NCBI RefSeq assembly: GCF_000769655.1
Contig: NZ_CP008887.1
Location: 1,550,001-1,614,000, forward strand
Origin: Thermococcus eurythermalis
Lineage (GTDB): Archaea > Methanobacteriota_B > Thermococci > Thermococcales > Thermococcaceae
Length of the DNA stretch: 64,000 bases
Reading direction: 5' to 3'
Shown: positions 1-64,000 of the stretch, piece by piece
Numbering within the stretch: position 1 is the stretch's first letter
Layout: each line of letters starts with the position of its first letter
The notes under the pieces: model-generated
Databases searched by the model: none
What the model was told of the DNA's origin: nothing
The model's input: only the letters and a program-made list of their open reading frames with translations
Program-made: the position numbers and the translations under genes

Positions 1-1
1 G

Positions 2-619
<618 letters not shown>

Positions 620-1690
620 TTAGCCCTTCAATATTTTTTCCACGAGGGGATCTATTATCCGGTACTCCCCGCTTTCTTTCCTCACCCAGCTCATCTTCTC
701 AAGGTTCTTCAGGAGCGCGGACAGTCTCGCGTTCGTTATGGGCCCGCCTTTAGCCTCCACGTAGTCCTTGATGTTCTTCCACCGGTGGAGGCCGATTGCT
801 ATCGCCCTGAGGATTAGGGAATACCTTGGAGAGCGCTTTTCAAGCTCAAGAAGCTCTTCCCGTATCATCGCCCGGGCCCTCTCGACAGTTCTCTCCATGG
901 CCATCTCAAAGCTTCCGCTCTTCCAGTAGTTGAAACCGAACTCCACAAGCCAGCCCGGAATGCCGTTGAGCCCATCGACAGCTCTCTTTATCTCCTCGTC
1001 CGGAACTTTCAAGCCTACCTCCTCAAACCCCACCCGCAGGAAAGCCTCCGAGAGCCCTCTCGGGAACGGCTTAACTTCAACTTCCTCGTAGACCCTGCCG
1101 AATAGTGGACTCGAGTAGTCGTCGATACCGATGAAATCATGGAGGAGGCCGACCTCTGAACCCGTGAACACGAAGCCGAGGTTCGGGAGAGAGTCATAGG
1201 CGTAGGCTATTCCCGCCAAAAGGTCTTTTCCACCCCTCGGCCCGTAGAAGCGGAGGTACTGGGCCTCGTCGAAAGCCAAGACGACCCTCCCAAACCTCTC
1301 CCCGAGGCCGTTCAGGAGTTCGAAGACGTCTATTATGGTCATCTCCTTTGGTGTGATTTTTACTCCCGCCAGATTAACGCTCTCCAGCTTTATTCCACTC
1401 AGAAAGCCGAACCTGCCCTTTCCAAGGAGTATCTTTCTAATCTCGTCCACCAGAACGGCGGGACTTATCGTGCCGCCCCCTGCTGCGTAAAGCCTCCTCG
1501 CATCGAGGTAAAGGCCAAGACCGTCAAATTCATTCAGGGTTACCCTCAGGAGGGAACTCTTCCCCACCCTCCGGATTCCGATGAGAACCGTTATCGGGTA
1601 CTCTTCCATTCCTTTAAGCAGAGAGTTTAGCTCTTTCTCCCTGTCGAAAATCTCCTCCCTCCTGCTCTTCGGCCGTGGGTCAAACAGCAT
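620..1690 (-). CDS. Archaeal ATPase (AAA family, winged-helix C-terminus)
   Basis: 356 residues. Walker A GIRRVGKSSL lies at about 38-47 and a Walker B-like VVLAFDEAQYL at about 136-146. A TGSEVG sensor-like segment follows, and the C-terminal 80 residues look like a winged helix (SPRYSLILRAIA ... NARLSALLKNLEKMSWV). This is the layout of the archaeal ATPase family (MalT/ORC-like STAND-type ATPases, pfam Arch_ATPase), which is abundant in Thermococcales and mostly of unknown role. The ATG at 1690 lies just downstream of a cluster of GTATCG palindromes, which suggests tight or self control. No partner gene sits next to it on the same strand. Confidence 0.8.
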   Translation of the reverse strand: MLFDPRPKSRREEIFDREKELNSLLKGMEEYPITVLIGIRRVGKSSLLRVTLNEFDGLGLYLDARRLYAAGGGTISPAVLVDEIRKILLGKGRFGFLSGIKLESVNLAGVKITPKEMTIIDVFELLNGLGERFGRVVLAFDEAQYLRFYGPRGGKDLLAGIAYAYDSLPNLGFVFTGSEVGLLHDFIGIDDYSSPLFGRVYEEVEVKPFPRGLSEAFLRVGFEEVGLKVPDEEIKRAVDGLNGIPGWLVEFGFNYWKSGSFEMAMERTVERARAMIREELLELEKRSPRYSLILRAIAIGLHRWKNIKDYVEAKGGPITNARLSALLKNLEKMSWVRKESGEYRIIDPLVEKILKG

Positions 1691-1691
1691 A

Positions 1692-1728
1692 GGTATCGCC
1701 CCCGATACTTAGTATCGGTACCGATACT
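1692..1728. promoter_or_regulatory. Clustered GTATCG palindromes upstream of the ATPase gene
   Basis: Four half-sites alternate in direction: GGTATCG at 1692, CGATAC at 1703, AGTATCGG at 1711 and CCGATACT at 1721. Bases 1711-1728 form a perfect 18-bp palindrome (AGTATCGGTACCGATACT). Bases 1702-1718 form a second one that shares an arm with it. On the minus strand a TATA-like CTTTAAGT lies just upstream at about 1726-1733, so a bound regulator would cover the expected transcription start of the ATPase gene. The regulator is unknown; the ATPase's own winged helix is a candidate. The remaining bases to 1940 hold only the promoter of the next gene pair as far as I can see. Confidence 0.6.
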
Positions 1729-1940
1729 TAAAGGTTTCCCAAGTCATTCGGAGTCTTAAAATACCTCCTTCTCCAAGAACTCTCGGTGGTTTTATGCGCG
1801 GTGTGATAGTTCTCCATTTCAGACGGGACGATGATTAGAAAACTGCTCGTTGAGGTGCTGGGCTGAGTTCTGAAGGAACTTATCAGGCCACTAAGCGAAA
1901 AATAGAAATAGTTCCGTGAGAACCACAGGGAGGTGAGATT

Positions 1941-2159
1941 ATGGAGAGGGTTAGTGAGGCAACCGTAAGGCACGTTATGGAAGAGCTTGAGCGTCTAAAG
2001 GTAGAAGTTCAGCGTCTTGAAGCTCTGCTTGTTCCATTGGTCAAGAACGAGCTCTCGGCCGAGGAAGTTGAGGAGATAGAAAGAGAAGCCCGGGAGTTCC
2101 ACGAGGAGGAATGGGTTAACGCAGATGACCTCGAAGATCTCTTGGAGGACGACTTATGA
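1941..2159 (+). CDS. RelB-type antitoxin of a type II toxin-antitoxin pair
   Basis: 72 residues, highly acidic towards the C-terminus (EEWVNADDLEDLLEDDL). The N-terminal helix has heptad leucines (VMEELERLKVEVQRLEALLVPL) and is a likely dimerisation segment. The ATG at 1941 is preceded by GGGAGGTGA. The stop overlaps the start of the RelE-like gene downstream by four bases (ATGA), the usual arrangement for a co-translated antitoxin-toxin pair. By family knowledge the antitoxin would bind and neutralise the toxin, and the complex often represses its own promoter. Antitoxin identity rests on size, charge and position rather than on a recognised DNA-binding motif. Confidence 0.75.
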   Translation: MERVSEATVRHVMEELERLKVEVQRLEALLVPLVKNELSAEEVEEIEREAREFHEEEWVNADDLEDLLEDDL

Positions 2160-2428
2160 CCTTTGAGGTCAAAATAAAGCGGGAAGTAGTTAAAGCTGTT
2201 AAATCTCTCCCAAAGGCCAATCTGAGGAAGTTCTTGGAGTTAAAAGAGGCCCTTAGATACGAAGCAGTTCCGAGGGACAGGTTTGATATTGTTAAGATAA
2301 AGGGTTCCGCTGATTTGGACATATATCGGGTTAGAATCGGAGATTACAGGGTGATTTATTCTGTTAACTGGCAAAAACGCTTGGTTCTGATACATCGTTT
2401 AAAGAAGAGAGAAGATGCGTACAAGTAG
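2156..2428 (+). CDS. RelE/ParE-family toxin
   Basis: 90 residues, basic, with the compact RelE pattern: FEVKIKREVVKAVKSLPK at the start, a central DIVKIKGSADLDIYRVRIGDYRVIYSV and a final RLVLIHRLKKREDAYK. The arginines of the YRVRIGDYRVIY strand and the C-terminal HRLKKRED are where RelE proteins place their RNA-cleaving or RNA-contacting residues. The expected role is a ribosome-dependent mRNA interferase held inactive by the upstream antitoxin. It ends one base before the stop of the convergent prf1 gene at 2430, so transcription of the two genes meets with no spacer. Confidence 0.85.
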   Translation: MTFEVKIKREVVKAVKSLPKANLRKFLELKEALRYEAVPRDRFDIVKIKGSADLDIYRVRIGDYRVIYSVNWQKRLVLIHRLKKREDAYK

Positions 2429-2429
2429 C

Positions 2430-3677
2430 TCACTGAATCTTGTACCTCAGGAACGCTCCAAGTCCACCAAAGGCCTTGTAGAACTGCTGGCCCTCCTCGG
2501 TGTCGAGGGAAATTATCTCGACCTCTGCACCGCTCTCCTCTGCCATCTTGATGAGCTCCTCCGCGACGTCCCACTTTTCGAAGGTTATGTTCTGGCTGCT
2601 GCACTTTGGACAGTGGGTCAGCTTCTTCTTGTAGACTTGGAACTCCCCCTCACTCATTGTCTTCTCTTCTTCCCAGCCGCAGTTGTTGCACTTAGCCTTG
2701 ACCCTAACCTTGTTGTAGCCCTCGCTGATGAGGAGCGTGTCAACGGCTCCGAGCTCAAGGGCTTTCCTGACCTCCTTCTCACCGTAGGTTATCATTCCGG
2801 TGTCCTTGACGAGGTGCCTGAAGAAGTCCTGGATGAGCTTCCTCTCCTTGACTGCCTCGTGGTCCCTCAGTATGTCGCTGGCCTTCTCCACGAGCTCCCT
2901 GAGCCCGTACTCGCCGTGGTAGCTGATGTCAACGACACCGATAACCTTCTTCCTGAGCTCGTGGTGGAGGTAGTCGCCCTCGACGAACTCCTCCTTGGTC
3001 GGTCCGGGGCCGCCGATGATGATTCCCCTCAGCTCACCCTTCTCAAGAAGCGGGAGGAAGACCTTGTTGGCGTGCTCGCCTATCCTCTTCATGAACTCGT
3101 GGGTCTCCTGCTCACGGATTCTCTCGTAACGCCTCGCCGACTGACCACCGGCGCGGGTCTTTCCGGGGACGTTTGAAGTAAGCTCCTCAACGACTTCTAT
3201 CCTCTTGCCCCTCAGGAGGCCTATCGTGGCCTCGTTCTTCTCGACGGTGATGAGGCCGTAGGCGTCCTTAACGCGGAGCATCTCCTCAAGGGGCTCGGTA
3301 ACAAAAGTCTGGTCACATCGATACAGCCTGACGTTGAGGGGCTCGGGCGGGACGATCGCCCAGAGCTTTATGTCGCTGACTCCCTCCTGCTCACTCACGT
3401 TTCCGACGAAAAGGGCGAGACCGTTCTCAGGGGTCTTTCGGTAGAGCTTGAGGTGCTGCATTGCCCTTTCGAGGGCACCGAGGACGTTCTTTCGGGTGGA
3501 CTTGCTCTTGATGTTCTGGGCTGTTCCGTACTCCTCCCTAAGCTGCTGCATGACCTTGTTTATGTCGTAGCCTGCCGGGATGTAGAGGCTGACGAGCTCG
3601 GTTGCGCGGCCTCGATAGCCCTTCAGCTCCTCGACCTTTTTCTTGAGCTCATACATTTCCGCAGACTTGTGAGACAT
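2430..3677 (-). CDS. prf1: Peptide chain release factor aRF1
   Basis: 415 residues from the ATG at 3677. This start is chosen because GGGGTGAT ends four bases upstream; the frame also has an in-frame GTG at 3686. All class hallmarks are present: NIKS at about 55-58 and YRCDQTF at about 119-125 for stop-codon reading, and GGQ at about 177-179 for peptidyl-tRNA hydrolysis. A C-terminal domain follows with a zinc-ribbon-like CNNCGW ... CPKC set. It recognises all three stop codons and works with aEF1A in archaea. Monocistronic by position. Confidence 0.97.
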
Positions 3678-3741
3678 GAGCATCACCCCTACCTTCTCTC
3701 GCTGAAATAGGCAAGAAAAGGGCCTTTATAAAGGTTTGGAG

Positions 3742-3987
3742 TTAGAGGAGGGAGATGAGTATGAGGATAAACGCGCCGACCACTCCCCCAACGGCGAGTA
3801 TGAGGAGTGTCAGCCAGTTTATGGGGACGTGGGTGACTCCCAGGAAGTTGAGGACACCCACTATTATGAGGCCGGTAATCGCGTTGACCGCGAGCCACTT
3901 AAGGACTGCTATTGTGAGTTTAAGCACTATCCACCCGACGATTGCGAGGAGAAAGAGAAAAATCACAAAGAGAATCAGATTGGGCAT
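3742..3987 (-). CDS. BofA-like small membrane protein
   Basis: 81 residues, nearly all hydrophobic, with two or three membrane helices (LILFVIFLFLLAIVGWIVL, an AVNAITGLIIVGVLNFLGV segment, LTLLILAVGGVVGAFILIL). The AVNAITGLIIVGVLN stretch matches the conserved core of the BofA family (pfam07441), known in Bacillus as a regulator of an intramembrane protease. Archaea have no sigma-K, so the archaeal role is unknown. The ATG at 3987 follows GAGGTGGTG by three bases. It starts 11 bases after the stop of the HEAT-like gene on the same strand, so the two are probably co-transcribed. Confidence 0.75.
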   Translation of the reverse strand: MPNLILFVIFLFLLAIVGWIVLKLTIAVLKWLAVNAITGLIIVGVLNFLGVTHVPINWLTLLILAVGGVVGAFILILISLL

Positions 3988-3997
3988 TAGCACCACC

Positions 3998-4555
3998 TCA
4001 GAGCTTTTCAAGGGTTTCCCTCGCTATCTGGCCGAGGGGTACCCACTTCTTGCCCTCGAAGGGGAGTATAACCTTGTCCTCAACGTCCACGAGCTCCTCG
4101 GCATAAGGTCTGGCCTCTTCAGCTTTGAGCTCGCCGAGCATTATCAGGGCAAAGGCCTTGGTGTTCTTGTCACCTTCTTTAAGCTCGTCTATAAGGTCAT
4201 TGAGAATGGTGTTTTTCAGTGCACTCGCCTTGGTCGGGAACCTGAGGACGAGCTCACGGGAGAGAACCATCGCGTTCTCCTTAACGTAGGGGTTCCTGTT
4301 TTTGGTGAGCTCCACGGCTTTGGGGAGTATCTTTTCTATGTGCGGCCCCAGAACTTCCCTATTCTGCTGGGCGATCATTCCAAGGATTAGGAGAGCATCC
4401 CCCCGGATTCCGGGCATGTTGTCATCGAGGAGCTCAATGAGGCCTTCAAGTGCCTTTTTATCCTTGATTGCCAGCGCCACGGCCTCATCGAAGTGCTCTT
4501 CTTCAATGAGCTTTTTTATTTTGCCTTTTTTTGAGCCGAAGGAGAGGAACGCCAT
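3998..4555 (-). CDS. HEAT-repeat-like helical protein
   Basis: 185 residues from the ATG at 4555, preceded by GAGGTGA. The chain is made of paired helices with the HEAT-like rhythm (LIELLDDNMPGIRGDALLILGMIAQ, then YVKENAMVLSRELVLRFP, then TKAFALIMLGELKAEEARPYAEEL). Proteins of this kind act as protein-binding scaffolds; no catalytic motif is visible. It probably forms an operon with the BofA-like membrane protein that follows 11 bases later. The real function is not known. Confidence 0.7.
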   Translation of the reverse strand: MAFLSFGSKKGKIKKLIEEEHFDEAVALAIKDKKALEGLIELLDDNMPGIRGDALLILGMIAQQNREVLGPHIEKILPKAVELTKNRNPYVKENAMVLSRELVLRFPTKASALKNTILNDLIDELKEGDKNTKAFALIMLGELKAEEARPYAEELVDVEDKVILPFEGKKWVPLGQIARETLEKL

Positions 4556-4660
4556 AGGAGTCACCTCTGAAGAACTCTTGAGTCATTTGTTATAGTTAAA
4601 CTTTTTGTCTCAAATGCTCCAAACATTAGGAAGGACAGCCTCTAAAACGATGGCCGGGCA

Positions 4661-4852
4661 TTAATCTTGCTCGTTAATAACTTTATCCATCTCATCGGAG
4701 ATTTTAGCCTCAGTATCATTCTGGAATTTCCCCACCTTGCGGACGGTACCAGTGCGGGGATCAAAGAACGTGCGCAGGAACAAGAGTATCAAGACTAAGG
4801 CGATGGCCACCATAAAAACGTACTCTATTGAAGCCTGAGCACTCCTTTTCAT
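4661..4852 (-). CDS. Class III signal peptide (pilin-like) protein
   Basis: 63 residues from the ATG at 4852 (AGGTG eight bases upstream). It begins MKRSAQASIEY and continues into a hydrophobic helix (VFMVAIALVLILLFL). Q-x-S-x-E after a short basic leader is the archaeal class III signal peptide, expected to be cut before Gln by the prepilin peptidase EppA. The short charged tail (GKFQNDTEAKISDEMDKVINEQD) would face outward. It sits 66 bases downstream of a second pilin-like gene and probably shares its promoter. It may be a minor pilin or an uncharacterised surface subunit; it is much shorter than archaellins. Confidence 0.82.
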   Translation of the reverse strand: MKRSAQASIEYVFMVAIALVLILLFLRTFFDPRTGTVRKVGKFQNDTEAKISDEMDKVINEQD

Positions 4853-4917
4853 TGCTGGCACCTGCCATTAAACAAATCAAAATCATTAAAATGTAAAAGA
4901 AACGACACAATCATTTC

Positions 4918-5106
4918 TTAGGTAGTGGTAGTGTTGTTCCCCATCATCTGGTTAAGGGTGTTGTTTATCTCGGTTTCAGCTTGGTTAGCAGTATCCTTGG
5001 CACTCTTGCCCTTGCCCTGGAGCTGCTTAACGACTATCAGGATTATAACCAGCGCCGCGGCGATCATAAACAGGTACTCAATTGCACCCTGGGCCTTCCT
5101 CTTCAT
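4918..5106 (-). CDS. Class III signal peptide (pilin-like) protein
   Basis: 62 residues from the ATG at 5106, chosen because GGAGGTG lies seven bases upstream; the frame is open further 5' but that part looks non-coding. The N-terminus MKRKAQGAIEY leads into a hydrophobic helix (LFMIAAALVIILIVV), so processing before Gln6 is expected. The remainder is hydrophilic and ends in NNTTTT. It is a paralogue in layout of the next gene downstream. It is transcribed away from an HTH-domain gene, and both appear to use the AT-rich block around 5156-5165. Confidence 0.82.
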   Translation of the reverse strand: MKRKAQGAIEYLFMIAAALVIILIVVKQLQGKGKSAKDTANQAETEINNTLNQMMGNNTTTT

Positions 5107-5149
5107 GGCAAACCACCTCCAAAGGGTTACTTCAACCATAAATTGCCCA

Positions 5150-5186
5150 AAAAAGCTTATATATCTTTCTCCCCAATAATGGGGAG
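5150..5186. promoter_or_regulatory. Shared divergent promoter between pilin-like and HTH genes
   Basis: The block AAAAGCTTATATATC reads as a TATA element on both strands (CTTATATA forward, ATATATAAG reverse). It lies about 50 bases from the pilin-like start at 5106 and about 65 from the HTH-gene start at 5229. Beside it, 5171-5184 is CCCCA-ATAA-TGGGG-like, an inverted repeat close to the expected forward transcription start. This geometry would let one bound regulator, perhaps the HTH protein itself, affect both directions. That last step is inference. Confidence 0.5.
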
Positions 5187-5228
5187 AACCATACCCAACA
5201 CTGCAAGGTTTCCAAGGGGTGTCTATTG

Positions 5229-5789
5229 ATGCTACTAAGCTTCCACTGCGAATCTGCAAGCATTGAGGATTGCATCGAGGAAATCAACAAAAAATCAGAA
5301 AATGTTTTACGCGACGTGCCCGGTTTTGTAAATTCTGCAAAGATACAGCTGAGCTTTGGAGCCTTTATGAACCTCGGTGTTGTCCTGGCGATTGACCACT
5401 CTATCAACGCCTGCAAGGTCGTCCGTGCCGAGTTCTCCTCAGGAAAAAACAGGGAGGACGCCATTAACAAAACCCTTGAAAAGCTGAACTCCACCATGCC
5501 GGAGGGGGCCAAAATCGTTGATTTTGACGTGAAAACCTACACCACGCCCGTGACAAGGAGGACTTATGCCGTTGGGGTCGTTGTCTACAACGTTTTTGAG
5601 GAGAAAAAACCCGTTGGCAAGTACACCCTTAAGGAAAGGAGAAAGCTGATAGCGATGGTTCTTGAGGCCTTCGACTACAACCCGAAGGTTCTCAACATCT
5701 CCGAGCTCGCGAGGGTCTTCGGGGTCTCCAGGGACAGCATATACTACGACATCGAGCAGATATTGAAAGAGGCGGGGAAATCTAAGTAG
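5229..5789 (+). CDS. HTH-containing protein of unknown function
   Basis: 186 residues from the ATG at 5229; AAGGGGTG lies eight bases upstream. The first 120 residues form a mixed alpha-beta domain with two alanine/valine-rich strands (FGAFMNLGVVLAIDHS, AVGVVVYNVF) and no motif I recognise. The last 40 residues contain a helix-turn-helix reading LNISELARVFGVSRDSIYYDIEQIL. Being divergent to two pilin-like genes makes it a candidate local regulator. Its 3' end overlaps the convergent site-2 protease gene by eight bases. Confidence 0.65.
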   Translation: MLLSFHCESASIEDCIEEINKKSENVLRDVPGFVNSAKIQLSFGAFMNLGVVLAIDHSINACKVVRAEFSSGKNREDAINKTLEKLNSTMPEGAKIVDFDVKTYTTPVTRRTYAVGVVVYNVFEEKKPVGKYTLKERRKLIAMVLEAFDYNPKVLNISELARVFGVSRDSIYYDIEQILKEAGKSK

Positions 5790-7065
5790 TCCATATTGGC
5801 ACCGGTGTCGCCGTGAGCACGAATATAACCGCCACGAGCACCGCAAGGAGTATTCTCGTCCTTGATATTGGCGACACCTCGTCCAGTGCCCCGGGGTTCC
5901 CGGCAGAGCCTATGAACAGCACGAGGAGGCCCCAGATGAACCACCCGCTCCACAGGTAGCTCATTCCGATGAGAATGAACGCGGCCGCGTAAGTTACTAT
6001 CCTGTGGGCCCTCTCGCTTATGAAGGCCCTTAAGATGTGGCCCCCGTCGAGCTGGGCAACCGGGATTAGGTTGAGGAACGTGACGAGCAGTCCAACCCAG
6101 CCTGCCATTGCAATTGGGTGGAGGAATATCACGTAGTCCTCAGGAATCCCGAGCACGGCCTTGGTCATAAGCTCAAACAGGAGGTTGGTCCCGAAGTAGA
6201 CGCCTCCCTCCGTGGCAGGCACCATCTCCGGAGGCACGACCACTGAGAGCTTGAGGCCTATAGCCGTGACGGGGAGCGCGACCAGAAAGCCAGCTATCGG
6301 CCCGCTGGCCCCCAGGTCTATCGCCGCGTTCCTCGTGGGGAGGGGAGACTTGACCCTTATGACAGCACCCAGAGTCCCGATGAGGCTGAAGGGGAATGGT
6401 ATGAAGTAGGGCATCGTCGCCCGGACGCCGTGGTACGCCGCGGCAATCTTGTGGCCGAGCTCGTGCGTCCCAAGGATTGCCATAACGCTGGCCGAGAACG
6501 AGAGCGCTATGAGGTATGGGTTCCTCATGCCGGGCAGGTTGTAGTAATCAAGGACTCCAATGTAGTTCAGGGCCAGGAGGTAGCCCGAGAAAAACGTCGT
6601 GACGAGCGTCGCAAGCAGAAAAACCCAGGGAAGCCAGCGGTTGTCGGGTTTAACCTCGCCGGCCGGGAAAACCAGGAGGAGAACCTTTCCGTGGCGCTTT
6701 TTAAGGGCGCACCAGTAGCCGAGCTTCTCCATCTCGCTCAAAACGACCTCAAAGTTGGATTCAAGGATTTCATCAACCTCAAAGACGAAGACCCTGCCGT
6801 CGAACCCCGCAAACCTGAGGTTATAGAACGTCCTGAGTTTGGACTCGACTTCAGGCGGCAGGTGCGGAACTTCCCTCTCAGGGGCCGGGCTGGGCTGTAC
6901 CGGCTTGGACAACTGGCTAACTGCCTCTCCGGCCTTCTCTTCCACATAGCCCACGAGGATCATATCGCCCCCACAGCGGGGGCACGAGCCTTCGAGGAGG
7001 GGCTCCCTGGAGTCCCTCTCTTCGCGGTAGCCGCAGTTTAAGCACTCGTAGATTCCCCTCGGCAT
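5782..7065 (-). CDS. Site-2 protease family (M50) membrane metalloprotease with N-terminal zinc ribbon
   Basis: 427 residues from the ATG at 7065 (GGAGAT upstream). The N-terminus is a zinc ribbon (CLNCGY at 8-13, CPRCGG at 28-33), followed by a proline-rich linker and a soluble alpha-beta segment to about 140. The multi-helix membrane domain carries HELGH at 201-205 and NLIPVAQLDGGH at about 332-343. These are the two zinc-binding signatures of intramembrane site-2 proteases, which cut membrane-anchored substrates, often regulators. The substrate cannot be told from the sequence. It follows the phosphomevalonate dehydratase genes by 40 bases and may be co-transcribed with them. Confidence 0.9.
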   Translation of the reverse strand: MPRGIYECLNCGYREERDSREPLLEGSCPRCGGDMILVGYVEEKAGEAVSQLSKPVQPSPAPEREVPHLPPEVESKLRTFYNLRFAGFDGRVFVFEVDEILESNFEVVLSEMEKLGYWCALKKRHGKVLLLVFPAGEVKPDNRWLPWVFLLATLVTTFFSGYLLALNYIGVLDYYNLPGMRNPYLIALSFSASVMAILGTHELGHKIAAAYHGVRATMPYFIPFPFSLIGTLGAVIRVKSPLPTRNAAIDLGASGPIAGFLVALPVTAIGLKLSVVVPPEMVPATEGGVYFGTNLLFELMTKAVLGIPEDYVIFLHPIAMAGWVGLLVTFLNLIPVAQLDGGHILRAFISERAHRIVTYAAAFILIGMSYLWSGWFIWGLLVLFIGSAGNPGALDEVSPISRTRILLAVLVAVIFVLTATPVPIWTT

Positions 7066-7105
7066 CGCTATCTCCTGGACTAAAATGGAAAGGGCAGTTA
7101 AAAAG

Positions 7106-7498
7106 TTACTCCTCGACCTCAACTTCCCCAGAATCCGCGTCCACCCTAACTTTCATCCCGCTCTTCAGCTTCGAGACGTCTATCCCCTGAACCATCGGGA
7201 TGCCCGCTATTATTGCGCCGGTCGCGACTATTGTTTCTGCCTCTTCCACGATTATTGCCTTTGGAGCCTTTCCGCTCTTCTTGAGGGCGTAGATTACGTA
7301 GGAGCCAACGGTGGAACCCTTCCCGCGCGGAAACGCAAGGATTTTGCCCGCTACGCTCTGGCCCCTTATGTCGCTCTCGGCGTCCGTAACGATGCCGGTC
7401 TCGGGGTCAACCCCGCCGAGGAAGGAGAGCGGTTTCTGCGAGACTATCAGCTCGCCCTCAGCCTTTCCGCCGACCACTTTCTTCCCCTTCAGCTTCAT
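7106..7498 (-). CDS. Phosphomevalonate dehydratase small subunit (DUF126, aconitase-X swivel domain)
   Basis: 130 residues. The protein is the DUF126 domain: a swivelling beta-barrel like the small domain of aconitases, with VGGKAEGELIVSQKPLSFLGGVDP at the N-terminus and GKILAFPRGKGSTVGSYVIY in the middle. In archaea this small subunit pairs with aconitase X to dehydrate mevalonate 5-phosphate to trans-anhydromevalonate 5-phosphate, a step of the archaeal isoprenoid pathway. The partner gene ends nine bases upstream on the same strand, so the subunits are translated from one message. Confidence 0.88.
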   Translation of the reverse strand: MKLKGKKVVGGKAEGELIVSQKPLSFLGGVDPETGIVTDAESDIRGQSVAGKILAFPRGKGSTVGSYVIYALKKSGKAPKAIIVEEAETIVATGAIIAGIPMVQGIDVSKLKSGMKVRVDADSGEVEVEE

Positions 7499-7507
7499 GC
7501 TCCCACC

Positions 7508-8668
7508 TCACGGGGCCTCCTTTATGAGCCTCTCGGCGTCGTCGAGCCTCACGCTGAAGCCGAACGAGCGGAAGTAGAAGGCACTCTTCCCGCTGTTGGT
7601 CGCTATGCCCCTGTACCAGCCCTTAATCGGCGACACAACAAAGCATGAGTCCGCGACAATCCTGCCGTTGTAGCGCTCTATGACCTCAGTATAGCCGAGA
7701 GAATCCGCCAGGGCCTTTACGGTTCTGCTCGCGGTAATGAAGAGCGGAATCCTGAGGGGTTTTCCGCGCATTCTGAGGAGCTCGGCTATCTCCTTAATCT
7801 CCACCAGTGAGGCGTGAGGACAGCCGATTAGAATCATGTCTATTTCGCTCCAGTCGTCCGAGAAGCTCTCTCTGACGGCCATAAGGTCTTTCTCCTCCAC
7901 GGTCAGGGTCTCAATCTTGTCATCAACCGCGTGCCTGTATTCCGGCGTCTCGCCCTCGACGTGGTACAGCGCTATCGAGCCGGTCGCGGCCATAGATGCC
8001 CCAAGCTCCTTGAGGTGGTCAACGCTCTCAGGCCTGAGCCCCGTTAGGTATGGGACGTCGTTCCCGAGGGCCTTCCCGAGGTGGTAGCCGAGGGCCGAGT
8101 AGTCAACGAAGCGTTTCACGTTCGCTTCCACTTTAACCGCTATCGTGGCTTTTCTGTTCTCGTCGAGATGGAGGCCGTACTCAGGGGTCTTCCCTACTAT
8201 AGCTGCAGCCAAACTCGACGGCCCGCCCTCCCTGTTTGTCCTCGCCCCGATTATGGAGTTTGCAAAGCTCACCGCCGAGCTCTCGCTCCAGGCCAGGTGG
8301 TCGCCGAACTTCGGCAGGTTTGCGCCGTAGTAGGGCGTGCAAGTTGAGGTTACCTCTATCCCCATCGCTCGGTAGAGTTCGAGGACTTCCCTCTGCTTCT
8401 CCATGAACTCGTCATCGCCTATTCCAGCCGGGTTGAGGGTCGTGTAAACGCTTACCTTCGCACCTGCATCAGCGAAGTCCCTCAGAAACTCAATGCCGGC
8501 GTCGCCGATGTTCTTGTAGGAGACGCCCGCAATCTGGGCGCTCTTTATTGGTATCAGGCGCTCTGCACCGTAGATGTCCCCAAGGGCGACCAGGATTTCC
8601 ATAGCCTTCTGGAGCGCGTACCCATACTCCCCTGCCAGAATGAGCTCCTCCTCCTTTGTCAGGTACAT
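7508..8668 (-). CDS. Phosphomevalonate dehydratase large subunit (aconitase X)
   Basis: 386 residues from the ATG at 8668; AGGTGGTG sits just upstream and the preceding in-frame extension has no homology-like content. It begins MYLTKEEELILAGEYGYALQKAMEILVALGDIYGAERL, typical of the aconitase-X catalytic domain. Cysteines in CTPYYG, IGCPHAS and DSCFV are candidate iron-sulfur ligands. It forms the mevalonate 5-phosphate dehydratase with the DUF126 protein encoded next. A TATA element (CTTTATAA on the minus strand, about 8697-8705) lies 30-40 bases upstream. Confidence 0.88.
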   Translation of the reverse strand: MYLTKEEELILAGEYGYALQKAMEILVALGDIYGAERLIPIKSAQIAGVSYKNIGDAGIEFLRDFADAGAKVSVYTTLNPAGIGDDEFMEKQREVLELYRAMGIEVTSTCTPYYGANLPKFGDHLAWSESSAVSFANSIIGARTNREGGPSSLAAAIVGKTPEYGLHLDENRKATIAVKVEANVKRFVDYSALGYHLGKALGNDVPYLTGLRPESVDHLKELGASMAATGSIALYHVEGETPEYRHAVDDKIETLTVEEKDLMAVRESFSDDWSEIDMILIGCPHASLVEIKEIAELLRMRGKPLRIPLFITASRTVKALADSLGYTEVIERYNGRIVADSCFVVSPIKGWYRGIATNSGKSAFYFRSFGFSVRLDDAERLIKEAP

Positions 8669-8971
8669 AGCACCACCTGAAATAACTGGGGACCTGAGGG
8701 TTATAAAGTGTTGTCTGTGTTGTTGGTGAGTTCTCACAGCAGACCGCGGGCAGTAGAATGCAGAGGTTAGCCGATGGCACTCTCCCAGTTCCATTCTGGT
8801 TATCCGCTACTTTTAAAACATGCGAAACTATCGTAGCGGACAACTTTCCCACCCTCATCTTCATCGTGGGGCTTTCGGGGCCCTGCGAGAAAGCCTTATA
8901 ACCCACCGCTTCCGTGCTTTTCACAAGGAACAAGATGAGGCCCCGCGGCTCAGCAGGCGGGAGAGTGAGTC
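8669..8971. promoter_or_regulatory. Divergent promoter region with inverted repeat
   Basis: 303 bases without a gene between aconitase X (minus) and the broken permease (plus). It contains the minus-strand TATA near 8697-8705 and a plus-strand TATA (CCTTATAACCC) near 8892-8900. A spaced inverted repeat TCCGCTAC (8803-8810) / GTAGCGGA (8833-8840) encloses a TTTTAAAA block. The repeat could be an operator or an RNA stem. Nothing else is recognisable. Confidence 0.45.
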
Positions 8972-10373
8972 ATGAGACGCTTTAAATGTATAATCCCGCG
9001 TGAATGGTTCCTCCTGGCGCTTATTGGACTTTACTTAGTCCTGACTGTATTCGACCCCGGCCTCCCACGCAGGACTCCACAGCTTATAGACTGGAAGAGC
9101 ATCTCCGCGATAACGGGGCTTCTGACCTCCTTCCCAGCTAGGGCGAGGGTTCGGCTTAACTCCTCGCCATTGATGGGGAGGTTTGCGGGCTCATAATCTA
9201 CTCCCGTTGCCGGTTTCGGTTCAGCCCGCGGGCCGGGTCTTCGGCCCGTTACCCCTACCGGCAAATCCGGATTGGGGTTATTGCTCAAAGGCCACCTTTC
9301 TTTCAATGTTTTTACGGCCACACCAGTCAGCGTGGAATGTGGACGCCTAACGGCGTCGCCTATCCAAACGGATAGGCACTAACGAAACCCCTTCGAGTAG
9401 GGTTTTTTCTCGGTGGCCTCTTCAAGGCCCTATTACGCTGGTAAGGTTTAAAAGGGTTTCGGGGATTTAGTGCTCGTTGGGCAGTTTACTGCATCCCCCC
9501 TAAAGAGCGAGGCTTTCGGAGAAAAATGTAATGCTCTTCATTCTTGTGATTTCGCTTTCCTCGACCGTTATCATGAACGATACCGCAGTGCTGATTTTTA
9601 TTCCTCTCGTCGTTGCGACCTCAGAGCTCGCCAGTGTGGACACTGGAAGGGCCGTGGCGCTCTCCGCTATCGCCGCAAACGTGGGTTCCGCTCTGACTCC
9701 AATAGGCAACCCCCAGAACATCATAATATGGCAGAACCACAGCCTCGGATTCGTGGAGTTCACCAGTTCGATGCTCCCCTTCGTTTCGCTCTGGCTCGCC
9801 GTCCTTTTTGCGTTCGCTCTGAGGATCAAAGACAGGGGGCTCTCGACTGAATGGGTTCCGTCAGTTACTCTCAAAAAGGCCCTCCTTGGCGTTTCCCTTG
9901 TCTCGCTGATAGCCGATGTGCTCCTGATTAGAACAGGGAGGCCAGCACTTGCGCTAATGTTCACGTCCCTTGCGTTTCTCCTAGTTGGCAGGGAAGTGCT
10001 CAGGAAGTTCGACTGGGCGCTTGTTCTGACCTTCGTCTTCATATTCGTTGATTTCAATGAGCTTGCATTTCTACTAAAGGACGCGGGCCTGCAGTTTCCC
10101 CGGGAGGGCTCTGAACTCTTCCTCGTTTCCGCCGTCCTCAGCCAGCTGTTCAGCAACGTCCCTGCAACGGTTCTCCTTCTGGCCGGCAAACCGGAGTGGC
10201 TTCCGCTCTCTCTGGGGGTCAACGTTGGAGGCAACGGCTTCGTCATAGGTTCCCTGGCAAACCTGATAGCACTCAGGATAGCAAGGGTTAGCGTAAAAGA
10301 CTTCCACCGCATCTCCATCCCGTACTTCTCCGTGACCCTTTTGCTTTCAGGGGTTCTTCTAGCCCTTTTTTAA
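8972..10373 (+). pseudogene. Anion permease (SLC13/ArsB-like), interrupted
   Basis: Two fragments of one membrane transporter. The 5' part (8972 to about 9128) gives MRRFKCIIPREWFLLALIG ... LIDWKSISAITGLL, the first helices of an ArsB/SLC13-type permease. The 3' part (about 9504-10373) resumes with RARLSEKNVMLF and continues through STVIMNDTAV, SALTPIGNPQNIIIWQ and NVGGNGFVIGS, motifs of the same family. Between them lie about 370 bases with stops in the reading frame and strong hairpins, so about 30-35 residues of the expected protein are replaced. The 3' part has a possible internal ATG at 9531 but would lack the first helices. The gene is most likely inactive; the intact relatives would be ion-driven anion transporters. 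Confidence 0.75.
9130..9500. mobile_element. Hairpin-rich insertion in the permease gene (possible IS200/IS605-derived MITE)
   Basis: This non-coding block separates the two permease fragments. It holds a run of short perfect hairpins: GACGCC-taac-GGCGTC (9342-9357), GCCTATCC-aaac-GGATAGGC (9358-9377) and AAACCC...GGGTTT (about 9384-9394). A GGGCCG...CGGCCC stem lies near 9227-9246, and a nested ACCCC/CCGG stem near 9250-9280. No transposase is present. On the minus strand a short open stretch (PVGVTGRRPGPRAEPKP...) resembles the tail region found after TnpB-like genes, but this is weak. Single-strand transposons of the IS200/IS605 family use subterminal hairpins, and gene-less derivatives occur in archaea. 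Exact ends are not determined. Confidence 0.45.
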
Positions 10374-10447
10374 TATCTCGAATCCTGCGAAGTTATGAAC
10401 CGTAAACTTTATAAATCAGCTTTGGGGTAGTAAATAACGGGTCGAGC

Positions 10448-10525
10448 AGCGGGGTGGGGCAGCTAGGAGTGCCCGCCGGGCTCATAACCCGGAGGTCGGA
10501 GGTTCAAATCCTCCCCCCGCTACCA
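10448..10525 (+). tRNA. Initiator tRNA-Met (CAT)
   Basis: Full cloverleaf: acceptor stem AGCGGGG/CCCCGCT, anticodon arm CCGGG-CTCATAA-CCCGG with anticodon CAT, T arm GGAGG-TTCAAAT-CCTCC, discriminator A and an encoded CCA (10523-10525). The A1-T72 first pair and the three G-C pairs next to the anticodon loop (GGG/CCC) mark the initiator rather than an elongator. A TATA element (TTTATAAAT, about 10408-10416) lies about 35 bases upstream. No intron is present. Confidence 0.96.
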
Positions 10526-10724
10526 GATTTTCTTCAGCTGTGTGCTTAAGTGTTTGGGGTTTATTCTATAAGTGCCAACTCACGGTTTTGTGCTTTTTAG
10601 TAGGATCACGCAAAGTGGTCACTACAGCTCATCATGTGGTCTTCTCAGGAAAGAAGACAAGGCCTACTCTCCGATTCTTAAAGACCGACAGATGGTAATG
10701 TAAAAAGAGTGTAAAAAGGAAAAC

Positions 10725-11720
10725 TCACTCAATCTTTGCCCCGCAGACCGGACAGAACTTCGCTCCTTCCGGAACTATGTGGCCGTTGGGGCAACGCTTG
10801 ATTTCGTGTCCGCAGTACGGGCAGAAGCGCGCTCCCGGTGGAATGGGCTTGCCGCAGTAGGGGCAGATTTCCTGCTGCGCCGCCGGCTGGGCGGGAGCGG
10901 CTTGCGGGGGCTGCTGAGGAGCCGGAGGAGCGCCGGCGTAGGGCTGAGCCGGCTGGGCCGGTTGGGCAGGTTGCTGGAAGAGCTGGGGAACAAGAACCAT
11001 ACCTGTCCCCATTCCGGCACCAGGGCTCTTGCCGAGCTCGGCCGCGACTTGCTTTACAGTGTCCATTTGCATAACCGCTTGAGCGTTGCCAGTCTGCATG
11101 AGCCAGAAGAGCCTCTGGCGCCACTCGTCAGTGGTGTTTACCCCTTCAATCTTCACATCAACCAGTTCAAGTCCCAGCCTGCGGAAGTCCTCCATGAGCT
11201 TGACCTTGACCTGCGTGCTCACCATGTCAAGGTTCTGGAAGAGGTCAACTATCGAATAAGCCGAGAGATGCTTCATCATGCCCTCGTTGAAGTATGCCCT
11301 GATGAACTTGGTGACGTCTTGGGTGTCGTAGAGACTCTGGCCACCAACGACTTCGGTTATGAATAGCACCGGGTCAGCGACCTTGAACCAGTAGACACCG
11401 TAGTACTTGACTGGGGCAAGCTCCCTAGTCTGGGTCTCTCCTCCGTAGCGTCCCTGGAACTGCTTCATGCTGACGAAGATTACCGTTGCCTTGAAGGGGC
11501 TGTTTGAGCCACCAACGAGCTTGTAGAGAAGCGGTAAGTTCTGAGTGGTCAGCGTGTGCCTTCCGGGCCCGAGGACGTCGTAGATTTTACCGTCGCGCAT
11601 GAAGACTGCCACTTCGTACTCATGGACTATCAGCTGGGCACCCCACTTTATGACCTCGTTGGGGTAGCGCCAGATTATCTCGTCTTCTCCTGGGTTGACC
11701 CACTCTATAACCTGAACCAT
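10725..11720 (-). CDS. SPFH-domain protein with double zinc ribbon (YdjI-like)
   Basis: 331 residues from the ATG at 11720, one base after the upstream stop, with GGGTGAG as ribosome site. Residues up to about 230 are the SPFH/virion-core-protein domain of the YdjI type (WRYPNEVIKWGAQLIVHEYEVAVFMRDGK, GPGRHTL, a coiled GLELVDVKIEGVNT segment). A flexible proline/alanine/glutamine-rich stretch follows, then two zinc ribbons (CPYCGKPIPPGARFCPYCG and CPNGHIVPEGAKFCPVCG). Bacterial YdjI helps anchor PspA at stressed membranes. It is the last gene of a four-gene operon with two zinc-ribbon membrane proteins and a coiled-coil protein, which supports a similar membrane role here. Confidence 0.82.
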   Translation of the reverse strand: MVQVIEWVNPGEDEIIWRYPNEVIKWGAQLIVHEYEVAVFMRDGKIYDVLGPGRHTLTTQNLPLLYKLVGGSNSPFKATVIFVSMKQFQGRYGGETQTRELAPVKYYGVYWFKVADPVLFITEVVGGQSLYDTQDVTKFIRAYFNEGMMKHLSAYSIVDLFQNLDMVSTQVKVKLMEDFRRLGLELVDVKIEGVNTTDEWRQRLFWLMQTGNAQAVMQMDTVKQVAAELGKSPGAGMGTGMVLVPQLFQQPAQPAQPAQPYAGAPPAPQQPPQAAPAQPAAQQEICPYCGKPIPPGARFCPYCGHEIKRCPNGHIVPEGAKFCPVCGAKIE

Positions 11721-11721
11721 T

Positions 11722-12216
11722 TCACTCACCCGCCGCGAAGCTCATCCTCCGGCTCAAAACTTCCTCAAAGTTCACGAGCTTGTCGTCAAGGTTCAAAAGG
11801 GCCATTCCCAGAGCTTGGGGATTGGCAGCCTGTGCGTTTATGTTCTTGGCTTCGTTTAGTATATCCTCCGCCATTTCAATCATCTTTGCGTCGTATTCGA
11901 GAAGCCGTTCGAGCTCTTTCTCCTTGAACTTGACCCTGTCGAAGTAGCCCCGATAGCCCGCCTCGGCATGTCGTATCCTGCTCTCAAGCATCATGAGCTT
12001 CTTTCTTAAGTTCTCAATCCCCATCAGTTGCTGGCAATTTACCATTGCACACCTCTGGAGTGCCCTTTCGAGTTCCCTCTTCGCCTGGGCCAAGGTGTCG
12101 GCGACCTTTCCCCTGACTAGCATATCGTCTTCTCTTATAAGCTCCTTCTTCTTGTAGCCGTGAAATCCGGGGATTATGAGCTCAAGCTTTTCAACTATGG
12201 AAGTTTCTTTCCCCAT
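11722..12216 (-). CDS. Coiled-coil protein, possible PspA/ESCRT-III-like partner
   Basis: 164 residues from the ATG at 12216 (GGAGGTGA five bases upstream). It is almost entirely helical, with long heptad-like stretches (VADTLAQAKRELERALQRCAM, IENLRKKLMMLESRIRHAEAGY, KFKEKELERLLEYDAKMIEMAEDILNEAK). No enzyme motif is seen. It lies between zinc-ribbon membrane-protein genes and the SPFH gene. In Bacillus the equivalent operon begins with pspA, an ESCRT-III-like helical protein, so a membrane-bound polymer-forming role is a reasonable guess. It is shorter than PspA (about 220 residues), and I do not recognise direct family membership. Confidence 0.6.
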   Translation of the reverse strand: MGKETSIVEKLELIIPGFHGYKKKELIREDDMLVRGKVADTLAQAKRELERALQRCAMVNCQQLMGIENLRKKLMMLESRIRHAEAGYRGYFDRVKFKEKELERLLEYDAKMIEMAEDILNEAKNINAQAANPQALGMALLNLDDKLVNFEEVLSRRMSFAAGE

Positions 12217-12234
12217 ACGGTTCACCTCCATACT

Positions 12235-13131
12235 TCATACCGGTTGGAAATAAACGTTACCTCTACCGGCCTTGATTACTTCGCTTATGGTTCTCTTCTT
12301 AACAGAACCTTTCGTAAAGATTCCAGCTCCGCCTGCAAACCCACCTGCCAGTCCTCCGACCAAACCCCAGAGGCTTCCTGTCAGCGCTGATGCAAGAAGA
12401 CCAAGCACAAATCCGGTACCTATCACTCCGGCGCCAAGGAGCGTTGCTTTCTTTCGGGCATCGCTCATAAGGGGGTACTCCCCTCTAATGACCCTTCCAT
12501 CAGTCCCGTCCACGAAGTTGACAAAGTTCTCGCCCCCGTACTCGTAGTGGATTTCCCAGAGGGGATAGTGCACCAATCCTTGGAACTTCACGGTTAGCTC
12601 CAGCTCACCGGCGTATGAGTTTTCTTCGCTGGCTTCCTTTTTCAAAGCGCTCTCAAGCCTTGAGCGTGCTATCGCTTCGGCTTTTTCCCTGTCCAGGTCG
12701 GGCTCGTAGTACTTTCCCTTCTTCACTATACTATCATCGAAGAAGCGCTTTCCCCTGATCGGGAACGGATACTCTGTTAAGAGAGCTACAAAGGGCGACC
12801 CCGCCGGAATGCCAAAGAACTCGACTTCCTCGACTGTCTCATTGCTCTTGCTCCTCCCGTGGAGGTAGAAGAAGTACACTGGAACCCAGTGGAGCTCCTT
12901 TTTCGTGACCTTCGCACCCACTATGTCAGCAGGGGCCCCGTACTGTCTCGAAAGGAACTTGAGGAGCCGCCCTGCCGGGTCTTCCCTCATGGGCGGGAAG
13001 AAGAAGTGGTCAACCCGACTCTCTTCACCGGTGTGAACGTGGAATGTGGTTCCGCAGTAGGGGCAGGTGGCAACGCTCACCGTGTCGGGAACCTTAAACT
13101 TTGCAGAGCATGTGGGACAAGTGACCTCCAT
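12235..13131 (-). CDS. Zinc-ribbon membrane protein (YdjG/TFIIB-ribbon type)
   Basis: 298 residues from the ATG at 13131 (GGGGTGAT upstream). An N-terminal zinc ribbon (CPTCSAKF ... CPYCGTTFHV) leads to a soluble domain of about 170 residues (HWVPVYFFYLHGR, HYPLWEIHYEYGGENFVNFVDGTDGRVI). Near the C-terminus are two glycine-rich membrane helices (LLGAGVIGTGFVLGLLASALTG, LVGGLAGGFAGGAGIF). The strand pattern P-x-W-x-x-x-Y-x-Y-G followed by DG-x-x-G-R-V is shared with the gene upstream, so the two are paralogues. Likely part of a membrane complex with the SPFH protein. Confidence 0.75.
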   Translation of the reverse strand: MEVTCPTCSAKFKVPDTVSVATCPYCGTTFHVHTGEESRVDHFFFPPMREDPAGRLLKFLSRQYGAPADIVGAKVTKKELHWVPVYFFYLHGRSKSNETVEEVEFFGIPAGSPFVALLTEYPFPIRGKRFFDDSIVKKGKYYEPDLDREKAEAIARSRLESALKKEASEENSYAGELELTVKFQGLVHYPLWEIHYEYGGENFVNFVDGTDGRVIRGEYPLMSDARKKATLLGAGVIGTGFVLGLLASALTGSLWGLVGGLAGGFAGGAGIFTKGSVKKRTISEVIKAGRGNVYFQPV

Positions 13132-13135
13132 GCTA

Positions 13136-14125
13136 TCACCCCAGGACGCCTTTCCGCTCCCGTTCAATTCTCTGTCCTTCCAGCACCTTGCTACCCGCGA
13201 ACCAACCCAGTGCCGAGCCGCCAGCTATGGCCAACACCGCGAAGACTGGGGAGCTTGAGAACAGCGCCGCCCCAAAGGATGCTATTGCAATCCCCACCCC
13301 TGCACCTGTAAGGTACTGGGCCTGCCTGAAGACGTTCATCGGCTCGGTCGCGGCGACCCTCTTCCCGTCCCAGCCCGCGAAGACCGTCTGGAATATCGAG
13401 TTCCCATAGCGGTAGTAGACCGTCCACATGGGCAAGAGAACCAGCCTGACGTTCTTCGGCTCATCGGCATGGATATTGAAGCGCTCTATCTTGTCAGACT
13501 TCGCTAGAAAGCGGTTTCTGATGACGTCTATTGCATCCTCACGCATTATCAGCTTTGCCTGCTGTTCGTCCATTTCCGTGTTCAGGATCTCAAGTTTTAT
13601 GCGCTCCCATTCCCCCTCTTCGAGGTCCAGAAGCCTCCTGTCGTCGGGTCGCGTTTTGGAGTAGTGCATAATTAGGTCATCGACACCAAAGCTCTTTACC
13701 TGCCGTCTGGCCGATCCGAGAAGACGGAGGTTCTCGTCAACCCTCTCCGTATAGTGCCTTTCTACCGTTTGACAGTGTGTGTTTCCCTTTGAATCTGTGT
13801 GACACTCCTCCTCACGTTTCATGTACCTTACGGTTCCATAGACGTGCACCAAACCCGTCCAGTGGGGGGAATAGTGGCCCTCTATACCGACTATCTGGAT
13901 TTCGTCCTTAATACTCTTGAGGTCGAAGTCATCATCAACTGCCCTCCAGAAGGCCCGTGCTATGGCGTTTTTATCGATGGATGGGACAATGTATATCTCC
14001 TCGGTCTTGATGTTGCCGCTGACGTGGTTTGGAAAGCCACAGTAGGGACAGACAGCTACAATGGTTTCGGGTGACACCTCAAGGGGTGCACCACACCTTT
14101 CGCACTTAAACGCAAGGGCCTCCAT
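13136..14125 (-). CDS. Zinc-ribbon membrane protein (YdjG-like), first gene of the SPFH operon
   Basis: 329 residues from the ATG at 14125; there is no clear ribosome site and a TATA-like TAAATAC about 38 bases upstream, so the leader is very short. It has a zinc ribbon (CERCGAPL ... CPYCGFP), a central beta-rich domain with an unusual ECHTDSKGNTHCQTVERHYTE loop, a helical part and two C-terminal membrane helices (YLTGAGVGIAIASFGAALF, VFAVLAIAGGSALGWFAG). The LPMWTVYYRYGN ... GWDGKRV motif matches the next gene. It stops four bases before that gene's start, so the operon is tightly coupled. Confidence 0.75.
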   Translation of the reverse strand: MEALAFKCERCGAPLEVSPETIVAVCPYCGFPNHVSGNIKTEEIYIVPSIDKNAIARAFWRAVDDDFDLKSIKDEIQIVGIEGHYSPHWTGLVHVYGTVRYMKREEECHTDSKGNTHCQTVERHYTERVDENLRLLGSARRQVKSFGVDDLIMHYSKTRPDDRRLLDLEEGEWERIKLEILNTEMDEQQAKLIMREDAIDVIRNRFLAKSDKIERFNIHADEPKNVRLVLLPMWTVYYRYGNSIFQTVFAGWDGKRVAATEPMNVFRQAQYLTGAGVGIAIASFGAALFSSSPVFAVLAIAGGSALGWFAGSKVLEGQRIERERKGVLG

Positions 14126-14332
14126 GTCAACCACTTCTTAGTAGTGTAGTGTGTCTTAGTATTTAGGATTTGTGCAAATCGAGCAATGCCGAGATTAAAA
14201 GCGGGGAACATCATACAGATATCAATAGGATGATTAAGAGAAAAGGTAATATAGCACTAATACACTAAAAAGATTAACATAGGGGAATATACCCTGAGCT
14301 CAATCATATTGTTTAAACCACAAAGTTATGCT

Positions 14333-14360
14333 CCGGCCTCTTTTGCTATTTTGAGGCCGG
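14333..14360. promoter_or_regulatory. Perfect inverted repeat upstream of gene 14385
   Basis: CCGGCCTC (14333-14340) and GAGGCCGG (14353-14360) are perfect complements around a 12-base AT-rich spacer. A TATA-like TTTAAAC at about 14311 places the expected transcription start inside this repeat, so it could be an operator or a 5' leader stem. The rest of the 260-base gap back to 14126 is AT-rich and carries the divergent promoter of the zinc-ribbon operon. Confidence 0.5.
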
Positions 14361-14384
14361 TTACCCACTAAGGGGGCGTAGAAA

Positions 14385-14840
14385 ATGGGGTTTATGGACT
14401 CCCTGAAGAGTGCCGCTTCCAGCTTTGTTAAATCCGTACGCCACAAGACCTTCAAGATACCGGCCGAGGAACTGGCCGAAAAGTGGGAGAAGCTCAGGCC
14501 TTACGGAGTTGAGATAGAGGCGGACACAAAATACGGAGGAAAGTACAGCACCTCAGCCTGGTTCGCCATAGAGGACGTCACCGTCAAAGAGGTTGAGGTT
14601 GGGATCTTCAGGAAATCGCGGAAAAAGAAGATCATTGTTAAGTGCTACCGCGAAATAGAGCCCTACGATGAGTATGGCGAGGAAGAAGAGGAGATAGACT
14701 GGTTCGATTTCTCAAGAGAGGAGGAAGAAACGATAGAAAGAAAAGAGGTGACGTTCTGGGAGGGGGACAAGGTCAAGATACGCATGACCGAGGCGGACTA
14801 CGAGAAGATGCTGGCCGAAGTGGGGGAGATTCTAAAGTAA
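14385..14840 (+). CDS. Hypothetical protein, divergent to the SPFH operon
   Basis: 151 residues, start ATG at 14385 with AGGGGGCG upstream. The N-terminus MGFMDSLKSAASSFVKSVRHK could form an amphipathic helix. The rest is a charged beta-rich domain with an acidic stretch (EPYDEYGEEEEEIDWFDFSREEEETIE) and a closing EADYEKMLAEVGEILK helix. I do not recognise the family. Position opposite the zinc-ribbon/SPFH operon and upstream of a lipoprotein gene hints at an envelope-related role, but no motif shows it. Confidence 0.6.
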   Translation: MGFMDSLKSAASSFVKSVRHKTFKIPAEELAEKWEKLRPYGVEIEADTKYGGKYSTSAWFAIEDVTVKEVEVGIFRKSRKKKIIVKCYREIEPYDEYGEEEEEIDWFDFSREEEETIERKEVTFWEGDKVKIRMTEADYEKMLAEVGEILK

Positions 14841-14923
14841 AAAGTTCAGGTCAGCAAGCAGGTTGGCCATCTTGGAGATAATGTGCTTTCTTTTCTTTCC
14901 ACTCACCGTTGGGGGTGGGCAGA

Positions 14924-17479
14924 TTGAGGAAAGCCCTAATAGCGTTGTTGATAGTAGGGGTGGTACTGGTAGCGGGTTGCATGGGCGGAACGAGCGAGAA
15001 GTCCACCGGGGGAGGGCAAACTGGAACTTCTCAGCAAACAACGGCCGGGGGAAATCAAGGCACAACGGGGGAATCGCCGTCTGAGAGCGGGGGGACGGTT
15101 AGCAGTCCTGAAGAAATCGGCCAGAGGGGACACGTTGAGCTATTCAACGAGAACGGCCTCAAAGGAATAACGGTCCACGTTGACGGCTCTTCATGGATGA
15201 GCAATGGCAACGCCTACAACACACTCTTTGACTACGCCCCGATGTTCTACTCGGGAGGGAACCTTTACATCTATCAGTACTCTGACGAGAGCTTTTCACA
15301 GGTGTATACGGACGGCACCTTAGAGGTCTACCCCTTCATCGTGCTCAAGATGCCAGTTAAAGGAGTGGAGTTCACCTTCGCCGGCCCGCAGGACTCGATA
15401 CTAACCGTTGGGGCCGACGGAAAGCTCTACCTCGTCGTGTACGACCTGGACGAGAGGAAAAGCTGGCCGAGCGAAGATGACAGGAAGGTCGTCTACTTCT
15501 ACAAGACCAAACGGGTCGAGAGCTGGGATTTGAACGTTAAACACGTGGCGGCGGGTTCCGAAAAGGACGATGAGTACGTCTATTACGTCGCATGGAACGG
15601 CAACGAGGTTTACGTAATTGGCTGGGACTACGAGAATCTCCTCGACTTCACGAAGGGGGAAGGCCAGAAAGCCGAAGCCAAAAGGTTCTCATTTGACAAC
15701 GTAAGGGACGTGCTGGTTGGAAAGCAGGGCATCTACGTCCTGAGTGGCGGAAAGCTCTACGTCATAAACACCGTTGATGGCCCGGAGGGAGTTAAGGTCT
15801 CAGCGGAAGTTGACGTCGGTGAAAACGCCCAGCTATCGCTTGATGAGGGAGGTGACTACGACCTTGTTTCGGTCTACGACGGGAAGACCCTCAAGCTGAT
15901 GGTCTTCGAGGACGGAAAACTCGACGATGATTATCAGGCTGAGATTAAGCTCGAAGGGTACGAGAGCGTTTATGTCTACCTCCCGAGCAGTGGGGTTGAA
16001 TTCGTGGCGCTGAAAGGAAACAGGGCTTACTTCTACACCTTCGACTTCACTTATCACGAAACGACCCTGGTCGGGTATCTCGACCTCCCAGTCAAGCCGG
16101 TGTGGGCCTCCGGCCACATTGACGGCTGGGACGTGGGGGTCATAGCCTTCTGGGGCGATGATGGGAAGTACTACAGGCTGTTCGAGGTTCTAAAGACCGA
16201 GCAAACGGGTGAATCTCAGAGTGGTGAATCCGAAGGCACGGCCGAAGAGTCAGGGGGCTCGGGAACTTCATCAGGAACCTCAGGAGAATCGGGAGGGAGT
16301 ACTTCAACAGGAACTTCGGAAAGCGGGCAGGGAACAGAGGCTTCTTTTGAAGACCAGCTCAAAAACTTCCTTGAAAACGCCTACACGGTGGAAGGGCTCG
16401 TTTACGCCAAAGAGGGCTACAGCTACCGCGGGATAAAGATAACACCAAGGACAGGCAGGCTCTACTACTTCCCGTACGGCTATGAAAACACCTTATTCCT
16501 CCTTGACGGTGATAAGGTCATCCGGATAGTCCCCTGGGACCAGGACTTTTTCGACGGGAAAACGGATAACCCCAACATAGACCCGCACGATACCGGGAGT
16601 GTGAGGATAACCGTCCTCCCCACAAAGACTAAACTATACTACGCGATACCTAACGGAGACTACGCGGCTATGGTTGACGAGAACGGAAAGCTCCACGTAC
16701 TGATGGGCCTTGAGTGGCACTCCGGTAATGATGTAGAATGGAACACCTTCAAGAGTGACGTCGTTTACGACTTTGACGCCTCTGGAGTGCTCGTCCAGTA
16801 CTTCTGGTCGAACTACCTCTTCTATGCATGGAAGGACAACGAGCTCAGAATTTATGTCTATGATTCTGATACGGCCTACAAGATGTGGGATGAAGGGGCC
16901 AGCATAACGGTCGAGCCAAGGGTTTACAGCCTGCCAGACAGGATAAGGGAGGTCAACCCATACATAGCGGAGGACTTCATTGTCGTTCTAACCGATGAGG
17001 GAACCTACCTCGTCCCGAATCCCGTTGGCCACTATGGGGAGGACACCAACGTTTACAGAATAGACGACCGCGTGGATTTGATTGGTGCCTACCACTACTG
17101 GTACCTGAACGAACTGCTCGCCTACTCAAACGGTCAGCTCTACGGCCTTGCGCCGGACTACTCGGACACCGAGAAAACGATGACCGTCGAGAAGGGATCC
17201 TACGTTTCCATATCAAACGTCGTCGGCCTCTACGGGGACTACGGTGGTGAAGAATTCATAGCACTGTCGCTCAGTGACGGAAAGCTCCCGGTTTACCAGC
17301 ACACGTGGAACGACCAGAAGCGGGCCTATGAGTTCGCCCTCAGGAAGACGTTCTACCTCCCGGCACCGCTTGTGAAGTTCACCTTTGACTACAGGCCGGA
17401 ATGGGACTGGATTAAGGTTCTTGGCCTGGGAGCTGATGGCTCCTTCTACAACTTCGAAATACAAGGAGGTGGTAGCTGA
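14924..17479 (+). CDS. Large lipoprotein with two beta-rich domains and a Ser/Gly/Thr linker
   Basis: 851 residues from a TTG at 14924, chosen because GGGGGTG lies seven bases upstream and the chain then reads MRKALIALLIVGVVLVAGC, a signal peptide with a lipobox cysteine at 19. After a low-complexity stretch come two long beta-rich domains (about 60-430 and 490-850). They are full of Y-V-x-G-x-K-L-Y-type strands that suggest beta-propellers, and a serine/glycine/threonine/glutamate linker (about 431-480) joins them. It is presumably anchored outside the cell. No catalytic motif is recognised. Its stop overlaps the start of the next gene (TGATG). Confidence 0.75.
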   Translation: MRKALIALLIVGVVLVAGCMGGTSEKSTGGGQTGTSQQTTAGGNQGTTGESPSESGGTVSSPEEIGQRGHVELFNENGLKGITVHVDGSSWMSNGNAYNTLFDYAPMFYSGGNLYIYQYSDESFSQVYTDGTLEVYPFIVLKMPVKGVEFTFAGPQDSILTVGADGKLYLVVYDLDERKSWPSEDDRKVVYFYKTKRVESWDLNVKHVAAGSEKDDEYVYYVAWNGNEVYVIGWDYENLLDFTKGEGQKAEAKRFSFDNVRDVLVGKQGIYVLSGGKLYVINTVDGPEGVKVSAEVDVGENAQLSLDEGGDYDLVSVYDGKTLKLMVFEDGKLDDDYQAEIKLEGYESVYVYLPSSGVEFVALKGNRAYFYTFDFTYHETTLVGYLDLPVKPVWASGHIDGWDVGVIAFWGDDGKYYRLFEVLKTEQTGESQSGESEGTAEESGGSGTSSGTSGESGGSTSTGTSESGQGTEASFEDQLKNFLENAYTVEGLVYAKEGYSYRGIKITPRTGRLYYFPYGYENTLFLLDGDKVIRIVPWDQDFFDGKTDNPNIDPHDTGSVRITVLPTKTKLYYAIPNGDYAAMVDENGKLHVLMGLEWHSGNDVEWNTFKSDVVYDFDASGVLVQYFWSNYLFYAWKDNELRIYVYDSDTAYKMWDEGASITVEPRVYSLPDRIREVNPYIAEDFIVVLTDEGTYLVPNPVGHYGEDTNVYRIDDRVDLIGAYHYWYLNELLAYSNGQLYGLAPDYSDTEKTMTVEKGSYVSISNVVGLYGDYGGEEFIALSLSDGKLPVYQHTWNDQKRAYEFALRKTFYLPAPLVKFTFDYRPEWDWIKVLGLGADGSFYNFEIQGGGS

Positions 17480-17976
17480 TGGATGCCCAGTTAATAGTTC
17501 CCGTACAGGAAATAGCAAGGGGAAAGCCCAAGTTCGGAATATGGGCGGTAGTAGGGGACAAGGTCTACTACATCAGGATGAAGGAAGGGACGTGGGGCGA
17601 CGCCCTCAAAAGGGGCCTGATGTACGGGGGAGCGTACATCTCAACCTACACCGCCGCCAAAGCTAGGGAGGAATACGAAGAGGCAGTCAGGAACTACCTG
17701 TCGTCCCTTGAGCTTCCCCCAAACTTCGTGGAGCACATAGACGACTACGCCAGGGAGAGCGCCAGAAGCTTTGTGGCAAGGGTTGAAGAGACCTCAGTAA
17801 AGCGAGGAAAGGGCCTTCTGGGCAACGAGGCCAACGGCCAGACTCCCGTCGAGCTTAAAGCCCCCAATGGCTCGATAAAGTTCTACGTCGCCACGGAAAC
17901 GTTTGAGAAAATAAAGCCCACGCTCCAGGCAATACCTTTCAAGGAGTACAAGGAAGCGAGGCTCTGGGTCTTCTGA
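17479..17976 (+). CDS. Hypothetical cytoplasmic protein coupled to the lipoprotein gene
   Basis: 165 residues. The ATG at 17479 overlaps the lipoprotein stop, and GGAGGTGG lies eight bases upstream, so translation is coupled. It contains a short strand domain (KFGIWAVVGDKVYYIRM), a Gly/Ala-rich helix (GLMYGGAYISTYTAAKAREEYEEAV) and a C-terminal segment (IKFYVATETFEKIKPTLQAIPF). No signal peptide or membrane helix is evident. I do not recognise the family. Confidence 0.65.
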   Translation: MDAQLIVPVQEIARGKPKFGIWAVVGDKVYYIRMKEGTWGDALKRGLMYGGAYISTYTAAKAREEYEEAVRNYLSSLELPPNFVEHIDDYARESARSFVARVEETSVKRGKGLLGNEANGQTPVELKAPNGSIKFYVATETFEKIKPTLQAIPFKEYKEARLWVF

Positions 17977-18021
17977 GATAGCTTTTTATCCCTTTCGATT
18001 TTTCTTTTAATGGTGGTTTCG

Positions 18022-19038
18022 ATGGAGCGCGTCGTTGAGATTCTGAGAGAAATCCTTGAAATTCCTTCCCCGACCGGCTACACTAAGGAGGTTCTCGCAC
18101 ACATTGAGAAAACGCTCGACAAGGCAGGGATAAAGACCCGCTACACCAACAAGGGGGCCCTGCTCGCCTACAACCACCCAGAGCCGGAGCTCGTTATAGC
18201 GGGCCACGTTGACACCCTCGGCGCGATGGTTAAGGGGATCCTGTCGAACGGGCACCTGAGCTTCACGAGGGTAGGCGGCCTCCACCTCCCGGCCTTCGAG
18301 GGCGAGTACTGCACGATAATCACCCGCTCGGGGAAGAAGTACCGCGGAACGCTTCTCCTCAAGAACCCCAGCGTCCACGTCAACAAGGAGGCCGGAAAGA
18401 AGGAGCGCAAGGAGGAGAACATGTACATCCGCCTGGACGAGCTGGTAGAGAAGAAGGAAGATACAGAGAAGCTCGGCATAAGGCCGGGCGACTTCATAGC
18501 CTTCGACCCGAAGTTCGAGTACGTGAACGGCTTCGTCAAGGCCCACTTTTTAGACGACAAGGCGAGCGTGGCTGTGATGATTGACTTAATGCTCGATTTA
18601 GGTGCCGAGACCCTCGAAAAGCTCCCCGTGGCGTTCTTCTTCTCGCCCTATGAGGAAGTCGGTCACGGCGGCTCCGCGGGCTACCCGCCGACAACAAAAG
18701 AGCTCCTTGTCGTTGACATGGGCGTCGTCGGAGACGGCGTTGCCGGCAAGGAAACGGCCGTTTCAATAGCGGCCAAGGACTCAAGCGGGCCCTACGACTA
18801 CGAGATGACGACCAAGCTCATAGAGCTTGCAGAGAAGAACAACATTCCCTACGTGGTTGACGTCTTCCCCTACTACGGCTCAGACGGTTCCGCGGCCTTA
18901 AGGGCCGGCTGGGACTTCCGCGTTGCCCTCATCGGGCCCGGCGTCCACGCGAGCCACGGGATGGAGAGGACTCACGTCAAGGGTCTGCTCGCTACGAAGG
19001 AGCTTATACGGGCGTATATCCAGGAGAAATGGGCCTGA
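18022..19038 (+). CDS. M42-family aminopeptidase (TET-type)
   Basis: 338 residues from the ATG at 18022 (GGTGGT four bases upstream; an in-frame ATG at 18010 is also possible). The di-metal site of M42 peptidases is visible: AGHVDTLGAM, FLDDKASVAV, SPYEEVGHGGS with the catalytic Glu-Glu, VVDMG and the terminal HASHGMERTH. Archaeal members form dodecameric TET particles that trim peptides left by the proteasome. The substrate preference cannot be read from the sequence. It is monocistronic and convergent with the next gene, with five bases between stops. Confidence 0.92.
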   Translation: MERVVEILREILEIPSPTGYTKEVLAHIEKTLDKAGIKTRYTNKGALLAYNHPEPELVIAGHVDTLGAMVKGILSNGHLSFTRVGGLHLPAFEGEYCTIITRSGKKYRGTLLLKNPSVHVNKEAGKKERKEENMYIRLDELVEKKEDTEKLGIRPGDFIAFDPKFEYVNGFVKAHFLDDKASVAVMIDLMLDLGAETLEKLPVAFFFSPYEEVGHGGSAGYPPTTKELLVVDMGVVGDGVAGKETAVSIAAKDSSGPYDYEMTTKLIELAEKNNIPYVVDVFPYYGSDGSAALRAGWDFRVALIGPGVHASHGMERTHVKGLLATKELIRAYIQEKWA

Positions 19039-19043
19039 TAGCG

Positions 19044-19748
19044 CTATACGCCCCCCCGCTCTCTCACCTTTTTCCTCACGTTCGGGTCGCGGTCGGCGAT
19101 TATTTTTAGGGCCTCCTCAAAGCTCATCCAGTCCGGGACTTCCTCGTTGAGGTAAATCCCCGTCCTTCCAATTGAATCTCTCCTCGTGAGAACATGGACG
19201 CGTTCGGTAACTATATCCACGCTCACGCCGAGGATTTTAGCGACCTCGCTCTCCCTCCCAACGACCTCGCGCTCGATGTGGCCCTTCTCGGTGGGAATTA
19301 TCAGAATCAGCTTCTTGTTGACGCCTGGGACGCGCTCCTTAGTCTTGACACCCCATAAATCAATCGCCCCTCCCCAGCGGTAGAACTCAAGCTCCCTGTC
19401 GGTCGGCTCGATTAGGGGGAACGTTACCGTCGTCTCCTCGTCTATCTCAATTACTCCCTTTATCAGGTGCCAGGGGGTTGCCATGACTATCCTCCTTCTC
19501 CCCACGAGGCCCTCAAGGGCGAGCTCGATGAGGTAGCTCGGAACCCGGATTGGAATGAAAATGTCAATGTCGCTGTCCCGCCTCACGTCTCCCCTCGCTA
19601 CGCTGCCGTAGAGCAGGGGGTCGAACTGGCTCAGGCGCTCCATTACTTTCAGGGCCTTTTCCCTTTTCTCCCAGAGGTAGCGCCACCTCTTGGGGGTGTA
19701 GACAACTTCCCTCTCGTCCCACACACGGACTACTTTTTCCCGCGGCAT
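19044..19748 (-). CDS. Nucleotidyltransferase-domain protein
   Basis: 234 residues from the ATG at 19748. The MNT-like nucleotidyltransferase motif GSVARGDVRRDSDIDIFI is intact (GS...D-x-D with both metal-binding aspartates). The C-terminal part contains an HTH-like segment (SEVAKILGVSVDIVTERVHVLTRRDSIGRTGIY), so it may be a DNA-binding regulator or a nucleotide-modifying enzyme. It is longer than the minimal MNT antitoxins (about 100 residues), and no HEPN partner is adjacent, so it is not called as a toxin-antitoxin component. Confidence 0.75.
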   Translation of the reverse strand: MPREKVVRVWDEREVVYTPKRWRYLWEKREKALKVMERLSQFDPLLYGSVARGDVRRDSDIDIFIPIRVPSYLIELALEGLVGRRRIVMATPWHLIKGVIEIDEETTVTFPLIEPTDRELEFYRWGGAIDLWGVKTKERVPGVNKKLILIIPTEKGHIEREVVGRESEVAKILGVSVDIVTERVHVLTRRDSIGRTGIYLNEEVPDWMSFEEALKIIADRDPNVRKKVRERGGV

Positions 19749-19829
19749 CAACTAAACTATGTCTGAAACTTTTAAAGGCCTACCGATAGCGTTTTATACA
19801 GCCCGGTAAACTTCGAGGTGGTGAAAAAG

Positions 19830-20252
19830 ATGCCGGTGTTAGGGTACAACATAACCAAGGTTGATGTTGAGAGGGATGCTCAGAACATTGCATCCGGACA
19901 GGTTGAGGTTAAACTCTCACCAAGGATCAAGGAGCTTCGCCTCGGCGAAGTGAGAACGCCCACTGGAAAAGTAACTGGAATCGAAGTCCTGTTTGCCTAT
20001 GAGATTTCATACAACCCCCAGATAGCCCGGGCAGTTATTGAAGGCTCAATACTATACCTTCCTCCCCAGAAGGACAAGACTGATGAAATCCTGAACATAT
20101 GGGAAGAAGAGAAGAAAGTGGACTCCCGTCTCTTTGTGGAAGTTATTAACTTCCTTTCAGTCCAGCTATTGCCCATGCTGACCGTCATCGCCAAGGAGAT
20201 GCGCCTTCCGTACCACATCCCAGTTCCGAGGGCGGAACTCAGAACTCAGTGA
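19830..20252 (+). CDS. Hypothetical protein, possibly SecB-like fold
   Basis: 140 residues from the ATG at 19830 (GAGGTGGTG upstream). It has long antiparallel-strand patterns (GQVEVKLSPRIKELRLGEVR, GIEVLFAYEISYNPQIARAVIEGSILYL), then a C-terminal helix VDSRLFVEVINFLSVQLLPMLTVIAKEM and a closing LPYHIPVPRAEL. This strand-strand-helix-proline order resembles SecB export chaperones, which end LFPYAREVI ... LPPLNL-like. The similarity is from reading only. It overlaps the convergent downstream gene by 14 bases. TATA near 19790 (GTTTTATAC). Confidence 0.55.
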   Translation: MPVLGYNITKVDVERDAQNIASGQVEVKLSPRIKELRLGEVRTPTGKVTGIEVLFAYEISYNPQIARAVIEGSILYLPPQKDKTDEILNIWEEEKKVDSRLFVEVINFLSVQLLPMLTVIAKEMRLPYHIPVPRAELRTQ

Positions 20253-21420
20253 TTCCCTCTGCTTCCAGTATTTTTCTTCTTGCTTCTGTAAGCTCCTCTT
20301 TCTCAAGGAGTATTCCATCAACGATGTCAAATGCCTTGTGGAGGTTGTTCTTCTTCAGGTGGAACTCCACCAAGTCAACTTTTTCAAGAACTTCCTCCGA
20401 GCCCTTTTGAGAGGCGTAAACCTTGGCAACCGCCAGCCTGATGCGGGTTCTGTGTTTGAGCCCACCCTCGAGCTCAAGGGCATTCTTGTAGGCACCCATG
20501 GCTTCTTCAAGCTTTCCAACCCCAATTAACGCCTCTGCAGTTTCCATGAGCTTTTCAGACGCCATCTTGTCGTTTCCAGAGGCGCGGTGGGCGCTAATGA
20601 CCTGGTTGAGCATTCTGACAGTGTTTATTCCTATCAGCTTTGCCCTCCCGCTGTTTCCGGCCAGAAGGTACGCATACTGGGCCTTGACGAGATAGCTCGT
20701 GGTTCCGTTGAGGTCTCCCTCAGAGTAGGCCAGCTTGCTCGCCCTCTCGTAGTTCCTCGCGGCGGTGTCCATCATCTCCTTGAAGTGGGCATCGTAGCCA
20801 AATATGACCCTCGTATAGCGCGCCAGCTCGTAGAAGGCATCTGCCGCCGCCCCAATGTCGCCCTCACCGAGCTTTGCCTCCGCTATCTGGCCGTAAAGGC
20901 TGATGAGCTTTTCAGTTATCTTCCTGGCCCCGTCTTCCAGACCCGCAAGCTTGTAGTACCTGAAGGCCGACTCATAGGCTCTGATTGCAAAGGTTACGTC
21001 TTCTGCACTCTCGTAGGACTCCCCGAGGTCTTCGTATATGCCGGCGAACTCGGAGGCATACTTGGTGAGTAGGCGGGTGTCGTTTAGCATTGCAAACACT
21101 TCAAGGACGCGGAAGCAGTACTCGTCGAGGACGTCTATGTCCACTTCAGGTTTTGAAATCTCCTCCTCAATGAGGTCTATGTAGAGGTAAGTGCTCTTGA
21201 GGAGTGAGGGCTTGGCCTTCTCGATTCCAACGCGCCTGGCAAGGAAGTAGCCGAGATAGCGGTACAGCCTCGCGGCGTTCTCCTTATCGTCTTTCTCTTC
21301 ATACCCCTTGGCCGCCTTGAGGATTAGCTTGAGGCCCTCCTTCGTTTTTCCCTCATCTATATATTTGAACCCCAACTCCTCAAGCTCTTCAGGTGAAGAG
21401 TCAATACCCGGCGAAATCAA
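20239..21420 (-). CDS. TPR-like helical repeat protein
   Basis: About 393 residues if started at the TTG at 21420, which has GGGGTGAGG five bases upstream; GTG starts at 21429 or 21444 are also possible. The chain is a string of helix pairs with TPR spacing (GKTKEGLKLILKAAKGYEEK, NAARLYRYLGYFLARRVG, ADAFYELARYTRVIFGYD, GKLEEAMGAYKNALELEG). Such proteins bind other proteins. No enzyme motif is present and the partner is unknown. The last 14 bases overlap the convergent SecB-like gene. Confidence 0.75.
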   Translation of the reverse strand: MISPGIDSSPEELEELGFKYIDEGKTKEGLKLILKAAKGYEEKDDKENAARLYRYLGYFLARRVGIEKAKPSLLKSTYLYIDLIEEEISKPEVDIDVLDEYCFRVLEVFAMLNDTRLLTKYASEFAGIYEDLGESYESAEDVTFAIRAYESAFRYYKLAGLEDGARKITEKLISLYGQIAEAKLGEGDIGAAADAFYELARYTRVIFGYDAHFKEMMDTAARNYERASKLAYSEGDLNGTTSYLVKAQYAYLLAGNSGRAKLIGINTVRMLNQVISAHRASGNDKMASEKLMETAEALIGVGKLEEAMGAYKNALELEGGLKHRTRIRLAVAKVYASQKGSEEVLEKVDLVEFHLKKNNLHKAFDIVDGILLEKEELTEARRKILEAEGITEF

Positions 21421-21481
21421 TATCCTCACCCCAACCCAACTCACTCAGAGTGATTTAACCCAGGCAATATTTAAGGGTTGC

Positions 21482-22501
21482 CTAAGCCCGGACTATCCGG
21501 TAGCCCGCGGCTTTCCTGAGCCTGTTCATGACCGCAAGGCCGAGGCCCCTCTCCTCGACGCCCTCCGCGATTATGACGTCAACTCCGCGCCTGTCGAGCT
21601 CCCTGAGGGCCTTGAATAAGTTTTTGGCCACATCTTCAACCGTCCTTCCGAGGTGGTAGAACTCGTCGGCCTCGAACTCTTCTGTCGCCATAACCCCAAC
21701 GCGGTAGCCCTTCGAGCGGTACTCTCTGACGAGCTCCCTGATTTTTTCTCTGACCATTTCCTTCGGCCCTTCAACAACTATGACCTGGGCGTTTGGAGAG
21801 TAGTGCTTGTACTTCATTCCGGGGGCCCTCGCGAGGTCAGCGTTCTTTCCCTTGACGGCGGGGTGAATCTCAACCGGTCCTATGACGGCCTCAATCTCTT
21901 CCAGGGGGAGACCTCCGGGCCTGAGGAGCGTTGGCCTCTCCGAGCTGAGGTCTATGACTGTTGATTCGACCCCAACCTTTGTCGGCCCTCCGTCTATTAT
22001 TGCCCCAATCCTGCCGTAGAAGTCGTCAACAACGTGCTCCGCGAGGGTCGGGCTCGGCTTCCCGCTTATGTTGGCGGAAGGGGCCGCAACGGGAGTGCTC
22101 GCCCTTATCAGAGCGAGGGCTATTTCGTGGGCCGGCATCCTCACAGCGACGGTATCAAGACCACCGGTGGTTACGAGCGGGACTTCGTCCTTCTTCGGCA
22201 GGACGATGGTCAGGGGGCCTGGCCAGAACCTCTCGGCGAGAAGCTTTGCCTCCTTCGGGACCTCCCTCGCGAGCTTCTTCAGGTCGTTGAAATCAGCTAT
22301 GTGGACGATGAGGGGGTTGTCAGCTGGCCTTCCCTTGGCCTCAAAAATCCTTTTCACTGCCTCTTCATTCAGCGCGTCTGCTCCCAGGCCGTAGACGGTC
22401 TCGGTCGGAAACGCGACGAGCTTTCCTTCGAGGATCAGCCTTGCAGCGACCTTAATCTTTCTCTCGTCAACTCCGTCTCGCATGTTTATCACAATCGTCA
22501 T
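21482..22501 (-). CDS. sua5: L-threonylcarbamoyladenylate synthase (Sua5)
   Basis: 339 residues from the ATG at 22501 (GGTGGGAGC upstream). The YrdC domain fills the first 210 residues: AFPTETVYGLGADALNEEAVKRIF, KGRPADNPLIVHI, FWPGPLTIVLPK, SANISGKPSPT. The Sua5-specific C-terminal domain follows after an APGMKYKHYSPNAQV linker, so this is the long Sua5 type rather than YrdC alone. It makes threonylcarbamoyl-AMP from threonine, bicarbonate and ATP for the t6A modification of tRNAs reading ANN codons, working with the KEOPS complex. Confidence 0.95.
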   Translation of the reverse strand: MTIVINMRDGVDERKIKVAARLILEGKLVAFPTETVYGLGADALNEEAVKRIFEAKGRPADNPLIVHIADFNDLKKLAREVPKEAKLLAERFWPGPLTIVLPKKDEVPLVTTGGLDTVAVRMPAHEIALALIRASTPVAAPSANISGKPSPTLAEHVVDDFYGRIGAIIDGGPTKVGVESTVIDLSSERPTLLRPGGLPLEEIEAVIGPVEIHPAVKGKNADLARAPGMKYKHYSPNAQVIVVEGPKEMVREKIRELVREYRSKGYRVGVMATEEFEADEFYHLGRTVEDVAKNLFKALRELDRRGVDVIIAEGVEERGLGLAVMNRLRKAAGYRIVRA

Positions 22502-22541
22502 GCTCCCACCCAGCGAGATGCCGGAAAAAGTTGTTAAAAAC

Positions 22542-23573
22542 CTATCCCGTGAGGGACTTGTAAAGGCTTTCAACTTCCCGGGCAACCCTTTTCCACGAGT
22601 AGAGCCCGGCGACGTGCCTTCCTATCCACCCAGCCTTCCGGTTTCTCTTGGGTTCGAGCATTTTCCTCACAGCATCAACGAGCTCATCAAAGCTCTCGAA
22701 CGTCAGTCCGTTTTTACCATCCCTTATGAGCTCCGGAATTGCACTCACGCGCCTTCCGATGGCAGGAACTCCAAGGGAAGTTGCCTCCAGGATTACGAGG
22801 CCGAAGCCTTCTCTCTTCGAGGGGAGGACGAGCAGTCTGCTCTCGGACAGAATTCTGTTGATGTCCCTCCGATAGCCGAGGAAGCGGACGTTATGGGGTG
22901 CGTCCTTTTCGAGCCTAGCCCTTAGGGGGCCGTCCCCAGCCACGAGGAACTCTTCCCCCGGAAAGTGTCTCGCGAGCTCGATGAAGGTCTCCGGGGACTT
23001 GTACTCCCGCAGGGCGCCGATAAACGTGATGTAGCGCCTTTTTGCGGGGACTTCTTCCATTTTCTCGACGCCGTTTGGGATTACCCTGACCTCCCCCGCC
23101 CCCAGCCTCTCGGCGAGCTTCGCCAGGTAGTGGCTGACGGCCACAACCGCGTCCGCCTTTTCAAGGCTCTTTCTGACGTAGAGCCTCCCGAGCGCCAGCT
23201 TCGCGGTGTGTTCAAGGTCGCTCCCGTGGGTTGTTACAACGAACGGGATGTTCAGCCTCTCCCTGGCAAGGGCGCCGGCGAAGCTCGTTGTCCCGACGAA
23301 ATGGGCGTGTATGATGTCGAAATTAAACTTCCGGTGGAGCCTGACAAGTTTCCTCGCCCCAAGAAAGGCGAAGCTCGTCCCTCGGAATCCATAAACCGGG
23401 GGCACTCTGACCTGGTGCACGAACTCCCTCTCAAAGTCCCTCGGCTTCACGGGGCCGTATGTCAGGACGTGGACTTCGTGTCCCCTCTCCCTAAGCTCCC
23501 TCACCAGGTTGTCGAGATGCCTCGCAACGCCCCCGCCGTGGGGCGGGTAGTGGCCAACCATTATAACGCGCAT
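22542..23573 (-). CDS. GT4-family glycosyltransferase
   Basis: 343 residues from the ATG at 23573 (MRVIMVGHYPPHGGGVARHL). The GT-B fold is clear: GGGVARHLDNLVRELRERGHEVHV in the N-terminal domain, VTTHGSDLEH, then PNGVEKMEEVPAKRR and GALREYKSPETFIELA at the domain junction. The C-terminal KREGFGLVILEATSLGVPAI motif (E-x7-E) binds the nucleotide. It transfers a sugar from an NDP-sugar to an unknown acceptor, probably a glycolipid or glycoprotein at the cytoplasmic membrane face. It starts 22 bases after the asparagine-synthase stop, so the two are likely co-transcribed. Confidence 0.9.
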   Translation of the reverse strand: MRVIMVGHYPPHGGGVARHLDNLVRELRERGHEVHVLTYGPVKPRDFEREFVHQVRVPPVYGFRGTSFAFLGARKLVRLHRKFNFDIIHAHFVGTTSFAGALARERLNIPFVVTTHGSDLEHTAKLALGRLYVRKSLEKADAVVAVSHYLAKLAERLGAGEVRVIPNGVEKMEEVPAKRRYITFIGALREYKSPETFIELARHFPGEEFLVAGDGPLRARLEKDAPHNVRFLGYRRDINRILSESRLLVLPSKREGFGLVILEATSLGVPAIGRRVSAIPELIRDGKNGLTFESFDELVDAVRKMLEPKRNRKAGWIGRHVAGLYSWKRVAREVESLYKSLTG

Positions 23574-23595
23574 GTCCGGGAATTGGAAAGGAAGG

Positions 23596-25035
23596 TTAAA
23601 AAGCGTTTGGAAACGCCTCGCGGAACAGCTTCTCGGCAAACTCCCTCAGGGACAGCCCTCCCTCTTTTGCGAGTTTTTCGAGGAGCTTCTGGGCCCTGCT
23701 GCCGTACTGGGCCGCTTTTTTCTCCCTCTTCGCTACCCACTCCGGGATTCCGAGCTTCAGCGCGAGCTTTCTCAGGATAACTTTCCGCTCGTCCCCGGAG
23801 ATTTTAAGCCCCATTGGAGTCCTGAGCGCGAGGGCAACCACGGGCAGAGCAAGGAACGGGAGCCTTCCCTCGACACCGTTTAGCATTGTTATCTTGTCGT
23901 CCCTCGCAAGGTTCCGCTCCGCCATGTTGAGGATGTCGTCCCACATGAGCTCAGGTCTGTCCAGGTACTTCGCGTAGCCGCCGAACAGCTCGTCCGCACC
24001 CTGTCCGCTCAGGAGAACCTTCGTCCCCTCCCTACCCGCGAGCTCGGTGGCGAAGTAGATGGGCAGTCCAATGGCCAGGTTCATCGGGTTTGGCTCTTCG
24101 ATTGCGAAGATTACCCTTTTCACGGCTTCCCTGACGTCGTCGAGGGTAAAAATCCTCTCCCTCAGCTCCCAGCCAAAGTGGTCTGAGACCTTCCTCGCCC
24201 ACTCAAGGTCGGGGCTGTCCTCAGTCCCGGCGGTGTAAAGTATGACGTCCGAGTGTCTCGAAGCTAAGTAAGCTACGAGGGTGCTGTCGAGACCACCGGA
24301 GAACAGAACGCCCGTCTTCTCGGCGCCCCTGAGCCTGACCGTGTGCTCAAGCACGTTTCCAAGGCCCTTAAGAAGGCTCCCCTCGGGGTGGTATCTTCCC
24401 CTGAGCTCTTCAAGGGAGAAGACCCTCGCCCGGCTGACCCCGTCGCCAAGAACAACGAGTTCGCCCGGCTCGACTGGAACTGCCTTTTCCCCGATTGCCC
24501 AGAGGACTTTCTTCTCGCTGGCAAAGAACCCGTTTGGCGAGAAGTAGAGCGGCCTTACCCCCATCGGGTCGCGGAAGAGGTAAATCCTCTCGCCGTCCGA
24601 GAAAGCGACGGCATAGTCTCCTTCAAGCCAGCGCATTGCGTTTCTGACTGCCTGGGGGACGCTCAGCCCCCCATCCCTCAGGAACTCGATGAGCCTGAGG
24701 ATTACCTCGGTATCAACGTCGCTCTCAAATGAGACCCCCTTCCCCTCAAGGAACGCCCTAATCTGAGAGTGGTTGTAAATTTCGCCGTTGTGGACGAGGG
24801 CAAGTTCGTTTACAAAGGGCTGGGTGAACTCCTTGGAACCGGTCATCGCCAGCCGGCACTGGAGGACGCCTATTCTCCCTCCAGGAATCCCACCTAGCCT
24901 TGAGAAGTCGTTAGACTTGAGAACCCCCTCGTCGGTCCAGACACCGAAGCTCTCAGGCCCGCGGTGTTTACCTGCCAGCGCCATCTTGATGAGCCTTCCC
25001 CTAATCTCCCCGATTCCTCCCGCAATAAGGCACAT
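23596..25035 (-). CDS. asnB: Asparagine synthase (glutamine-hydrolysing)
   Basis: 479 residues. It starts MCLIAGG, giving the Cys2 nucleophile of the N-terminal glutamine amidotransferase domain, with KHRGPESFGVW and ALVHNGEIYNH as substrate-binding loops. The synthetase domain has the PP-loop VLFSGGLDSTLVAYL, LSGQGADELFGGY and NGVEGRLPFL. GGTGAGAGC precedes the ATG. It converts aspartate, ATP and glutamine to asparagine, but AsnB paralogues near glycosyltransferases sometimes amidate sugars or peptides, so the substrate is not fixed by sequence. Confidence 0.9.
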   Translation of the reverse strand: MCLIAGGIGEIRGRLIKMALAGKHRGPESFGVWTDEGVLKSNDFSRLGGIPGGRIGVLQCRLAMTGSKEFTQPFVNELALVHNGEIYNHSQIRAFLEGKGVSFESDVDTEVILRLIEFLRDGGLSVPQAVRNAMRWLEGDYAVAFSDGERIYLFRDPMGVRPLYFSPNGFFASEKKVLWAIGEKAVPVEPGELVVLGDGVSRARVFSLEELRGRYHPEGSLLKGLGNVLEHTVRLRGAEKTGVLFSGGLDSTLVAYLASRHSDVILYTAGTEDSPDLEWARKVSDHFGWELRERIFTLDDVREAVKRVIFAIEEPNPMNLAIGLPIYFATELAGREGTKVLLSGQGADELFGGYAKYLDRPELMWDDILNMAERNLARDDKITMLNGVEGRLPFLALPVVALALRTPMGLKISGDERKVILRKLALKLGIPEWVAKREKKAAQYGSRAQKLLEKLAKEGGLSLREFAEKLFREAFPNAF

Positions 25036-25131
25036 GCTCTCACCAAAACCTTTTCTCTGGCGAGGAAAAAAGCCTTAGCCCTTCCCACTTGAGAAAGTTT
25101 GCAGAAACCTGGCGGAACTTTGAATGATTGT

Positions 25132-25872
25132 TCACGTTAAATCTCCGCAGGTGCAGTAATGCTCATACGCTACTGTCTCAAGCTCATCGAAGCCCTCACG
25201 GGTCTTCGCCGAGAGATAGAGAACCCTCGTTGGCGGGGCCAGCTCGGGAAGCACCGAACAGAGCTTGTAGGCGAGCAGACCCTGGGTGGACGGCTCCAGC
25301 TTTAGCCTCGTGGTCAGGTACTCAATGTCGTCGAGGTACTTTCTCAGCTCGTCAACGTTGGCAGTGTCCACCTTGCTCAAAGCGGGGACGGTGGTTATAC
25401 CGAGCCTGAGGTCGATCATGAGGCCAAAGAACCGCGCGAAGCAGAAGTCCGTCGGCTTCCTCAGTATCTCGGGCGAGAAGAGGTAGACGCCGAGGGCGTC
25501 GGGGAATGCCTCCATGAGTCTTACTCCGAACTCGTGGAAGAGGAAGGTCTCCATCTGGCCGGGCGTGTCTATCAGCACGTAGTCGTTCTTCCCGTCGAGC
25601 TCCCTTATTTTGTCCGCACAGTTGCTGACCTTTGGAATCAGCAGGTCGTAGCTCTTCACTATCGCCCCGTTCGGGCCGAGCCCCTCTTCCATCAGCTCCC
25701 AGGCGGTCACGTCCTCGCGGACGTCAACGTCCGGGGTGTAGGGAAGCTTTTTGACGCCCGTGTCCAGATTGACGTAGGCCACGGAGTATCCGTTCTCCTC
25801 AAGGTACTTCCCGAACTCGGCCGTCAGCGTTGTCTTTCCGCTCCCCGCGGTGCCTATAAACGCCAGAATCAT
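25132..25872 (-). CDS. GPN-loop GTPase
   Basis: 246 residues with GTAGSGKTT (7-15) as P-loop, DTPGQME as switch II, SKVDTAN as G4 and the defining Gly-Pro-Asn loop at 66-68 (GLGPNGAIV). It matches the archaeal homodimeric GPN GTPases such as Pyrococcus PAB0955. The eukaryotic relatives assist RNA polymerase assembly; the archaeal role is less clear. The tail carries a CTCG pair. The start overlaps the stop of the MinD-like gene by four bases, so the two P-loop proteins are translationally coupled. Confidence 0.93.
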   Translation of the reverse strand: MILAFIGTAGSGKTTLTAEFGKYLEENGYSVAYVNLDTGVKKLPYTPDVDVREDVTAWELMEEGLGPNGAIVKSYDLLIPKVSNCADKIRELDGKNDYVLIDTPGQMETFLFHEFGVRLMEAFPDALGVYLFSPEILRKPTDFCFARFFGLMIDLRLGITTVPALSKVDTANVDELRKYLDDIEYLTTRLKLEPSTQGLLAYKLCSVLPELAPPTRVLYLSAKTREGFDELETVAYEHYCTCGDLT

Positions 25873-26606
25873 CCCATCACCCTCGCCTTGAAGCCGGCTA
25901 TCCTCACGACGGTCTCAGCCAGTTCATAGAAGGCCTTTGCACCGTCCGAGTCAGGGGCGTATTCAACAACGGGGATACCTTCAAGGGTCGCTTCTCTAAC
26001 TTTGGGGTCTTCCGGGACGACGACGAGGAGCGGGACCTCCATGACCTCCTCTGCAACGTCGGGGGGTATGTCGTTGTCGCTCCTGCCGTAGCGGTTAAGG
26101 ACGAAGCCCAGAACTGCCAGGCCGGCCTTTTTAAGGACTATCCCCACCTTCATAGTGTCGGTGATGCACGAGATTTCCGGGTTCGTTACGAGGATTACTT
26201 CTTCTCCGCTCATCATCGCGTTCATCGCGTCCATCTGGAGGCCGGCGGGGCAGTCAATTATGATGAAGTCGAAGTAAGGTTTGAGGGGCTTTATCACGCC
26301 GGGCAACCCCCTAGGGTCTGCCCTCAGGACGTGCTCCCAGTCAACGGCACCGGGAACGAGGTGGACGTTCTCAAACCTCGTGGTGTATATCGCGTCCTTA
26401 ATCTCGGCCGTGCCGGCCAGGACGTCGTGAATAGTCTTCTCAGCATCGTCTATCCCCATGACAAGGCTCAGGTTTGCCATAGTCAGGTCAGCGTCGATTG
26501 CCAGTACCTTGTAACCCATTTTACCCAATGCTATTGAGAGGTTCGCGGCGGTCGTCGTTTTGCCGGTTCCTCCCTTCCCGCTCGCGATGGAGATTAGCCG
26601 GCCCAT
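25869..26606 (-). CDS. MinD/ParA-type ATPase
   Basis: 245 residues from the ATG at 26606, preceded by GGGTGA. The deviant Walker A SGKGGTGKTTTAANLS is at the N-terminus, followed by VLAIDADLTMANLSLVMG, IIIDCPAG and VTNPEISCITDTMKV, the MinD pattern. Such ATPases dimerise on membranes or DNA to position other proteins. Thermococcales have several; no MinC or MinE partner is nearby. It is divergent from the PIN-ATPase gene across a 69-base spacer. Confidence 0.88.
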   Translation of the reverse strand: MGRLISIASGKGGTGKTTTAANLSIALGKMGYKVLAIDADLTMANLSLVMGIDDAEKTIHDVLAGTAEIKDAIYTTRFENVHLVPGAVDWEHVLRADPRGLPGVIKPLKPYFDFIIIDCPAGLQMDAMNAMMSGEEVILVTNPEISCITDTMKVGIVLKKAGLAVLGFVLNRYGRSDNDIPPDVAEEVMEVPLLVVVPEDPKVREATLEGIPVVEYAPDSDGAKAFYELAETVVRIAGFKARVMG

Positions 26607-26652
26607 TCTTTCACCCATTTGATGTTGGCCTAAACCTTTATGAACCTTTAGC

Positions 26653-26671
26653 CTCACCGAAAACCGGTGAG
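26653..26671. promoter_or_regulatory. Stem-loop over the ribosome site of the PIN-ATPase gene
   Basis: CTCACCG (26653-26659) and CGGTGAG (26665-26671) are perfect complements around AAAAC. The second arm contains the GGTGA ribosome site, five bases before the ATG at 26676. In RNA this stem would hide the site, a possible control of translation; as DNA it could be an operator in the short divergent spacer. Confidence 0.4.
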
Positions 26672-26675
26672 AGAG

Positions 26676-29600
26676 ATGAGAGTGTTCGTTCCAGATACGA
26701 GCGTGATAGTTGATGGCAGGCTGACCCAGTTCCTCTCAACCCTTGACGAGAAGGTCAAGGTAGTGGTTCCCGAAGCGGTCGTGGCCGAGATTGAGCACCA
26801 GGCTAATGAAGGAAAGGCGATAGGCCACACCGGCCTTGAGGAGCTCAAGAAGCTCCGCGAGATGGCAGAGGGCGGCAAAATCCTGCTGGAGTTCTACGGC
26901 GAGAGGCCGGAGCTCTGGCAGATTAGGAGGGCTAAAGCCGGCGAGATAGACCACATGGTGCGCGAGACCGCCAGGGAGCTCAACGCGACCCTCATAACCG
27001 GCGACCAGGTTCAGCGCGACATCGCGATAGCCAAGGGCATAGACGTGATATACCTGACCGCCAAGCGCGGGGTGAAGCACCGCCTTGAGGACTTCTTTGA
27101 CGAGACCACGATGAGCGTCCACCTCAAGGCCGGAGTTAAACCCCTCGCCAAGAAAGGAAAGCCCGGTGAGTGGAGGCTTGTCCCGATACGCGACGAACCG
27201 CTCACCGACGAGGAGCTGGAGGAGATAGCCGACGACATAGTGGAGAGGGCGAAGAGAGAACCCGACAGCTTCATAGAACTCGACGAACCAGGAGCTACCG
27301 TCGTTCAGCTCAGGAACTACCGTATCGTCATAGCCAAACCCCCCTTCGCGGACAGGATAGAGATAACCGCGGTGAGGCCGGTCAAGAAGCTCAGCATAGA
27401 TGACTACGAGCTCAGCGAGAGGCTCCTTGAGAGGCTCAAGGACAAGGCGGAGGGGATACTCATCGCCGGAGCGCCTGGAGAGGGTAAGTGTTTGCCCCCT
27501 GAAACTCCAGTTCTGTTGGCAGATGGAACTTTTGTACCAATTTCAAGTCTTAAACCCGGAACGAGAGTCATAACGCTATCTCACAACAAGGTTGATGTTC
27601 AGGAAGTTGCCAAAGTCCACAAGAGGAAAGAAACAAGGTTAATCAAGCTGAAAACCTCTACCGGAAGGGAGATAACACTCAGTCCAAATCACCCAGTCTT
27701 AACGATAAAGAACGGCTTCGTCGTGTGGGAGGATGCAGGCAACCTTGAGGTGGGCTCTCCGATAGCTGTTCCAAGAAAAATCGCCGTGAAGTCTGACCTT
27801 CCAGAGAAGCTTTGGGTTGGCGAACTGGTTGGAGAGGGCTTCTTTGCGAGACTCAAGGACGGAAGCGCTGTCCCCATAGACAAGGCTATCCCAGAGGGGA
27901 CCGTTGGAGTGTTTTACAGGGGAAGAAACCACAGGAGTTCTCGGGAGATACCCCCATTTATCAAGCTCAACGAGGAGTTCTTCGAGTTTCTCGGCATGAT
28001 GTGGGCTGAGGGCTCTGGGAGTGTCTTTGAATTCAACAACTTCGATGAGGAACTTGTGGAGCACTTCAAGGGACTTGTGAAGTCCCTGTTTAACGTGAGC
28101 GAGGAGGAATTCTACTTTGTCTCACCCGGAAGATTGCGCGTTAGGAACTCGAAGACTATAGAAAAGCTCTTGAGGGCTCTTGGCTATCCCGAGAGAGAAA
28201 AGGCAAAAACAATAAAGGTTCCCAAACTTGTTCTCAGAGCGGACGAGAGGAGAATAGCTGCCTTCCTCAAGGGGGTTTTTGAGGGGGACGGCTACATCGG
28301 TAAGGAGCTTGAGATAGCCACCGCAAGTAGGGATTTTGCCCACGGGATTCATTATCTTCTCCTGCGCCTTGGAATTCCTTCGATAGTCTCCGAGAAGATG
28401 ATTAATGGACGCACTTACTACAGGGTGCTCATTAAGAATTCAGAAGACATCAGGAAGTTTTACGAAATCGTTAGGCCCCGATTCAGGGTTAAGGGCTTTG
28501 AAAGGCATTTCTATATTAAGGCGAATCCCAACGCAGGCACGATTCCAGCGGGGGAAACCATAAAGACGCTTGGACTTCTTCTCAGGAGACCAGTTAAGAA
28601 CCCGCTCAAGAATTCGTATTCCCCTGATAGGCTCAGAAGGATTTACCAGGAATACCTCCAGATTTACAGGGACTACGTTGGAGTTGAGAGAGACGCTAAG
28701 AGCCTCATAGATTATATGAACGAGCTGAACCGCTGGAGGGAAATCGTTGAGTTCATCAGTTCTCGCGTATCCAGAGAGTTCTACATACGGAATGGAATTG
28801 ACCCGGAGGGGCCAAAGCTGTGGCTGGAGGGCAAAAGAACGCCAATGCCCTCAACGATAGCTAAGTTGGTAAGTGCGTTCCACAGAGAGACAGGCCTGCT
28901 CGAACGGGAGGCAAAAATGTGGGTATCACTTAGCGATAACGTCAGGGTATTGCTCGCTCGCATCTTTGACAGGATAGGGCGTTCGACGTACGGCGTAATG
29001 TCTCAGCCGATGCTGAGTCTGTTCCTTTCGGGAGCAGAGGTTAGAGTTACAACACTAAAGGAGCTCATCGAAAAGGCCGTGGAGGATTACTACACCAAGG
29101 CCGAGTTCATAGAGGAGTATCTCGCCCACCTGCGTCTCATGCTTGATGAGAACATATTCTGGGACAGGGTCAAGGAAATCGCGGTGGTTGAGGGCGAGTT
29201 CGAGGTATATGACATAACCGTTCCCAACCACAACTTCATTGCTGGCAATACTCCAGTGTTGGTTCACAACTCGACCTTCGCCCAGGCTTTGGCCGAGTGG
29301 TACGCGAGCATGGGCAAGATAGTGAAGACTATGGAGAAGCCGAGAGACCTGCAGGTCAGCGAGGAGATAACGCAGTACACGGCTTTAAGCGGCAAGATGG
29401 AGCTAACTGGTGACATACTGCTCCTCGTCAGGCCGGACTACACGATATTCGACGAGATGAGGAAGACCAGCGACTTCAAGATATACGCCGACCTCCGCCT
29501 GGCCGGAGTTGGAATGGTCGGTGTCGTCCACGCGACGAAGCCGATTGACGCCATACAGCGCTTCATCGGAAGGGTCGAGCTCGGAATGATACCCCAGATA

Positions 29601-30266
29601 GTAGATACAGTGCTCTTCATCAAGGCCGGAAGGGTTGCAAAGGTTCTGACCCTTGAGTACCTCGTCAAGGTTCCGAGCGGAATGAAGGAGGAGGATTTGG
29701 CGAGGCCAGTCATAGAGGTTCGCGACTTCGAGACCGGCGAGCTGGAGTACGAGATCTACACCTACGGTGAAGAGGTAAGCGTCGTCCCGGTCAAGAAGGA
29801 GGAGAAGGCTCCGGCATTGAGACTCGCCGAGAAGAGGCTCAAGCAGGAGATTAAGAAGTTCCTGCCCGACGTCTACACCGAGGTCGAGATAGTCAGCCCG
29901 CACAAGGCGGTAATCTACGCGGACGAGTTCGACATTCCGGCAATCATCGGCAAGAAGGGCAAGCGCATAACCGAGCTGGAAAAGAGGATAGGCATAAGCA
30001 TAGACGTCAAGAGCTTCACCGAGAGGGAAGCCGAGAAGCCCAAGGAGAAGATACCCGTCGAGGTCGAGGAAAAGAAGAAAACGATAGTCCTGAGGGTCTC
30101 GCCGGACTACGCGAAGAAGCCCCTCAAGTTCTACGGCGGTGAGCAGTACGTCTTCACGGCAACGCCGAGCAAGAAGGGCCTCGTCAAGGTCAGCAAGAGC
30201 ACGCCGATAGGGAAGGAGCTCAAGAGGCTCATCGATGCGGGCATACCGATATGGGCGAGCACCTGA
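26676..30266 (+). CDS. PIN-domain ATPase with KH domain, carrying an intein
   Basis: 1196-residue precursor from the ATG at 26676 (GGTGA upstream; an in-frame GTG lies at 26667). Removing the 594-residue intein leaves about 602 residues. The N-terminal PIN domain (VFVPDTSVIVDGRL, ATLITGDQVQRDIA with acidic residues) covers about 1-135. A PilT/VirB11-type ATPase domain follows, with P-loop GAPGEGK/ST and Walker-B-like LLLVRPDYTIFDEM. The C-terminal KH domain has IPAIIGKKGKRITELE. This is a widespread archaeal family thought to act on RNA, with the PIN domain as nuclease; its exact role is not settled. It is divergent from the MinD-like gene. Confidence 0.88.
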   Translation: MRVFVPDTSVIVDGRLTQFLSTLDEKVKVVVPEAVVAEIEHQANEGKAIGHTGLEELKKLREMAEGGKILLEFYGERPELWQIRRAKAGEIDHMVRETARELNATLITGDQVQRDIAIAKGIDVIYLTAKRGVKHRLEDFFDETTMSVHLKAGVKPLAKKGKPGEWRLVPIRDEPLTDEELEEIADDIVERAKREPDSFIELDEPGATVVQLRNYRIVIAKPPFADRIEITAVRPVKKLSIDDYELSERLLERLKDKAEGILIAGAPGEGKCLPPETPVLLADGTFVPISSLKPGTRVITLSHNKVDVQEVAKVHKRKETRLIKLKTSTGREITLSPNHPVLTIKNGFVVWEDAGNLEVGSPIAVPRKIAVKSDLPEKLWVGELVGEGFFARLKDGSAVPIDKAIPEGTVGVFYRGRNHRSSREIPPFIKLNEEFFEFLGMMWAEGSGSVFEFNNFDEELVEHFKGLVKSLFNVSEEEFYFVSPGRLRVRNSKTIEKLLRALGYPEREKAKTIKVPKLVLRADERRIAAFLKGVFEGDGYIGKELEIATASRDFAHGIHYLLLRLGIPSIVSEKMINGRTYYRVLIKNSEDIRKFYEIVRPRFRVKGFERHFYIKANPNAGTIPAGETIKTLGLLLRRPVKNPLKNSYSPDRLRRIYQEYLQIYRDYVGVERDAKSLIDYMNELNRWREIVEFISSRVSREFYIRNGIDPEGPKLWLEGKRTPMPSTIAKLVSAFHRETGLLEREAKMWVSLSDNVRVLLARIFDRIGRSTYGVMSQPMLSLFLSGAEVRVTTLKELIEKAVEDYYTKAEFIEEYLAHLRLMLDENIFWDRVKEIAVVEGEFEVYDITVPNHNFIAGNTPVLVHNSTFAQALAEWYASMGKIVKTMEKPRDLQVSEEITQYTALSGKMELTGDILLLVRPDYTIFDEMRKTSDFKIYADLRLAGVGMVGVVHATKPIDAIQRFIGRVELGMIPQIVDTVLFIKAGRVAKVLTLEYLVKVPSGMKEEDLARPVIEVRDFETGELEYEIYTYGEEVSVVPVKKEEKAPALRLAEKRLKQEIKKFLPDVYTEVEIVSPHKAVIYADEFDIPAIIGKKGKRITELEKRIGISIDVKSFTEREAEKPKEKIPVEVEEKKKTIVLRVSPDYAKKPLKFYGGEQYVFTATPSKKGLVKVSKSTPIGKELKRLIDAGIPIWAST
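27489..29270 (+). mobile_element. Intein with LAGLIDADG homing endonuclease, in the P-loop of the PIN-ATPase
   Basis: 594 codons in frame, from Cys (TGT at 27489) directly after GAPGEGK to Asn (AAC at 29268-29270) before the extein Ser of STFAQAL. Splicing blocks are visible: N-terminal CLPPETPVLLADG, block B TLSPNHPVLT, C-terminal YDITVPNHNFIAGNTPVLVHN with the His-Asn end. Two LAGLIDADG motifs, FLGMMWAEGSG and FLKGVFEGDGYI, lie at about 167-177 and 259-270 of the intein. A long extra segment follows before the C-terminal splicing blocks. Codon choice is less GC-rich than in the flanking extein, in keeping with a mobile insert. Both splice junction residues look functional. Confidence 0.95.
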
Positions 30267-30436
30267 GCTTTCCCTTTCTTATATCCACTTTCCCCAGCAA
30301 GAATCTGAGGGACTGGAATATAAAAGAGGACTGCCAGGCTCGGTTGCGAGGGTACTCATCACTGGTCAGCTAGCGAAATTGTCGTCATCGCCCCTCTCAG
30401 TTGGGCCCTTTCCTTTTAACGTTTGGGGGTGGTCTG

Positions 30437-30997
30437 ATGCTGGTTCTTGCCTCTGCATCGCCGAGAAGGAGGGAGATACTGTCGCGTTTCATTACGGACT
30501 TCCACGTGGTTCCGAGCAACATCGAGGAAGAGTGCTCCAGCACGGTTCCGGAGGAGTGCGCCGTCGAGCTCGCGAGGCTGAAGGCGCGGGAGGTCTACTC
30601 GCGCGTCGGCGGCACGGTCATCGGTGCCGACACGGTCGTCAGCATTGACGGCCATATACTCGGCAAGCCGCGGGACGAGCAGGAAGCCTACGAGATGCTC
30701 AGACTTCTCAGCGGGAGGGTTCACTCCGTCACGACCGGCTACTGCATAGTCCGCGAGGGAGAGGAGATAACTGGCTCGGTCACGACCGAAGTCAAGTTCC
30801 GCGAGCTGGACGATGAGCTGATATGGGCCTACCTAAGAACCGGCGAGCCGATGGACAAGGCCGGGGCCTACGGGATTCAGGGAAAGGCTGGCCTCTTTGT
30901 CGAGTGGATTAGGGGCGACTACTACAACGTCGTAGGCTTCCCGATGGAGATAATATGGAAGCTCAGGGAGCTAGGTTTTGACGTTCTATCACGATGA
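30437..30997 (+). CDS. Maf-family nucleotide pyrophosphatase
   Basis: 186 residues from the ATG at 30437 (GGGGGTGG upstream). It starts MLVLASASPRRREIL, the Maf signature, and has VIGADTVVSIDGHILGKP with the catalytic Asp, and GAYGIQGKAGLFVEWIRGDYYNVVGFP at the C-terminus. Maf proteins hydrolyse non-canonical or surplus NTPs (dTTP, UTP or modified forms) to NMP and pyrophosphate. It stands alone between the PIN-ATPase gene and the CRISPR leader. Confidence 0.93.
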   Translation: MLVLASASPRRREILSRFITDFHVVPSNIEEECSSTVPEECAVELARLKAREVYSRVGGTVIGADTVVSIDGHILGKPRDEQEAYEMLRLLSGRVHSVTTGYCIVREGEEITGSVTTEVKFRELDDELIWAYLRTGEPMDKAGAYGIQGKAGLFVEWIRGDYYNVVGFPMEIIWKLRELGFDVLSR

Positions 30998-31453
30998 GCT
31001 CCCTTTGATTTGAATTTTCTGCTTTATTGGACCATGTTTTATCCGTTTCGACGACATAAGGCTCCTGGAAATCGATTTTCGTAGGTCTAAGAACATCACA
31101 AATTGTCACAACTTAGCTTGGATTTTGTAACGAAAATTCTCTGGAATGCTGAACGGGGCTGTTCTGGTAGGGCTTTAGTCTAAAACCCTGCTTAAATTGA
31201 ATCTTTTTGAGTTTCGAGCAACTAAACGGCTAAAATTTTGAATTGGGGTGTTATCTTTTCTCCGGAAATCACTGAGAGGTTTTCACCCATGTAGGAAAAG
31301 AAACGACAAGATGGCCCCAGCGGTGCACAGGGGAACTTCTCAAGGCCCGAATTCAGAGTGCCTCCCCTCTGCTTTTGCAGGGGTCTCCAGAAAAGCTTAA
31401 ATATCTGAGTGTTTATAGGTCTCTGCTGGACGAATGGGCGGATTTTCCGCCCT
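30998..31453 (+). promoter_or_regulatory. CRISPR leader
   Basis: 455 gene-free bases upstream of the array, AT-rich in its first half (many A and T runs, 31000-31260). Near the array a promoter-like AAGCTTAAATATC lies at about 31394-31405. The last 18 bases hold a perfect 7-bp hairpin GGGCGGA-ttt-TCCGCCC (31436-31452), one base before the first repeat. This end is where transcription of the array should begin and where new spacers would enter. No other feature is seen here. Confidence 0.75.
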
Positions 31454-33630
31454 GTTGCAATAAGACTCTAGGAGAATTGAAAGGCAGGTCGCTGAACTCA
31501 TAGAAGAAGTGTTGAGCGGTTGCAATAAGACTCTAGGAGAATTGAAAGTGAGAGCTTCTAAGAGGTCGTCGAGCTCGTTGAGGTCGGTTGCAATAAGACT
31601 CTAGGAGAATTGAAAGCTGTCCAAAGTGCCCCTTGCAAAAATTCTCCATTTTCGAAGTTGCAATAAGACTCTAGGAGAATTGAAAGGGAGGAACGTGAGA
31701 AAATCTTCGGGAATGTCGGCGATTGTTGCAATAAGACTCTAGGAGAATTGAAAGACCTGGTAAGCGAGCTGTGCTCTCTTGAAGCCGACGTAGTTGCAAT
31801 AAGACTCTAGGAGAATTGAAAGAGGACGGAGCGACGGTCGGAGGCGATAGCCTTGACGGGAGTTGCAATAAGACTCTAGGAGAATTGAAAGAGCTCCCGG
31901 TTGAAAAAGCGGACGCGGACGAAAGCGCGTTGCAATAAGACTCTAGGAGAATTGAAAGGGCTCCGACGAGGGCCTCAACGTACTCCTCCTTGTCCTGTTG
32001 CAATAAGACTCTAGGAGAATTGAAAGAAATCTCATTAGCATCAATAACCAGCGGGTAAACTTCGTTGCAATAAGACTCTAGGAGAATTGAAAGTTTAGTA
32101 TTCGGTTGCCGGTATATATATCCTTCGCAAGTTGCAATAAGACTCTAGGAGAATTGAAAGGTGGGCTTCCACACGCCCTCCTCAAGGAGGACAATCCGGT
32201 TGCAATAAGACTCTAGGAGAATTGAAAGATGCCCAGTTCGTTAAAGCACCCCAGACCGTCGAATAGGTTGCAATAAGACTCTAGGAGAATTGAAAGTAAC
32301 TCCCCACATTTCCAGCGACATGGCTCGCGGTTGCAATAAGACTCTAGGAGAATTGAAAGAGCGCTAGGCCGGCCAGCCCGCCGAAGAACATCAGCAGTTG
32401 CAATAAGACTCTAGGAGAATTGAAAGGGCTCCTCGTGAGCAGTTGGCCGTCAACGAGGGTTGCAATAAGACTCTAGGAGAATTGAAAGGTCTTTTCTGAA
32501 CAGATCATACATCTCATACCTCACAAGTTGCAATAAGACTCTAGGAGAATTGAAAGCAGGTAGAAGGCTCGGTTTCGCTGAGGGTTTACGCTGGAAGTTG
32601 CAATAAGACTCTAGGAGAATTGAAAGTTGGTTTACGAGAAGACTTATTCGAACTTTGAGACGGTTGCAATAAGACTCTAGGAGAATTGAAAGAGCGTTGA
32701 TACTGTTATGAGGGCACACCAGCAAGTATGTTGCAATAAGACTCTAGGAGAATTGAAAGAGTTTCCCGTCCTGCTGGTTGACTACAACACGGTGGTGTTG
32801 CAATAAGACTCTAGGAGAATTGAAAGTGCTCCGAGACAAGGAAGGCCTTGACCCACAGATGCGAGTTGCAATAAGACTCTAGGAGAATTGAAAGTTGGTT
32901 GACAGAGTGTTACATGCGCCCCGCGGGAAACTGTTGCAATAAGACTCTAGGAGAATTGAAAGATAAGTGACCAACAAAGAGTAATACTAACAAAACTAAG
33001 TTGCAATAAGACTCTAGGAGAATTGAAAGGTAGATCCTGAAACCTGGACGGTCTCAGTTTTCAGCAGTTGCAATAAGACTCTAGGAGAATTGAAAGCGAC
33101 GTAGTCAGCGCCAATTCTCCTCGCCAGGCGCCAGGTTGCAATAAGACTCTAGGAGAATTGAAAGTGAGGTTGACGAGGCGAACGGGCAGGTTTACTTTGA
33201 CAAGTTGCAATAAGACTCTAGGAGAATTGAAAGTTACCTGGGTCGGTCTGCTGGCGTAGACCTTGAGTTGCAATAAGACTCTAGGAGAATTGAAAGTACT
33301 CTCCAATTCCCATTTACTGCACCAACCCACTACGTTGCAATAAGACTCTAGGAGAATTGAAAGAAAAGCTTGGGAGAAAATGGATTGGAATAGAGATTAA
33401 GTTGCAATAAGACTCTAGGAGAATTGAAAGTCCTTAAGCTCAACCTTTGTGAAAGGTGGAGCGCAAAGGTTGCAATAAGACTCTAGGAGAATTGAAAGTT
33501 CTGCGAAATCGGCGGGAACTCTATCCTTGAAGCGGTTGCAATAAGACTCTAGGAGAATTGAAAGCCGGCGGTAAAAGGCCCTTGTGTCGTCGTAGGTTGA
33601 GTTGCAATAAGACTCTAGGAGAATTGAAAG
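31454..33630 (+). CRISPR. CRISPR array, 33 repeats and 32 spacers
   Basis: 33 copies of a 30-bp repeat beginning GTTGCAATAAGACTC and ending GGAGAATTGAAAG. First copy 31454-31483, last 33601-33630; I see no variant copies, not even at the far end. Spacers run from 32 to 40 bases, mostly 36-39, with no obvious duplicates. The last eight bases ATTGAAAG match the 5' handle that Cas6 leaves on crRNAs in Pyrococcus, so the array is read on the plus strand from the leader at left. No cas gene lies in this window, so processing and interference proteins must be encoded elsewhere. The class (I-A/I-B/III) cannot be fixed from the repeat alone. Confidence 0.99.
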
Positions 33631-33679
33631 GAGGAAAACCCTTATCAGCAGGGGCGGCCTTTCCCCTCTGGTGGTCGGA

Positions 33680-34027
33680 ATGAAAGCTAGGGTGGTAGAA
33701 CGCTTCAAGTTTGAATCAGCGCACGCGGTTGTTATTAATGGAGAACCCGAAGAAATTCACGGGCACACATTCATACTTGAGGTCGCAGTCGAGGGCCCCA
33801 TGAGGAACGGCTACGTCATTGACTTCCTCGAACTCAGGCGCATCGTGGGTGAAATAGTCGGTAAGCTTGACCACCGGAACCTGAACACCATCTTTGAAAA
33901 CCCCACGACCGAGAACGTCGCCCTGTGGATAGCGGAGGAGGTTAAAAAGAGGCTCCCCCAAGGTGTCGAGCTCAGAAGGCTGGTTCTCTGGGAAGGGGAC
34001 GAAAACGGGGTCGAGCTGGAGTTTTAA
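33680..34027 (+). CDS. 6-pyruvoyl-tetrahydropterin synthase homologue (PTPS-III-like)
   Basis: 115 residues from the ATG at 33680 (GGTGGT upstream). Zinc ligands are present: FESAHAVV and [11 protein letters not shown], with DHRNLN and TTENVALWI supplying the other active-site residues. The catalytic cysteine that QueD and true PTPS carry before HGH is absent; the loop reads [10 protein letters not shown], with glutamates instead. That pattern fits PTPS-III enzymes, which in Pyrococcus make the hydroxymethyl pterin precursor, rather than QueD. It begins 50 bases after the last CRISPR repeat and overlaps the DUF192 gene tail-to-tail by four bases. Confidence 0.85.
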
Positions 34028-34497
34028 GGCTTCTCTGCCTTTACCTCCTTGACGCTCTCAACGAGCGCCACCCCATTGGTGCCCTTCTCAAACGAGATGC
34101 CGTCGGGCAGGGACAGCCTTACGGGGATTGCCCCCCTCTTCTCCTCGCTGGGGGTCCAGCTTATCAGGTCGCCTTCCTCCACGTCGAGCGCTTTTATCAG
34201 CCCCACCGGGCCCTCGATTATATACCTGGCAGGTGCCTTCGGTGCATATACGCGCCACTTCCTCGCCCTTCTGAAGTCCACCACCCGCTTCGTGGAGTCC
34301 AGCCAGACTACGTCTATGTCGCTCAGCATGAAGAACATGTGAATTGAGGCGTTAAGCCTGCTCTCGACCGGGAGCACAAAAACGAGGGCGTAGTTCACAT
34401 TGCCCACAAGCATCAGCCCCCTAAACCGCTTGAGGAATGTGTCAGCAACTTCAACGTGTCCCTGCCAGACTCGTCCCTTCGTTTCGTTGATTATCAT
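34024..34497 (-). CDS. DUF192 family protein
   Basis: 157 residues. DUF192 features are clear: [22 protein letters not shown] at the start, [31 protein letters not shown] in the core and [22 protein letters not shown] near the end. The family is widespread, small and beta-rich; function unknown. The C-terminus extends about 40 residues beyond the usual domain. No signal peptide is obvious, unlike many bacterial members. Confidence 0.85.
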
Positions 34498-34637
34498 GTT
34501 TCTGTGTTCATAACTTGGCTTAATAAGCCTTGTTGGTAGAGTGCCGCAAACAAAAACGATGCCCGTCCTGCAGTCATGATGTCAAGAGAAATAGGACATG
34601 AGAGAAGATGAGAGAAAACAGCAGAAATTTCATAGGC

Positions 34638-35189
34638 TCAGCCCTTGAATTCCTCAGCGAGCTCGAACCCCCTGTGGAGGGCCCTAACGTTTATCTCCTC
34701 CGTGCCCTTCGGGACGGAGTCGCGGACGGCCTGTTCAATCGCTTCCCTGCTCACTATTCCCGTAATCCCGACGAGCAGTCCCAGGGCAAGGATGTTCATC
34801 GTCAAGCTGAGGCCGGTTGTCTCCTCCGCTATCTCCGTCAGGGGGAGGGCTATGACGTTAAGCTTTTTCTCGAAGTCAAGGTCTCTGTGGGGGACGAGGT
34901 CTTTCTCGATTATTACCGTCGCGCCCTCCTTTACTGTGCGGAGGTACTTGTTGTAGGCCTCCTGGGAGAAGAAGACCGCGTAGTCCGGCTGGAGCGTCTT
35001 GGGGTAGTCAATCGGCTCGTCGCTTATGACGACCTCCGCCTTGCTCGCGCCGCCCCTGGACTCAGGGCCGTAGCTCTGGGTCTGGACGGCGTAGAGGTTC
35101 TCGTAGACAGCGGCCGCCCTGCCGAGGATGACGCTCGCGAGTATGACACCCTGGCCGCCAAACCCGCTGAAGAGGACTTCCTTCCTCAT
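34638..35189 (-). CDS. 2-oxoacid:ferredoxin oxidoreductase gamma subunit (second set)
   Basis: 183 residues from the ATG at 35189. Typical gamma-subunit content: VLFSGFGGQGVILASVILGRAAA, TQSYGPESRGGASKAEVVIS and EETTGLSLTMNILALG. It is the last gene of the second alpha-beta-gamma set. Start and upstream stop overlap by four bases. The complex oxidatively decarboxylates a 2-oxoacid with coenzyme A and reduces ferredoxin. The substrate of this paralogous set is not known; relatives in Pyrococcus are labelled as an unknown-substrate XOR. Confidence 0.9.
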   Translation of the reverse strand: MRKEVLFSGFGGQGVILASVILGRAAAVYENLYAVQTQSYGPESRGGASKAEVVISDEPIDYPKTLQPDYAVFFSQEAYNKYLRTVKEGATVIIEKDLVPHRDLDFEKKLNVIALPLTEIAEETTGLSLTMNILALGLLVGITGIVSREAIEQAVRDSVPKGTEEINVRALHRGFELAEEFKG

Positions 35190-36025
35190 TCTTCCCACCC
35201 CATCATCTTCTTGGCCCTCTTTATGTACTCTCTGTATTCCCTCACGAGACCGGGCCTGTCTCTGTCTGCGAACTCTCCGATGACTATCTTGCCCTCAAGT
35301 TCTTCTGGCTTCATCTTCTTGGCCTTCGCGAGCGGGACGGTTATCTTCTGGTACCAGCGGATGAGCTCCGGGGAAGTCTTCATTCTGTTCCTCCTTCCGA
35401 AGCTTATCGGGCACGGCGAGAGGAACTCCACAAGCGTGAAGCCTTCTTTGCTGAGGGCCTTCTTGATGCTGTTGATGCCCTGGAGGTAGTTGAAGACTGT
35501 CCACCTTGCAACGTAGTTAGCGCCGGCGGCAACGGCCAGGCCGGCTATGTCAAATGGGTTCTCAAACTGGCCGTATGGCGCTGTAGTTCCGCGCAGGCCC
35601 TTCAGGGCGGTGGGCGCGACCTGGCCACCGGTCATTCCGTAGGTGAAGTTGTTGATGAGAATAACCGTGACGTCGAGGTTCCTCCTTATGGCGTGGATGA
35701 AGTGGTTTCCACCGATAGCCGCGGCGTCGCCGTCGCCCATGAAGGCGATTATTTTGAGGTTGGGGTTGGCGAGCTTGATGCCTGTAGCAAAGGCCAAAGC
35801 CCTTCCATGGGTCGTGTGAAGGCCGTCGAAGTTCACGAAGCCGGGCACACGTGAGGAACAGCCTATTCCGCTCACCCATACAATCTCGTCCTGGTTGAGG
35901 CCGAGGTCGTCTATAGCCCTTAAAGTGAACTGGAGGACGCTGCCGATTCCACACCCGGGGCAGAATATTGTGGGGAGCATGTCCTTTCTGAGGTACTTGT
36001 CACGAATCTCGTAAGCGGACTTCAT
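35186..36025 (-). CDS. 2-oxoacid:ferredoxin oxidoreductase beta subunit (second set)
   Basis: 279 residues from the ATG at 36025, nine bases after GGTGGG; ATGs at 36031 and 36034 are alternatives. TPP-binding beta subunit: FCPGCGIGSVLQF, WVSGIGCSSRVPGF, HTTHGRALAFATGIKLA, the GDGDAAAIGGNHFIHAIRRN thiamine motif and NNFTYGMTGGQVAPT. Cysteines at the N-terminus and in LSPCPISFGRRN bind the [4Fe-4S] cluster. It lies between the alpha and gamma genes with tight overlaps. Confidence 0.92.
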   Translation of the reverse strand: MKSAYEIRDKYLRKDMLPTIFCPGCGIGSVLQFTLRAIDDLGLNQDEIVWVSGIGCSSRVPGFVNFDGLHTTHGRALAFATGIKLANPNLKIIAFMGDGDAAAIGGNHFIHAIRRNLDVTVILINNFTYGMTGGQVAPTALKGLRGTTAPYGQFENPFDIAGLAVAAGANYVARWTVFNYLQGINSIKKALSKEGFTLVEFLSPCPISFGRRNRMKTSPELIRWYQKITVPLAKAKKMKPEELEGKIVIGEFADRDRPGLVREYREYIKRAKKMMGWEE

Positions 36026-36030
36026 GTACA

Positions 36031-37179
36031 TCATCCCACCACCCTTTCAACTATCTCCATCGGCGTGTGCACCTCACCGCCAATCTTGGCTATGAGCTCG
36101 ACCTCGGCTTTGCCGTTTGCTCCCTCCTTGACGAGGTGGTAGAGCTGTCCGAGGTTCATCTCGGGCACGTATATCTTCCTGACGCGCTCCGCGAGCTCCT
36201 CGATATAGTCAAAGTCGAAGGGCCAGACGGTGTTGAGCTTGAGCAGACCCGCCTTAACGCCCCTCTCGCGGAGTATCTTAACGGCCCTTATGGCAGAGCG
36301 CGAGACGATTCCGGTGGATACGATTGCTACATCGGCGTCGTCGAGCATGAACTCCTCGTAGCTTATTATCTCGTCCTTGTGGTCGAGTATCTTCCTGAAA
36401 ATCCTCGTTATGAGCTTCTCGTGGACTTCAGCATCAACGGTCTTCGGCCTCCCGCGCTCGTCGTGGGTGAGGCCTGTCACGTAGGTGCGGTAGCCCTTCC
36501 CGAATATCGGCATCGGCGGGACGCCGTCTCCGTGCGGGTCTCCAAAGGGGAGCTTGGCCTCTTCCTCGCTGGCGGGAAGCTTTCTCTCAACGAGCTCGAT
36601 CTCCTCTGGGCTGGGAATGTAAACGCGCTCGCGCATATGTGCTATCTCCGCATCGGTGAGGAGAACCACCGGCGTCCTGTACTTCTCAGCGAAGTTGAAG
36701 GCCAGGATTGTGAAGTCGAACGCCTCCTGGACGGTCGAGGGGCTGAGGACGATGAGCATGTGGTCGCCGTGGGTGCCCCATATAGCCTGCATTATGTCGC
36801 CCTGCGCCGGAAGGGTCGGCTGGCCCGTTGAGGGGCCTCCGCGCTGGACGTCGACGACGACTATCGGCGTCTCGGTCATAACCGCGTAGCCGAGGTTCTC
36901 CTGCATAAGGCTGAACCCCGGACCGCTCGTCGCTGTCATCGCCTTCGCACCGGCCCAGGAAGCACCTATTATCGCCGCTATGCTCGCTATCTCGTCCTCC
37001 ATCTGGATGCTTACGCCGTCAACAAGGGGCATGTAGAGGGCCATAGCCTCAAATATCTCGCTGGCAGGGGTTATTGGGTAGCCCGCGTAGAAGCGGCAGC
37101 CGGCAAGGATTGCGGCCCTTGCTATTGCCTCATCACCCTGAATGAAGTCTGACTTACCAACGGGAAACGGGTACCTCAT
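36031..37179 (-). CDS. 2-oxoacid:ferredoxin oxidoreductase alpha subunit (second set)
   Basis: 382 residues, ATG at 37179 with GGGTGG upstream. It contains FIQGDEAIARAAILAGCRFYAGYPITPASEIFEAM, MEDEIASIAAIIGASWAGAKAMTATSGPGFSLM and VDVQRGGPSTGQPT, the standard alpha-subunit signatures. It resembles the first-set alpha gene at 39065-40255 closely in order of motifs, so the two sets arose by duplication. No separate ferredoxin subunit gene accompanies this set; it may share the one at 40258. Its start overlaps the DUF2283 stop by four bases. Confidence 0.92.
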   Translation of the reverse strand: MRYPFPVGKSDFIQGDEAIARAAILAGCRFYAGYPITPASEIFEAMALYMPLVDGVSIQMEDEIASIAAIIGASWAGAKAMTATSGPGFSLMQENLGYAVMTETPIVVVDVQRGGPSTGQPTLPAQGDIMQAIWGTHGDHMLIVLSPSTVQEAFDFTILAFNFAEKYRTPVVLLTDAEIAHMRERVYIPSPEEIELVERKLPASEEEAKLPFGDPHGDGVPPMPIFGKGYRTYVTGLTHDERGRPKTVDAEVHEKLITRIFRKILDHKDEIISYEEFMLDDADVAIVSTGIVSRSAIRAVKILRERGVKAGLLKLNTVWPFDFDYIEELAERVRKIYVPEMNLGQLYHLVKEGANGKAEVELIAKIGGEVHTPMEIVERVVG

Positions 37180-37382
37180 GCTACCACCCCGCTCGGAATC
37201 CTGAGAACGAGCTCCCTGAAGTCGACTGACTTGGATGCGTCGAGTATTTCAATTTCCACGACTTCTCCTTTTTCGTTCAGGTGCGCGATGACACCTTCAC
37301 CAAGGTCAACCGAATCCACGATTTCGTCATCTCTAAGGCGGATAATCAAGACGTCAGCATCTTGCGAGTACTCTATCTTCAT
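37176..37382 (-). CDS. DUF2283 protein (antitoxin-like)
   Basis: 68 residues from the ATG at 37382, behind a GGTGGTGGTG ribosome site. It is a classic DUF2283 domain: MKIEYSQDADVLIIRLRD, VIAHLNEKGEVVEIEILDASK. DUF2283 genes commonly follow DUF4258 genes in bacteria and archaea and are suspected antitoxins or small accessory proteins. Here it begins inside the last codons of the DUF4258 gene and ends four bases into the second-set alpha gene, so it is locked into the oxidoreductase transcript. Confidence 0.85.
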   Translation of the reverse strand: MKIEYSQDADVLIIRLRDDEIVDSVDLGEGVIAHLNEKGEVVEIEILDASKSVDFRELVLRIPSGVVA

Positions 37383-37698
37383 AAACACCACCACCCATAA
37401 AGTAACGCTCTTTACACGGTCTATACACCGTTACGACCACGGGAACGCCATGCTCGTACTCATAGATAACCCGAATAATATGGTCGTTCTCTGCTTTATG
37501 CGCTATAAACCTGTCGTGATGTCCTGTTAGAACCTCTTCGGGATATAGTACTGCCTCAATAAGCTCCTCAAGGGAAAGTTTCCAGCGCCTTGCGCGGGAA
37601 AGTGCGTGATGTGTTATCAGGATTTTGCACTTTTTCTCGTCTGTCTGAATTACTATGATTCTGCCTTTAGGGTGGTCCCTATCCTCGACAACCTTCAC
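37354..37698 (-). CDS. DUF4258 protein (RelE-like toxin candidate)
   Basis: 114 residues. The GTG at 37698 is taken as start because GAGGAGGGG lies upstream and it overlaps the preceding gamma-subunit stop (GTGA). The DUF4258 core is visible: ILITHHALSRARRWKLSLEELIEAVLYPEEV, then IRVIYEYEHGVPVVVTVYRP. The domain has a RelE/ParE-like fold and usually pairs with DUF2283, as here. Whether it is an active RNA-cleaving toxin is not known. Insertion inside a housekeeping operon is unusual. Confidence 0.8.
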   Translation of the reverse strand: MKVVEDRDHPKGRIIVIQTDEKKCKILITHHALSRARRWKLSLEELIEAVLYPEEVLTGHHDRFIAHKAENDHIIRVIYEYEHGVPVVVTVYRPCKERYFMGGGVYEDRVLARC

Positions 37699-38207
37699 TT
37701 CAGCCCCTCCTCATAGCCTGCCATGAAAGCCTTGATGTTCACATCCTCAGTCCCCTTCGGGACGCGCCTCCTTATGGCCTCCTCAACGCTTTCCTTTTTC
37801 ACAACACCCGTCTTCGCAACAAGGTAGCCGAGAGCGACCATATTCACGGTCAGGGCAAGTCCAGTGGTCTCCTCGGCGATTCTGGTGAAGGGCGCGCCGA
37901 CGTAGTCCCTATCGGGCCTGACCAAATCCGTCTCGATGATTAAAAGCCCGTCCTCCTTGAGTGAGTCCTTGACGGTGTCGTAGCCGAGCTGGTGGAGCGC
38001 AACGAGAACATCAGCCCTGGTGACCATGACGTCGTAAATCGGCTCCTTCGAGATTATGACGTCCGCAATCGAGTGGCCGCCCCTGCTCGCGGAGCTGTAG
38101 TCCTGCGTCTGGAGGACGTTCAGCCCCTCTATCGCGGCGGCCTCGCCGAGTATTACCCCCGCGAGCACAACGCCCTGACCGCCGATTCCGGCGAGCCTAA
38201 TCTGCAT
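37695..38207 (-). CDS. korC: 2-oxoglutarate:ferredoxin oxidoreductase-type gamma subunit (first set)
   Basis: 170 residues, ATG at 38207 (GGAGGTG six bases upstream; ATG at 38210 also possible). Signatures: MQIRLAGIGGQGVVLAGVILGEAAA, TQDYSSASRGGHSIADVIIS, EETTGLALTVNMVALG. It completes the delta-alpha-beta-gamma order that marks the KOR complex in Thermococcales. The substrate assignment to 2-oxoglutarate is by gene order and general family resemblance, not by a diagnostic residue. Confidence 0.88.
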   Translation of the reverse strand: MQIRLAGIGGQGVVLAGVILGEAAAIEGLNVLQTQDYSSASRGGHSIADVIISKEPIYDVMVTRADVLVALHQLGYDTVKDSLKEDGLLIIETDLVRPDRDYVGAPFTRIAEETTGLALTVNMVALGYLVAKTGVVKKESVEEAIRRRVPKGTEDVNIKAFMAGYEEGLK

Positions 38208-38210
38208 CAT

Positions 38211-39065
38211 TCACACCTCCTTAAGGCCGAACTGCTCCTGAACCTCGTCAATCAGCTTGTTGAGCTCCTCGGTGAACTCGGGCCTCTGCCTGTTGACGAA
38301 CTCCCCGATGACGAACTTGCCCTCGAGCTCCTCCGGTGACATCTTCTTTGCCTTGCTTATCGGGACGCTGTTCTTCAGGAACCAGCGGAGCATCTCTGCT
38401 GGCTCTTTCATTTTGTTCCTCCTTCCGAACTGGACCGGACACTGCGAGACCACCTCGACGAGGGAGAAGCCCTTGACCTGGAGCGCCTTCTTTATGCTCT
38501 CGATGAGCTGATAGACGTGAGCGGTCGTCCATCTCGCCACGTAGCTCGCCCCGGCGGCGGCCACGGTCTCTGATACGTTCAGAGGGTGCTCTATGTTCCT
38601 GTAGGGGCTTGTGGTTGTCTTGGCGCCGAAGGGCGTCGTCGGAGCGACCTGTCCGCCCGTCATTCCGTAGATAAAGTTGTTGACGAGAATCACCGTTATG
38701 TCGATGTTCCTCCTCGCGGCATGAATGAGGTGGTTTCCGCCTATGCTCGCCAAATCGCCGTCCCCGCTTATCACGACGACCTTCTTGTCAGGTAAACCGA
38801 CCTTCACGCCGGTCGCGAAGGCTATCGCCCTTCCGTGCGTCGTGTGGAGGGTATCTGCCAAAAAGTAGGGTGAGGCTATCCATGCGGAACAGCCTATTCC
38901 GCTCACGACAACCAAATCCTTCGGGTCGAGCTTGAGCTGGTCAACGGCGTTTGCAAATGCGTTGAGGACGGTTCCACCGCCGCAGCCGGGACAGAGGGCA
39001 GTGGGAAGGGCCTCCTTGCGGAGGTACTTAACCATCGGGTAAGTGGAATAGATTTCTTTTGCCAT
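38211..39065 (-). CDS. korB: 2-oxoglutarate:ferredoxin oxidoreductase-type beta subunit (first set)
   Basis: 284 residues. TPP-binding subunit with LCPGCGGGTVLNAF, VVSGIGCSAWI, HTTHGRAIAFATGVKVG, SGDGDLASIGGNHLIHAARRN and NNFIYGMTGGQVAPT. Iron-sulfur cysteines as in the second-set beta. It starts on the last base of the alpha gene and stops just before gamma. Closely related to the second-set beta at 35186 throughout. Confidence 0.92.
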   Translation of the reverse strand: MAKEIYSTYPMVKYLRKEALPTALCPGCGGGTVLNAFANAVDQLKLDPKDLVVVSGIGCSAWIASPYFLADTLHTTHGRAIAFATGVKVGLPDKKVVVISGDGDLASIGGNHLIHAARRNIDITVILVNNFIYGMTGGQVAPTTPFGAKTTTSPYRNIEHPLNVSETVAAAGASYVARWTTAHVYQLIESIKKALQVKGFSLVEVVSQCPVQFGRRNKMKEPAEMLRWFLKNSVPISKAKKMSPEELEGKFVIGEFVNRQRPEFTEELNKLIDEVQEQFGLKEV

Positions 39066-40255
39066 CAGGCAACACCCCTTATTTCGCGCAGGATTTCCTC
39101 AACTGTGAGGGGCACTCCGCCGATTTTGTTCACGCCCTTGAGCAGAACGTCGTCGTTGACGAAACGCTGGACTTCGAGTATCATCTGGCCGAGGTTCATC
39201 TCCGGGACGAGTATGGCTCTAACGCGCTTTCCGAGCTCCCTCATTCTTTCTCCGGGGAACGGGTGAACCGTTTTCGGCACGAAGAGGCCGGCCTTTATGC
39301 CCTCTTCCCGTGCCTTGAGGACGGCTCCGAGGGCGGGCCTTGCCGTCACTCCCCAGCTGACGACCAGTATCTCTGCGTCGTCCGTGAAGTGCTCCTCGTA
39401 CTTCTCGTAGACCTCGCGGTTCCCTTCTATCTTCTTGTGGATTCTTCTCACGAGCCTGTCGTGGACTTCCGGCGTGTAGACATCGCGAAGGCCGTTCTCT
39501 TTGTGGGTCGAACCGGTGACGTGGGTAAAGTAGCCGTGTCCGAAGAGGGGCATCGGTGGAACGCCGTCTCCGTGCGGGTCGCCGAAGGGGAGCTTAGCTT
39601 CTTCCTCGTTCTGGGGGAGCTTGCGGTAGGTTATCTCCACCTCATCAACGTCGGGAATCTTGATGAGCTCCCTCGTGTGGGCGAGAACACCATCGAAGAG
39701 AACCACCACGGGAGTCCTGAGCCTCTCGGCGATGTTAAAGGCCCTTATTGTCTCCCAGAAGGCGTCCTGCCCGCTGATAGGAGAAACCGCCACAATCGGG
39801 TGGTCGCCGTGAGTTCCCCACCTCGCCTGGAAGAAGTCGCCCTGCGCTCCCTTCGTGGCCTGGCCCGTTGAAGGCCCGCTCCTCTGCACATCAACGAGGA
39901 CGAGCGGGGTCTCGGTCATCACGGCGTAGCCAAGGTTCTCCTGCATGAGGCTGAAGCCCGGCCCCGCGGTTGCCGTCATGACCTTGAGGCCCGTCCAGGA
40001 CGCCCCGACCATCGCGGCTATGCTCGCTATCTCGTCCTCCATCTGGAGGTAGTAGCCGCCGAGCTTCGGAAGTTCGCGCGCCATCGTCTCCGCTATCTCG
40101 CTCGATGGAGTTATTGGATAACCTGCGTAGAAGCGGCAGCCCGCAAAGAGCGCGCCGTATGCAACGGCCTCGTTGCCCTGCAGGAAGTAGTTGCCGGGCT
40201 TGTAGAGCTTTCGAATGAGCCTGAGCTGTTCAGGCTCGTCGCCGCGGATTATCAT
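39065..40255 (-). CDS. korA: 2-oxoglutarate:ferredoxin oxidoreductase-type alpha subunit (first set)
   Basis: 396 residues from the ATG at 40255 (GGTGGTGAG upstream, immediately after the ferredoxin-subunit stop). Motifs FLQGNEAVAYGALFAGCRFYAGYPITPSSEIAE, MEDEIASIAAMVGASWTGLKVMTATAGPGFSLM and VDVQRSGPSTGQAT identify the alpha subunit. The complex links amino-acid or 2-oxoacid breakdown to reduced ferredoxin in the cytoplasm. Confidence 0.92.
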   Translation of the reverse strand: MIIRGDEPEQLRLIRKLYKPGNYFLQGNEAVAYGALFAGCRFYAGYPITPSSEIAETMARELPKLGGYYLQMEDEIASIAAMVGASWTGLKVMTATAGPGFSLMQENLGYAVMTETPLVLVDVQRSGPSTGQATKGAQGDFFQARWGTHGDHPIVAVSPISGQDAFWETIRAFNIAERLRTPVVVLFDGVLAHTRELIKIPDVDEVEITYRKLPQNEEEAKLPFGDPHGDGVPPMPLFGHGYFTHVTGSTHKENGLRDVYTPEVHDRLVRRIHKKIEGNREVYEKYEEHFTDDAEILVVSWGVTARPALGAVLKAREEGIKAGLFVPKTVHPFPGERMRELGKRVRAILVPEMNLGQMILEVQRFVNDDVLLKGVNKIGGVPLTVEEILREIRGVA

Positions 40256-40257
40256 AC

Positions 40258-40527
40258 TCACCACCTTACTGATATCGCGAAGTCCGGGCAGAGGAGCTCG
40301 CAGAGCTTGCACTTAACGCACTTTTCGGCATGAACCGGAACTGGGTAGTGGACGCCTTTTTCGCTCAGCCCCTTGCTCCACTCAAAGACCTTCCTGGGGC
40401 ACATTTCGACACAAATTCCACAGCCCTTGCAGAGAAACGTATCAACGTCAATTTCAACGACACCTTCCGCCTTCCCGACGACGAGATAGCCGTTTTTTTC
40501 AATGACTGTGTTCGCATTTTCGGCCAT
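40258..40527 (-). CDS. korD: 2-oxoacid:ferredoxin oxidoreductase delta (ferredoxin) subunit
   Basis: 89 residues from the ATG at 40527 (AGAGGTGA upstream). Two 4Fe-4S cysteine sets: CKGCGICVEMCP and CVKCKLCELLCP. It is the first gene of the cluster and carries electrons from the thiamine subunit to ferredoxin. As the only such gene near either set, it may serve both. A TATA-like ACATTTAAAGC block lies near 40564-40574. Confidence 0.92.
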   Translation of the reverse strand: MAENANTVIEKNGYLVVGKAEGVVEIDVDTFLCKGCGICVEMCPRKVFEWSKGLSEKGVHYPVPVHAEKCVKCKLCELLCPDFAISVRW

Positions 40528-40672
40528 GGGAATCACCTCTTAGCAGGGCCTTTTACGTTTGTCAACATTTAAAGCTTTCGCGGGGGGACATTGATGTTCA
40601 GAAGGAGGCCATTCGGGAACAGGGGGTATTCAGAACAAAAGTTTCAGGAGAAGAGGGCCTCCTCCCGAAGAA

Positions 40673-41647
40673 TCACCACGTCAGCAGCTGCCAGTCGAGG
40701 AGGCCGTTCTCGACTATGTACTCCCACCGCTCCCTGCACTCCGGTTTCAGGTTCTCGATGTACTTCATGTCTTGGGTTGCCGAGAACTTCTTGATGGCCT
40801 TTCCAATGACCTTGTCGTAGTCGGTGAGACAGTTGTGGGGGCCGCGCTTTGAGCCCGCACCGACCGGGTCGCTCAGGATTCTCTTGTTCGGGAACTTCCT
40901 CTTCGCCCAGATGAGGACTTCAACGGCGCTCCAGAGCCAGGGAGGGCGGTACTCGTTCTTCTCCCAGAGCCTCTCGTAGAGCGTGCCCTTCTGGATGTCC
41001 GTTATGTTTATTGAGAAGGTGTCCGTGTAGGGCTCGGCCTTGATTATGCTTTCCTTGGCGTCCTCTATCCCGTCGCGCTCGGAGAGGAATATCGGCTTCA
41101 GGAGGAGGTACGTCTTAACCTTCGCATCGGCTTCGTGTACTATCTCCGCCGCCCTTACGAAGTCCGCGAAGGTGTTGCCCTTGTTTATCGAGACATCAGC
41201 TACATCGTCGTTAGCTGTTTCAAGTCCTATTGCAACTTCAAAGTGCTTGTCTGGGACGAGCTCGGCAAGCTCTTTAACAGCATCGTAGCGGACGAGCTCG
41301 CTCCTGCTCTCGATGACGATTTCCTCAACGTTGTCCATCTTAGCTAAGAGCTCGAAGATTTTCCTCCTCGTCTCAGGTTTGAGCTCTCCGTTGTCAAGGA
41401 ACGAGCCCGAGGTGAACATTCTCACCGCGAAGGGTCCCTTCTTACCTTTGATTTTCTCCAGCGCTTCCCTCACGTAGTCCACTATCGCTTCCTGGCTCCA
41501 CTTCACCTTCGGGGCGGCAGTGGGGTAAGCGCACATGTAGCAGGCCTTTCCAATCCTGAAGCGGTAGCACCCAATGGTGGGGAGTATTATGAAGAGTGCC
41601 GTTCCGGGCTTTCCGGCGACGTTGTCTTCGCTTGTCCAGTATGTCAT
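40673..41647 (-). CDS. Archaeosine biosynthesis radical SAM protein RaSEA
   Basis: 324 residues. The radical-SAM cysteines occur in GCYRFRIGKACYMCAYP, a C-x8-C-x2-C spacing instead of the usual C-x3-C-x2-C. This wide spacing and the overall sequence (LFIILPTIGCYRF, KMDNVEEIVIESRSELV, NITDIQKGTLYE) fit RaSEA, which works with ArcS to turn a lysine-preQ0 adduct into archaeosine at tRNA position 15. It stands alone; the partner ArcS is not in the window. The gap before it (40528-40672) holds no gene. Confidence 0.85.
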   Translation of the reverse strand: MTYWTSEDNVAGKPGTALFIILPTIGCYRFRIGKACYMCAYPTAAPKVKWSQEAIVDYVREALEKIKGKKGPFAVRMFTSGSFLDNGELKPETRRKIFELLAKMDNVEEIVIESRSELVRYDAVKELAELVPDKHFEVAIGLETANDDVADVSINKGNTFADFVRAAEIVHEADAKVKTYLLLKPIFLSERDGIEDAKESIIKAEPYTDTFSINITDIQKGTLYERLWEKNEYRPPWLWSAVEVLIWAKRKFPNKRILSDPVGAGSKRGPHNCLTDYDKVIGKAIKKFSATQDMKYIENLKPECRERWEYIVENGLLDWQLLTW

Positions 41648-41737
41648 GCTCTCACCAAGGGCACGTTGCAGGGTTCTCTTTTAAGGGTTTGCAGGCCCCG
41701 CCGTGAAGAGGGTACCAAAAAGAAAGGTCAGTAAAAG

Positions 41738-42796
41738 TCAGTATATATCGCGCTCGATAACGATGTAGGCCTTTTCGATTCTGGCGCCTCTGCCTAGCGC
41801 ATTTATTCCCTCCTCAACCCGTTTTAGTGCCCCCTTGGCGGTTTCTTCGAGTTTACTGTCGCTCAAGCTCTTGGACGTCCTGTCCACGCCGACCACGACC
41901 CGATAGCCAGAGGGGGCCTTCACGACCTCCACCCAGTTCACTGAAATCCCGCGGACGGCCGAAAACTGGTTCAGAACCTCACGTTCAATCTTCCCGACGT
42001 CTGTCTCTCCGCTCTCATGGCCTCCGTCCCCCTTTGCCGCCTCCACGAACTCCTGTGAAATCCCAGCCTCCCTCAGGAGCTTCTCAACCTCCGCCTCAAC
42101 CTTTGCCCTGTCAATCTTCAGGCCTGCCCCTTTCCCGGCGTGGAGGGACACCTCGATTATCCTTCCGCCCTTGAAGTCCACCGCCTTTCTCCTGAACTTC
42201 ACGAGCGGGAGCCTGGGAACGACCCTGAAGTTCGCCTCCTTCACGTGGACGCGAGTCTTAAAGCCCACCGCCCTCTCGATGATGACACCCATTTCACGCG
42301 CAATGACATCCAGCGGGACGTCTTCAGTGGCATAACCCTCCGCAGAAACGCTGAGTGCCAGGATGTTGGTTCCGGTAACCCCCTGGAGCACCCTGCCGTC
42401 CGCCCTGATTGATGCCACCGCCACCCTGCCTCCACGGGAAAGCTTTTTAACAAAGTCAAGAACCGCGTTCTCGACCTTCAGCATAAGCTCCGGGGGCAGG
42501 TCAAGGCTCATGGAGAAATCCACAACCCTAGGGACAGCCTCAGAAGGGGTTCCGGCCGTTTGAGGGAGCTCAAGCTCCCCATGAATGAGATCGAGCAGCT
42601 CCCACTTGTCAATTCGGTAGAGGGTTACGTCCCTGAGCACCTCGGGAACCTCGACAGGAGAGTACACGGGCTCCCCGTTGGAAAGAGCAGCAATGGGTCT
42701 GCCGCCCGCTACTACTAGCATCAGACCGCCTTCTTTCCTTGCATACTCCAAAAGCTCTGATTTGTTCACCTCTGGGATTGATTTTAGGGCCCGCAT
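41738..42796 (-). CDS. Hypothetical protein, archaeal
   Basis: 352 residues from the ATG at 42796, with GGGGTGAT three bases upstream. The N-terminal 75 residues (MRALKSIPEVNKSELLEYARKE, GRPIAALSNGEPVY) resemble the effector-type small domains seen in archaeal regulators. The rest has two repeated alpha-beta parts: VASIRADGRVLQGVTGTNILAL, then HVKEANFRVVPRLPLVKFRRKAVDF, and near the end VNWVEVVKAPSGYRVVVGVDRTSK. No signal peptide, membrane helix or enzyme motif is seen. I do not recognise the family. The following 219-base gap to surE holds promoters (TACTATATAATAC near 42815) only. Confidence 0.6.
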   Translation of the reverse strand: MRALKSIPEVNKSELLEYARKEGGLMLVVAGGRPIAALSNGEPVYSPVEVPEVLRDVTLYRIDKWELLDLIHGELELPQTAGTPSEAVPRVVDFSMSLDLPPELMLKVENAVLDFVKKLSRGGRVAVASIRADGRVLQGVTGTNILALSVSAEGYATEDVPLDVIAREMGVIIERAVGFKTRVHVKEANFRVVPRLPLVKFRRKAVDFKGGRIIEVSLHAGKGAGLKIDRAKVEAEVEKLLREAGISQEFVEAAKGDGGHESGETDVGKIEREVLNQFSAVRGISVNWVEVVKAPSGYRVVVGVDRTSKSLSDSKLEETAKGALKRVEEGINALGRGARIEKAYIVIERDIY

Positions 42797-43015
42797 ATGT
42801 ATCACCCCGAGTGTCTACTATATAATACCGGGTCTCATATTAAAACATTATCCTCCACATTTGGAGCAGAGACCAACTATGAGCAGGCATGCCAGCCCAA
42901 ACGTTTTATATTGCCTGCCTTCACAATGCAGTTAATGGGCTATGTTTGGCATGAAGGAATGTAGAAAAACTATATGAGAACCCTGACAATAAACACTGAC
43001 GCGGAGGGGTTCGTT

Positions 43016-43789
43016 TTGAGGATTCTCCTGACGAACGACGATGGAATCTACTCCAACGGACTGCGCGCCGCTGTGAAAGCCCTGAGTGAGCTCGGCGAAG
43101 TTTACGTCGTTGCCCCCCTCTTCCAGAGGAGCGCGAGCGGCAGGGCCATGACGCTCCACAGGCCGATAAGGGCCAAGCGCGTTGACGTTCCCGGCGCAAA
43201 GATAGCCTACGGAATAGATGGAACTCCTACTGACTGCGTGATTTTCGCCATAGCCCGCTTCGGGAGCTTTGGTTTAGCCGTGAGCGGGATTAACCTCGGC
43301 GAGAACCTGAGCACCGAGATAACAGTCTCAGGGACGGCCTCCGCTGCCATAGAGGCCTCAACTCATGGAATTCCGAGCATAGCGATTAGCCTTGAGGTGG
43401 AGTGGAAGAAGACCCTCGGCGAGGGTGAGGGGGTTGACTTCTCGGTCTCGACTCACTTCCTCAAGAGAATCGCGGGAGCCCTCTTGGAGAGAGGTCTTCC
43501 TGAGGGCGTTGACATGCTCAACGTCAACGTTCCGAGCGACGCGACGGAGGAAACGGAGATAGCAATCACCCGCTTAGCCCGGAAGCGCTACTCCCCAACG
43601 GTCGAGGAGAGGATTGACCCCAAGGGCAACCCCTACTACTGGATTGTCGGCAAACTTGTCCAAGACTTCGAGCCAGGGACAGATGCCTACGCCCTGAAGG
43701 TCGAGAGGAAGGTCAGCGTCACGCCGATAAACATAGATATGACTGCGAGGGTGGACTTTGAGGAGCTTGTAAGGGTTCTGTGGGTGTAA
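43016..43789 (+). CDS. surE: 5'/3'-nucleotidase SurE
   Basis: 257 residues if started at the TTG at 43016, giving MRILLTNDDGIYSNGLRA, the invariant SurE N-terminus with its metal-binding Asp-Asp; GGAGGGGT lies upstream. An ATG at 42974 would add 14 unrelated residues. Other motifs: VVAPLFQRSASGRAMTLHRP, GTPTDCV, SGINLGENLSTEITVSGTASAA. It removes phosphate from nucleoside monophosphates. The last 67 bases and 14 beyond are present again at 44509-44589, a sign of local rearrangement. Confidence 0.93.
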   Translation: MRILLTNDDGIYSNGLRAAVKALSELGEVYVVAPLFQRSASGRAMTLHRPIRAKRVDVPGAKIAYGIDGTPTDCVIFAIARFGSFGLAVSGINLGENLSTEITVSGTASAAIEASTHGIPSIAISLEVEWKKTLGEGEGVDFSVSTHFLKRIAGALLERGLPEGVDMLNVNVPSDATEETEIAITRLARKRYSPTVEERIDPKGNPYYWIVGKLVQDFEPGTDAYALKVERKVSVTPINIDMTARVDFEELVRVLWV

Positions 43790-43803
43790 AACTTATATTT
43801 ACA
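43723..43803 (+). repeat. Direct repeat, copy 1 (surE 3' end)
   Basis: 81 bases covering the last 22 codons of surE, its TAA and 14 bases after it. They recur 786 bases downstream at 44509-44589 with 5 differences (about 94% identical). The shared part extends past the stop (TGTAAAACTTATAT), so this is a DNA duplication and not just protein similarity. The two copies bracket a membrane-protein gene. Confidence 0.9.
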
Positions 43804-43996
43804 TATACGATGAGCAATTGAACTCATTAAATCTAATCTAAACAAGAGTAATGCTATGCTTATTAATTTATGTTCACACAAAGTTTATTAACGTCAATGG
43901 AGAATATATCCAACGGTGGTTTCACTTGAAGGAGTGGGTGAACTGAGGCTCTGGAACTCATCTCGTCAAAATAGTCCCCAAGAGGAGGTAAATCCC

Positions 43997-44467
43997 ATGA
44001 AACTTCGCTCTCTCCTTTACCCCTTTCTTTTTCCGGCATGGGAGTTCCTGCTGATAGTTTTACTTCCCCCGGACTACTACGTTGGAGCTTCCTGCCTTCA
44101 GACTCATCCACATCCAATTTGTAGCTTTCACTTTAGGCCCTCACCAGCGTTTATTCTCCTCGTGATAGCGCCGTTTATAGTCTCAATCCTCCTCGGCCTG
44201 TGGAAGAAATGGGATGAACCCATAGCGTTTGGAATCCCTGCGCTTGCCGTTGTCTTAGTAACTCTCCTACTCCTGTATATCTTCGAAAAGTCTTGGATTC
44301 CCTTTACCGGAGCGGGAATCGCCTCGGTGGTTTTGTATGGTGGCCTCTACAGAAGAATAAACTGTTCCGCAAAAGGAAGGGAAAAATGGGTGTGGCTAAC
44401 CGTGTCACTCATAATCTCGTTTATCCTCTGCATTATGGTTTGGAGTGGAATATCTGGTGCAGTATAA
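43997..44467 (+). CDS. Small membrane protein, first of four tandem paralogues (intact)
   Basis: 156 residues from the ATG at 43997 behind AGAGGAGGT. It begins MKLRSLLYPFLFPAWEFLLIVLLPPDYY, then a loop with two cysteines (GASCLQTHPHPICSFHF). Three more hydrophobic helices follow: FILLVIAPFIVSILLGLW, FGIPALAVVLVTLLLLYIF and VWLTVSLIISFILCIMVW. This is the only copy of the four that reads through to the end without a break. I do not know the family. It lies between the two copies of the surE tail. The 207 bases before it are AT-rich with no gene. Confidence 0.75.
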   Translation: MKLRSLLYPFLFPAWEFLLIVLLPPDYYVGASCLQTHPHPICSFHFRPSPAFILLVIAPFIVSILLGLWKKWDEPIAFGIPALAVVLVTLLLLYIFEKSWIPFTGAGIASVVLYGGLYRRINCSAKGREKWVWLTVSLIISFILCIMVWSGISGAV

Positions 44468-44508
44468 AATCACAAATCTCAACTCGGGAGGAGATGAGTC
44501 AGAGTAAT

Positions 44509-44589
44509 GCCGATAAACATAGATATGACGGCGAAGGTGGACTTTGAGGAGCTTATAAGGGTCCTGTGGGTGTAAAACTTATATGTACA
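44509..44589 (+). repeat. Direct repeat, copy 2 (duplicated surE tail)
   Basis: Contains a 22-codon remnant (ATG at 44507 to TAA at 44575) reading MPINIDMTAKVDFEELIRVLWV, identical to the surE C-terminus but for R-to-K and V-to-I changes. The bases after the stop also match copy 1 as far as TATATGTACA. The first ATG of the C39-like fragment (44583) falls inside the matching segment, so the junction with the next gene lies here. Confidence 0.9.
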
Positions 44590-44942
44590 AGGAGAAAAGA
44601 ATAGTCTCGTGGCCCCTCATGCACAGCTACGACGCACAGCCAACATGCACATGGGGTTTGTGCACATTGTTTTATGCACCGTATATACATGAGGATGATG
44701 TCATTGAAGAAGTTGATAACCACAGACCTGTACTACTCCAGTTAGACAATGGAGGCAGTGTAGTAGATAAACAAAAATCATACGACGACCATAGTGTTGT
44801 CATAGTTGGATACGTTGGAAACAGCCACACCATAGATTACGTAGTGATTCATGATGGATGGGACATGTACGAGCACTATTTGGCGTGGGGTAACTGGGGC
44901 TCAGATACATACTTAGTGAAAATTACTCCAAAACAGGGGTGA
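44583..44942 (+). pseudogene. C39-like peptidase fragment (C-terminal half)
   Basis: 119 codons. The sequence has the second half of a papain-like C39 peptidase domain: HRPVLLQLDNGG, then DDHSVVIVGYV with the catalytic His, and DYVVIHDGWDMYEHYLAWGNW with the Asp region. The N-terminal part with the nucleophilic cysteine is missing, and the frame begins directly at the surE-tail repeat, so this looks like a truncated gene joined there by recombination. It could still be translated. It ends six bases before the start of the second membrane paralogue. Confidence 0.6.
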
Positions 44943-44947
44943 GCCCG

Positions 44948-45417
44948 ATGAAGCTCCGCTCGCTCCTCTATCCTTTCCTCTTTCCCGCATGGGAGTTCCT
45001 GCTAATGATTCTGCTTCCCTCAGAATATTACGTTGGAGCTTCTTGCCTTCAGACGCACCCATACCCCATTTGTGACTTTCACTTTAGTCCATCGCTGGCT
45101 TTCGTTGTTCTCGTGATGGCACCGTTCATGGCCTCAATCCTCCTCGGCCTCTGGAAGAAATGGAGTGAGTTCATAGCGTTTGGAACATCTTCACTTGCCG
45201 TTGTCTTAGTAACTCTGCTCCTTCTTTATCTCTTAGAAAAGTCACCGGTACCCCCCATAGGGGCAGGAATCACCTCGGCGATACTATACATTGGCGTCAG
45301 CAGGGGGAAACTACCCCACAGAAGGCGGGGGAGAAATGGATATGAGCAACCATGTCACTTATAGCTTCAATTATCCTCTGTATCATGGTGTGGAACGGCA
45401 TTTCCGTCAAAGTATAA
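44948..45417 (+). pseudogene. Second tandem membrane-protein paralogue, frame broken near the 3' end
   Basis: The ATG at 44948 starts MKLRSLLYPFLFPAWEFLLMILLPSEYY, closely similar to the copy at 43997. The frame stays open to a TGA at 45364, but alignment with the first copy shows a one-base loss in the run between 45300 and 45332. After it the protein becomes unrelated (RGKLPHRRRGRNGYEQPCHL). The original frame can be followed to a TAA at 45415-45417 (MSLIASIILCIMVWNGISVKV) but contains an internal TGA. So the last membrane helix is lost. Confidence 0.75.
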
Positions 45418-45434
45418 GGTATGGGAGTGAGCTT

Positions 45435-45925
45435 ATGGAACTAAAAAACCTCCTTCTCCACCTTTCTGTTATTGCTTTCTCAACGGCCTGGGAACTTATG
45501 CTTGCCTACAATAGTCGGTCCGTCGGTGGATATTATGTTGAAAAAAGCACAATTTTCTTTGAGAACTGGACGGCTGGGGCAGGAAGACCCTGCGTTTCCT
45601 GGAGCAAATACTCTCCATCATTGGAGTTCGTTCTCTTGGTCCTTCTTCCTGCACTCGTCCTGCTCATCTTGTACCTCTGGTTTAAGGTTCCCACCCTAAT
45701 GAACTCAGCAATCTCAGTAGGGTTGCCCGTTTTGTCAGTGATTGTGGTCTATTTTAAAACTACTGGGCCGGGCGTTTTGTTGGTTCTACTTGTCGTGTCG
45801 GCTGTGGTCGGGGGGCATTAGGAAAAGACAAGTGGGAAAAAGTGCTGCTCAGCATTGCGGGCTTTCTGCCGGGCCTTATAGTAGGCATGATGATAGTGGC
45901 TGAACTCACAGCTGCATCGTGTTAA
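45435..45925 (+). pseudogene. Third tandem membrane-protein paralogue, frameshift in a G run
   Basis: The ATG at 45435 starts MELKNLLLHLSVIAFSTAWELMLAY, the same layout as the other copies but more diverged. The open frame stops at 45821 after SAVVGGH. One extra G in the G6 run at about 45814 would give SAVVGGALGKDKWEKVLLSIAGFLPGLIVGMMIVAE and end at 45925, restoring the last helix and the K-W motif seen in the first copy. Either a real frameshift or a base-calling error in the run. Confidence 0.7.
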
Positions 45926-45941
45926 CATGGGGTGGTAAACC

Positions 45942-46412
45942 ATGAAGCTCCGTTCACTCCTTTATCCTTTCCTCTTCCCTCCATTGAATTCGTGCTCGCT
46001 TTCGCCGTTCCGTGGGAAGACTACGTGAAGGCCGTCTGCTGGTCGAGGAACCCTCCAGCCTGCTCCTTTGAGTTTTCTCCATCACCGATCTTTTTCCTTG
46101 CCGTTGCGCTTCCGTTTCTCATTCCTACCGTTTACGCCCTCTGGAGGAAGCGGAGAGAAACAGCCCTGCTTTCGGGTTCCGCAGGGATTGTGGTGCTCGC
46201 GTGAACGGCGCTCATGACCTTTGACGAGGGAATCGCCCTGCTCGTCGTTCTGCTCATCGCGCCCCTTCTCCAGTGGGCTGGAGAGAAGGTTTTGGAGATA
46301 CAACCTGATAGAAACGATGAAACACGATGAAACCATATGGGCCGTCGCAGCCGTTCTGAGCTTCCTCGCGGTCTGGATTGTTGTTCGTATGGGGCTCGCG
46401 GTCAGCGTGTAA
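45942..46412 (+). pseudogene. Fourth tandem membrane-protein paralogue, multiply broken
   Basis: The ATG at 45942 starts MKLRSLLYPFLFP, then a one-base loss near 45983 shifts the frame. The homologous protein continues in another frame as IEFVLAFAVPWEDYVKAVCW ... GIVVLA and meets a TGA at 46202. It resumes as ALMTFDEGIALLVVLLIAP and shifts again near 46310, ending DETIWAVAAVLSFLAVWIVVRMG at 46412. At least two frameshifts and one stop make this a clear pseudogene. Confidence 0.8.
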
Positions 46413-46426
46413 GAAAAGGGAAAAGC

Positions 46427-47413
46427 TCACTCCTCCCCGAAAATCCTCTCCACGAACCACTTCTCGTCGAACGGCGTAAGGTCGTCGTAGCCCTGACCGA
46501 CGCCCACGAAGAGTATAGGCGCGCCTATCGCGTGGCTTATGCTCAAGGCCGCTCCGCCCCTCGCGTCGGCGTCCAGCTTCGTGAGAATTACCCCGTCTAT
46601 TCTAACCGCTTCGTTGAACTGCTTCGCCTGCTCGACGACGGCGTTTCCGCTCAGACTGTCGCCGACGAAGATGACCAGGTCGGGCTTGGTGACTCTCACA
46701 ATCTTCTTCATCTCGTCCATGAGGTTCCTGTTGAGCTCGTTCCTTCCCGCGGTGTCCACGAGAACGACATCAACCCCCCTCGCCTTCGCGTGCTGTATGG
46801 CGTCATAGGCAACTGCCGCCGGGTCCGCCCCGTAGTCGTGCTTGATGACCTTGACGCCGACGCGCTTGGCGTGCTCCTCTATCTGCTCTATAGCTCCAGC
46901 TCTGAAGGTGTCGCTGGCCGCTATGACGACGCTCAGCCCGTTCTTCTTGAGCCAGTTGGCGAGCTTGGCGATGGTTGTTGTCTTCCCCGAACCGTTGAAC
47001 CCGACGAAGACTACGACGAAGGGCTTCTCTTCCTTCGAGCGGATCATCTCAAGGAGGTCGAGCTTCTTTTCGGGCGTTAGGATTTCAAGAATGGCATCTC
47101 TTAGTGCCCCTTCAATGAGCTTGGCCTTGTTCGTTCCGATGCGAACTTTTTTGCCGACGAGCTTCTCTTTAATCTTCTCCCTGAGGGCTTCAACGGTCTC
47201 AAGGGCAACATCTGCCTCAAGGAGCTCAAGCTCCAGCTCGTCGAGTGCATCTTCGACGTCCTTCTCCTTTATCTCGACCTGGAGGAGCCTCTCCATCAGG
47301 CCGGGCTTTTTCTCGGCCTCGGCCCCTTTCTCCACCTTTTTCTCTTCCTCCTCGATTTTCTCCTCGACCTGCCGGGTGAACCTCTTGAGCTTCTCCCTCA
47401 GCTTTCCAAACAT
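46427..47413 (-). CDS. ftsY: Signal recognition particle receptor FtsY
   Basis: 328 residues with the acidic/basic A-domain ([21 protein letters not shown]), an N-domain helix bundle and the SRP GTPase G-domain: [43 protein letters not shown] and [14 protein letters not shown]. It receives SRP-ribosome complexes at the membrane. GGTGGGAGC precedes the ATG and a TATA (CTTTTTATAGG) lies about 40 bases upstream. It is convergent with the fourth membrane pseudogene. Confidence 0.96.
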
Positions 47414-47548
47414 GCTCCCACCCGGAGAAAAGATTGAGGAAGCCTATAAAAAGCCCTCGGCGATAGCTGGTGTCATCACTCCTCAGACCCGAAGCCACTC
47501 GTCATCGGGCGCTGGTCTCTCTACCTCACAGTTTATAAGCCACGTGCC

Positions 47549-48004
47549 TCAGCGCCTCCTCACGTAGGTCTTGCCCCCCACTACCTTTCCGCCATCCAGG
47601 CGCATCACGTCAACCCTCTCGAAGCCAACAGTTTCCCTCTTGTACGCTATGAGGTAGTCTATGAAGTTCCTCAGCTTGTAGCGCGTTATCGAGTCCTTCA
47701 CATACTTGCTTTCATACAGCAGGACAAGCTTATCCCTGTGCTCTTTCAGCCACTCGGTTAACTTTTCCCGCTCTTCCTTCGGGCGTGAGAGGGGGTTGAG
47801 TATCAGGTACACGTCGAAGTCGTCACCCTCAAAAGGTGAACCAATGTAAACATCACCGTCCACCTTAAATGGGAGGTGTTCCGCAAGTATGCGCTTGCCC
47901 CTACTGCCCCATACATTCAAGTATATTTCCGCGAGTCTCTTCCCGTCTCCAGTTATTAAAACCGCTCCCGAATCCATTTCGGCTATTTTCTTCAACATCG
48001 TCAT
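47549..48004 (-). CDS. Hypothetical protein
   Basis: About 151 residues if started at the ATG at 48004. A TATA-like CTTTAAAC at about 48028-48035 would put the transcript start at almost this base, suggesting a leaderless message; a GTG at 48022 is an alternative. It looks like a small alpha-beta domain (GAVLITGDGKRLAEIYLNVWG, DDFDVYLILNPLSRPKEEREKLTEWL, KLVLLYESKYVKDSITRYKLRNFIDYL). I do not recognise it. It is divergent from the BMP lipoprotein gene over about 120 bases. Confidence 0.55.
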   Translation of the reverse strand: MTMLKKIAEMDSGAVLITGDGKRLAEIYLNVWGSRGKRILAEHLPFKVDGDVYIGSPFEGDDFDVYLILNPLSRPKEEREKLTEWLKEHRDKLVLLYESKYVKDSITRYKLRNFIDYLIAYKRETVGFERVDVMRLDGGKVVGGKTYVRRR

Positions 48005-48064
48005 CACAAAAAACTTTTCCACGAAGGTTTAAAGTTTTTCCCAAATTTTCGGTTTTTTCCAGAC

Positions 48065-48083
48065 CGCAAAGTATATATTTGCG
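48065..48083 (+). promoter_or_regulatory. Palindrome around the TATA box of the BMP operon
   Basis: CGCAAA (48065-48070) and TTTGCG (48078-48083) are perfect complements around GTATATA, which is the TATA box itself. The expected transcript start is near 48105 and the ATG at 48124 follows GAGGTG. A protein bound to this palindrome would block TBP, so the transporter operon is probably repressed in this way. The regulator is unknown. Confidence 0.5.
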
Positions 48084-48123
48084 TTACACTTTAGATATTT
48101 TCAGAACTCGTGAGGTGTTAGGC

Positions 48124-49410
48124 ATGAGAAGATTGCTTGCTCTGTTCCTGATAGGCGTTATGGCCTTTAGCGTAGTGGCCAGCGGTTGCATCAGCGGTGG
48201 GGAGGAGAAGACCGGAATAAACATCCTCTACACCTACACTGGCTCTTTTGGTGACCCTGCTAAGGGCAAACAGGCCACTCAGGCTCAGCTCCAGCAGGGT
48301 GCCTGGGTAGTCTACCAGGTTGCCGGTGGAACCGGTCTCGGTGTCTTTGAGGCCATAGGCGACTACCTGAAGGCCAACAACAAGAAGATGGGCCCGCCGT
48401 TTGCAATCGGTGTTGACTCCGCCCAGGACTGGATTAAGCCGGGAGCAATAATTGCGAGCATGATGAAGCGCGTTGACCTCGGTGTTTACAACGCCGTCAA
48501 GCAGGCGGAGGAGAACAAGTTCGTCGGCGGTGTCGTCGAGCTCGGCCTCAAGGAGGGCGGTGTCAAGCTCTCAGACATCGAGGACGTCAAGGCCATGTTC
48601 GATTCTCTTCCTGAGGATATCAAGCAGAAGAAGCTCAGCGAGCTCGGATTCAAGAGCGAGGACGGGCTCATCAAGTTCCTTGAGCAGACCAGGAAGCAGG
48701 TTCCAGACTGGATATGGGGGGCCGTTGACGAGCTCCAGAACCAGATAGTAAACGGCCAGATTGTCGTCCCGAAGGCCACCGCCAAGGACCAGATTGAGGC
48801 CCTAAGGAAAGCCGAGGACTGGAAGACCATGGAGGAATACGCCAAGAACTGGAGCGCCAACGAGCCCGCTCCGGAGACCCACTTTGATGAAAAGCTCAAC
48901 CAGAGGCAGAACACCAAGAAGATAGCCGTCGTTTACGATGTTGGAGGCAGGGGCGACCTGAGCTTCAACGACATGGCCTACCTCGGTGCCAAGAGGGCGG
49001 CCGATGAGTTTGGCCTTGAGGTCACCGAGGTTCAGAGCAACAGCGAGAACGACTACCTCCCGAACCTCAGGAGCCTCGCCAAGAGCGGTGAGTACGACAT
49101 CATCGTTGCCGTCGGCTACATGATGACCGAACCCGTCAAGCAGGTTGCCCAGGAGTACCCGAACCAGAGGTTCGTCATCATCGACGGTTTCGACCCAGAG
49201 ATGCCCAAGAACGTCCAGATGGTGCTCTTCAAGGAGAACGAGGGCTCGGCCCTCGCCGGAGCCCTTGCGGCCCTCATAGCCCTCAACGACGGCAAGGATA
49301 CCATCGGAATCGTCCTCGGTATGGAGATTCCGGTGCTCTACAAGTTCGAGGGTGGATACCGCTTCGGTGCCTACTGGGCCCTCGACTACTACCAGAACCA
49401 CAAGCAGTGA
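48124..49410 (+). CDS. BMP-family substrate-binding lipoprotein, apparently circularly permuted
   Basis: 428 residues. Signal peptide with lipobox VASGC (Cys22). Family members such as PnrA/TmpC begin after the lipobox with KIAVVYDVGGRGDLSFND and reach the second lobe about 165 residues later. Here the second lobe comes first (INILYTYTGSFGDPAKGKQA at about 32, YQVAGGTGLGVFEA, FAIGVDSAQDWIKPG at about 93-107), with a helical extension to about 243. The first lobe follows from about 265 to 427 (IAVVYDVGG, LSFNDMAYLGAKRAADEFG, MVLFKENEGSALAGALAAL) and the protein ends at GGYRFGAYWALDYYQNHKQ, the normal hinge. A 20-residue linker joins the halves. It heads an ABC operon and should capture nucleosides outside the cell. 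Confidence 0.85.
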   Translation: MRRLLALFLIGVMAFSVVASGCISGGEEKTGINILYTYTGSFGDPAKGKQATQAQLQQGAWVVYQVAGGTGLGVFEAIGDYLKANNKKMGPPFAIGVDSAQDWIKPGAIIASMMKRVDLGVYNAVKQAEENKFVGGVVELGLKEGGVKLSDIEDVKAMFDSLPEDIKQKKLSELGFKSEDGLIKFLEQTRKQVPDWIWGAVDELQNQIVNGQIVVPKATAKDQIEALRKAEDWKTMEEYAKNWSANEPAPETHFDEKLNQRQNTKKIAVVYDVGGRGDLSFNDMAYLGAKRAADEFGLEVTEVQSNSENDYLPNLRSLAKSGEYDIIVAVGYMMTEPVKQVAQEYPNQRFVIIDGFDPEMPKNVQMVLFKENEGSALAGALAALIALNDGKDTIGIVLGMEIPVLYKFEGGYRFGAYWALDYYQNHKQ

Positions 49411-49453
49411 TTTCTTCCCTTTTTTGTTCTTCTTTCCCTGGGGGTGAAAAGCG

Positions 49454-50989
49454 ATGGAAGAGCGGACTCCAGTGCTTGAGATGAGAGACATTGTTAAGGT
49501 TTATCCGGACGGTACAAAGGCCCTCAAGGGCGTCACCGTTAAGGTCTACGAGGGCGAAATCCTCGGCCTTCTCGGGGAGAACGGTGCCGGAAAGACGACT
49601 CTGATGAAGATACTCTTCGGAATGCTCAAGCCCACAAAGGGCAAAATCTTCCTCAGGGGGAAGGAAGTCCACTTCAAGAGCCCCGCAGATGCGATAGCCA
49701 ACGGAATTGGAATGGTCCACCAGCACTTCACGCTCGTGGACGTCTTCAACGCCCTCGAAAACATAATCCTTGGCATGGAAGGACACGGCCTCCTGTCCAA
49801 GATTGACGTCGAGAACGCTAGGAAGAAGCTCCAGAAGCTCATGGACGAGCTCAACTTCCAGGTGCCCCTCGACGTCCCGGTTGAGAACCTGCCTGTCGGC
49901 GTCCAGCAGAGGATTGAAATCCTGAAGATGCTCTACCGCGACGTTGACATACTCATTCTCGACGAGCCCACGGCAGTCCTCACCCCGATAGAGGTGAAGG
50001 AGCTCTTCGCAGTTCTCAGAAAGCTCAAGGAGCAGGGGAAGACGATAATCTTCATCAGCCACAAGCTCAACGAGGTCATGGAGATTACCGACCGCGTTAC
50101 CGTCATCAGGAGGGGTGAAGTAATCGGAACAGTTAATACCAGCGAAGCAACGCCAGAGCTCCTCGCTAAGATGATGGTCGGCAGGGACGTTGTGCTGAGG
50201 ATTGAGAAGCCTCCAAAGGAGCCCGGTGAGGTCATTCTCCGCGTTGAAGACCTGTGGGTCAAAGGCGACAGGGGGGAAGAGGCTGTTAGAGGCCTCACCT
50301 TCGAGGTGAGGGCAGGCGAAATATTCGGAATAGCCGGTGTCGAGGGCAACGGCCAGAGCGAGCTCATAGAAGCTATCTCCGGGCTTAGGAAAGTTGAGAA
50401 AGGTAAGATTTATCTCAACGGTGTGGACATCACCAGCAAAACGCCGAGGGAGCTCTACGACATGGGAATGGCTCACATCCCAGAGGACAGGACTCACATG
50501 GGCTTGATTCTGGACATGAGCGTCACAGAAAACTCAATCCTCGGAATGCACTGGAGGAAGGAGTTCTCAAGGGGCTTCCTCCTCGACTGGAGTAAGGTTG
50601 AGGAGCATGCGAAGAGGCTCATAGAGGAGTTCGAAGTCAGCGCGCCCGGAACCAAGGCCCCTGTGAAGAGCCTGAGCGGTGGAAACCAGCAGAAGCTGAT
50701 AGTTGCGAGAGAGGTCAGCAAGAAACCAAAGTTCATCATAGCGGCTCAGCCGACGCGCGGTGTTGATGTAGCATCGACGGAATACATCAGAAACTACCTC
50801 GTCAAGCTGAGGAACGAGGGTAAGGCCGTCCTTCTCGTCTCTGCAGACCTGGACGAGGTCTTACAGCTCAGCGACAGGATGGCGATAATGTACGAGGGCC
50901 AGTTCATGGGCATAGTTAAGCCGGAGGAGGTTACCGAGGAGCAGATAGGACTCATGATGGGAGGTGTTAAGGGTGAGCCTCAGGAGTGA
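49454..50989 (+). CDS. Nucleoside-type ABC transporter, tandem ATP-binding protein
   Basis: 511 residues with two nucleotide-binding domains. The first has GENGAGKTTLMKI as Walker A, a changed signature LPVGVQQRIEI and ILILDEPTAVL. The second has a degenerate P-loop (GVEGNGQSELIEA), a proper signature LSGGNQQKLIV and FIIAAQPTRGVD. This asymmetric pattern is normal for the RbsA/NupO/BmpA-associated carbohydrate-uptake-2 class. It follows the BMP gene by 44 bases, with a T-rich stretch between, and overlaps the first permease gene. Confidence 0.93.
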   Translation: MEERTPVLEMRDIVKVYPDGTKALKGVTVKVYEGEILGLLGENGAGKTTLMKILFGMLKPTKGKIFLRGKEVHFKSPADAIANGIGMVHQHFTLVDVFNALENIILGMEGHGLLSKIDVENARKKLQKLMDELNFQVPLDVPVENLPVGVQQRIEILKMLYRDVDILILDEPTAVLTPIEVKELFAVLRKLKEQGKTIIFISHKLNEVMEITDRVTVIRRGEVIGTVNTSEATPELLAKMMVGRDVVLRIEKPPKEPGEVILRVEDLWVKGDRGEEAVRGLTFEVRAGEIFGIAGVEGNGQSELIEAISGLRKVEKGKIYLNGVDITSKTPRELYDMGMAHIPEDRTHMGLILDMSVTENSILGMHWRKEFSRGFLLDWSKVEEHAKRLIEEFEVSAPGTKAPVKSLSGGNQQKLIVAREVSKKPKFIIAAQPTRGVDVASTEYIRNYLVKLRNEGKAVLLVSADLDEVLQLSDRMAIMYEGQFMGIVKPEEVTEEQIGLMMGGVKGEPQE

Positions 50990-52019
50990 GCTCAGGGGAT
51001 ACACCAAGCCCCTTGCCGAGAGCGTCCTGGCGATACTCATCGGCGCCTTTGTTGGCGCCCTCGTCCTCTGGTTCAGCGGCTACAGCCCGGGTTCCGCTTA
51101 CTACTGGCTCATCAAGGGGTCTCTAGGGTCAGCTGACGGCATTGCCGAGGCCCTCAGCAAGGCCGCCCCGCTAATCCTGACCGCCATAACCTTTGCAATA
51201 GGTGCCAGAACTGGACTTTTCAACATCGGAGCCGAAGGGACGGTTTACTTCGGCGCCATAGCGGCGATAATCGTGACCCAGCACCTCCAGAACCCGATAG
51301 CCGGCCTCCTCGCTGGCCTTCTCGTAGGTGCCCTCTGGACCCTACCGGCGGCAGTCCTCAAGGTCTTCAGGGGAGTGCACGAGGTCATATCCACGATAAT
51401 GTTCAACTGGATTGCCTTCTTCGTCGTCAGCTGGCTTGCGGTCAGCGTCTACTACAACCCGAAAGACCCCAACAGCACCCTGCCAGTTCCACCTTCGGCC
51501 AGGCTTCCGCTCCTCATGAAGGGAACGAGCCTTTCCTGGTCTTTCATAGTCGCAGTGCTCACGGCAGTGATAATCTTCATCGTGATGTGGCACACCAAGC
51601 TCGGTTACGAGCTCAGAACCAGCGGTCAGAACCCGAGGGCGGCAGAGTACGGCGGAATTAACCCAAGGCGCTCTGCAATATGGTCGTTCGTTATCGGCGG
51701 CATGAGCGCGGGACTCGCAGGGGCTGGACTCGTCATGGGAGTTCCCCCGAGCTACGCGATAACCCAGGGACTGGCCAACGTTTACGGCTACGGCTTCGAT
51801 GGAATAGGCGTTGCCCTCGTCGGAAGGAACCACCCGCTCGGCATAATCTTCTCCGGAATCCTCTTCGGAGCGCTGAACGCAGGAGCTACAGCAATGCAGC
51901 AGCATGCCCACGTCCCGCTTGAGATGGTCAAGGTCATTGAGGGAATAATCATCATAGCGGTCGCCGTCCCCGGACTGCTCGACCTCGTTACCAAGGTGTT
52001 CAGGAGGGGTGAGGCATGA
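50973..52019 (+). CDS. ABC transporter permease (BPD_transp_2 type)
   Basis: 348 residues from the GTG at 50973, six bases after GGAGGTG; it overlaps the ATPase gene by 17 bases. Ten or so membrane helices, with motifs of the nucleoside-type permease: LTAITFAIGARTGLFNIGAEGTVYFGA, IMFNWIAFFVV, RTSGQNPRAAEYGGINPRRS, GYGFDGIGVALVGRNHPLG. It forms the channel with the second permease encoded next. Confidence 0.93.
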   Translation: MSLRSELRGYTKPLAESVLAILIGAFVGALVLWFSGYSPGSAYYWLIKGSLGSADGIAEALSKAAPLILTAITFAIGARTGLFNIGAEGTVYFGAIAAIIVTQHLQNPIAGLLAGLLVGALWTLPAAVLKVFRGVHEVISTIMFNWIAFFVVSWLAVSVYYNPKDPNSTLPVPPSARLPLLMKGTSLSWSFIVAVLTAVIIFIVMWHTKLGYELRTSGQNPRAAEYGGINPRRSAIWSFVIGGMSAGLAGAGLVMGVPPSYAITQGLANVYGYGFDGIGVALVGRNHPLGIIFSGILFGALNAGATAMQQHAHVPLEMVKVIEGIIIIAVAVPGLLDLVTKVFRRGEA

Positions 52020-52927
52020 ACGAGACAATGATAATCAGCCTGCTCCTCGGTTCGCTCGCCGCAATGGTTCCGATAGCCCTGACCAGCATAGGCGCCGTGA
52101 TAAGCGAGAGGGCCGGTGTCGTTAACATCGGCTACGAGGGAATACTGATGTTCTCAGCGTTCTTCGGCGCGATGTTTGCAGAGCTTGCGGGAAACGGCTG
52201 GGTTGGACTCCTCGGCGGAGCCCTCGTCGGCATGCTCCTCGGAGCCCTACACGGAATACTGACGGTCTACCTGAAGGGAGACCACGTCATCCCAGGTATC
52301 GGCCTCAACCTCCTCGCCGCTGGAGCCGTGGCCTTTGGAATCTTCGCATACTGGGGAACCGCCGGTCAGCACCAGGTTCCGAGCAACGTCCAGATTGAGC
52401 CCCTCTGGATGGACGCCTTCGGAAACTCCCTCAGCCCGATGGTGCCCATAACGATAGTCATCGCCATAATAGCCTGGTGGGTGCTCTTCAAGACCCCATT
52501 CGGGCTGAGGATTAGGGCGGTCGGTGAGAACCCGGAGGCGGCAGATGCCCTCGGAATAAACGTCGAGCTCTATCGCTTCACGGCTGTTCTGATAGCGAGC
52601 GCCCTTGCAGGAATAGCTGGAGCCTACCTGAGCGTTGACTGGCTCGGCACGGTCACGAAGACGATATCCGCTGGAAGGGGTTTCATAGCCCTCGCCAACA
52701 TGGTCTTCAGCGGCTGGAACCCGCTCGTGGCGCTCGGAGGAGCGTTCCTCTTCGGGTTCTTCGACAACCTCGCAATCTACATCCAGAACAACCCCTGGCT
52801 CGCGGGGACGATACCCTGGCAGTTCATAGCGACGCTACCCTACGTCGTGACCCTGGTAGTGGTCGCGGGAATAATAGGAAAGGCGAGGCCGCCGAAGGCC
52901 GACGGAAAGCCCTACAAGAGGGAGTGA
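52016..52927 (+). CDS. ABC transporter permease (BPD_transp_2 type), second subunit
   Basis: 303 residues; the ATG at 52016 overlaps the previous stop (ATGA). Motifs: VPIALTSIGAVISERAGVVNIGYEGILMF, RAVGENPEAADALGINVELYR, AGRGFIALANMVFSGWNPL. It pairs with the upstream permease. The four genes (binding lipoprotein, ATPase, two permeases) make a complete importer for a nucleoside or related compound. A T-rich stretch after the stop (CCGTTTTTATC) may end transcription. Confidence 0.93.
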   Translation: MNETMIISLLLGSLAAMVPIALTSIGAVISERAGVVNIGYEGILMFSAFFGAMFAELAGNGWVGLLGGALVGMLLGALHGILTVYLKGDHVIPGIGLNLLAAGAVAFGIFAYWGTAGQHQVPSNVQIEPLWMDAFGNSLSPMVPITIVIAIIAWWVLFKTPFGLRIRAVGENPEAADALGINVELYRFTAVLIASALAGIAGAYLSVDWLGTVTKTISAGRGFIALANMVFSGWNPLVALGGAFLFGFFDNLAIYIQNNPWLAGTIPWQFIATLPYVVTLVVVAGIIGKARPPKADGKPYKRE

Positions 52928-53002
52928 GCTCCCTCTCCGTTTTTATCTTCTCTTCCATTGCCGACTGCAGATAGAAATGAAACTGACGGGAAAAAGAGGA
53001 AG

Positions 53003-53986
53003 TCACTTCTTGAGTATGACCCCAAGAGCAACCCCAAGCACTATTCCAGAGACCAAGGAAAGCACCACATAGCGTCCCACGTCGTTTTCCTGAACATTCC
53101 CGGCTTCCTGGCGCTCACCGCCGAGGGCCTTAATCACGGCGGCGCTGTTCTCTATCAGAACTTCGGTGTAGGGCTTCTCACTCCAGAAGACACGTATTCC
53201 AGCCAGGGGCTTCCCGCTCTTCCTGGCCAGCTCGCTCGCCGCGTCCTTCATCTGCTCAGGGCTGTCTACTGCATAGATTACAAGGTCTGCCCCTCTGGCC
53301 GTTTCGACGAGTTCGTCAACGGCTATGGCCGGAACCTCTTCCTCAGGCTTTATCGAAGCGACCGCGGTAATTCCAAGCCACTCAATGGCGTACTGGTTCG
53401 AGGGGAGCTGGATTACGGCTGTCCTGTTCTCATCAACAAGCGCCTTGTAAGCTTCAACTATGGCCCTAACCCTGCCTTCAAAGTCCGAGTACAACTCCCT
53501 ATAAAGTCCCGCGTTCACCGGGTCAGCCTTTTCGAGCGCCTTCTCCACGGCCGATGCTATGGCCAGGGCGTTGTAGGGATCGAGCCAGACCCCGTGAGGG
53601 TTGTCCTTGCCGTTGTACCAGTGTTCGGGCAGGTAGCGGAAACCTTCCTCCCTGTAATCATCAAAGAAAAGTGTCTCCCCGGTAATGGTGCCTTCCTCCT
53701 TGAGCTCTGATATTTTCTTTTCCATGGGCAGGTGCCCGCCGGTGGTCACTATGACGTCCGCACTCCTCAGGAGTTCAATCTGGTCCGCAGTCATCTGGTA
53801 CTCATGGGGGTTTGCACCCGGCGGAATCAGGTACACGACTTCCACTGCGTCGCCGAAGGCGTCCTGGACTATTGAGGCAATAGGAGCTATGCTGGCGACC
53901 ACTAGGGGCTTTTCCTCTGAAGCGCCGGTGAGCGGAATAAACGACGCGATTAGGAGCAGTGCTATGAGCAGAGTTCCCCTCTTCAT
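53003..53986 (-). CDS. Metal ABC transporter substrate-binding protein (ZnuA-like)
   Basis: 327 residues with signal sequence MKRGTLLIALLLIASFIPLTGA. Cluster A-I metal-binding pattern: PPGANPHEYQMTADQ (His), TGGHLPMEKK, NPHGVWLDPYNALAIAS (His) and KPEEEVPA (acidic ligand). A C-terminal hydrophobic helix (YVVLSLVSGIVLGVALGVIL) probably anchors it in the membrane instead of a lipid. It should bind zinc or manganese. No permease or ATPase gene is adjacent, so the transporter must be elsewhere or this is an orphan. Confidence 0.88.
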   Translation of the reverse strand: MKRGTLLIALLLIASFIPLTGASEEKPLVVASIAPIASIVQDAFGDAVEVVYLIPPGANPHEYQMTADQIELLRSADVIVTTGGHLPMEKKISELKEEGTITGETLFFDDYREEGFRYLPEHWYNGKDNPHGVWLDPYNALAIASAVEKALEKADPVNAGLYRELYSDFEGRVRAIVEAYKALVDENRTAVIQLPSNQYAIEWLGITAVASIKPEEEVPAIAVDELVETARGADLVIYAVDSPEQMKDAASELARKSGKPLAGIRVFWSEKPYTEVLIENSAAVIKALGGERQEAGNVQENDVGRYVVLSLVSGIVLGVALGVILKK

Positions 53987-54098
53987 TTTCGGTCACCCTA
54001 ACTTAACTCAACGCACATCTTTTAAACGTTGTTCGGGGAATCTTGCAGATTACAGAAGTCTTATAAACCGCATCACTTCTGTACTATGGGGTGTCGTC

Positions 54099-55904
54099 AT
54101 GAAAAAGTTGGGAGCTTTAATAATCGTGTTGCTGTTTCTGAGTAGTGCACTCCCGGCGGGTGCCTATGACCCCAGCCCCAGGGTTCTCGTGACAATAAGC
54201 CCCAACACGGAGCTGCTGAGTGTTGTCTACTACCTTGCCTTCGGAAGGGGCGACCCATTCGTCATAGACCGTGGAGGCTATCTCGACGAGGTGGACTCGT
54301 ACTTCGCACCTTACAGGAACCACCGCGCGGTCAAGATGCTGAGGGAGCACCTCGACGGGGCGTCATCAATATCCGAAAAGGACATGCTGCTGTATTCCCT
54401 TGAGTACTACCTCCTCCTCTGTACAGAACCCCCGGAGCTCCAGCCCTGGGCCCCCATCGACGATCCATGGACTCTAGACTTTATCGGGGTCCTTAGGGAC
54501 TTCGCGCGGGAGAGCAACTTTATGGCCTTCTACAGAGACCACCAGGACTACTACACGGAAGACCTTGAGATATACGAGAACGCCCTCTCACTCCTCCCGC
54601 CGGACGAGTTCATGGGGCGCTACATGGGCGTCTCCAACGTCAGCTTCGAGTTCTACCACCCGTTTCTTGTTGCAATCCACGGCCACAGCTTCAGCCCAGT
54701 CCGCGACGGCCTTCAGGTCTACGGCGCTGGCGGAATAATCCCCCTGGTGAGGCGCGACCCCCAGAGGACGCTTTGGAGCTACAAGACAGCGAGGGACACG
54801 ATGTTTGGCCTTCCCCTCAACAGGGACTACATCAAGAGCAGGGAGCTCAACGAGCTCATATACCTCACATTCATCTACCATGAGCTCGGCCACGACCTCA
54901 CAATTCCCGGTCTCAACGCCCACTATGACGACCTCACGTACAGCCTCAGGTACCTTGAGGACACGATAGAGGAAGACATGCCGTACCTTGCACGCTACGA
55001 TATACACTTCTGGGGCCCAACCGGGATGATATATGAAGGCTTCGCCGACGGCTGGGCCGACTTTGCGCTTAAGGAAGTCACCCCCGCGTACGCAGAGCTG
55101 GAGATGTGGATGCAGAAGGCCTGGGGAGAGTTCTGGATAGAGGACACCCTCGAAATCTACGAAAAATACGCCGAGATAAGCACAAAAGAAGGAAAACCCC
55201 TGGACGACTACGTTGATGATATGATGGACGAACTGAAGGCCGCAGTACCGTCTCAAAATGCAGAGGAGCTCTACCAGAAGCGTGTCCCAGTGACCCCCTT
55301 GAAGGCATTCGACAAAGGAGCCGTTGCTGGAAGAGTCGTTGTGGTGTACGGCACCCAGAACCCCGACCCCAGCGGGACAGAGTACGACAAGAGGACAGCC
55401 AAGGCCATAGCCGAGAACCTCAGGGCCTTTTACTCCCAGTGGCCGCATTACGTTGATGTAGTAGTTAAAGCGGACGTTAACGTCACCGACGACGAGCTGA
55501 GGGAGAACATCGTCCTTGTTGGAGGCCCCGTGTCGAATATGCTGGTCGAGGAGCTTGACGATAAGTTCCCGCTCCACTTTGAGAGAGTCAACGGGACATG
55601 GGTTCTGGCACACGCCACAGACGTCACGAGCTTTGTCCTTCTCGACGATAAGAGCCCGCTTAGGGGACTCTACGGCGATTCAAGTGTTGTCGCTGGAAGT
55701 CTCGGGGACGTTGTTAATGCGAGCGTCGTGATGGCGGTTAGAAACCCCTACAACCCGGAGAACTACATCGTCTGGGTTGCCGGCGAGAACAGGGAGCTAA
55801 CGGCGCTGTTCCAGAATCCGACCTACTACCTCAGCAGCTATGAAATATGGAGTAAAAATGGAATAGAGCTGGGCTTCTACGTTCAGCCGCTCGCCTCTTC
55901 CTGA
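54099..55904 (+). CDS. Secreted DUF4932 metalloprotease
   Basis: 601 residues from the ATG at 54099 (GGGGTG upstream). Signal peptide MKKLGALIIVLLFLSSALPAGA, then a DUF4932-type domain with PRVLVTISPNTELLSVVYYLA. A zinc-protease motif HELGH lies at 261-265, and GMIYEGFADGWADFAL about 60 residues later supplies the third ligand. The C-terminal 180 residues form a separate alpha-beta domain (GRVVVVYGTQNPDPSGTEYDKR, IVLVGGPVSNMLVEEL, YIVWVAGENRELTALF). Probably exported; the substrate is unknown. Its 3' end overlaps the next convergent gene by 22 bases. Confidence 0.85.
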   Translation: MKKLGALIIVLLFLSSALPAGAYDPSPRVLVTISPNTELLSVVYYLAFGRGDPFVIDRGGYLDEVDSYFAPYRNHRAVKMLREHLDGASSISEKDMLLYSLEYYLLLCTEPPELQPWAPIDDPWTLDFIGVLRDFARESNFMAFYRDHQDYYTEDLEIYENALSLLPPDEFMGRYMGVSNVSFEFYHPFLVAIHGHSFSPVRDGLQVYGAGGIIPLVRRDPQRTLWSYKTARDTMFGLPLNRDYIKSRELNELIYLTFIYHELGHDLTIPGLNAHYDDLTYSLRYLEDTIEEDMPYLARYDIHFWGPTGMIYEGFADGWADFALKEVTPAYAELEMWMQKAWGEFWIEDTLEIYEKYAEISTKEGKPLDDYVDDMMDELKAAVPSQNAEELYQKRVPVTPLKAFDKGAVAGRVVVVYGTQNPDPSGTEYDKRTAKAIAENLRAFYSQWPHYVDVVVKADVNVTDDELRENIVLVGGPVSNMLVEELDDKFPLHFERVNGTWVLAHATDVTSFVLLDDKSPLRGLYGDSSVVAGSLGDVVNASVVMAVRNPYNPENYIVWVAGENRELTALFQNPTYYLSSYEIWSKNGIELGFYVQPLASS

Positions 55905-56212
55905 GCGGGGTCTGCTTCTTCTCCATTTTCCTTTCCGTTCCCGTTGCTCTTGATGTGGGGCTTGCCGATGGCAATTGTGAAGCCCTTGAAGCTGTCGTCC
56001 TTCCTGTTGAACTCTATCGCCAGGGGGAGGCCGTTGTCCTCGTTGAAGACTATCCTGACAATCCTCGCCCGCGAGTGGTCGCTGAGATAGTCCTCCTTCA
56101 GGCTCTCGTAGTTTTCTATAACGCTGTCTATGCTCTCGCTGTGCATTTCGTAGATTTCACGGGCGTAGACGCTGTGGTTGCGTATCTCCTCGACTTTCTT
56201 TTCCCTGTCCAT
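55883..56212 (-). CDS. Hypothetical protein
   Basis: 109 residues, ATG at 56212 with GAGGTG upstream. Charged helical N-terminus (REKKVEEIRNHSVYAREIYEMHSESIDSVIENYESLKEDYL), a short strand part (RARIVRIVFNEDNGLPLAIEFNRKDDSFKGFTIAIGKP) and a low-complexity acidic tail (NGNGKENGEEADPAQEE). It begins ten bases after the phosphoribosyltransferase stop, so probably co-transcribed. Family not recognised. Confidence 0.65.
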   Translation of the reverse strand: MDREKKVEEIRNHSVYAREIYEMHSESIDSVIENYESLKEDYLSDHSRARIVRIVFNEDNGLPLAIEFNRKDDSFKGFTIAIGKPHIKSNGNGKENGEEADPAQEEASG

Positions 56213-56221
56213 GGTAGCACC

Positions 56222-56869
56222 TCAGGCTTTGCGCCACTTCCCGTCACGGAACTTAAAAACTTTCCTCATCTCTGCCATCCTGAGGGCCTCTTCGAGCTTG
56301 CCCTTTGGGACTTCCATACCGTGAAGCTCCTTGAAGAGCCCAACAATCTCGTCGGTGCTCACAGCTTCTTTCTCCTCAAGAATGTTGCCCACGAGGTTAA
56401 TCATGTCTTCGACGAAGTTCCACGGGAAGACTATCCAGGCCCAGTCGATTTCCTCGCCGTAGTAGTCCGGCTTGAAGCGGGAGCCCTTGATGGTAAGGAG
56501 CGTTGCGACCCTTACCTCTGCGGGCTTCTGGCCTTCGACGTAGTTCTTGGCCAGGGTCAGGCTCTCTCCGGTGTCGCTTATGTCGTCCACGATGAGAACC
56601 TTCTTGCCGCCCAGGTCGTAGTTGGTGCCGTACCTGAGCTTCGCCTTGCCGTCAGGTGTAGCTGTAACGCCCCAGTGCTCGACCTTCAGGCTGACGAGGT
56701 CTTTGACGCCGAGATAGTCGCAGTAGAGCCTCGCCGCAACCCAGCCGCCCCTTGCGAGTCCAACCACCACGTCTGGTCTCCAGCCTCCTTCCAGAATGTT
56801 CCAAGCCCCTTCCTTTGCCCATCTTTCTATGTCGTCCCAAGAAGCAAGCTTAGCAGGAAACTTCTTCAT
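56222..56869 (-). CDS. Phosphoribosyltransferase
   Basis: 215 residues. The PRPP-binding signature VLIVDDISDTGESL is at about 91-104 and the dipeptide/loop DVVVGLARGGWVAARL near 34-49. The C-terminal 65 residues are an added helical segment. It resembles archaeal xanthine/hypoxanthine-type phosphoribosyltransferases (Gpt/HptB), which salvage purine bases. The exact base cannot be read. A TATA-like ATTTAAGG lies about 37 bases upstream. Confidence 0.85.
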   Translation of the reverse strand: MKKFPAKLASWDDIERWAKEGAWNILEGGWRPDVVVGLARGGWVAARLYCDYLGVKDLVSLKVEHWGVTATPDGKAKLRYGTNYDLGGKKVLIVDDISDTGESLTLAKNYVEGQKPAEVRVATLLTIKGSRFKPDYYGEEIDWAWIVFPWNFVEDMINLVGNILEEKEAVSTDEIVGLFKELHGMEVPKGKLEEALRMAEMRKVFKFRDGKWRKA

Positions 56870-56983
56870 TGGATTTCCCTTAACGGAGCAAAAACAGCAT
56901 GTTATTTAAGGTTTTTGGCCAAGAAGTTTGACAAGTTCGTGTCATATGAGTGGTGTTACGAATAGTTAAAAAAGTGGGAGGAA

Positions 56984-58225
56984 TCAGAATAGCCACTGGT
57001 TCTCGATACACTCATCGCACGGCGGTTTCTCGCCGGCTATTGCCTTGAACTTCTTGTAGATACACTCTGGAAGGCCGAGTGGACAGCGGTCTGGGTACTG
57101 GCCGGGCCTGACCTTCGTCGGGTCGAGCTTTATCTTGATGTAGGCCTCGTACTCCTCGACCTTCTTCCAAGGCAGGACTTTGGCGCCGTAGATGACAAGC
57201 CCGTCGTAAATCTTGGCGTAGTCTCCGATAACGGCGTTCTCCTTTACGATGACGTCCTTGCCGACGACAACTCCCTCGCCGAGGATTGCGTCCTTGAGCT
57301 CGGCCCCTTCCTTGATTATGTCGTTTCCGATGAGGACGGAGCGCTTGATGTAGGCCTTGTCCTCTATCACGGTGTTTGGCCCGATGTATGAGTAGGCTTT
57401 TATCTTTACGCCATGCCCTATCTTGACGCCCTCGTCAATGTAGACCGGCCCCTGAATCTCAACGTCCTCAGGGACTTCTGCCGTCTCTGCTATGTAGAAG
57501 TAGCCGTTCTCCCTCGCCATCTCATCGAGTGCAATCTGGTGGGCGTAGAAGAAGTCCTCAGGAGTTCCGAGGTCTACCCAGTAGGTTCCCTTCGGCATCT
57601 TGTAGGCGTAGACCTGGCCGCGCTCGACGAACCTCGGAAGGATTTCGCGCTCGAAGTAGACCTCTTTGCCCCGGGGGATTTCCTCGAGCACCTTCTTGTT
57701 AACGACGTAGATTCCCGCATCGACGAGGTTGCTCTTCGGCCTCTTGGGCTTCTCTTCAAAGTGGAGCACCTTTCCGCTCTCGTCCATCTCAAGGACTCCA
57801 AAGCGCTCCGGGTCGTAGACCTTGGTCGCTGCAACCGTTATAAGGCCCTCGTTCTCGCGGTGGGCCTTTATGAGCTCGCGGTAGTCGAAGTTGGTGAAGA
57901 CGTCACCGTAAATCACAAGGAAGTCCTCGCTCACGTAGTCCTCAACGTTCTTCAGCGCACCGCCCGTCTCAAGGGGCATCGGGTCGTTTACGAAGCGTAT
58001 CTCCTTGGGATAATCTGGCATCTTTTCGTCTATGAACTCCCTTATCTCGCCCCTCATGTAGTGGACTGAGAGAATAATCTCGTCAATCTCCTCGACCTTC
58101 TCAAGGGCATCGAGGATGTACTGGAGGTTGGGCTTTCCGAGAACAGGAATCATCGGCTTCGGTCTCGTTGATGAGAGCGGCCTGAGCCTCGTTCCAAAAC
58201 CGCCTGCAAGGATTACGGCTTTCAT
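56984..58225 (-). CDS. Sugar-phosphate nucleotidyltransferase with left-handed beta-helix
   Basis: 413 residues from the ATG at 58225 (GGTGAT upstream). The N-terminal domain begins MKAVILAGGFGTRLRPLSSTRPKPMIPVLGKP and has VIYGDVFTNFD, VDAGIYVVNKK and GTYWVDLGTPEDF. The C-terminal part has hexapeptide repeats of a left-handed helix (VKIGHGVKIKAYSYIGPNTVIEDKAYI). The tail carries four cysteines (RCPLGLPECIYKKF, PPCDECIENQW) that could bind a metal. It makes an NDP-sugar, probably GDP-mannose or dTDP/UDP-glucose, for glycan synthesis. Confidence 0.9.
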   Translation of the reverse strand: MKAVILAGGFGTRLRPLSSTRPKPMIPVLGKPNLQYILDALEKVEEIDEIILSVHYMRGEIREFIDEKMPDYPKEIRFVNDPMPLETGGALKNVEDYVSEDFLVIYGDVFTNFDYRELIKAHRENEGLITVAATKVYDPERFGVLEMDESGKVLHFEEKPKRPKSNLVDAGIYVVNKKVLEEIPRGKEVYFEREILPRFVERGQVYAYKMPKGTYWVDLGTPEDFFYAHQIALDEMARENGYFYIAETAEVPEDVEIQGPVYIDEGVKIGHGVKIKAYSYIGPNTVIEDKAYIKRSVLIGNDIIKEGAELKDAILGEGVVVGKDVIVKENAVIGDYAKIYDGLVIYGAKVLPWKKVEEYEAYIKIKLDPTKVRPGQYPDRCPLGLPECIYKKFKAIAGEKPPCDECIENQWLF

Positions 58226-58260
58226 GGTATCACCATTTATGGCTACCACCTGCGGGCTTA

Positions 58261-58284
58261 TATATTTTACGGCTGTAAAATATA
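58261..58284. promoter_or_regulatory. 24-bp inverted repeat in the promoter of the nucleotidyltransferase gene
   Basis: TATATTTTAC (58261-58270) and GTAAAATATA (58275-58284) are perfect complements around GGCT. On the minus strand the left arm supplies the TATA element (AAAATATATAAG) about 36 bases before the ATG at 58225, so bound protein would block or guide transcription factors. The sequence is not the TATCAC-N5-GTGATA glycolytic motif of TrmBL1/Tgr. No gene is present between here and 58462. Confidence 0.5.
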
Positions 58285-58461
58285 TCACCCCCAGGGAGAT
58301 GTACAACAATAGTCAGAAACATGTCAAGATTTGACGTGGAAAACTCAAAATGCCTGCAACTCAAAGGCAGTACGCAATGTTGCCCGTTTTGGGGTGAACA
58401 GCCCCCAGATTTGTGATACAATCAAAAGCGGAAAATGTTTAAAAATGAAGCCAGGCCCCGC

Positions 58462-58716
58462 TCACTCCCCCTGCACCTTAAAGCTGGGCCTGAGCACCTT
58501 CACTCTCGGCACGAGGCACTTCCCATAGCAGATTTTCCTGAGCGGACAGGTTTCGCAGGACGGCCCCTGCTCAATCTCCTCGATGTATCCGAGACTTTTA
58601 AGGAGCTCAATGATTCCCTCGACTTCCTCGACCTTAGTTCCGAGCTCCTCGGCAATCTCCTGTGGAAACCGCTTGCCCTCGTTGATTAACCTCAGCACTT
58701 CTTCCATCTTGCCCAT
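58462..58716 (-). CDS. FeoC-like winged-helix protein with cysteine cluster
   Basis: 84 residues from the ATG at 58716 (ATG at 58707 also possible). The first 45 residues form a winged helix (VLRLINEGKRFPQEIAEELGTKVEEVEGIIELLKSLGYI). Then comes CETCPLRKICYGKC, four cysteines spaced for an iron-sulfur cluster. This is the plan of FeoC proteins that sense iron or oxygen for the Feo system. It begins two bases after the feoB stop, so it is the third gene of the operon. Confidence 0.8.
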   Translation of the reverse strand: MGKMEEVLRLINEGKRFPQEIAEELGTKVEEVEGIIELLKSLGYIEEIEQGPSCETCPLRKICYGKCLVPRVKVLRPSFKVQGE

Positions 58717-58718
58717 CT

Positions 58719-60707
58719 TCACAACCCCAGCACCGTTCCAACGTGCCAGATGATGACTCCAACGAGGGAGGCAACAGTTATCATGTAAACCGTGACTGCT
58801 AGTGCCCACTTCCAGTTGCTCTCTGCCCTTATGGCGCCTATCGTTGCTACACACGGGATGTAGAGCGTCGTGACAACAGCCAGGACAAAGCCCTGGAGGG
58901 AGCTCATCGCACCCATAATGGCTTCTCTGAGTGCTTCACCGCTCAGACCGCCGTAGAGTATGCTGTACGTTGATATAACGTTCTCCTTGGCGATTATTCC
59001 AAATATCAGGCTCACTCCAGCCTTCCAGTCAAGCCCCATGAGGTGAAGGTATGGCTCAACGAGGTGCCCGAGCCTCTCGGCGTAGCTCTTCCCGGTTCCA
59101 ATGGGCACCGGATAGTTGCTGAGGTACCATATCACTATCGAACCCACGAGGATCACGGTTCCCGCTTTCTTGACGAACTCCTTGCTCCTCTCCCAGGAAT
59201 GAAGGAGCAGGCTCTTCCAGCTGGGGAGAAGGAACTCCGGTAGTTCAATCACGAAGGGGCTCTCCTCACCTGGAACGAACCTGCTGACGAGCTTTGCAGA
59301 GAGCAGGGCCACGCCCAAACTTATCAGGTAGATTGCCAGCGCAACGAGCGCGTCCCCCCCAAAGAACGTCCCGACGAGGAAGCTGATGACGCTCAAGCGG
59401 GCGGAGCATGGGATAAACGGGTTCACGAACATCGCGACCAGCCTGTCCTTTTCCTCGTCGAGCGTCCTTGTGGCCATCACCGCCGGGACGTTGCAGCCGA
59501 GGCCGAGGATGAGCGGTATTATGGCCTTTCCGGGGAGGCCGAACTTCCTGAGTATTCCTTCCATGAGCACCGCTACCCTCGCCATGTAGCCGAGGTCTTC
59601 GAGGAACGAGAGGGCGAGGAAGAGAAGGAAGACCAGCGGGAAGAAGCTGAGCACCGAACCGACGCCGCCGATTATACCATCAACGAGCAACCCGCGGAGC
59701 GTCTCGTCAGCTATGTGCGGTGCCACCCATTCTCCCAGCCTGCCGAACGCGTCATCGAGAACCCCCTGGAGGGGGAACCCAAACGTAAAGACAAACTTGA
59801 AGACTAGGTAGAAGACGAATGCCATGGCTATGAAGCCGTAAACCGGGTGGACGAGAATCCTGTCGAGCTGGTCGGTGAGGGTCTCCTTTGCACTGCCGTA
59901 GCTCATGAACTCGTGGGTCAGGCCGTCGATGAACTCGTACTTCTGGCCGGCTATGATTAAGTCCATCGCGCGCCCGTAGCGCGCTTCGGCCTCGCCTATG
60001 TGGGTCATTATCTCCTTCAGCTTCTCTTCGCCTATGTGCCTCAAAACGAGCTTCATTATCTCATCGTCGCGCTGAAGGAGCTTTATCGCCAGCCAGCGGA
60101 GCGGGTAGCGCTCGGCCAGCTCGGTTCCCGCGAGGCACTTTGAGATGTGCTCTATCTCCCTCTCGACTTCGGGGTCGTAGCGTGGAAGCACGGGGCTGGT
60201 CTTTATCATGCCGTTGGCCATCTCCCATATCTTCTTCTTTAGCTCGTCCAGGCCAGCCCCTTCTTTGGCGTTGAGCGGGACGACGGGAACACCGAGAACC
60301 TTTGACATCTTGAGTGGGTCTATCCTTATCCCCTTCTTCTCGGCGAGGTCCATCTTGTTGAGCGCGATGACCACGTTCTTCAGACCCATTTCAAAGATTT
60401 CCATAGTGAGGTAGAGGTTTCTAAGGACGGAAGTCGCGTCAACGACGTTCACAACGACGTCGGGGTTCCCGTTGAGGAGAAAGTCCCTCGCAACGAGCTC
60501 GTCGATGGAGTGGGCCGTGAGAGAGTAAGTTCCGGGCAAATCAACCACGAGGAAGCGCTCCCCCTTGTACTCGAAGACTCCCTCCTTCTTCTCCACCGTG
60601 ACACCCGGCCAGTTGCCGACGTGCTGGCGCATTCCGGTCAGGTCGTTAAATATCGTGGTCTTCCCCACGTTCGGGTTCCCAGCCAGAGCGACGACCTTCA
60701 TTGCCAT
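58719..60707 (-). CDS. feoB: Ferrous iron transporter FeoB
   Basis: 662 residues. The N-terminal GTPase domain has GNPNVGKTTIFNDLTG, VDLPGTYSL and ALNKMDLAE. A helical GDI domain is followed by two Gate domains with eight or more membrane helices (LFLALSFLEDLGYMARVAVLMEGILRKFGLPGKAIIPLILGLGCNVPAVMATRT, then FVNPFIPCSARL with the conserved cysteine). It imports Fe2+. ATG at 60707 follows GAGGTGGT and starts nine bases after feoA. Confidence 0.96.
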   Translation of the reverse strand: MAMKVVALAGNPNVGKTTIFNDLTGMRQHVGNWPGVTVEKKEGVFEYKGERFLVVDLPGTYSLTAHSIDELVARDFLLNGNPDVVVNVVDATSVLRNLYLTMEIFEMGLKNVVIALNKMDLAEKKGIRIDPLKMSKVLGVPVVPLNAKEGAGLDELKKKIWEMANGMIKTSPVLPRYDPEVEREIEHISKCLAGTELAERYPLRWLAIKLLQRDDEIMKLVLRHIGEEKLKEIMTHIGEAEARYGRAMDLIIAGQKYEFIDGLTHEFMSYGSAKETLTDQLDRILVHPVYGFIAMAFVFYLVFKFVFTFGFPLQGVLDDAFGRLGEWVAPHIADETLRGLLVDGIIGGVGSVLSFFPLVFLLFLALSFLEDLGYMARVAVLMEGILRKFGLPGKAIIPLILGLGCNVPAVMATRTLDEEKDRLVAMFVNPFIPCSARLSVISFLVGTFFGGDALVALAIYLISLGVALLSAKLVSRFVPGEESPFVIELPEFLLPSWKSLLLHSWERSKEFVKKAGTVILVGSIVIWYLSNYPVPIGTGKSYAERLGHLVEPYLHLMGLDWKAGVSLIFGIIAKENVISTYSILYGGLSGEALREAIMGAMSSLQGFVLAVVTTLYIPCVATIGAIRAESNWKWALAVTVYMITVASLVGVIIWHVGTVLGL

Positions 60708-60716
60708 GCTACCACC

Positions 60717-60944
60717 TCAGAGCTTTCTTACAAAAACCCTTGCAGCCATTCCTTTGCCCAGTGCAATCCTCGTTCCGCCGACTTCAACTATGAGGGGGCC
60801 TCTGGGGTAGTTCTCTAGAACCCTGACGACGGCCCCGGGGGCTAATCCCATTGCATATAGCCTGCTCCTGAAGTTCGGGCCGCCCCGCAGGTCGACCACA
60901 ATTCCCCTCTCTCCGGGAAGCAGTGAGAGTAAAGGCACAACCAT
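60717..60944 (-). CDS. feoA: Ferrous iron transport protein FeoA
   Basis: 75 residues from the ATG at 60944, which has GGTGAT four bases upstream; ATGs at 60956 and 60950 are also in frame. SH3-like FeoA domain: LPGERGIVVDLRGGPNFRSRLYAMGLAPGAVVRVLENYPRGPLIVEVGGTRIALGKGMAARV. It is thought to stimulate the FeoB GTPase. First gene of feoA-feoB-feoC; the iron-responsive-type palindrome just upstream probably controls all three. Confidence 0.93.
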   Translation of the reverse strand: MVVPLLSLLPGERGIVVDLRGGPNFRSRLYAMGLAPGAVVRVLENYPRGPLIVEVGGTRIALGKGMAARVFVRKL

Positions 60945-60954
60945 GTTCATCACC

Positions 60955-60970
60955 ATTAGGTTATCCTAAT
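60955..60970. promoter_or_regulatory. DtxR-type operator at the feo promoter
   Basis: ATTAGG-TTAT-CCTAAT is an inverted repeat with perfect 6-bp arms, matching the TTAGG...CCTAA core of DtxR/IdeR-family boxes. It overlaps the expected transcript start, downstream of a TATA-like TTTATTAA at about 60994-61001 (minus strand). A weaker second site, TTTGG-TGAG-CCTAA, lies at about 61004-61017. Iron-loaded DtxR homologue would repress feoABC; Thermococcales are known to carry such a regulator. Confidence 0.7.
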
Positions 60971-61146
60971 TCTATCTGAACTCCTCCCTGCCCTTAATAA
61001 ATCTTTGGTGAGCCTAACAAAACTAAGGGGTTCGAACTCGGGCTGTGTGAGGTTGGAAAAACGCCCTGTTTTCGGAACGCGGATTCGTCCCCACGACAGG
61101 CTAAGGCATTTATATAAGATAAGCGCAAAACCGCGGGGGTGATACC

Positions 61147-61497
61147 ATGGAGGGCGAAGTCAGAAAGACATCGCTAGGAATTGACGAGAACCTTGAGGGA
61201 CTGCTCGCGTACCTGCTCTGGTGGCTCACGGGAATAATACTGCTCCTGCTGGAAAAGGAGAGCTACTTTGTCCGATTCCACGCCATGCAGTCGACGGTGA
61301 CATTCCTGTTTTTCACAGTGGCAATAAGAGTTTTTGAGGCTATACCCATCATTGGGGGTCTTATCGCCTACCTGCTGTCGCTCGTCGCCCTCATAGCATG
61401 GATTGTGGGCATGGTCAAGGCCTACCGGGGGGAGCTCTACAAGTTCCCAATCTTCGGGGACCTCGCCGAGCAGTGGGTTGATAAGGTCAACCTCTGA
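61147..61497 (+). CDS. DUF4870-family membrane protein
   Basis: 116 residues with three or four helices. The family pattern is clear: LGIDENLEGLLAYLLWWLTGIILLLLEKESYFVRFHAMQSTVTF, then IPIIGGLIAYLLSLVALIAWIVGMVKAYRGELYKFPIFGDLAE. Function unknown. ATG at 61147 with GGGGGTGAT just upstream; TATA CATTTATATAAG at about 61108-61119. The T-rich bases after the stop could end its message. Confidence 0.88.
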   Translation: MEGEVRKTSLGIDENLEGLLAYLLWWLTGIILLLLEKESYFVRFHAMQSTVTFLFFTVAIRVFEAIPIIGGLIAYLLSLVALIAWIVGMVKAYRGELYKFPIFGDLAEQWVDKVNL

Positions 61498-61535
61498 TGC
61501 CCAAGTTTTTTAAGCTCCCTCTTTTACGTTTTTTT

Positions 61536-62348
61536 ATGATTGAGAGGGCCGTCAGGGAAATCAGGGACTTCGCAGAGGAGACCGGGCTCACGGAAAAGAG
61601 AATCCTCGTCCTTTTCTCAGGGGGAAAGGACAGTTCTCTAGTCCTTTACTTGCTTAAACAGGCCGGTCTCGACGTTTCAGCTCTGACTTTCTTCCACCGC
61701 TGGAGCTGGAAGGAGACGCTCAACTGGGCGATGAAGTTCACGAAAGGCCTCGGAGTTGGGCATTACCTCGTTGACATCACGGACGGCCTTCTCCGCGAGG
61801 CAGTTGGGAGAAAGGGGCCGGTATGCATACACTGCAAGAAGGTGATGCTCTGGAACGCCAAGTGGTTCGCCCTCAACAACGGCTTTGAAGTCCTCGCCAA
61901 GGGCGACAACGCCAACGACAAAATCATAGGGGCATTACTCGACCAGTGCGATGGCGACATAAGGCTCTGCGGGATACCGAGGATAGGAGTGCCTTTCTTC
62001 AGGCCCCTCATAAAGTACACCGCCGAAGAGGTCGAGGCACTGGCGGAGGAAGCCGGCATAAGGCCGTACCGCATGTACGAGCACGCGAGGAGGAGGCAGT
62101 GGCGTGAGGGCTGTCCGCTCCAGTATATCGACAAAGAGGAGACCATAAGGCCGGAGCTCATGGATCTGGCATACCGGGTGAACTACGAGGTGAGCAAAAT
62201 AGCGAGGAGGCGGAAGGTAAGGATTAGCGTCCGCGTCCCCAGCTTTGAGGTGATGGCCTGGAACCCAGATGAGGAGACCCTCCGTGGGATTGGTGAAGTT
62301 GTCAGGCGCTTTAAGGGTGGTTCCGATGCTTCCGTCCGGAAAGCTTAG
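61536..62348 (+). CDS. PP-loop ATPase (TtcA/TIGR00269-like or LarE-type)
   Basis: 270 residues from the ATG at 61536; a TATA-like TTTTTTAAG about 30 bases upstream suggests a leaderless transcript. An ATG at 61497 overlapping the previous stop is the alternative. The PP-loop VLFSGGKDSSLVLYLL is at about 25-40, and CIHCKKVMLWNAKWFALNNG at about 97-116 supplies a CxxC pair. Further cysteines lie in QCDGDIRLCGIPR and GCPLQY. Such adenylating enzymes thiolate or amidate tRNA or cofactors. Substrate unknown. The last 23 bases overlap the next gene. Confidence 0.82.
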   Translation: MIERAVREIRDFAEETGLTEKRILVLFSGGKDSSLVLYLLKQAGLDVSALTFFHRWSWKETLNWAMKFTKGLGVGHYLVDITDGLLREAVGRKGPVCIHCKKVMLWNAKWFALNNGFEVLAKGDNANDKIIGALLDQCDGDIRLCGIPRIGVPFFRPLIKYTAEEVEALAEEAGIRPYRMYEHARRRQWREGCPLQYIDKEETIRPELMDLAYRVNYEVSKIARRRKVRISVRVPSFEVMAWNPDEETLRGIGEVVRRFKGGSDASVRKA

Positions 62349-63339
62349 GAACGACGTCCTGCGCGAGGTTATATTCCCGAACCTCGGTGTGGAGGACGCT
62401 AAGGTCATCTACGGGCCGAGGGCAGGTTTTGACTCCGCGGTCCTGGAATACGACGAAGAAAACTACCTCGTCGTTGCAACGGATCCCGTGATTGGCGTTC
62501 CCAAAGAAGCCTTCGGGTTCTTCGCATACCACTTTGCGGCCAGCGACGTTGCGGTTTTCGGTGCCGAGCCAAGATGGCTTGTGCTGAACCTTCTATTTCC
62601 GGAGGGCACATCAGAGGAATACGTCAGGGAGGTAATGACCGACGTAAACGAGGAGTGCCTCAAGTACGGGGGGTCTGTTATAGGGGGGCACACTGGGGTT
62701 TACCCCTCCATCCCCGAACCAATGGGCACCTCAGCGGTTGCAGGAATAGTGCGGAAGGACAAGCTCAGGTTGCCGATAGCGAGACCGGGCGATAGAATAG
62801 TCGTGACGGCCAAGGTAGGCCTTGAGTTCGCGGTCTCTGCCGCATACTTCAGGGGGAGGGAACTCCTCGGCGTGCTGACCAAAAAGGAATTGATGAGACT
62901 AAAGCGCTCCTTTTACTTCGAGACCGTCGTTCCGGATGCCCTGATAGCGAGGCCCTTCGCCAGGGGAATGCACGATGCGACGGAAGGTGGTCTAACCGCT
63001 CTTCACGAGATAGCGGACAACTCAGGAGTCGGCTTCAGGGTCTACGCGGATAAGCTCCACCTCGACCCACTGGTCAAGAAAGTCCTTGACTTCTACGGGC
63101 TTGAGCCCTGGAGCGTCTCCTCGACGGGGACGCTGATAGCGATAGTGCCGCCTGAGAAAAGTGATGTTTTAATTACAGAATTGCTTAAAAATGGAATTCT
63201 GGCATTTGAGCTCGGCGGGTTCACTGAGGATAAAGAAAGGGTGCTCATAGAGAACGGCGACGAAAGGCCCTTCCCGGAGTTCAAGGGCGACCCCTACGTG
63301 GAGCTCTACGGTAAGCAGGAGGACAAGCCAGGGAAATAA
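62326..63339 (+). CDS. AIR synthase-related protein (HypE/SelD/PurM superfamily)
   Basis: 337 residues from the ATG at 62326 (GGGTGG upstream). PurM-like order: MLPSGKLRNDVLREVIFPNLG, DSAVLEYDEENYLVVATDPVIGVP, FAASDVAVFGAEPRWLVLNLLFP and GHTGVYPSI in the ATP-binding domain. MHDATEGGLTALHEIADNSGVGFRV follows in the second domain. It resembles HypE and related AIR synthase-like proteins but lacks the C-terminal cysteine of HypE. Coupled to the PP-loop ATPase gene by overlap, so the two probably act in one pathway. Confidence 0.85.
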   Translation: MLPSGKLRNDVLREVIFPNLGVEDAKVIYGPRAGFDSAVLEYDEENYLVVATDPVIGVPKEAFGFFAYHFAASDVAVFGAEPRWLVLNLLFPEGTSEEYVREVMTDVNEECLKYGGSVIGGHTGVYPSIPEPMGTSAVAGIVRKDKLRLPIARPGDRIVVTAKVGLEFAVSAAYFRGRELLGVLTKKELMRLKRSFYFETVVPDALIARPFARGMHDATEGGLTALHEIADNSGVGFRVYADKLHLDPLVKKVLDFYGLEPWSVSSTGTLIAIVPPEKSDVLITELLKNGILAFELGGFTEDKERVLIENGDERPFPEFKGDPYVELYGKQEDKPGK

Positions 63340-63381
63340 TGGCAAAACAGGGAAGATGGCTCTCCTTCTTCCCCTTTAAAC

Positions 63382-64000
63382 TCACTTCACCCTGAACCTC
63401 AGCAGAGCCGCGAGGCCGCCCAGAGCCTTCAGCTTCTCACCGCCCTCGTGCTCCGAGCTGACGATGACCACTTCGCCCCTCGCGTACCTCACGGCGTCCA
63501 TGAGCTCCTCAATCTTCTCTCTGTGCTCGCTCTTCAACAGCTCGTCGAGGACGAGGAGCGTCTCAACTGCGCCGTAGTTCACAGCCTCTTCAACTTCCCT
63601 GAGGCCGTAGGCGGCTAATCCGTTGTTCTTGGCTATGTTCTCAAGAACCTTCTCGACGAGCTGGACTTCCTTGGCGACGCGGTTCTCGTGGTATACCTTG
63701 TCCACTGTCCCGCGCTTGATGACCTCGTAGATGCCCGTCCTGCCGGTCACGCTCGTGTCCTCGATGACGACCTTCTTGGCCAGCTCCGGGTAGTTCTCGC
63801 GCAGGAACTTGTAGAAGTCCTCCTTGACGAAGCCGGGGCCGGCAACTATTGCCCTCTCAATTTTCTCCCTCTCCATGAGCTCCGTCACGGTCTTTGCTAA
63901 GTCGTGGAAGAACTTCTTCTCCTCACTCTCCCTGTCGGTGTTGTAGCGCTTCCCGCCGAGGTTCCTCCTTATGCTCGCGACCATCTCGACGCCGTACTCC
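63382..64000 (-). CDS. pelA: Pelota homologue, C-terminal part (partial)
   Basis: At least 206 residues; the frame continues through the window edge. It has VEMVASIRRNLGGKRYNTDRESEEKKFF, then domain 2 IERAIVAGPGFVKEDFYKFLRENYPELAKKVVIEDTSVTGRTGIYEVI and domain 3 AVNYGAVETLLVLDELLKS ... VVIVSSEHEGGEKLKALGGLAALLRFRVK. Pelota (Dom34) resembles aRF1 without the GGQ and rescues stalled ribosomes with aEF1A and ABCE1. The RNA-contacting N-terminal domain lies outside the window. Confidence 0.95.
   Translation of the reverse strand, partial: EYGVEMVASIRRNLGGKRYNTDRESEEKKFFHDLAKTVTELMEREKIERAIVAGPGFVKEDFYKFLRENYPELAKKVVIEDTSVTGRTGIYEVIKRGTVDKVYHENRVAKEVQLVEKVLENIAKNNGLAAYGLREVEEAVNYGAVETLLVLDELLKSEHREKIEELMDAVRYARGEVVIVSSEHEGGEKLKALGGLAALLRFRVK

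What the first reader, a model, noticed from the sequence alone, without database searches (positions are those of the whole stretch)
10725..14125. Archaeal operon resembling bacterial pspA-ydjGHI membrane-stress genes
Four tightly spaced genes encode two paralogous zinc-ribbon membrane proteins, a 164-residue coiled-coil protein and an SPFH protein with a double zinc ribbon. In Bacillus, YdjG (zinc ribbon, membrane) and YdjI (SPFH, zinc ribbons) anchor the ESCRT-III-like PspA. The coiled-coil gene sits where such a partner would be expected but is not a recognised PspA. This suggests an archaeal version of a membrane-protection module with a new filament-type component.
Basis: partly seen in the sequence, partly recalled or inferred. 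Interest (0 to 1): 0.72.

Follow-up and report, generated by a model that had tools for sequence, protein, structure and literature searches.

The report
Archaeal membrane-scaffold operon without PspA
Four neighbouring genes in a heat-loving archaeon encode a membrane-scaffold (SPFH) protein, two membrane anchors and a small helical partner that travels almost inseparably with the scaffold across archaea, so the partner is probably a working part of the machine; it is not the PspA protein seen in the bacterial counterpart, and no test of its function was found.

Summary
On the minus strand of a Thermococcus-type genome, ZnR1 (329 aa), ZnR2 (298 aa), a helical protein CC (164 aa) and a soluble SPFH protein with zinc ribbons lie 4, 18 and 1 bases apart. 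In Thermococcales, CC and this SPFH occur in the same 51 of 94 genomes, and 48 of those 51 keep all four genes in order. Across 250 archaea, CC is in 68 genomes and all 68 have the strong SPFH match. Of the two SPFH-only genomes, one is cut by a contig end. CC directly precedes SPFH in 65 of 68. ZnR-type proteins follow CC/SPFH too.

CC is not PspA or Snf7. Profile comparison gives 2.5% and 0.7% probability, at the level of reversed controls, while PspA against Snf7 gives 93%. The CC model is a four-helix bundle with two conserved loops. No PspA passes the cut-off in 94 Thermococcales, and the PspA-carrying archaea sampled lack this SPFH. YdjH-type TPM is absent from this genome.

Best reading: a YdjI-type SPFH scaffold held at the membrane by ZnR proteins, with CC as its dedicated adaptor. 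It works like pspA-ydjGHI in part but is not that system. Whether CC forms filaments is untested.

The parts
13136..14125 (-). ZnR1: 329-aa zinc-ribbon protein with a C-terminal double membrane segment (about residues 271-312); paralogue of ZnR2
12235..13131 (-). ZnR2: 298-aa zinc-ribbon protein, PepSY/YpeB-like middle part (weak), C-terminal membrane hairpin (about residues 223-275)
   Evidence: 4-base gap after ZnR1
11722..12216 (-). CC: 164-aa helical protein, predicted four-helix bundle; conserved loops PG[FY]xGYKxKE (residues 16-25) and HAxxGYxGxFD (83-93)
   Evidence: homologues in 68 of 250 archaeal genomes
10725..11720 (-). SPFH: 331-aa soluble SPFH/Band_7_1 protein with Pro-rich linker and C-terminal double zinc ribbon; its ATG follows the CC stop by one base

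Best explanation
The operon encodes a membrane-microdomain scaffold built on a soluble, YdjI-type SPFH protein. ZnR1 and ZnR2 are membrane-anchored zinc-ribbon proteins that hold the SPFH assembly at the membrane and probably carry the sensing surface. CC is the dedicated partner of the SPFH protein: a small four-helix adaptor whose two conserved loops, predicted to lie at the same end of the bundle, dock on the SPFH assembly or link it to the ZnR anchors. Shown: gene order, co-occurrence, domain make-up, no PspA or TPM found in this genome, no sequence-profile kinship between CC and PspA/Snf7. Inferred: physical binding, membrane recruitment, and a role in membrane organisation under stress.
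For: CC and the SPFH occur in the same 51 of 94 Thermococcales. Over 250 archaea, CC is in 68 and strong PF13421 in 70, and every CC genome is among the 70. Of the two exceptions, G145 is cut at the contig end exactly where CC lies in its relative G123; G155 is a real one. Outside the order, 17 of 17 CC genomes have the SPFH and 2 of 139 others do. CC directly precedes SPFH in 65 of 68 genomes. A zinc ribbon is fused to the N-terminus of CC in L080 and L081. ZnR relatives outside the order occur in 11 of 156 genomes, all 11 with this SPFH. SPFH and CC lack membrane segments, ZnR1 and ZnR2 have them. YdjI is likewise likely soluble and needs YdjG and YdjH for membrane recruitment (PMC8581546, section read).
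Against: No interaction, localisation or expression data exist here. The similarity of ZnR2 to PepSY is weak (11 of 20 members, best E 0.0016), and YdjG, YdjH and YdjI sequences were not on hand for direct comparison. CC and SPFH are unlinked in G165, G185 and G199. Two Thermococcus genomes (G045, G054) pair CC-SPFH with other zinc-ribbon genes, so the ZnR1/ZnR2 anchors are replaceable.
Confidence: 0.55

Rival explanations
1. CC is a functional stand-in for PspA: it polymerises on the membrane, recruited by the SPFH protein, and remodels or seals it, although it is not an ESCRT-III homologue.
For: CC takes the place that PspA has in the bacterial operon. PspA passes the family cut-off in 0 of 94 Thermococcales, and in 250 archaea the 8 PspA genomes have neither CC nor a strong PF13421 match. 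A short N-terminal helix (residues 7-14) could be amphipathic.
Against: The model is a compact four-helix bundle. There is no profile similarity to PspA or Snf7. G123, G165 and G185 carry both CC and Snf7, so CC is not simply a replacement for ESCRT-III. Divergent ESCRT-III genes that PF03357 misses may exist in some Thermococcales (PMC10936438, passages).
Confidence: 0.15
2. A membrane proteostasis module: the SPFH ring with its partners controls a membrane protease or chaperones membrane proteins, as HflK/C does for FtsH.
For: [quoted passage not shown] PepSY-type domains are described as protease inhibitors (PMC6393860 passages), and ZnR2 resembles PepSY weakly.
Against: I saw no protease gene recurring as part of the set in the neighbourhoods listed.
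Confidence: 0.15
3. A defence or cell-suicide module in which CC is a membrane-disturbing four-helix bundle held in check by the SPFH assembly.
For: Structural neighbours include the Rx coiled-coil domain (Z 11.2) and the MLKL executioner domain (Z 8.9). Distribution is patchy (51 of 94 genomes). ZnR1-ZnR2 cassettes appear to have been exchanged between lineages.
Against: These Z values lie within the background for helical bundles stated by the tool. PADLOC finds nothing in the four window proteins. The SPFH domain is highly conserved (mean distance 0.067) and many of the 17 loci compared share flanking genes, unlike a defence island.
Confidence: 0.06

Closest known systems
Bacillus subtilis pspA-ydjGHI
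   Same: Tight operon joining a soluble SPFH protein with zinc ribbons (YdjI), a zinc-ribbon membrane protein with a YpeB-related domain (YdjG) and a helical partner (PMC8581546 sections read; PMC11237479 passages)
   Different: No PspA and no TPM/YdjH found in this genome; two ZnR paralogues instead; the helical partner CC is unrelated to PspA by profile comparison
LIMLP_15305 family (NCBIfam NF047596, named after a Leptospira protein)
   Same: Same superfamily as CC: 29 of 30 archaeal members match the model at E <= 0.01, best 9.7e-21
   Different: The window protein scores 27 bits against a cut-off of 210; no function is given, and the Leptospira gene context was not seen
Archaeal Meth_adaptin ESCRT loci (PMC10936438, passages)
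   Same: An SPFH protein with coiled-coil and zinc ribbon beside zinc-ribbon membrane-traffic genes
   Different: Those loci centre on Vps4 and ESCRT-III; none of the four window proteins matches these families in Pfam

Membership tests
pspA-ydjGHI membrane-stress module | PspA (PF04012) present | tested here: not met
   0 matches in own genome at E <= 0.001; 0 of 94 Thermococcales over the cut-off; B. subtilis control rings
pspA-ydjGHI membrane-stress module | YdjI: soluble SPFH protein with C-terminal zinc ribbons | tested here: met
   PF13421 115 bits, DZR 40 bits, no membrane segment; PF13421 also rings in B. subtilis. Direct alignment with YdjI was not made
pspA-ydjGHI membrane-stress module | YdjG: zinc ribbon, YpeB-related domain, membrane segment | tested here: inconclusive
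   Zinc ribbon and membrane hairpin present; PepSY in 11 of 20 ZnR2 members, best E 0.0016
pspA-ydjGHI membrane-stress module | YdjH: TPM domain protein | tested here: not met
   PF04536: 0 matches in own genome; 8 of 14 controls ring, B. subtilis among them
pspA-ydjGHI membrane-stress module | Membrane recruitment and membrane-stress phenotype | not testable with these tools
   No experimental data
ESCRT-III / PspA / Vipp1 (for CC) | Sequence profile similarity | tested here: not met
   hhalign probability 2.5 (PspA) and 0.7 (Snf7), reversed controls 0.3 to 3.0, PspA against Snf7 93.1. Against this: single hmmsearch E-values reached 0.0002 for the best CC with the Snf7 profile and 1 of 30 members hit Pfam Snf7 at E 0.063
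ESCRT-III / PspA / Vipp1 (for CC) | ESCRT-III fold with long alpha1-alpha2 hairpin | tested here: inconclusive
   Model: helices 24-58, 64-82, 99-128, 133-161; no ESCRT-III chain among the rows shown, which does not exclude the fold
SPFH superfamily, Band_7_1 | PF13421 above the curated cut-off | tested here: met
   115.1 bits, cut-off 24
LIMLP_15305 family (for CC) | NF047596 score of 210 bits or more | tested here: not met
   27.1 bits; the wider family matches below the cut-off
Known anti-phage defence systems | Match to a PADLOC model | tested here: not met
   0 families at E <= 0.01 for the four window proteins

The most novel reading that the evidence does not exclude
CC defines an unrecognised class of membrane-acting helical proteins, unrelated to ESCRT-III/PspA, that is the general partner of YdjI-type SPFH scaffolds in archaea lacking PspA. 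Together they would form an independent membrane-repair or vesicle-budding machine, possibly one behind the vesicles shed by Thermococcus.
Probability: 0.12. Interest if true: 0.85.

Novelty: new variant of a known kind. Interest (0 to 1): 0.5.

Why it matters
SPFH scaffolds are known in all domains of life, but what they recruit is mostly unknown (own knowledge). In the archaea sampled here, a YdjI-type SPFH is accompanied in 68 of 70 genomes by CC, a protein with no Pfam family, and in none by PspA. That gives a specific, testable partner. How membranes are repaired or budded in archaea without PspA is open, and Thermococcus is genetically tractable (plasmid transformation of T. kodakarensis is reported in PMC6524685, passages).

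Tried and rejected
CC as distant PspA or Snf7: rejected by profile-profile comparison with reversed controls. A first run used wrong-strand ORFs for several PspA and Snf7 rows and is discarded.

Fold of CC: best Foldseek E 0.1, best VIA-align row IncA Z 14.3, rmsd 2.6, 139 aligned. Helical-bundle background is of that size, so no kinship is claimed. No ESCRT-III chain is among the 50 rows shown.

ZnR2 fold: best rows Z 7.5 (membrane hairpin only) and 5.4 for a Clostridioides lipoprotein, 4exr; the Foldseek rows with probability near 1 are zinc-ribbon pieces of about 40 columns. No fold assignment beyond the zinc ribbon and the weak PepSY signal.

Divergent gene up151 (14385-14840, plus strand) as part of the module: rejected. 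Its relatives were seen in four loci (L036, L037, L043, L047), all several kilobases from the operon.

Bacterial members: plasmid tblastn with the window CC found one weak place (E 0.3) in Polymorphobacter. The gene there is CC-like by profile (E 3.9e-10) and abuts a divergent SPFH gene. Three other CC queries against plasmids found nothing. Viral contigs: none.

Defence: PADLOC nothing in the four window proteins; of three further neighbour proteins from other loci in that call, one had a weak match (E 0.0018).

Solved structures by sequence: nothing below E 0.027 for the CC profile and nothing for the SPFH protein at E <= 0.01.

Print: no paper describing this CC family or dyad turned up in searches (open-licence PMC only; listings and start of abstracts seen, passages or sections of the papers cited). 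PMC7567364 merely lists LIMLP_15305 beside an RNA.
Full report
WHAT IS THERE. The window lies in a 2.1-Mb genome (G000, C1:1550001-1614000) whose relatives in the named contig collection are Thermococcus. On the minus strand, four genes follow each other: ZnR1 14125-13136 (329 aa), ZnR2 13131-12235 (298 aa), CC 12216-11722 (164 aa) and SPFH 11720-10725 (331 aa), with gaps of 4, 18 and 1 bases. SPFH matches Band_7_1 (115 bits, cut-off 24), Band_7 and DZR. ZnR1 and ZnR2 are paralogues (24% identity, E 3e-8). Each has an N-terminal zinc ribbon and a C-terminal hydrophobic stretch long enough for two membrane passes; CC and SPFH have no such stretch.

CONSERVATION IN THE ORDER. CC is found in 51 of 94 Thermococcales genomes. 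The SPFH domain is found in 51 of 94, and I read the two lists as the same 51 genomes. All four genes stand in the same order in 48 of the 51: 30 in L001-L030, 14 in L044-L057, three in L039-L041, which I take by contig and position to be G050, G055 and G056, and G053 by its coordinates. In one of these, G069 (L053), ZnR1 is split by an insertion and SPFH holds two in-frame stops. G046 is cut by its contig start. G045 and G054 carry a divergent CC next to SPFH with a different set of neighbours and, in place of the SPFH zinc ribbons, another C-terminus.

THE CC-SPFH DYAD ACROSS ARCHAEA. A profile of CC finds 57 of 115 genomes of the phylum and 68 of 250 archaeal relatives. Of these 250, 94 belong to the order, so 17 of the 156 genomes outside it have CC. 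PF13421 gives strong matches (E <= 7.6e-17) in 70 of 250 and only weak, partial ones (E >= 3.6e-8) in 45 more, which I take for ordinary stomatins. All 68 CC genomes are among the 70. The two others are G145, where the contig ends about 100 bases beyond SPFH, at the spot where its relative G123 has CC, and G155, where SPFH has no CC beside it. Outside the order, the 2x2 table of CC and SPFH is 17, 0, 2, 137 (I read the sets off the lists). CC directly precedes SPFH in all 51 genomes of the order and in 14 of the 17 outside; in G165, G185 and G199 the two are apart. In L080 and L081 a zinc ribbon is fused to the front of CC. Upstream neighbours vary: a ZnR2-like protein in L073, a 516-aa zinc-ribbon protein in L075, an arrestin-like protein with a zinc ribbon in L071 (Arrestin_N E 0.001, below its cut-off). 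In L076 the ZnR1-ZnR2 pair stands on the opposite strand about 2 kb away.

ZnR PROTEINS. ZnR2-type proteins occur in 63 of 250 genomes: 52 in the order (49 with CC, and G052, G061 and G064 without) and 11 outside, all 11 with the strong SPFH. In one of the 11, G123, the match holds two stop codons. The profile also picks up ZnR1. Several Thermococcus genomes have a second ZnR1-ZnR2 pair; in the three looked at there is no CC or SPFH beside it. The ZnR2 model (pLDDT 78, pTM 0.72) has the zinc ribbon, a beta-rich middle part and a two-helix C-terminal hairpin of low confidence. PepSY (peptidase propeptide and YPEB domain) hits 11 of 20 members, best E 0.0016. YdjG is described as zinc ribbons plus a YpeB-related domain and a membrane segment (PMC11237479, passages).

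CC IS NOT PspA OR Snf7. PF04012 passes its cut-off in 0 of 94 Thermococcales, while 9 of 14 control genomes ring; there are sub-threshold matches in 87 of 94, many of them to frames of about 1,190 codons, which I take for SMC-type coiled coils. In the 250 relatives, 8 genomes have PspA; none of these has CC or a strong PF13421 match. Snf7 is in 8 of 250 genomes, three of them with CC. hhalign of the 30-row CC alignment gives probability 2.5 against archaeal PspA (8 rows) and 0.7 against Snf7 (16 rows); controls with one side reversed give 0.3 to 3.0, and PspA against Snf7 gives 93.1. Against this, single-sequence searches gave E 0.0002 for the best CC with the Snf7 profile in a set of 54 sequences, and one of 30 members hit Pfam Snf7 at E 0.063; I take both for the kind of match coiled coils give by chance. 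The CC model (24 sequences, pLDDT 84, pTM 0.80) has helices 7-14, 24-58, 64-82, 99-128 and 133-161. Its nearest solved structures are assorted helical bundles (IncA Z 14.3, Rx coiled-coil 11.2, MLKL 8.9), within the background for helical bundles. The residues conserved over the family sit in and just after the loop before helix 1 (P16, G17, G20, Y21, K22, K24, E25, R28) and in the loop after helix 2 (A84, G87, Y88, G90), plus others in the helices such as R35, E99, D109 and R157. In an up-and-down bundle these two loops lie at the same end, which is my inference from the topology, and would make one docking site.

IS CC KNOWN? Of 30 members, the best Pfam match is E 6.8e-5 (ANG-1, 6 members), and the window protein passes no Pfam cut-off. 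NCBIfam NF047596, named after Leptospira LIMLP_15305, matches 29 of 30 members at E <= 0.01, best 9.7e-21, but the window protein is far under the cut-off (27 against 210 bits). One bacterial plasmid (Polymorphobacter) carries a CC-like gene right after a divergent SPFH gene. So the family is not confined to archaea, but its bacterial spread was not measured.

HOW IT PROBABLY WORKS. In B. [quoted passage not shown] By analogy, the soluble SPFH protein here is held at the membrane by ZnR1 and ZnR2, and CC is its dedicated partner. Neither PspA nor a TPM protein (YdjH) was found in this genome, so it is not the pspA-ydjGHI system. The adaptor reading of CC is preferred over the filament reading because of the compact model and the lack of ESCRT-III similarity, but nothing here tests assembly.

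MODULARITY. The SPFH domain is far more conserved within Thermococcales (mean distance 0.067 over 20 loci) than CC (0.315), ZnR1 (0.309) or ZnR2 (0.318). Trees of 42 loci disagree: CC+SPFH puts the window group (window, L005, L010, L011) with L002-L009, while ZnR2 puts it with L051, L029, L046-L049, L052-L054 and L057. Forcing the other grouping lowers the log-likelihood by 37 (ZnR2, p-AU 0.003) and 70 (CC+SPFH, p-AU 6e-5); the groups were named after the trees were seen, and in the CC+SPFH tree the 11-row group has support of only 75 (the 15-row group that holds it has 99). ZnR1 and ZnR2 distances go together (r 0.95) more than either does with CC (0.67, 0.69) or SPFH (0.74, 0.73). So the ZnR pair appears to have been exchanged as a cassette, as one would expect of a sensing or anchoring part in front of a constant CC-SPFH core.

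LIMITS. The archaeal set is one genome per species and 61 of the 250 are from one genus, so counts are not independent. Draft genomes can hide genes at contig ends. PF03357 may miss divergent euryarchaeal ESCRT-III: PMC10936438 (passages) reports ESCRT components in some Thermococcales, so I do not claim that this genome has no ESCRT-III. That most Thermococcus strains screened release vesicles, and that they lack CdvB homologues, is from PMC6524685 (passages); a link of this operon to vesicles is speculation.

Noticed in passing
L002-L011 and window 12235-14125: The ZnR1-ZnR2 pair has a different history from CC-SPFH, as if swapped as a cassette between Thermococcus lineages.
   Followed up: yes
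L146:6077-8052, L147:6482-8472, L148:3378-5311: A second, diverged ZnR1-ZnR2 pair without CC or SPFH nearby in several Thermococcus genomes.
   Followed up: partly
L053 (genome G069), about 9605-11033: ZnR1 is split by an insertion holding a 348-aa ORF (looks like an IS605-type TnpB, from recall), and the SPFH gene of the same genome has two in-frame TAG codons: a decaying copy of the operon.
   Followed up: partly
L058:7679-11932 and L059:3398-7474: Alternative operon in two Thermococcus genomes: divergent CC, SPFH with a different C-terminus, a TPR-like protein and a 503-aa zinc-ribbon protein.
   Followed up: partly
L071:7088-9196 and L072:6764-9003: CC-SPFH preceded by a small arrestin-like protein ending in a zinc ribbon.
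   Followed up: no
L143:5839-7014 (genome G155): The one strong YdjI-type SPFH in the archaeal sample with no CC beside it or elsewhere by profile.
   Followed up: partly
window 14385-17479, plus strand: Divergent neighbours: a 151-aa protein without family and an 856-aa secreted-looking protein with Ser/Thr/Gly-rich stretches; the 151-aa gene is not linked to the operon in the relatives examined.
   Followed up: partly

Follow-up and report, generated by a model that had tools for sequence, protein, structure and literature searches.

Organization of the locus

The window that we analysed is a 64,000-nt stretch of Thermococcus eurythermalis DNA (contig NZ_CP008887.1, positions 1,550,001 to 1,614,000 of the forward strand), and coordinates below are those of the window unless another genome is named. 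An open reading frame on the plus strand, from 48124 to 49410, runs unbroken through 428 codons to a TGA stop, the initial annotation having likewise called the frame intact. From the PF02608 profile, matches to solved structures and alignments, its product was assigned as a circularly permuted substrate-binding lipoprotein (SBP) of the BMP/PnrA family, orthologous to NupD. Inspection by eye of the upstream DNA revealed a Shine-Dalgarno-like gaggtg at 48112 to 48117. Further upstream, a TATA-like box (gtatatat, 48071 to 48078) and the purine-rich, BRE-like sequence before it are predicted to form the probable archaeal promoter of an operon. Three genes follow on the same strand, identified by reading frame, synteny and NCBIfam matches: an ABC ATPase with two nucleotide-binding domains (NupA-like, 49454 to 50989), permease 1 (NupB-like, 50964 to 52019) and permease 2 (NupC-like, 52016 to 52927), which the mosaic edges described below mark as the last gene of a transferred cassette. 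A double-domain ATPase and two permeases adjoining the SBP (49454 to 52927) are the gene company expected of the BMP/PnrA family.

The flanking genes lie on the minus strand. Upstream are a 157-aa gene (47549 to 48022), which has no NCBIfam match and is the same neighbour in genomes with the permuted and with the ordinary form, and a putative SRP receptor gene, ftsY (46427 to 47413), named by its sequence features and conserved in synteny. Downstream is a gene for a ZnuA/AztC-like metal ABC transporter substrate-binding protein (53003 to 53986; synteny and NCBIfam). Permuted and ordinary operons mostly occupy this one locus, in the order ftsY, 157-aa gene, SBP, ATPase, permease, permease, znuA. 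Exceptions to this arrangement occur in genomes G009 and G068, whose operons are Pyrococcus-like, and in some further cases, mainly in other genera, in which part of the ftsY/157-aa/znuA neighbourhood was not seen. The operon of G068 (locus L072), a member of the window's genus, is a divergent Pyrococcus-like one without the usual neighbours, which suggests a different import event.

The two halves of the lipoprotein are in reversed order

Nucleotides 48124 to 48189 specify a predicted signal peptide and lipobox (..VVASGC) with a lipid-anchored Cys22; the lipobox is kept in all complete permuted members and in most ordinary ones. The segment that follows, residues 31 to 243 (48214 to 48852), corresponds to the C-terminal half of ordinary members, with the motifs YTYTGSF, YQVAGGTG, GVDSAQD and MMKRVD and a C-terminal helical extension. 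A linker, SANEPAPETHFDEKLNQRQNT, at residues 244 to 264 (48853 to 48915), joins it to the ordinary N-terminal half, residues 265 to 428 (48916 to 49407), which contains KIAVVYDVGG, SFND, KENEGSALAG and FEGGYRFG and ends in the former hinge helix, DYYQNHKQ. Profile PF02608 aligned accordingly in 2 inverted blocks, profile positions 156-276 at 48217 to 48603 and then 3-149 at 48922 to 49371. The total of 168.9 bits, against a gathering cut-off of 24.1, places the protein within the BMP/PnrA family, and the reversal of the blocks departs from the linear order of the profile. Solved structures of the family also matched in reversed order: residues 30-215 aligned with 218-395 of 4pev (E = 8.5e-66) and residues 259-418 with 47-211, the N-terminal half proper corresponding to 55-211 of that structure. 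Either half searched singly retrieved the same core set of BMP/PnrA structures. Excluding the Pyrococcus-like proteins, identity to ordinary members was about 62-71% for the C-terminal half and about 66-77% for the N-terminal half. To judge from these alignments, the reversed order is a structural rearrangement inside the family, the homology of both halves being clear.

In ordinary Thermococcus members the chain reads lipobox, linker, VYDVGG ... YRFGVKWAEDYYKQKTGKDVNIDVLYQYTGS ... and ends with KTWQEMEELAK. The permuted chain reads lipobox, linker, INILYTYTGS ... MEEYAKNW, the new linker, KKIAVVYDVGG ... and ends with YRFGAYWALDYYQNHKQ. By alignment, the cut lies in the segment that formerly joined the 2 lobes, and the permuted proteins keep the old C-terminus up to a Trp found at the end of longer ordinary proteins. 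The initial annotation had thus placed the boundaries of the halves correctly to within a few residues. The linker it described as having 20 residues is present and is conserved throughout the permuted set, although the quoted sequence has 19 letters and about 21 residues separate the canonical termini.

Two features of the permuted form are shared with the ordinary proteins of neighbouring genera (groups g4-g6): a Thr in LYTYTG, at a position occupied by Gln in 31 of the 39 ordinary sequences, and a C-terminus reaching the Trp, which sets both apart from most ordinary Thermococcus proteins. Since these features are common to the two sets, they suggest that the permuted form split from the ordinary type early in the history of the family.

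Predicted structure

An AlphaFold2 model of the protein reached a pLDDT of 87.4 and a pTM of 0.87, from an alignment in which permuted sequences were combined with the 2 halves of 7 ordinary relatives as separate fragments; because the ordinary halves were thereby laid on the permuted order, the model is homology-informed and not independent proof of the permutation. With 9 permuted sequences only, the pLDDT was 49.5. In the homology-informed model, which folds confidently, the linker is ordered, with blocks at pLDDT 88-94, and values below 50 are confined to residues 1-28. Foldseek comparisons of the model with each PnrA-type structure aligned about 155 residues, or one half, at 1.9-2.8 Å, as expected of a permuted chain given that the program demands linear order. 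We also obtained a 419-column alignment of the model with a Rhodopirellula binding protein, PDB 5er3 (rmsd 10.9 Å; TM 0.59, normalized to target length), which may be another permuted binding protein.

Distribution of the two forms

Our sample of the family consisted of 94 Thermococcaceae genomes, 90 of which have a BMP match. The permuted arrangement was found in 22 of the 90, all in the window's genus and all sharing their junctions and linker. Nearly all the remaining BMP genomes gave one forward match, that is, the ordinary order, a few being cut by contig ends. No permuted BMP protein was found outside the window's genus in the phylum sample, whose only 2 further genomes with a BMP match beyond the Thermococcaceae (G113 and G114) have the ordinary order, as do all solved BMP structures, from bacteria and Aeropyrum, in which both halves could be placed; the ordinary order is therefore ancestral. 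Viral contigs yielded no relatives, and no tandem-duplication or intermediate form was detected among the 94 family genomes. A profile search with PF02608 revealed no second BMP gene, of ordinary or permuted form, elsewhere in the window's genome.

The proposal in the initial annotation that the lipoprotein is naturally circularly permuted is borne out by the reversed profile and structure matches, together with the ordinary form in other Thermococcales. That form also disposes of the worry that all Thermococcales might share the one order. Mis-assembly of a tandem duplication, or a collapsed repeat, is able to mimic a permutation, and some of the permuted members derive from fragmented metagenome bins. 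However, the same order and junctions recur in 21 other genomes, with a linker that is conserved and evolving, and they include closed genomes and T. kodakarensis KOD1 (G023/G027 and G018/G032 are pairs of closed or almost closed genomes); no tandem repeat is present in the window gene. The order is therefore due neither to chance nor to misassembly, and we give an assembly artefact practically no weight.

Two genomes with more than one BMP sequence deserve separate mention. The second copy in G042 was considered as a permutation intermediate and rejected, being a kinase fusion: a 1071-aa frame (locus L040, 8253 to 11465; G042:C1:58252-61464) combines a BMP domain of ordinary order with a Ser/Thr-rich stalk, what appears to be a membrane segment, DUF7662 and a protein kinase domain of the Ser/Thr type. 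It resembles an archaeal receptor kinase that would sense nucleosides with a single polypeptide, and only 1 of the 94 family genomes gave a full-length match to it. The Thermococcaceae also have families of related kinase-domain genes, often clustered several to a genome, whose frames span about 400-2000 aa and differ in their N-terminal parts, as at G000:C1:1485617-1497297 and 1625026-1626297 (outside the window), and also in G018, G029, G044 and G067; these may encode receptor kinases whose sensor domains can be exchanged. The second case, G053, is a bin that carries a permuted and an ordinary operon (L045 and L046) on different contigs; it is 53% complete, which makes it likely that 2 species were mixed in the bin.

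Single origin and spread of the permuted operon

On a species tree built from 23 ribosomal-cluster proteins the permuted form is scattered, with at least 10 changes between the permuted and ordinary states, and this tree rejects a permuted clade (AU p = 2e-85). A tree of the flanking genes likewise needs 10 changes. The scatter could be read as repeated, independent permutation at one site in separate lineages. Against this, the tree of the SBP body and that of the ATPase plus permeases each show a single permuted clade with support of 100. The ATPase alone and the N-terminal half alone at first required 2 changes, and both formed one permuted clade (support 99-100) once a very distant outgroup was left out. 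With the linker common to the whole set and the operons mosaic against their flanks as well, independent permutations appear very improbable. The same trees overturn the description of the operon as otherwise ordinary, for its ATPase and permeases form a divergent clade of their own that travels with the permuted SBP.

The mosaics were observed in 5 pairs of sister genomes (G042/G030, G016/G033, G023/G027, G032/G018 and G019/G072), in which the flanks resemble those of the ordinary sister and the operon resembles other permuted operons. The switch occurs close to the signal peptide on one side and directly downstream of permease 2 on the other, the upstream edge in G019/G072 being unclear. In mixed pairs whose ribosomal proteins are 98-100% identical, identity was 96% for the 157-aa gene and 85% for znuA, and 70-75% for the SBP halves, 80% for the ATPase, 60% for permease 1 and 69% for permease 2. 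These low operon identities hardly vary with species distance, which is the signature of 2 long-separated alleles. Within the window's genome, ftsY is nearest to that of G024-type species, and the 157-aa gene and znuA resemble those of the G033 group and look imported, so that the imported tract there probably extends beyond the operon; the different nearest relatives of ftsY and of the next gene suggest a recombination edge between 46427 and 48022.

The deep separation of the 2 forms would also be expected if an ancestor had carried both operons and each was lost in different lineages, and G042, where the kinase fusion supplies an ordinary-order BMP domain in addition to the permuted operon, could be counted in favour of such differential loss. 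Yet both forms sit at the identical locus, no genome has the 2 operons side by side, the only bin with 2 operons is the 53% complete G053, and in sisters that separated recently the tracts end inside the locus. On this evidence we consider differential loss quite unlikely. The comparisons of gene trees and mosaics indicate, rather, that the permutation arose once and that allelic replacement afterwards carried the operon, as a cassette, between species.

Function of the permuted protein

The T. kodakarensis orthologue, TK0657, is NupD of the NupDABC system and has been linked genetically to nucleoside use (PMC12628685). In that report, deletion of TK0657 abolished growth on guanosine, inosine and cytidine and slowed growth on adenosine and uridine, the strain scored being an evolved one with 2 NupD substitutions. 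The report places T39 of TK0657 near the NupC contact and gives an AlphaFold3 model with an RMSD of 0.73 Å to 2FQW. In G023 (T. kodakarensis KOD1), we found that position 559628 belongs to codon 39 (Thr) and position 559861 to codon 117 (Lys) of the permuted gene, in exact agreement with what is given there for TK0657. The window operon is of the NupDABC (TK0657-TK0660) type, with an orthologous permuted SBP, the same neighbours and membership of one clade.

K117 is invariant in both forms, and the family motifs SFND, YQVAGGTG and GVDSAQD are conserved in the permuted set. Values of dN/dS among permuted genes, roughly 0.08-0.19, show that the protein is under purifying selection. By analogy with TK0657, the window protein is very likely the binding subunit of a nucleoside importer; nucleoside binding is predicted for it and, for TK0657, is supported by the growth phenotypes. 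We found no solved structure or binding measurement for any permuted member. Some evidence could point to a different importer with a non-nucleoside ligand: permease 1 shares only about 60% identity with its counterpart in ordinary operons, and the top-ranking NCBIfam model is that of a putative vitamin B6 transporter SBP (ABC_BMP_B6), although its 82.8 bits are far below the equivalog cut-off of 400. Considering the effect of TK0657 on growth on several nucleosides (PMC12628685) and the conservation of the motifs and of the pocket Lys, we regard such a different importer as unlikely.

Discussion

Our preferred explanation, to which we would assign a probability of about 0.9, is that the window encodes the permuted SBP of a NupDABC-type nucleoside importer, that the permutation occurred once, and that the whole operon then spread by homologous replacement at the same locus. 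The permuted order, its distribution, the monophyly, the shared locus, the mosaics and the purifying selection are findings of the present comparisons, and the dependence of nucleoside use on the T. kodakarensis orthologue comes from the literature. Circular permutations usually arise by tandem duplication of a gene, in-frame fusion and loss of the outer halves. We infer the same route here, duplication followed by end-trimming in an operon of the ordinary Thermococcaceae type. In the resulting protein, the signal peptide and lipobox lead into the old C-terminal half, the new 21-residue linker joins the old C- and N-termini, and the chain ends at the site of the former first inter-lobe crossover. 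The lobes would be expected to pack against each other in the ordinary PnrA manner, to close around a nucleoside bound in the cleft and to dock on the 2 permeases. In functional terms the change that can be seen is in the site of attachment. The membrane anchor enters at the hinge and not at the first N-lobe strand, and the lipid tether joins a few residues before the position equivalent to T39; an effect of the moved anchor on docking is conjectural.

Ordinary BMP/PnrA lipoproteins, among them T. pallidum PnrA (2FQW), S. pneumoniae PnrA (6Y9U), B. burgdorferi BmpD (6SHU) and the Aeropyrum protein (4PEV), the first 3 with nucleoside ligands, are homologous to the window protein in both halves and share its family motifs, but differ in how the halves are ordered, in where the lipid anchor sits and in the linker. 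The other known natural case, a type I binding lipoprotein that is circularly permuted and still binds its ligand, is TpMglB-2 (Tp0684; PMC4990184), of the "Type Ic / Cluster Bc" kind. That protein is sugar-binding, its permuted parts have little sequence similarity to their counterparts, and its cut lies inside the N-lobe, with 3 N-lobe strands moved to the C-terminus and a fourth crossover needed. The window protein, in which the whole first half up to the hinge was moved, shows neither of the latter 2 features. The two permutations work alike and are separate events in different families. The initial annotation was right to place the cut in the first inter-lobe crossover, but its view that the fold requires such a cut does not hold for TpMglB-2, and by that comparison a crossover cut is convenient and not required.

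The permutation itself is not new, for a "flipped domain arrangement" of NupD relative to PnrA was published in October 2025 (PMC12628685) for TK0657, which has the same permuted order, locus and operon as the window protein and is 83% identical to it. That report presents TK0657 as one archaeal variant, and the term "permutation" is absent from its main text; in the parts consulted, it mentions neither that sister species have the ordinary form nor that the operon has spread. We found no description of both topologies at one locus, or of repeated transfer of a permuted operon, in the openly licensed literature; the single origin, two-form polymorphism and cassette spread thus appear unreported there, and since the search was restricted to such papers, the absence of an earlier report is weak evidence.

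The replacements would leave the genus with 2 interchangeable forms of one locus. We are inclined, with some reserve, to a picture of one genus and one locus, with an ordinary or a permuted SBP and its matched transporter exchanged by about 10 recombination swaps, perhaps under balancing selection, which might reflect receptor avoidance or a shifted nucleoside range. Natural circular permutations are as a rule encountered only where distant families diverged long ago. In this genus, sister species have either the permuted or the unpermuted form at a shared locus, with about 70% identity between the forms in either half, and one form has repeatedly taken the place of the other. The locus is thus a natural experiment in which folding, ligand affinity, docking and anchoring could be compared between 2 topologies in the same cellular setting, and such comparisons would be possible in the genetically tractable T. 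kodakarensis.
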